Part shown: one piece after another, positions 1-15,638 of the stretch
Numbering within the stretch: the stretch's first letter is position 1
How the letters are laid out: the number at the start of each line of letters is the position of its first letter
NCBI GenBank assembly: GCA_029560455.1
Contig: JAKQKW010000011.1
Coordinates: 1-15,638, forward strand
Length of the DNA: 15,638 bases
Direction of reading: 5' to 3'
Source of the DNA: Candidatus Rifleibacteriota bacterium
Lineage (GTDB): Bacteria; Riflebacteria; Ozemobacteria; Ozemobacterales; Ozemobacteraceae
Position numbers and translations under genes: made by a program
Notes under the pieces: model-generated
Database searches by the model: none
What the model saw: only the letters and a program-made list of their open reading frames with translations
Told to the model about the DNA's origin: nothing

Positions 1-172
1 GGTCTTGTCGTGCCTGCTGGTTTCGACCGGCTGGGCGAATATGCGTTCGACCAGAATGCGGCAGGGCTTCGACCAGAAAATAACAGAACTGATGATTCTG
101 GCGCATCAGGCACGTAATGCGGGCGATATGGCCAATGCCGAACTGTTCTGGATGCACGCCCGCGAACTCCTG

Positions 173-192
173 AGTTTGACACTTGTGATAAG
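173..192 (+). repeat. IS left terminal inverted repeat
   Basis: Begins AGTTTGACACTTG. It matches the reverse complement of 2125-2144 over the first nine bases without a mismatch, then at TT and again at AAG (positions 18-20 of the repeat). Transposase binding at the ends is the family expectation. Confidence 0.7.
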
Positions 193-234
193 AAAAAAGC
201 GTCCAGAACTCTTTAAGAAAAGGGGTTCTGGGCG
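192..234 (-). terminator. Rho-independent terminator of the transposase
   Basis: On the minus strand, downstream of the transposase stop, a 10-bp stem (CGCCCAGAAC with GTTCTGGACG, one C/A mismatch) encloses a loop of about 15 bases. It is followed by CTTTTTTCTT. It lies inside the IS left end and would stop transposase transcripts from leaving the element. Confidence 0.7.
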
Positions 235-267
235 TTTCTTTGTGCAGCAAAAAGTGAGTAATGTTGG

Positions 268-1992
268 TTATGTTTTGGTCTTTTTGATAATTTTTTTCAT
301 GCCAGCTTTCGTTACGATTTCCGTGTCGGTTCTAAATCCGAATTGTTCGTGTATTGCATCTGTCACGTCTGATCTTGCGTAGAGCGGCACGTATCCCTCT
401 CCCTGCATATCGAGAAAATCCATATCTCTGAGAGTTCGGACTATTGACGAGCCGCATATTTCTTGTTGCGGCAACTTGTCTTTCAGCCGATGTTCGAGAA
501 TTCGATAAATCAACAAAGAGATAAAACATGTCATGAAGTGAGCTTGAATTCGATCATCTCGACTCAAGAATACTGGCCTGGCGCGTAATTCATGCTTCAT
601 AATGCGAAAAGACTGTTCTATTTCCCAACGTCTCTTGTTGATTTTAAGAATTTCCGTTGGTTCTGCCTCAAGATTGGTGCAAACAGCGTAGAAACCGTCG
701 AACTTCTCCTCGTTGGCTATGGCATCAGTATTTAGAACAAAGACATTTTTGTCTGCGACTTCACCTTCATTTGTGCAATGGAGAGAAGTAACAAAGCGTT
801 CAGGATCATTTGGTCGCTTCCGTTTCAGTGATGATGGCTTTTTCAGTTTTTCTTCAGCGCGTATAATCTGCCTTTCTCGCACTTTTCTCATGTAGAGCCT
901 ATATTTAGGAGCATATGTAATCACTAATTGCTCTTCCAGACCATTTTCCTTAATTGGCCGGCTTTTATAATAGACACTTTGATTCTCAGAGTCTTCATCA
1001 ATGCTGTCGAGGTTGATGATCTCATTGGTTCCGGCTTTTTGCCAGTCCTTGGGGTCTAGGGCCCAGTTTTTCAGGTATCCCTTCATGGTTTTGATAGATT
1101 GAGTGACAACGTATGCTCGCTCGCCAATATTATTAAACTGTCGATTACTTTGAGATGCTAACCCTGCATCAGTGCAAACTATGAACCTGGAAAGCCCAAA
1201 GTCTCTGATGATAGCGGTTTCGATTGGAATCAAGCTTTTTTGCTCATTATCATTGCCGGGATTGATGCAGAAGGCCAGTGGAATTCCATCACCATCCATA
1301 AACAACCCCATTTGAACTATTGGGTTTGGGCGATGTTCTTTGCTGACTCCATATTGCTTTATGCCGCTTGCCTGCTCAAGTTCAAAGAAATAATTAGTGC
1401 AATCAAAGTAGAGAACACTGGTGTTGCGTTTAACGCTCTTGCAGCTTTCTTTGTAGAGTTGGCTTTGAATAAAGTTGCTTTCTTTTGCCAGAATTTCCAG
1501 AGACCTGTAAATATGCTGCAATGAAGACTTTGGAGCTTCAATAAGCCGGGAGACAGCTTCCAGAGAAGACTTCTTGGAAGAAGGATACAGAATTCTGCTG
1601 TAAACAAGAAGTGATAGAACTTCGTTCAGGTCGAAATCGAATTTATAACGTTTGCTGATGCTCTTGCAAATGCGGTCCAGAGCAAGCTCATAATAAATTG
1701 CCTGGAGGAATAGATAGCCGCCATTGTATCTGACCTGTTTCCCTTTGGAAATGCGCTTCGCACTGGAAAACTTTGCAATAACCTCGGTTCTGTCAGAGAT
1801 TTCCTCGCCGTTCAACTTATCGACTTCTTCTCGCGCCCATTCATAAGGATCGCGGCCATTAAGTTTTTGCTCAAGATCTTTGAGTGTGCCAAGTTTTCTC
1901 ACTATCTTGGAAGTCCTTTTGCCGCCAATAGTAACGGACTTTATTGCATAAAAAGACGTAGCGTTGGCTGACCTGATTACAGACAATCTCAT
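268..1992 (-). CDS. IS1634-family transposase (IS4-like DDE)
   Basis: A 574-residue, uninterrupted DDE transposase that would cut and join the IS ends. The N-terminus (MRLSVIRSANATSFYAIKS, then a SKIVRKLG motif around residues 28-35) is typical of IS1634-type transposases. Candidate catalytic residues are Asp197 in LYFDCTN, Asp275 in VCTDAGLAS and Glu459 in RRWEIEQSFRIMK. The last lies in the conserved C-terminal helix that corresponds to the YREK region of IS4-like enzymes. Length is normal for the family and no frameshift is seen, so the element may still be active. The ATG at 1990-1992 follows a purine-rich but weak ribosome-binding region (GGGGGCG). It runs opposite to the aspS remnant on its right. 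Confidence 0.93.
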   Translation of the reverse strand: MRLSVIRSANATSFYAIKSVTIGGKRTSKIVRKLGTLKDLEQKLNGRDPYEWAREEVDKLNGEEISDRTEVIAKFSSAKRISKGKQVRYNGGYLFLQAIYYELALDRICKSISKRYKFDFDLNEVLSLLVYSRILYPSSKKSSLEAVSRLIEAPKSSLQHIYRSLEILAKESNFIQSQLYKESCKSVKRNTSVLYFDCTNYFFELEQASGIKQYGVSKEHRPNPIVQMGLFMDGDGIPLAFCINPGNDNEQKSLIPIETAIIRDFGLSRFIVCTDAGLASQSNRQFNNIGERAYVVTQSIKTMKGYLKNWALDPKDWQKAGTNEIINLDSIDEDSENQSVYYKSRPIKENGLEEQLVITYAPKYRLYMRKVRERQIIRAEEKLKKPSSLKRKRPNDPERFVTSLHCTNEGEVADKNVFVLNTDAIANEEKFDGFYAVCTNLEAEPTEILKINKRRWEIEQSFRIMKHELRARPVFLSRDDRIQAHFMTCFISLLIYRILEHRLKDKLPQQEICGSSIVRTLRDMDFLDMQGEGYVPLYARSDVTDAIHEQFGFRTDTEIVTKAGMKKIIKKTKT

Positions 1993-2021
1993 TCTTGTGC
2001 GCCCCCAATATAGATACTCAG

Positions 2022-2051
2022 ATCATATCATACATTACGCACATTACGCAA
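2022..2051 (-). promoter_or_regulatory. Promoter of the transposase
   Basis: On the minus strand TTGCGT (2051-2046) and TATGAT (2027-2022) are separated by 18 bases, close to a sigma-70 consensus, about 30 bases before the transposase ATG. A perfect 9-bp tandem duplication (ACATTACGC on the plus strand, 2032-2040 and 2041-2049) lies across the spacer and the -35 box and could be a protein-binding site. Confidence 0.5.
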
Positions 2052-2073
2052 GAAAAAAAGTTGAAAATTTGAC

Positions 2074-2096
2074 AAAAAAAATAGCGCAAACGCGCT
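2074..2096 (-). terminator. Inward-facing terminator near the IS right end
   Basis: Read on the minus strand, a small hairpin AGCGC-GTTT-GCGCT is followed by A and eight T residues. It sits between the right IS end and the transposase promoter, so it would stop transcripts coming from outside before they reach the transposase. The stem is short (5 bp) but GC-rich and has a full T-run. Confidence 0.5.
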
Positions 2097-2124
2097 CTAA
2101 ATAATAGCCTGCAGAAACTTAAAA

Positions 2125-2144
2125 CTTTAGCGAACTGTCAAACT
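2125..2144 (-). repeat. IS right terminal inverted repeat
   Basis: The reverse complement begins AGTTTGACAGTTCG and pairs with the left end at 173-192 (about 14 of 20 bases). It directly abuts the aspS remnant. Confidence 0.7.
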
Positions 2145-2541
2145 TCCGGGCGGTATGGAAGCACTTCTGACCAAAGACCCGCTGACCATCAAAGCCTATC
2201 AGTATGATATCGTCTGCAACGGCATCGAGCTCAGTTCTGGCGCGATCAGAAACCACCTGCCAGAAATCATGTACAAAGCCTTCGAAATCGCCGGTTACGA
2301 TAACAGCGTCGTCGACAGCAAATTCGGCGGTATGATCAAAGCCTTCAAATTCGGCGCCCCGCCGCACGGTGGCATCGCCCCCGGCGTCGACCGCATCGTC
2401 ATGCTACTCGCCAACGAACCGAACATTCGCGAAGTCATAGCTTTCCCGATGAACCAGAACGCCCAGGATCTGCTGATGCAGGCCCCGAACGAAGCCACTG
2501 AAAAACAGCTCAAAGAACTGCACCTCAAGATCGTCGACTGA
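2145..2541 (+). pseudogene. aspS: aspS, 3' fragment (aspartyl-tRNA synthetase C-terminus)
   Basis: About 131 codons of the C-terminal part of the class II aspartyl-tRNA synthetase catalytic domain remain, out of roughly 590 in a bacterial enzyme. The reading frame enters from the IS end with [13 protein letters not shown]. It continues through [16 protein letters not shown] (part of the active-site sheet), [22 protein letters not shown] (class II motif 3, with the ATP-binding Arg in GVDR) and [15 protein letters not shown] to a TGA at 2539-2541. The N-terminal anticodon-binding domain, motifs 1 and 2 and the GAD insertion are absent. The fragment is well conserved and shows no decay, which suggests the break is recent or is an assembly join. 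A cell needs an intact Asp-tRNA synthetase somewhere, so a complete aspS must exist elsewhere. An ATG at 2155 could start a short peptide but not a working enzyme. Confidence 0.9.
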
Positions 2542-2568
2542 CCTCTCAAAGCGCACTGCATTAAACCG

Positions 2569-2610
2569 GGGTCGGCCTCACAATTCTGTGAAGCCGACCC
2601 TTTTTCTTTT
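2569..2610 (+). terminator. Rho-independent terminator of aspS
   Basis: A strong stem, GGGTCGGC-C-TCAC pairing with GTGA-A-GCCGACCC (one internal mismatch), has a 6-base loop AATTCT. It is followed by TTTTTCTTTT. It begins 27 bases after the aspS stop codon. Confidence 0.85.
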
Positions 2611-2630
2611 GCCTGAAAACTTACTGGTAA

Positions 2631-2663
2631 TTGCTGTGATTGCTGTGATTGCTGTGATTGCTG
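2631..2663 (+). repeat. 9-bp tandem repeat, 3.7 copies
   Basis: Three exact copies of TTGCTGTGA followed by the partial copy TTGCTG, between the aspS terminator and the Uma2 promoter. It does not belong to any supported gene. A short open frame across it (Ile-Ala-Val repeats) is a by-product of the 9-bp period. Confidence 0.9.
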
Positions 2664-2690
2664 CAAAATTTAAGTCTATTCTAAGGACTT

Positions 2691-2720
2691 TGTCTGTGTT
2701 AATCCGTGTTTATCCGTGGC
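2691..2720 (+). repeat. About 10-bp GTG-rich degenerate repeat
   Basis: Three imperfect units of about 10 bp: TCTGTGTTA, ATCCGTGTTT, ATCCGTGGC. The reverse complement reads GCCACGGATAAACACGGATT and onward. I recognise this as a kind of dispersed intergenic repeat seen in many environmental bacterial genomes. Its function is not known to me. Confidence 0.6.
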
Positions 2721-2755
2721 GGAAAAAACGTTTGAACAGCGCAATTACGCGCCGC

Positions 2756-2784
2756 TTGCCGGGCTGGGGGTGAGCAGGTATACT
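2756..2784 (+). promoter_or_regulatory. Sigma-70-like promoter of the Uma2 gene
   Basis: TTGCCG (2756-2761) and TATACT (2779-2784) are separated by exactly 17 bases. The predicted start of transcription is near 2791, about 24 bases before the ATG at 2815. This supports the short start rather than the GTG at 2716, which would lie upstream of the promoter. Confidence 0.65.
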
Positions 2785-2814
2785 GTCTTGAGATTTGGCA
2801 ATTCTGGAGAACAA

Positions 2815-3441
2815 ATGAGAACTTCAGTAAAAAAGAAGGTTGCAGAGCACTTCACCTGGGCAGATTATCTGCAGTGGCCTGATGAAAAGCGCTGCGAAAT
2901 AATCGACGGGCAGATATACGATATGACACCGGCACCGGGAACGGCGCATCAGGAAGTATCAGCAAATCTGATGTACGAATTTTGCGGTTTCTTCAAGGGC
3001 AAACCATGCAAAGCCTTTGCAGCGCCATTCGATGTCAGGCTTGCAGATAAGAAAGAAACCCGCAATAACTGCTCAAATGTCGTTCAGCCAGATATTTCGA
3101 TAATCTGCGACCCCAAAAAAATTGACGAAAAGGGCTGTGTGGGTGCACCGGATCTGGTTGTCGAAATCCTGTCATCATCAACGGCCTCGAAGGATCAGGT
3201 CAAAAAGCGCCGTCTGTATGAGCGGCACGGAGTCAAAGAATACTGGCTTATTCACCCAATCGAGCGTTACGCCCACATATATACCCTCAAAGACGGCGCA
3301 TATGAACTCATCGGGGCTTTCGACGACGAAGCCACGCTGGAGTCGAAGTTATTTACTGGCCTTGCCGTAAAAATGACCGAAATTCTGCCAGTTCTTAAGG
3401 TCGTCAAAGAAAAAGCCGCACCCTACAAAGCCCGAAAATAA
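2815..3441 (+). CDS. Uma2-family (DUF820) restriction-endonuclease-fold protein
   Basis: A 208-residue protein of the Uma2 family, which has a PD-(D/E)XK nuclease fold. Family members are often multi-copy and of unproven cellular role. Visible family features are FTWADYLQWPDE near the N-terminus, EIIDGQIYDM (residues 28-37), QPDISII with the likely metal-binding Asp93, PDLVVEILSSST with Glu117, the Lys-rich segment 130-132 with LYERHGVKEYWLIHP, and a C-terminal beta-rich part. All core acidic residues are present, so the enzyme looks intact. The ATG at 2815 is chosen because TGGAGA lies just before it (2805-2810), a good promoter lies upstream, and family homology begins only after it. The open frame could extend to a GTG at 2716, but that extension has no support. 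The next gene starts 68 bases downstream on the same strand. Confidence 0.87.
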   Translation: MRTSVKKKVAEHFTWADYLQWPDEKRCEIIDGQIYDMTPAPGTAHQEVSANLMYEFCGFFKGKPCKAFAAPFDVRLADKKETRNNCSNVVQPDISIICDPKKIDEKGCVGAPDLVVEILSSSTASKDQVKKRRLYERHGVKEYWLIHPIERYAHIYTLKDGAYELIGAFDDEATLESKLFTGLAVKMTEILPVLKVVKEKAAPYKARK

Positions 3442-3487
3442 ACCGCACGATCAGCCATTAAAATTTGCTCGGCGACGGGCCTAAAAC

Positions 3488-3496
3488 TGTTATCAT
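3488..3496 (+). promoter_or_regulatory. Possible extended -10 promoter before the membrane synthase gene
   Basis: TG-T-TATCAT fits an extended -10 element. No good -35 is seen at the proper distance. Transcription would begin near 3503, giving a leader of only about 7 bases before the ATG at 3510. It could be a chance match. Confidence 0.25.
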
Positions 3497-3509
3497 ATCG
3501 CTGCAGCAG

Positions 3510-5876
3510 ATGAACAGAACAAAAACAACCGGGGTGCTTTTTACGGTCGGCATTTTTGCCGGTTCATTCATGCTGTTTCTCATACAGCCCATGGTTGGCA
3601 AGATACTGCTGCCGCTGCTCGGCGGTGCACCCGCAGTCTGGACAACCTGTATGCTGTTTTTTCAGGCAGCGCTGCTTGCCGGTTACCTCTATGCCGACAA
3701 AAGCATCGCGCTGCTCGGCTGTAACCGGCAGTCGGTTCTGCACCTGATGCTGATGATCGGAAGCTGGCTGCTGCTGCCGGTCAGCATCGACACTGCCGGT
3801 CTCGAAACTGCGCACGCCAGCCCGGCGAGCTGGCTGCTGAGCCGCCTCACCGCATCGATCGGCCTGCTGTTTTTTCTGCTGGCGGCGAATGCCCCGTTAT
3901 TGCAGCGCTATTACTCGCAAAGCGGTCAGCCTGACGCCGACAAACCCTATTTTCTCTATGCCGCCAGCAACGCCGGCAGCCTTCTGGCACTGCTGGCATT
4001 TCCGTTCATACTCGAACCGTTCATGGGCGCGGGCGACATCCGCCGACTCTGGTCGGCCGGGTACATACTGCTGACGCTCATTCTTGGCGCCTGCAGTTTT
4101 ATGATCTGGAAGCAGACAGAAAATTACGAACCTTCGACTCCTTCGACCGGCCAGGGCCGGCTCAGAAACCAGAAATCACAAGCCGAGGCTCATAAACCTG
4201 AGAAACTGTGTGGAAATGCCAGCCCTTCGACAGGCTCAGGGGCCGGTATAATGGCGCCGGGCTGGGGCGATAATCTCAGATGGGCGTTTTACGGGTTTCT
4301 GCCCTGCAGCGCCATGCTCGCGGTAACGACACATATCACCGCCGACATCGCTTCGGCGCCCCTGCTCTGGATATTGCCGCTCGCTGGCTATCTTCTTTCG
4401 TTTATTCTGGCGTTTGCCAGATCGTCATACTGGCGGCAGGTATGCTGGCAGCGATACCTTTTTCCGGTAACCCTGCTGTGCCTGCTGATGTATTACTACG
4501 TGCTCACCGAACGCGCCTGGCTGTCTATCGGCATGCACCTGCTGTTTATGATGCTGACCGGCATGTTTTTTCATGCGCGGCTGGCCAGCAATGCCCCTTC
4601 TGCCAGATTTCTCAACCGTTTCTACGTCTGGATATCTGCCGGCGGCGTTGCAGCCGGCCTGTTTAACGGCATTCTTGCCCCAATGCTGTTCAAAACCCAG
4701 TTCGAATATTTTCTTACCATGCTGGCAGCTGCGCTGACCGTGGCTTTTCTTGCCGACCGGCAGTTGAGCGAGGGACTGACACTGAGACGTGAAACACTTG
4801 TCTCAATGGCTTTCGGTCTGGTTTTCTGCCTGCTGACCTATTACAGCCGCAATGGCGCCGACGACCTCTTCTCGATCGATACGGCCAAACAGCTGTTTTT
4901 CGCGATTTTTCTCATTCACCTGTATTATAGAATGCCATTTACCGCCGGAGCTTCTCTGCTGCTCATCTTCGCTATGCTTCAGGCCACCGGAACTCCATCG
5001 GAAACAAGAGTGCTGCACCGCGAGCGCAGTTTTTTCGGCATTCTCAAAGTCTCGCGTCTATCCACCGATGGCCAAACCCGCGACTCTGATCTGAAAATCG
5101 CCGGCGTCGTCGACATCTTTCATCGCCTGCATCACGGGCACACATTGCACGGCGTCGAGCGTCGGGTAAAGGTCAGAGAGCGGTTTCCGCTCTCGTATTA
5201 TTCGCGCGAAGGCCCAATCGGCGCCCTCTTCAGAACCGGTCTGATCAACCGCAACTGCAAAAATATCGGCGTTGTCGGCCTTGGCGCCGGCACCCTTGCC
5301 TGGTATGGCCGCAGCTGGCAGAGCATGGACTTTTTCGAAATCGACCCGGCCATGATCAGAATCGCCCGTAACCCTGAATTTTTCAGTTTTCTGACCGACA
5401 GTCAGGCGGCATGGCGCATCATCGCCGGCGACGCCCGCGTCAAATTGCACGAAATACCAGACAGCAGTTACGATCTGCTGATTATCGACGCCTATTCCTC
5501 AGGCTCGGTGCCGATGCACCTGCTGACTCTGCAGGCTTTCGAGCTCTACCGCAGCAAAATAAGGCCTGACGGGCTGATCGTCTTTCATGTTTCAAACCGC
5601 TACCTGAAGCTCGAACCGATAATCAGACGCATCTGCGATCAGCTCGGCATGAACTGCCTCGAAGCCTTTTACGAACCCGAGCGTGACTCGATCCGCTACG
5701 ACTGGTATGATCAGGACCAGATGGCCGGCTCACACTGGGTTGCCGCCTCGCCCCGCCGCGAAAAACTCGATCTTCTGAAAAACACCGGTCTCTGGAAACC
5801 GATGCCGGAATACGCAAATTACAAACTCTGGACCGATGACTATGCAAGCCTCTTACAAGTCTACAACTGGCGCTGA
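3510..5876 (+). CDS. Multi-pass membrane protein fused to a spermidine-synthase-like domain
   Basis: A 788-residue protein of the group often annotated as fused membrane/spermidine synthase proteins. The N-terminal half has many hydrophobic helices (first at about residues 8-30, about seven before residue 200 and six or more between 255 and 500). It carries the family signature LFLIQPMVGKILLPLLGG followed by PAVWTTCMLFFQ. The C-terminal part (about 570-788) is a Rossmann-type aminopropyltransferase/methyltransferase-like domain: VVGLGAGTLAWYG (nucleotide-binding loop, near 585), FFEIDP (acidic ribose contact), AGDAR near 640, and IIDAYSSGSVP near 658, where true spermidine synthases have their catalytic Asp. 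The substrate is unknown and polyamine synthesis is not proven for this membrane group. The ATG at 3510 is preferred to an upstream in-frame TTG at 3465 because family homology starts just after it; its ribosome-binding site is weak. Residues about 205-250 are a low-complexity linker built from a genomic repeat. The 3' end overlaps hrpB by 41 bases. Confidence 0.85.
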   Translation: MNRTKTTGVLFTVGIFAGSFMLFLIQPMVGKILLPLLGGAPAVWTTCMLFFQAALLAGYLYADKSIALLGCNRQSVLHLMLMIGSWLLLPVSIDTAGLETAHASPASWLLSRLTASIGLLFFLLAANAPLLQRYYSQSGQPDADKPYFLYAASNAGSLLALLAFPFILEPFMGAGDIRRLWSAGYILLTLILGACSFMIWKQTENYEPSTPSTGQGRLRNQKSQAEAHKPEKLCGNASPSTGSGAGIMAPGWGDNLRWAFYGFLPCSAMLAVTTHITADIASAPLLWILPLAGYLLSFILAFARSSYWRQVCWQRYLFPVTLLCLLMYYYVLTERAWLSIGMHLLFMMLTGMFFHARLASNAPSARFLNRFYVWISAGGVAAGLFNGILAPMLFKTQFEYFLTMLAAALTVAFLADRQLSEGLTLRRETLVSMAFGLVFCLLTYYSRNGADDLFSIDTAKQLFFAIFLIHLYYRMPFTAGASLLLIFAMLQATGTPSETRVLHRERSFFGILKVSRLSTDGQTRDSDLKIAGVVDIFHRLHHGHTLHGVERRVKVRERFPLSYYSREGPIGALFRTGLINRNCKNIGVVGLGAGTLAWYGRSWQSMDFFEIDPAMIRIARNPEFFSFLTDSQAAWRIIAGDARVKLHEIPDSSYDLLIIDAYSSGSVPMHLLTLQAFELYRSKIRPDGLIVFHVSNRYLKLEPIIRRICDQLGMNCLEAFYEPERDSIRYDWYDQDQMAGSHWVAASPRREKLDLLKNTGLWKPMPEYANYKLWTDDYASLLQVYNWR
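4131..4164 (+). repeat. CTTCGAC...GGCTCAG dispersed repeat unit, copy 1 (inside a gene)
   Basis: Reads CCTTCGACTCCTTCGACC then GGCCAGGGCCGGCTCAG. It is a variant of the CTTCGACAGGCTCAGG-type repeat that recurs in many bacterial genomes. Here it is translated as a Pro-Ser-Thr-Gly linker in the membrane synthase. Confidence 0.5.
4223..4245 (+). repeat. CTTCGACAGGCTCAGG dispersed repeat unit, copy 2 (inside a gene)
   Basis: CCCTTCGACAGGCTCAGGGG followed by CCGG, an imperfect palindrome and the canonical form of this repeat. It lies 92 bases after copy 1 in the same orientation and is translated as PSTGSGAG. Confidence 0.6.
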
Positions 5877-8454
5877 ACCGAGACGTTTTCCGGTAGAAGA
5901 CAGTCTGCCTGCCATAAAAAATGCTCTGCAGGCCGGCAAAGATGTCATTCTCACCGCCGAACCAGGCGCCGGCAAATCGACCATCGTGCCTCTGGCATTG
6001 AAGAACGAACCCTGGCTCGGGAAATCGCGCATTCTGATGCTGCAACCCCGTCGGGTCGCTGCCGTCGCCATCGCCAGGCGCATGGCCAGTCTCGACGGTT
6101 CGGCACCGGGGCGGGTAATCGGCCACAACGTGCGTTTCAGCTCAAATATCGGCCGCGATACCCGGATCGAAGTGCTTACCGAAGGCATTTTGACCAGAAG
6201 GTTACAGAAAGACCCGCTGCTTGAAGACGTCGGGCTCGTCATTTTCGATGAATTTCACGAACGCAGCGTGCACGCCGATCTCTGCCTGGCCCTGTGCCGC
6301 GAAATAAAACGCGAGGTGCGCCCTGACCTGCGCATCATGGTCATGTCGGCAACCATCGACACCACCCTGGTCGAAAGCTATCTCGACGACGCCGTCACAG
6401 TTGCCGGCAAAGGCTTTTTATACCCGGTCGACGTGCACTGGCGGCAGATATCGGGTGGCCGCGACCAGTTCACGGCCGCCGCCGAAACAATCGCCGAAAT
6501 CGTTTCAAGCTCTGATGCAAAAGAAGAATATCTGGTCTTTCTGCCGGGCGCCGGCGAAATAAAAACCGTGCAGCAGACTCTTGAAGGCAAATCGGCTACA
6601 GCCAGACACCGGGTTCTCGCACTGCATGGCTCGATGAGCATCGAAGATCAGGAAGCCACGCTGCAGCCTTCCGATGTGCCACGCATCATTCTCAGCACCA
6701 ACATCGCCGAAACCTCGCTCACCATCGATGGCGTAACCACAGTCATCGACACGGGCTGGTGCCGCCGCCAGAATTTCGATGCCCAGACCGGTCTCGAAAA
6801 ACTCGAAATGCAGCGCATCAGCAAAGCTTCGGCAAAGCAACGGGCTGGCCGTGCCGGGCGCTTGCGGCCCGGTCGGGCCATAAGATTCTGGAGCAAAGCT
6901 GAACATGAACAGCTTGCCGAAAACGAAGAACCCGAAATTCTCAGAACCGATCCGACACCGACGATTCTCGAACTCTTCAGCTGGGGCTGCCCCGACCCGC
7001 ATGCTTTTAAATGGCTGCAAAGTCCGGGCGAAGAAAAAATCAGCCGGGCCATCGAACTCTTGCAGATGCTGCACGCCGTCGATACCGGGCTGCACGTTAC
7101 CCCGCTCGGCAGACAGATCTGCGAACTGCCGGTCGAACCGAGACTGGCACGCATGCTGCTGACTGCGGCAGAAACTGGAGTCGCCCGAACGGCAGCACTG
7201 GCTGCGGCATTGATCGCCGAAAAAGATATAATCTTGAGTGATTTTTCAGGTGGTGACGGTTATACGGGCGGCAATACCGCAGACCCCGACCTTGATCTTC
7301 GCCTCGAACTGCTTGAACCGGGCAACCGCAATGGCAGTTACAGGCTAGACCGCAATGCCATCTGGCGCATCGAAAAGGCACAGAAGCAGCTCCTCGACCT
7401 GCTGAGACCAGAACAGCTTAAAGTCGCGCCGTCAGCAAAAGCGAACCCCCGCGACCTGCTGCACCGGGCCCTGCTGGGTGCTTTTCCTGATCGGGTCTGC
7501 ATGCGTCGCGGCGGTCAGGGATCGACTGCTTATACCATCTGCAGCGGGCAAGGTATGAGCCTGAGTTCGAACGGATTGTTGAAAAGTCACGAATTCATTC
7601 TCGCGCTTAGACTCGACGCCAGATTGCGGGCTGCCACCAATGATGGACGCATCTTTCTCGGCTGCGCCATCAACCCGGAATGGCTGAAAAACGGTGATGG
7701 CGCGCCATGCCAGCCGGCCCGTGAAATTTTTTTCAACCCGCAGAATCAGAAAGTCGCTGCCCGCGAACGCCTCTGGTATGGCAAACTGCTGCTGACCGAC
7801 CGCGAAAGCCAGATCAGAGAAAGCGATGCTGCCGAAGCCGGCAGAATTCTTCTGCAGGCCGCTGCCAACGATCTCAACCGGGCGATGAATCTCGAAGACC
7901 CGGACAACGCAGAATTCATGGGCCGCATCGCTCTACTCAAGCGTAGTGCCGCCGGCCGCGACTTCCCGGCTCTCGATCGTGACTGGCTGTTGCAGCAGAT
8001 AGAAGAAATGGCACAGCATTGCCGCAGTTTCGCCGATCTGCAGAAGCAGTCGCTTGCACAGCTCTATCTGCAGCAGCTGCCCTGGAACCGCCGCGAACAG
8101 CTCGAAAAACTGGTTCCAGAAAGATACGAGGTGCCTTCCGGCAGTAGCATCAGAATTCAGTATCAGCCTGACGGTCCACCGGTTCTTGCAGTAAAAATTC
8201 AGGAGCTTTTCGGTCTCGCCACCACTCCGGCCGTCTGCAACGGCGAACAGCCAATGCTGGTACACCTGCTCTCGCCCGCCGGCCGGCCGGTGCAGATCAC
8301 CGCCGACCTCGCCTCATTCTGGAAAACCGGCTACAAACAGGTCGTCGGCGAACTCAAAGGCCGTTACCCCAGACACCCATGGCCCGATGAGCCAGACAAA
8401 GCCACCCCCTTCAAAGGCACCAAAAAGCAGCTTGAACGCCATCTGAAGCAGTAA
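5836..8454 (+). CDS. hrpB: ATP-dependent RNA helicase HrpB
   Basis: An 872-residue DEAH-type helicase, slightly longer than the usual 800-850. Motifs in order are the Walker A loop PGAGKST (residues 43-49), LQPRRVAA (69-76), Walker B DEFHERS (138-144, the DEFH variant typical of HrpB), SAT (171-173), STNIAETSLTI (287-297) and QRAGRAGR (335-342). The helicase-associated middle region follows. The C-terminal HrpB domain starts near 735 and ends PRHPWPDEP...GTKKQLERH. All catalytic motifs are intact. Its role is poorly known; RNA processing is inferred from the family. The ATG at 5836 (or 5842, same frame) lies inside the previous gene, giving a 41-base overlap in another frame and hence probable translational coupling. 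No clear ribosome-binding site is seen. The next gene converges 34 bases after the stop, with no convincing terminator between them. Confidence 0.95.
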   Translation: MTMQASYKSTTGAEPRRFPVEDSLPAIKNALQAGKDVILTAEPGAGKSTIVPLALKNEPWLGKSRILMLQPRRVAAVAIARRMASLDGSAPGRVIGHNVRFSSNIGRDTRIEVLTEGILTRRLQKDPLLEDVGLVIFDEFHERSVHADLCLALCREIKREVRPDLRIMVMSATIDTTLVESYLDDAVTVAGKGFLYPVDVHWRQISGGRDQFTAAAETIAEIVSSSDAKEEYLVFLPGAGEIKTVQQTLEGKSATARHRVLALHGSMSIEDQEATLQPSDVPRIILSTNIAETSLTIDGVTTVIDTGWCRRQNFDAQTGLEKLEMQRISKASAKQRAGRAGRLRPGRAIRFWSKAEHEQLAENEEPEILRTDPTPTILELFSWGCPDPHAFKWLQSPGEEKISRAIELLQMLHAVDTGLHVTPLGRQICELPVEPRLARMLLTAAETGVARTAALAAALIAEKDIILSDFSGGDGYTGGNTADPDLDLRLELLEPGNRNGSYRLDRNAIWRIEKAQKQLLDLLRPEQLKVAPSAKANPRDLLHRALLGAFPDRVCMRRGGQGSTAYTICSGQGMSLSSNGLLKSHEFILALRLDARLRAATNDGRIFLGCAINPEWLKNGDGAPCQPAREIFFNPQNQKVAARERLWYGKLLLTDRESQIRESDAAEAGRILLQAAANDLNRAMNLEDPDNAEFMGRIALLKRSAAGRDFPALDRDWLLQQIEEMAQHCRSFADLQKQSLAQLYLQQLPWNRREQLEKLVPERYEVPSGSSIRIQYQPDGPPVLAVKIQELFGLATTPAVCNGEQPMLVHLLSPAGRPVQITADLASFWKTGYKQVVGELKGRYPRHPWPDEPDKATPFKGTKKQLERHLKQ

Positions 8455-8488
8455 TCCGGCCTCCGTCCGGTGCGATATCAGGTCAGGC

Positions 8489-11400
8489 TCATTTTTTGCC
8501 GATCACAAGCAGGTCACGACTGCCGCTCAACACAAACAATTCGCCAGTAACCGGGTTAACGCCTATCGAACCGACTTTGGTAATTCCGGTAAACAACTTT
8601 TCAAGTTTGCCACCATCGATACGACAGATGCTGTCATCCCAGCCACAGCCTACCAGCAGCCCTTCAGCAACACTGTTGCTCTGACCCGTGGTAATTCCGT
8701 GAAAGTTACCACCTTCAGGTGCGGCAACCAGTTCTCTTATGGCGCCACCAGCGAGTGAAACCTCATAAACAGCCGGTTTTCCCCTGAAAAAACCACCATC
8801 GTGATACTGCACGCAATAAACAACCTTGCGTTCCTTGTCGACAGTGATAGACATCGGGCTGAGCAAAGTTTCTCCACTGGTAACCAGAGGAGTTGCCTCT
8901 GAAGCATTGTGTTTGAGATAGAAAAGGTTGCGGGCCTCAAAATCACTCAGCACAAGACCATCATCGACGACGCAGACGTCAGCCAGACCAGGAAGACTGG
9001 TGCTGACTTCGCGCGGGCTGTATGAACCATCAGGGCTGATTATAAACAGGCCCCTGTGCTGATTGCCGCTTTCATTCGACGGCCAGTAATCGAGGCCGAT
9101 AACAATTTTGCCATCTGCCATTACCGCCCCGGACCGGCAATTTATGCCATGCAGAATATCTGCCGTCGATACCACCGATGAATTCAGCTTCTTGTCTATT
9201 TTTACCAGCCGCTGGGCGCCGATCTGACAGGAAAGAACATAACTGTTTCCATCATTGTCAAAGAATATTCTGGCAAGGTCGAAAGGCGACCGCAATGCCC
9301 GGGCCTGCATATCGACCGGAACGGTAAAGCTTGCCGGCAGGTCAGCAGTTGTAAACACCCTGCCATCATCGGGCAGATAAACACCTGCAGTGGCTGCAGC
9401 GGCGCCAGTCAGCATCTGAACGAGAGTGAAGGTTGCGACAGCCCCAAGATGCGTCTGCGCCCCTTCAAGATTGTTCATGTGCAATTCAAGAAACAGCGGT
9501 TTGGATATCACCGGCGACCATTGTTTAAGGGGCACCCAGGCGCCATGTTCCCAGTAACTGCCCTGCATGATGCCACTGCGCCGGGTAACGCATAACCAGG
9601 CCTTGTCAAAAGTTCGATTAAGATGCTCCTGGTGGCTGGCCCAGCGATTATCGGTGCGATAATTGAAGGCATATCGCCAGGCTGAACCTCCGATCATGCG
9701 CGGCGAAAAGAATCCGTAATTCTGACCATTGTTATCAGTTACCGCAAAATGAAGAAGCTGCGTTTTTCCGTCACAAACGGCGGTTGATTCTGGTTCGAAG
9801 CTGACCACACAGGCAAAGTCAGAATCAGGCTGCAGGCACAGCTGTGATTGCACAGTCATGTTGCCCGGCTTTTCATCGACAAGCTGCAGACTTACTTCTT
9901 TTTCAGAATTTGTTAGAACATTGCCAGATGCCGAAATAACATCCCACTGCACTTTTTTCAACTGGTCACCAGACTCATTGCAATATTCGACATTATGCAG
10001 AGTCGCAACTGCCGGCTCATCGCGCGAACCGTCGGCAGCAACACGCTTGATCATAAAGCCTGCATAAACGGTTTCTGCAGTCGGAAGAAATTCGCGACCG
10101 CCCAGCAACCAGGTTTTACCCTCGTCAACGCTGTGATAAAAACGCCACAGAGTGCCGCGGCGGGTTAATTTGAACCTGACCATGCGGTCCGGAGCGTCCT
10201 GTGTTTCGCGGTGTGGCCGATTGAAGGTGCTCAGCTTACTGAGCCCTTCATATCTTAACCAACCGCCAAGAATGCGGTAATGTTCGCCAACCCCGCCAGG
10301 CTCGAACTGCCGGGCAAGAGTGCCAAGATAACTGCCGGGTGCCAGCATGACGAATTCGAGCGTAGCGAGTTGATTACTCTTACAATCAAGCTTTACATCA
10401 GCCATGAGGTCAAAATCGCCGCTGAATTTGCGTATCAGGCGTGGCGCTGTCTCGCTTCTACCCCAGAAGTCATGCCCGTCAGGCACGGTTATCTGCAGAG
10501 TATCAGGGTCTGGCGAAGTATAAGTGACCCTGCCGGTCGGATTTTCGAACAGCCAGTCAGAAGGAATCACACCCTCTTCAAATTTGACACAGCCAGAGGC
10601 ATTAGAGATCGGCTCATCATCTGCCACGACATTTCTGAAATCCTGCCCGCGAAACCCGTCTTGTGGCGCTGAATAAGGAACAATTTCAAGGGTTTCAAGG
10701 TTAAGACTGTTGCCGGCATCTACTGCCAGCCAGTCTTCCCCGGTTTTTGTCATCACTCTGCCTTCAGAAACGCTCACCGAAATGAGTTTACCCTCGGCGT
10801 TAACGCTGACTGAAAAATCAGTGCCAACCGGCCTGACAGATTTATCACCGGCCATTACCACAACTCCACCGGCATCATCTGCGATTCTTACATCACCTTT
10901 TTCGATGTGTATTTCAACTTCTTCATTTTTGTTGCCACTGAGTCTGACTACTGAATTGGGTTTGACGAGAACCTTTGAGCCATCAGGCAGTGTCAGCAGA
11001 ACCTGCGCCTGATCGGTTTCGATAACGTCGCCATCTTCGAGCAGAGAGCCACTGCGTGCGGGAATTTCTGCCTTGACTTCGAGAGCTTCGATGCTGATCT
11101 GCCAGTCCTGTTCAATCAGACGGCCTGATAATGGGCCAAAAGACCGGCCTGGAAGAACTGTCAGATAAAGTTTGCCGGCGCCGTTCCAGGCAGCTTCACC
11201 GTTATATTTGTTGTTCTCGACCTGACCGCTCCATTCGCCAAGCGTTTCACCGGGGCCATCCTTTCCGCCCCAGTCTGGCACAAAATGCAGATTAACACCG
11301 GCATTGTAATTTCCCATGCTCATACCACCAGGATTAGGTGGGTTAGCTTCGAATGTCATCTTCAAACGGCCGCTGCCCGCAAGCTTGAACGGCCCGGCAC

Positions 11401-13696
11401 TGAAATTCGGGGCTTCCTGACCTTTGAAAGCGCCACCGCCAGAATAAATACTGCCCGCCCGGGCTATTTCGCCCTCTTTACTGGCCATATTAGCCTTTTT
11501 CAGGCGGCCGCCGGTCGACAGAGAAATCTTGCCAAGACGGCCCTTGAGGGGCTCGATATTGCTCTTCGCTCTTATTATTCGGCCATCGGCGTTACGATAA
11601 CGTTTCAGAAAACCGGCGTAGTATTCGGCCATGGCTTCGTCATAGGCTTTTCTGCCGTATTTCTGAAGAATTTCGAGCATGCGCCAGGCGATGTCTGCAT
11701 TGCGCGGCAGTCCGTCAGCAGTAAAGCGGTCGAGAGTTTCGCCATGCATCTTTATCATTTTTCCCAGCAGGGTGTAGTATTCATCAGGCCTTTGCTGTTT
11801 GAAATCAGCATTGTCGAGACCGTCTTTGCCGGCAACCCTGATGCCCTTCTCATCAAGCCTTTTCTCGATTTCTTCGATCTGCTTCAGGCGTTCTGCAAGG
11901 TCTTTTTCATTTTTGTAGCGCTGCACCAGATATTGTTTGATCCGCACCTCGACTTCTGAATCAGTGATGCCAGGCTCATTGCGCCGCAATTCTTCGAGAA
12001 TCTCGCGCAGGCCGCCAGCAGAAAAGCCCAACGCCGACTGAGTGTTGAACCATTCATCAATGTTCTTGATATCACCGCCTTTGGCAAAGTTCCTGTAGAG
12101 CTCTTCAAGAGTTGCGTTCTTGAAAGCATTTGAACCGAGACCAACTACCATGGTAGTAAGGCGGCCATAAAGCTCGGCAACAGCCAGTGGTGGAAAACCG
12201 GCCTGCATGAGCTCGATGAGAAAACGGCCCGACATGGCTCCGATAGCGCGCTCAGTGCCGCCTTCCTTTTTCCCCTGCGTATAAGCTTCCCAGAGGCCAT
12301 ATCCGGCTGCCACGAGAAGAACCGCTTTGCCGGTAGCCTGAAAAAGCTTGGATCTGAATGAGATCAGGTCTTCCATGTCGCCATGGATTTTGAGCCTCTG
12401 CTCGGAAGTAAGCTTGTCATAGCTGCTGCCGAAATTCTTGCGGGCCAGCCGGTCGAATTCTTCTTTGGTAAAACGCTGCATGGCTGCCGAATCTTTAAGT
12501 GAATCAGCCATTGTCTGCGCCTCAGTAAAGATTTTGGCGCTGCCAATATCGTTACTGTTCTTTATCTGCTCAGCCACCTTTTTCTTCATGTCCGGCGGCA
12601 GATTCGCAACGATGCCTGCCAGTTCCTGAGTCAGCATGCCGGGCGTTCTGCCACTTTTGATAAGTTTGATGTGGTTTTCAACAATTTCCGAGCCCATGCG
12701 ACCGGTAAGCTTCTCCATGGCCTCAGAGAATGAGCTGGCAGCGTCGCTGCCGCTTTTGCCGATGCGTTTGCCGTATTCTTCCATGAGCTCACGCACCTTA
12801 CCGACGTCTTTCTGTCCCTGAATGGTTTCGGCAATGCGCAACAGCTCTTTTTCATCAGGCGAAAGCGTACCACCGATCACCTCGAAAGCTTTGCCATTGC
12901 GGTAATCATACTTGGCCTGCTTGAGAATCTTCGTTTCAATCGAATCGGCTGCGTCGCCGACTTCTTTGCGAAAGCGGCTGTTATCGCTGAAAAAGCCGCC
13001 GGCATCTTCGGGTTTGAGTGGCGGCGGTTCAGTCATGCTGCGACGCATGCTGGTCTGGCTGATACCGCCTTCGCCGCTTATTTTCCAGATGGCGGTGTCG
13101 TCTTCCCAGAGTTTGCGGTCAAGCCACCTGTTACCACCGCTCGTGTTGTATTTTTCAGACTCGGCCACGGCTTTCACACGCTCAGGCCAGCTGCTGGTGC
13201 TGGTTGGGTCCAGAACATTTATTTTGGCAGAATCAGCCGTTACCCCAAACCGCTTTTGAAACTCTTCATTGAACTCGCCGGCGAACTTCTTGCCATCAGG
13301 CCCCATCGGAATAAAGTCACGGTCGCTGACGCCTGGGGTGTAACCTTTTCCGGTACCGTGGCTGCCGACGAGAACAAGGTCTGTGCCAGCCGCGCCGCCG
13401 CTGCGTCTTTTGGCTTCGCCAGCCACTTCCCTAATTACCCGGGTAACTTCACCGTCAACCTCTCTTATCGCCTGTTTGAGGGCGCCGGCGCCCTTCTGGT
13501 CCTTGATTACCGTTTTTTCATACTCGGGGTAATTTTTGATGATCTTTTCGACTATAGATGAGCGCTCGGCTGGATCAGCCGTTCTGGTCATGCTCTGTAT
13601 CAGGCTTTCCATTGCCTCATCGGCAATTGCGGTAAAACAACAAAGCAGCAGACAACAAACAAGGCAAAACAAAGCACTTCGGTGTATACGGGGCAT
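8489..13696 (-). CDS. Very large secreted multidomain protein: nucleotidyltransferase-like, FecR-like, beta-sandwich and beta-propeller
   Basis: 1735 residues; no single family recognised. The ATG at 13694-13696 is chosen because GGGAGG lies 6 bases before it and a signal peptide begins there: MPRIHR, a Leu/Cys-rich core, then cleavage after FTAIA near residue 25. The upstream ATG at 13714 has no such support. Regions in order (numbering from this start): about 60-165, nucleotidyltransferase-like, with VLVGSHGTG and SDRDF (Asp125, Asp127) and a possible third Asp in INVLD (163); about 165-450, charged and helical; about 457-525, hydrophobic Gly-rich segments; 560-720, helical or coiled coil with Lys/Glu-rich KQIEEIEKRLDEKG; 770-880, probable beta domain; about 885-990, FecR-like (GDVIETDQAQVLLTLPDGS, VGTDFSV, VSEGRVM); about 1040-1240, DUF1349-like beta-sandwich (HDFWGRSETAPRLIRKFSGDF); about 1260-1430, second sandwich; 1460-1735, about six propeller blades. 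The order fits a periplasmic or exported protein. Function is unknown. Confidence 0.85.
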   Translation of the reverse strand: MPRIHRSALFCLVCCLLLCCFTAIADEAMESLIQSMTRTADPAERSSIVEKIIKNYPEYEKTVIKDQKGAGALKQAIREVDGEVTRVIREVAGEAKRRSGGAAGTDLVLVGSHGTGKGYTPGVSDRDFIPMGPDGKKFAGEFNEEFQKRFGVTADSAKINVLDPTSTSSWPERVKAVAESEKYNTSGGNRWLDRKLWEDDTAIWKISGEGGISQTSMRRSMTEPPPLKPEDAGGFFSDNSRFRKEVGDAADSIETKILKQAKYDYRNGKAFEVIGGTLSPDEKELLRIAETIQGQKDVGKVRELMEEYGKRIGKSGSDAASSFSEAMEKLTGRMGSEIVENHIKLIKSGRTPGMLTQELAGIVANLPPDMKKKVAEQIKNSNDIGSAKIFTEAQTMADSLKDSAAMQRFTKEEFDRLARKNFGSSYDKLTSEQRLKIHGDMEDLISFRSKLFQATGKAVLLVAAGYGLWEAYTQGKKEGGTERAIGAMSGRFLIELMQAGFPPLAVAELYGRLTTMVVGLGSNAFKNATLEELYRNFAKGGDIKNIDEWFNTQSALGFSAGGLREILEELRRNEPGITDSEVEVRIKQYLVQRYKNEKDLAERLKQIEEIEKRLDEKGIRVAGKDGLDNADFKQQRPDEYYTLLGKMIKMHGETLDRFTADGLPRNADIAWRMLEILQKYGRKAYDEAMAEYYAGFLKRYRNADGRIIRAKSNIEPLKGRLGKISLSTGGRLKKANMASKEGEIARAGSIYSGGGAFKGQEAPNFSAGPFKLAGSGRLKMTFEANPPNPGGMSMGNYNAGVNLHFVPDWGGKDGPGETLGEWSGQVENNKYNGEAAWNGAGKLYLTVLPGRSFGPLSGRLIEQDWQISIEALEVKAEIPARSGSLLEDGDVIETDQAQVLLTLPDGSKVLVKPNSVVRLSGNKNEEVEIHIEKGDVRIADDAGGVVVMAGDKSVRPVGTDFSVSVNAEGKLISVSVSEGRVMTKTGEDWLAVDAGNSLNLETLEIVPYSAPQDGFRGQDFRNVVADDEPISNASGCVKFEEGVIPSDWLFENPTGRVTYTSPDPDTLQITVPDGHDFWGRSETAPRLIRKFSGDFDLMADVKLDCKSNQLATLEFVMLAPGSYLGTLARQFEPGGVGEHYRILGGWLRYEGLSKLSTFNRPHRETQDAPDRMVRFKLTRRGTLWRFYHSVDEGKTWLLGGREFLPTAETVYAGFMIKRVAADGSRDEPAVATLHNVEYCNESGDQLKKVQWDVISASGNVLTNSEKEVSLQLVDEKPGNMTVQSQLCLQPDSDFACVVSFEPESTAVCDGKTQLLHFAVTDNNGQNYGFFSPRMIGGSAWRYAFNYRTDNRWASHQEHLNRTFDKAWLCVTRRSGIMQGSYWEHGAWVPLKQWSPVISKPLFLELHMNNLEGAQTHLGAVATFTLVQMLTGAAAATAGVYLPDDGRVFTTADLPASFTVPVDMQARALRSPFDLARIFFDNDGNSYVLSCQIGAQRLVKIDKKLNSSVVSTADILHGINCRSGAVMADGKIVIGLDYWPSNESGNQHRGLFIISPDGSYSPREVSTSLPGLADVCVVDDGLVLSDFEARNLFYLKHNASEATPLVTSGETLLSPMSITVDKERKVVYCVQYHDGGFFRGKPAVYEVSLAGGAIRELVAAPEGGNFHGITTGQSNSVAEGLLVGCGWDDSICRIDGGKLEKLFTGITKVGSIGVNPVTGELFVLSGSRDLLVIGKK

Positions 13697-13742
13697 GAGT
13701 TCCCTCCCAGTCATGGTTATCTTGCACCAGAACAGCGGTCAG

Positions 13743-13782
13743 AGCCGGCTGACAATCTCTCAATTGCTGATTGTAGCCGGCT
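13743..13782. other. Long hairpin in the leader of the large secreted gene
   Basis: AGCCGGCT-G-ACAATC (13743-13757) pairs with GATTGTAGCCGGCT (13769-13782): 14 base pairs with a single bulged base and an 11-base loop. It lies 47 bases before the ATG at 13696 and 111 bases after the rtcB stop. No T-run follows on either strand, so it is not a standard Rho-independent terminator. An RNA structure in the leader or a protein-binding palindrome is possible. Confidence 0.6.
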
Positions 13783-13804
13783 TTAAACCGAAAGTAAATC
13801 TGAA

Positions 13805-13835
13805 AATTTCAACCAGACTGCGGCGAATTTCAACC
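13805..13835 (-). promoter_or_regulatory. Direct repeats with 21-bp phasing, possible promoter/operator
   Basis: AATTTCAACC occurs at 13805-13814 and again at 13826-13835, start to start 21 bp (two helical turns). On the minus strand each reads GGTTGAAATT, so each contains TTGAAA, a plausible -35 element. No good -10 lies at 16-18 bp from either. The spacing suggests a dimeric regulator site upstream of the large secreted gene. Confidence 0.3.
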
Positions 13836-13893
13836 CCGCCCCTTATAACTATGCCATGGTCTGAAACAGCAGTCTCTTCAGGCAGGAACTGTG

Positions 13894-15126
13894 TCAGCCT
13901 TTGATGACACCGAGGGGGCGCAGTTTTACCAGCGGCTCAACGAGGTCTTTCTGGCTGCGCATGACGGTGTCGATATCTTTGTAGGCCTGCGGCGCTTCGC
14001 CGAAGTCAAAGGTTTCGCCCTTCTTTTTGCCATGGCCGCCAGCCTTTTGCCAGCGGTCGAAAACGATGCCTTCCATGGCGCGGTTACATTCATCAAGGGT
14101 CAGGTTGCGGCTGGCTTCCTTGCGACCCATGCGGCGCCCAGCACCATGCGAACACGAGGTGAACGACTCGGGGTTGCCCAGCCCGCGCACGATATAAGAG
14201 AAGGCGCCCATGCTTCCCGGGATTATGCCCAGCTCATCACGACGGGCCGAAGTTGCGCCCTTGCGATGCACCCAGACATTGCGGCCGAAGTGGTTCTCAC
14301 GGGACGCATAGTTATGATGAATATTGATTTCTTCAATGAAGGCAACTTCAGGAAAATGCTCGCGCAGCGCCGATTTAAAAGCAGCCATCATGCGCGCCCG
14401 GTTTTCGAGAGCGTAACGCAGCGCAAAGTTCATATCTCTGATATAAGCATTGCCTTCGTCAGCATCAGCCGGAAGAAAAGCCAGATCCTTACCGGGAACT
14501 TTCGCATGCCATTTCTCATTCAACTGCTGCGCCAGCTTGTTGTAATAAGCCGCAATGCGATAGCCGAGATTGCGCGAGCCAGAATGCAGCATCATCCAGA
14601 TGCGGCCCTCTTCACTCACCTGCAGTTCGATAAAGTGGTTGCCGCCGCCAAGCGTGCCGAGATTCTTGCGGTCATGCCCGAACCCGTCTTTTTCGAACCA
14701 GCCGGGCATTTTGCAATCGATTTCGGCTTCATAAGCCTCAAAGCCATCCCATGACTGGGCCTGACGATGGCTGTTGCCCTCGCCGACCGGAACCAGCTTC
14801 TTGACCCCGTCGAGAATTGCTCTGATCTGGCGCATATCGCCGAGCTGGTCGAACATGATGCTGGTTTTTATGGCGCCCATGCCGCAACCGATATCGACGC
14901 CGACCGCATTCGGAATCACCGCCGAACCGCAGGCAATAACGCCGCCGATCGGCATACCGTAACCGACATGGCAATCAGGCATCAATGCCACATGCATATC
15001 GACAGACGGGTGCGAAGCAAGATCGGCAGCCTGTTTAAATGCGTCAGGCTCGAGTTCTGAACACCATGATTTTATCGCCACATGCGCGTCAGGCGCGATG
15101 CTTTTTTTATCTTTGATCCATTCCAT
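13894..15126 (-). CDS. rtcB: RNA-splicing ligase RtcB
   Basis: A 410-residue GTP- and Mn-dependent RNA ligase that joins 2',3'-cyclic-phosphate or 3'-phosphate ends to 5'-OH ends in RNA repair or tRNA ligation. Motifs seen are MPDCHVGYGMPIGG (49-62), NAVGVDIGCGMGA with metal ligands Asp78 and Cys81 (73-85), GGGNHFIE with His164, HSGSRNLG with His181, NIHHNYA with His270/His271, and SCSHGAGR with His327, the residue guanylylated in the family. The end is KLRPLGVIKG. Length matches E. coli RtcB (408). The start is the ATG at 15124-15126, with AGGAGG 7 bases upstream; an in-frame ATG 12 codons earlier overlaps rtcA and is not used. It lies 16 bases after rtcA, so the two are one operon. No archease gene is visible here. 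Confidence 0.97.
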   Translation of the reverse strand: MEWIKDKKSIAPDAHVAIKSWCSELEPDAFKQAADLASHPSVDMHVALMPDCHVGYGMPIGGVIACGSAVIPNAVGVDIGCGMGAIKTSIMFDQLGDMRQIRAILDGVKKLVPVGEGNSHRQAQSWDGFEAYEAEIDCKMPGWFEKDGFGHDRKNLGTLGGGNHFIELQVSEEGRIWMMLHSGSRNLGYRIAAYYNKLAQQLNEKWHAKVPGKDLAFLPADADEGNAYIRDMNFALRYALENRARMMAAFKSALREHFPEVAFIEEINIHHNYASRENHFGRNVWVHRKGATSARRDELGIIPGSMGAFSYIVRGLGNPESFTSCSHGAGRRMGRKEASRNLTLDECNRAMEGIVFDRWQKAGGHGKKKGETFDFGEAPQAYKDIDTVMRSQKDLVEPLVKLRPLGVIKG

Positions 15127-15133
15127 TTTCGTT

Positions 15134-15139
15134 CCTCCT
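15134..15139 (-). promoter_or_regulatory. Shine-Dalgarno site of rtcB
   Basis: A perfect AGGAGG on the minus strand, 7 bases before the ATG at 15126, within the 16-base rtcA-rtcB gap. It decides the rtcB start. Confidence 0.85.
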
Positions 15140-15142
15140 GTT

Positions 15143-15638
15143 TCACAGGGACATGATTTCAATCTTCCAGAGCTTTTCGTTTATCTGGCTGACAGATGAT
15201 TTAACCGGCAGAAATTTTTCGATTACCTGCAGATTGGTGGTTGTGTGCAGCGAAGGCTCGGTCGTCGTGAAACTGCCACCGCCGGCAAGCGCCATCGGAA
15301 TCAGAATCTGGTCGGCGAGATGCTCGTCAACTGCAGCTTCTGAGGCAAAGAAAAGATTGGCGGCAGTATATGCCAGAGCTGCAACCTTGCGGCGCGACAC
15401 GCCAAGCTCGCCAAAGCCGGTGAACATCGCCGAACCATGCTCAAAGTCTAGTCTGATCATAGCGACATTGCCAGGGCCAGGCGATTCAACCTCGATCGCC
15501 TTCTTCTCAGTTACCGGAAACCGTGCCGCTTTTACCATTGCCTTGCTTTCGTCGTCGGCGATTTCCCAGGGGATCTTTGAGACCACCGCCAGAACCGAAG
15601 CCGTCTGCAGACTGCCGTTGCGGCTGAGATGCAGCTGC
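15143..15638 (-). CDS. rtcA: RNA 3'-terminal phosphate cyclase RtcA, C-terminal part (cut by window edge)
   Basis: About 164 residues of the C-terminal half of RtcA, an enzyme of about 340 residues that turns RNA 3'-phosphates into 2',3'-cyclic phosphates through an enzyme-AMP intermediate. The frame is open to the right edge, so the gene starts outside the window; a GTG at 15586 is internal, not the start. Visible family features are FTGFGELGVSRRKVA, AAVDEHLADQILIPMALAGG and SLHTTTNLQVIEKFLPV. The His of SLHTTTN aligns with the adenylated catalytic His (His309) of E. coli RtcA. The TGA at 15143-15145 precedes rtcB by 16 bases. The order rtcA then rtcB is the reverse of the E. coli rtcBA operon. 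Whether an rtcR-type regulator lies upstream cannot be seen. Confidence 0.93.
   Translation of the reverse strand, partial: QLHLSRNGSLQTASVLAVVSKIPWEIADDESKAMVKAARFPVTEKKAIEVESPGPGNVAMIRLDFEHGSAMFTGFGELGVSRRKVAALAYTAANLFFASEAAVDEHLADQILIPMALAGGGSFTTTEPSLHTTTNLQVIEKFLPVKSSVSQINEKLWKIEIMSL

What the first reader, a model, noticed from the sequence alone, without database searches (positions are those of the whole stretch)
8489..13696. Giant secreted protein combining a nucleotidyltransferase-like domain with FecR, beta-sandwich and propeller domains
The N-terminal region right after a signal peptide shows the GS(x)10SDxD layout of polymerase-beta-type nucleotidyltransferases with a plausible third Asp. 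Such enzymes are normally cytoplasmic because they need NTPs. Hydrophobic Gly-rich segments and coiled coils follow, then sensory or binding beta domains. An exported nucleotidyl-transferring enzyme, an effector or a toxin-like surface protein are all possible, and I know of no described protein with this order. This is the strongest candidate for novelty in the window.
Basis: inference. Interest (0 to 1): 0.75.

Follow-up and report, generated by a model that had tools for sequence, protein, structure and literature searches.

The report
Exported giant protein with nucleotidyltransferase-like head
A very rare kind of large exported bacterial protein carries at its front end what looks like a nucleotide-transferring enzyme fold, followed by a tail of binding domains; if the enzyme part works outside the cell it would be unusual, but this is a prediction and not yet shown.

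The parts
8489..13696 (-). Whole gene, 1735 aa plus stop
   Evidence: ORF, RBS before ATG 13696, BLASTP alignment over 98-100% of the length for 5 of 8 homologues, 49-83% for 3
13622..13696 (-). Signal peptide, residues 1-25, probable cleavage AIA|D
   Evidence: sequence; hydropathy peak 2.62 at residues 7-25; similar N-termini in the other rows by eye
13046..13477 (-). NT-fold-like core, residues about 74-217
13316..13366 (-). G111-S112 ... S124-D125-x-D127 motif
   Evidence: G111, S124, D125, D127 identical in 15 of 15 rows
13208..13225 (-). Region where a third catalytic acid would be sought (residues 158-163, KINVLD)
   Evidence: residue 158 D in 10, K in 1, Q in 2, G in 2 of 15; residue 160 N in 13, H in 2; residue 163 D in 14, S in 1; placement is inference
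13133..13156 (-). EKYNTxGG, residues 181-188
   Evidence: E181, K182, Y183, N184, T185, G187, G188 in 15 of 15 rows
12656..13012 (-). Helical bundle after the NT core, residues about 229-347, with invariant S237 D238 F242 R243 and K259 K262 Y263 D264 R266
   Evidence: model pLDDT 87-96 in ten-residue blocks; invariance in 15 of 15 rows
11777..12655 (-). Second helical, Gly-rich hydrophobic region, residues about 348-640
   Evidence: conserved but low model confidence beyond residue about 396
11072..11455 (-). Beta-sandwich domain, residues about 748-875
   Evidence: C-terminal model; P0003 aligns poorly here (13% over 97 columns)
10754..11029 (-). FecR domain, residues 890-981
   Evidence: Pfam PF04773, E 5.9e-9, 36.7 bits over cut-off 24
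9974..10600 (-). Beta-sandwich, DUF1349-like, residues about 1033-1241
   Evidence: PF07081 E 1.6e-4 but below curated cut-off; model
9389..9946 (-). Second beta-sandwich, residues about 1251-1436
   Evidence: model; the fold name is inference
8492..9364 (-). Six-bladed propeller of NHL/SMP-30 type, residues about 1445-1735

Best explanation
This is a rare family of large exported proteins. After the signal peptide comes a two-part head: an NT-like alpha/beta core followed by a helical bundle, the arrangement seen in AadA. The GS loop, Ser124 and the Asp125/Asp127 pair would hold a metal-nucleotide or a nucleotide-linked donor. The invariant Lys, Tyr and Arg residues of EKYNTxGG and of the helical bundle would complete the pocket (inferred). 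A long helical region and a string of probable binding modules (in the window protein: beta-sandwich, FecR, two further beta-sandwiches, NHL-type propeller) would place the head on an extracytoplasmic partner such as a surface glycan or protein. Most likely job: transfer of a nucleotidyl or phospho-group to a surface acceptor, or, if the third acid is really missing, binding and sensing of such a ligand. Shown: ORF, conservation, FecR by sequence. Supported by prediction: NT-like head, export, propeller. Inferred only: ligand, catalysis, target.
Confidence: 0.55

Rival explanations
1. The NT-like head is a non-catalytic descendant: it keeps the donor-binding loop and Asp pair for binding a nucleotide or another phosphate ligand, and the protein is a sensor or adhesin.
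For: Residue 158 is not acidic in 5 of 15 rows, belonging to four lineages (window, P0006, the Flexilinea pair, P0009); residue 163 is Ser in P0009 (lineage grouping). The FKRP paper (PMC6965139, passages) reports all three Asp essential in FKRP.
Against: The Asp pair, Ser124 and many polar residues near them are identical in 15 of 15 rows and the region is under strong purifying selection in the one pair measured; which residue is the third acid is not known.
Confidence: 0.25
2. It is a polymorphic-type toxin or effector delivered into other cells, with the NT-like domain as the toxic part.
For: Large secreted modular protein; NT-related RelA/SpoT domains are known toxin domains (PMC3482391, abstract and one section passage).
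Against: No neighbour shared between lineages among the loci read, and none downstream in the window, where the convergent helicase gene ends 34 bases away; in L004 and L006 the contig ends inside the gene, so the downstream side is unseen. The head sits at the N-terminus and evolves slowly, unlike swapped C-terminal toxin tips. The N-terminal module was not found in proteins of about 330-1040 aa among the 7994 candidates scored. No match in plasmids, phages or viral contigs.
Confidence: 0.1
3. The NT resemblance is accidental: the head is an unrelated alpha/beta fold with a chance GS...SDxD.
For: Weak sequence and moderate structural scores; the loose motif occurs in 14.7% of shuffles.
Against: Motif invariance and agreement of the structural aligner and the best profile comparison on AadA-like proteins.
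Confidence: 0.2

Closest known systems
AadA, aminoglycoside adenylyltransferase (PDB 6fzb)
   Same: Top structural match by VIA-align; NT core followed by a helical bundle; GS loop and Asp-x-Asp pair
   Different: AadA in that entry is a chain of 262 residues; here the head is exported, has a longer GS-to-SDxD loop (x11 to x17 in the nine rows), extra invariant motifs and a tail of about 1400 residues; similarity is remote
Fukutin-related protein (FKRP)
   Same: An NT-fold transferase with hG[GS] and [DE]h[DE]h joined to a further domain (PMC6965139, passages); a Golgi protein by the title of PMC3160285 (listing)
   Different: FKRP has three essential Asp and uses CDP-ribitol; it was not compared with the family here
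MntA of HEPN/MNT systems (PF01909)
   Same: GSx10DxD chemistry with the same Gly, Ser, Ser-Asp and Asp (PMC7641770, passages)
   Different: Antitoxin with a partner toxin and a third metal-binding Asp; profile comparison not above shuffles; no PF01909 hit
FecR-, DUF1349- and NHL-domain proteins
   Same: Single modules of the tail
   Different: The two full-length protein searches listed no protein outside this family with them behind this head (candidate lists capped)

Membership tests
NT-fold (DNA polymerase beta-type) superfamily | alpha/beta NT core fold | tested here: inconclusive
NT-fold (DNA polymerase beta-type) superfamily | hG[GS] loop | tested here: inconclusive
   window VGS fits; in the alignment residue 112 is S in 6 and T in 9 of 15, G111 in 15 of 15, so hG[ST]
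NT-fold (DNA polymerase beta-type) superfamily | [DE]h[DE]h metal-binding pair | tested here: inconclusive
   both Asp in 15 of 15, but the middle residue is K in 11, R in 1, V in 1 and Y in 2, not hydrophobic as a rule
NT-fold (DNA polymerase beta-type) superfamily | third acid h[DE]h | tested here: inconclusive
   no invariant acid: residue 158 D in 10 of 15, residue 163 D in 14 of 15; which one lies in the site cannot be told without coordinates
NT-fold (DNA polymerase beta-type) superfamily | match to a curated NT family profile | tested here: not met
   no NT family in Pfam or NCBIfam scans of the protein and of nine N-terminal members
NT-fold (DNA polymerase beta-type) superfamily | nucleotidyl or related transfer activity | not testable with these tools
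   needs biochemistry
FecR domain proteins (PF04773) | score over the curated cut-off | tested here: met
   window 36.7 bits, cut-off 24; P0002 also over; P0004 and P0006 below; P0008 not listed
NHL/SMP-30 six-bladed propeller | propeller fold | tested here: met
Polymorphic toxin systems | adjacent immunity gene | tested here: inconclusive
   no neighbour shared between lineages in the loci read; two loci end inside the gene
Polymorphic toxin systems | variable C-terminal toxin domain | tested here: not met
   the putative active part is N-terminal and conserved

The most novel reading that the evidence does not exclude
An active NT-fold transferase that works outside the bacterial cytoplasm, held at the cell surface by its own binding modules, and adds nucleotidyl or phospho-groups to surface glycans or proteins of the cell or its neighbours, using invariant residues (EKYNTxGG, KxxKYDxR) that define a new NT family.
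Probability: 0.3. Interest if true: 0.8.

Novelty: new variant of a known kind. Interest (0 to 1): 0.5.

Why it matters
Transferases of this fold take nucleotides or nucleotide-linked donors and, to my knowledge, in bacteria work inside the cell. A conserved exported one would raise the question of where its donor comes from and what it marks on the surface. The family defines several invariant residues that make the question directly testable with one purified domain.

Tried and rejected
Searches without a usable match: viral contigs (38 pattern stretches, none a relative), plasmids and phages by tblastn at E up to 0.1, proteins of about 330-1040 aa sharing the N-terminal part (none at E up to 1; only 7994 candidates were scored), PDB by sequence with the full protein (two weak rows over the FecR part, E 0.24 and 0.46) and with the N-terminal alignment (four rows, E 0.25 or more, none an NT), PHROGs (three rows, E 0.15 or more), PADLOC (one Cmr6 row in one of nine members, E 0.0044, taken as chance), Rfam (none). 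BFVD: no match with E up to 0.001; a Klosneuvirus 'putative nucleotidyltransferase' sits at rank 28 with E 0.65, not usable alone. Foldseek PDB for the N-terminal model: the only match with E up to 0.001 is a designed protein (8cws); the promoter and terminator scan was not above its shuffles.

Partial matches looked at: L013/L031, a lipoprotein-like protein (by eye) in one Chloroflexota genome, matches only the second helical region (E 2.1e-4 and 1.4e-5); weak, kept as a lead. L032 (E 5e-4) was read and judged chance. P0011-P0014 have E 0.0097 to 0.89; three of the four carry a FecR annotation. I read only P0011 and count none as members.

Profile comparison: the first script failed on input format. 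With small sets the NT sets reached at most 0.6%, while unrelated window proteins reached 0.9% (RtcB) and 1.3% (Uma2). With larger sets the AadA set gave 2.5 and 1.7% for the two slices, the MNT set 1.1 and 0.7%, the rest 0.8% or less, and the single AadA-like L023 0.2 and 0.1%. The MNT set has 30 rows from 30 loci; the AadA set has 5 rows from 13 loci, the other 8 being dropped because my motif filter did not find them. One of the five (L066) is MNT-like (seen) and was not removed. Nine known NT pairs as positive controls ranged from 2.0 to 94.1%. Shuffles: 50 against MNT (top 2.2%), 100 against the AadA set (top 1.3%). Seven sets and two slices were tried, so the AadA result is the best of several.

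Literature: in the held open-access library. No paper held all four terms, and none held any of the five phrases. Subscription journals are mostly not covered. I saw PMC3482391, PMC7641770, PMC6965139 and PMC10937449 by passages only; the others by listing.

The host of the window was not identified; no whole genome is held.

Full report
What is there. The window holds one long ORF on the minus strand, 8489..13714. The N-terminus looks like a signal peptide ending AIA|D. Pfam finds FecR at residues 890-981 (5.9e-9, over its cut-off) and a DUF1349 match below its cut-off; the only other Pfam row is at E 0.16, and the three NCBIfam rows have E 0.026 or more.

Relatives. A search of about 5.8 billion proteins returned the window protein itself and eight relatives (P0002-P0009), aligned at 26-30% identity over 49-100% of the length. 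A second search with a 15-row profile added one fragment, P0010, and four rows at E 0.0097 or weaker. Scanning one genome for each of 84,980 species gave six loci from 37 pattern stretches: two Flexilinea, one Leptolinea, one Caldilineaceae and two Sumerlaeota. In sampled genomes the counts are 2 of 400 Chloroflexota, one of them only a weak partial match, 2 of 40 Sumerlaeota, 3 of 400 in the order of the Leptolinea genome and 1 of 46 in the order of the Caldilineaceae genome. The full matches in these are all genomes already known; each of the six has one copy. The family is real, single-copy where seen, and very patchy. Sampling and candidate limits of the tools apply.

What the relatives share. 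The head (residues 27-620) aligns in all 15 rows, the 14 relatives at 26-39% identity to the window protein per segment. The tail is less uniform. The last 290 residues, the propeller, align over 287-292 columns in P0002, P0003, P0004, P0006, P0007, P0008, L002 and L005, but only over 183-208 columns at 16-20% in P0005, P0009, L001 and L003, which by sequence seem to end in something else; L004 and L006 stop at a contig edge. P0003 aligns poorly over the first beta-sandwich (13% over 97 columns). FecR passes its cut-off in the window protein and P0002, falls below it in P0004 and P0006, and is not listed for P0008.

Conservation. In the 15-row alignment G111, G122, S124, D125 and D127 are identical throughout, as are E181 to T185, G187, G188, S237, D238, F242, R243, K259, K262, Y263, D264 and R266. 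The rows are not all independent: ten pairs exceed 55% identity in the N-terminal part. I looked for a third acid at residues 158, 160 and 163, in and beside the third strand (inference). Residue 158 is D in 10, Q in 2, G in 2 and K in 1 (the window); residue 160 is N in 13 and H in 2; residue 163 is D in 14 and S in 1. A very weak MNT alignment sets the third MNT Asp opposite residue 155 instead (0.4%). So no third acid is established. The motif by itself means little: 14.7% of shuffles contain the loose form.

Selection. Between the two Flexilinea proteins (87.6% identical), dN/dS is 0.088 for the NT core, 0.035 and 0.052 for the two helical regions, 0.056 for the linker, 0.051 for the beta-sandwich, and 0.317, 0.127, 0.276 and 0.324 for FecR, the two following regions and the C-terminus; the signal peptide has 0.227 (boundaries approximate). 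For the Sumerlaeota pair dS is mostly saturated, but identity falls the same way, from 67-76% in the head and next region to 42-54% from FecR onwards. The N-terminal 600 residues are the most constrained large part, together with the linker and the first beta-sandwich in the Flexilinea pair.

Sequence-profile test. Against seven small sets of known NT sequences the family slice scored best with a five-row, mostly AadA-like set (2.5%, score 22.0); in both local alignments SDRD lies on the SDxD of that set, and in the realigned version the GS pair does too. This exceeds 100 of 100 column-shuffled queries (best 1.3%, 20.0), but it is the best of several comparisons. Against 30 MNT sequences it scored 1.1%, inside the shuffles (best 2.2% of 50). 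Nine known NT pairs treated the same way gave 94, 90, 57, 49, 13, 13, 12, 3.3 and 2.0%, so the method often misses true relatives and a low value is not strong evidence either way.

Surroundings. Upstream on the same strand lie rtcB (13894..15162) and the end of a gene with an RNA 3'-phosphate cyclase domain. Downstream the hrpB-type helicase gene converges, ending 34 bases away. Elsewhere the neighbours differ: a LacI-type regulator and a cyclase-like protein in Flexilinea, HPPK in both Sumerlaeota, a rhamnosidase in Caldilineaceae, DinB in Leptolinea (six neighbours were scanned with Pfam). Close relatives share neighbours with each other, but no partner is shared between lineages, and the downstream side of L004 and L006 is unseen. 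Neither an immunity gene nor a fixed operon is supported.

Reading. Two lines (an invariant motif with a structural match; a profile comparison above shuffles) point to an NT-like head, with AadA the nearest known arrangement; each is moderate or weak alone. Export is well supported by the signal peptides. Whether the head transfers anything is open, because no third acid is kept and NTPs are scarce outside cells. FKRP (PMC6965139, passages) shows that an NT-fold enzyme can use a CDP-linked donor, and it needs three Asp. MntA (PMC7641770, passages) shows how Gly-Ser and Ser-Asp-x-Asp bind Mg-nucleotide, again with a third Asp. I file the protein as a probable new branch near the NT superfamily, not as a proven member: one test (a curated NT profile) was not met, and the sequence and fold tests are inconclusive.

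Noticed in passing
window 13894..15162 (-) and 15143..15637 (-): rtcB, as listed, overlaps the end of a gene with an RNA 3'-terminal phosphate cyclase domain: a probable rtcA-rtcB RNA-repair pair upstream of the giant gene.
   Followed up: partly
window 268..1992 (-) and 2155..2541 (+): A DDE transposase gene lies beside a class II tRNA synthetase fragment (128 aa from its first start codon, only the end of the domain); the frame in front of it is closed by stops, so the gene is cut.
   Followed up: partly
window 3465..5876 (+): 803-aa protein with a hydrophobic N-terminal half (by eye) and a C-terminal methyltransferase/spermine-synthase-like part, both Pfam rows below cut-off.
   Followed up: no
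window 2716..3441 (+): Uma2-family putative nuclease (PF05685, 6.2e-38).
   Followed up: no
L013, 784..2925 (-): Lipoprotein-like protein (by eye) of a Chloroflexota genome shares only the second helical region with the family, weakly (E 2.1e-4 and 1.4e-5).
   Followed up: partly
P0003 (2221 aa) and P0010 (652 aa): Two relatives that look close to each other by eye; P0003 carries TPR repeats near its C-terminus. Their organisms are not named in the outputs.
   Followed up: no
P0005, P0009, L001 and L003, C-terminal parts: These relatives seem to end in another domain where the window protein has its propeller, so the tail may be exchanged while the head is kept.
   Followed up: no
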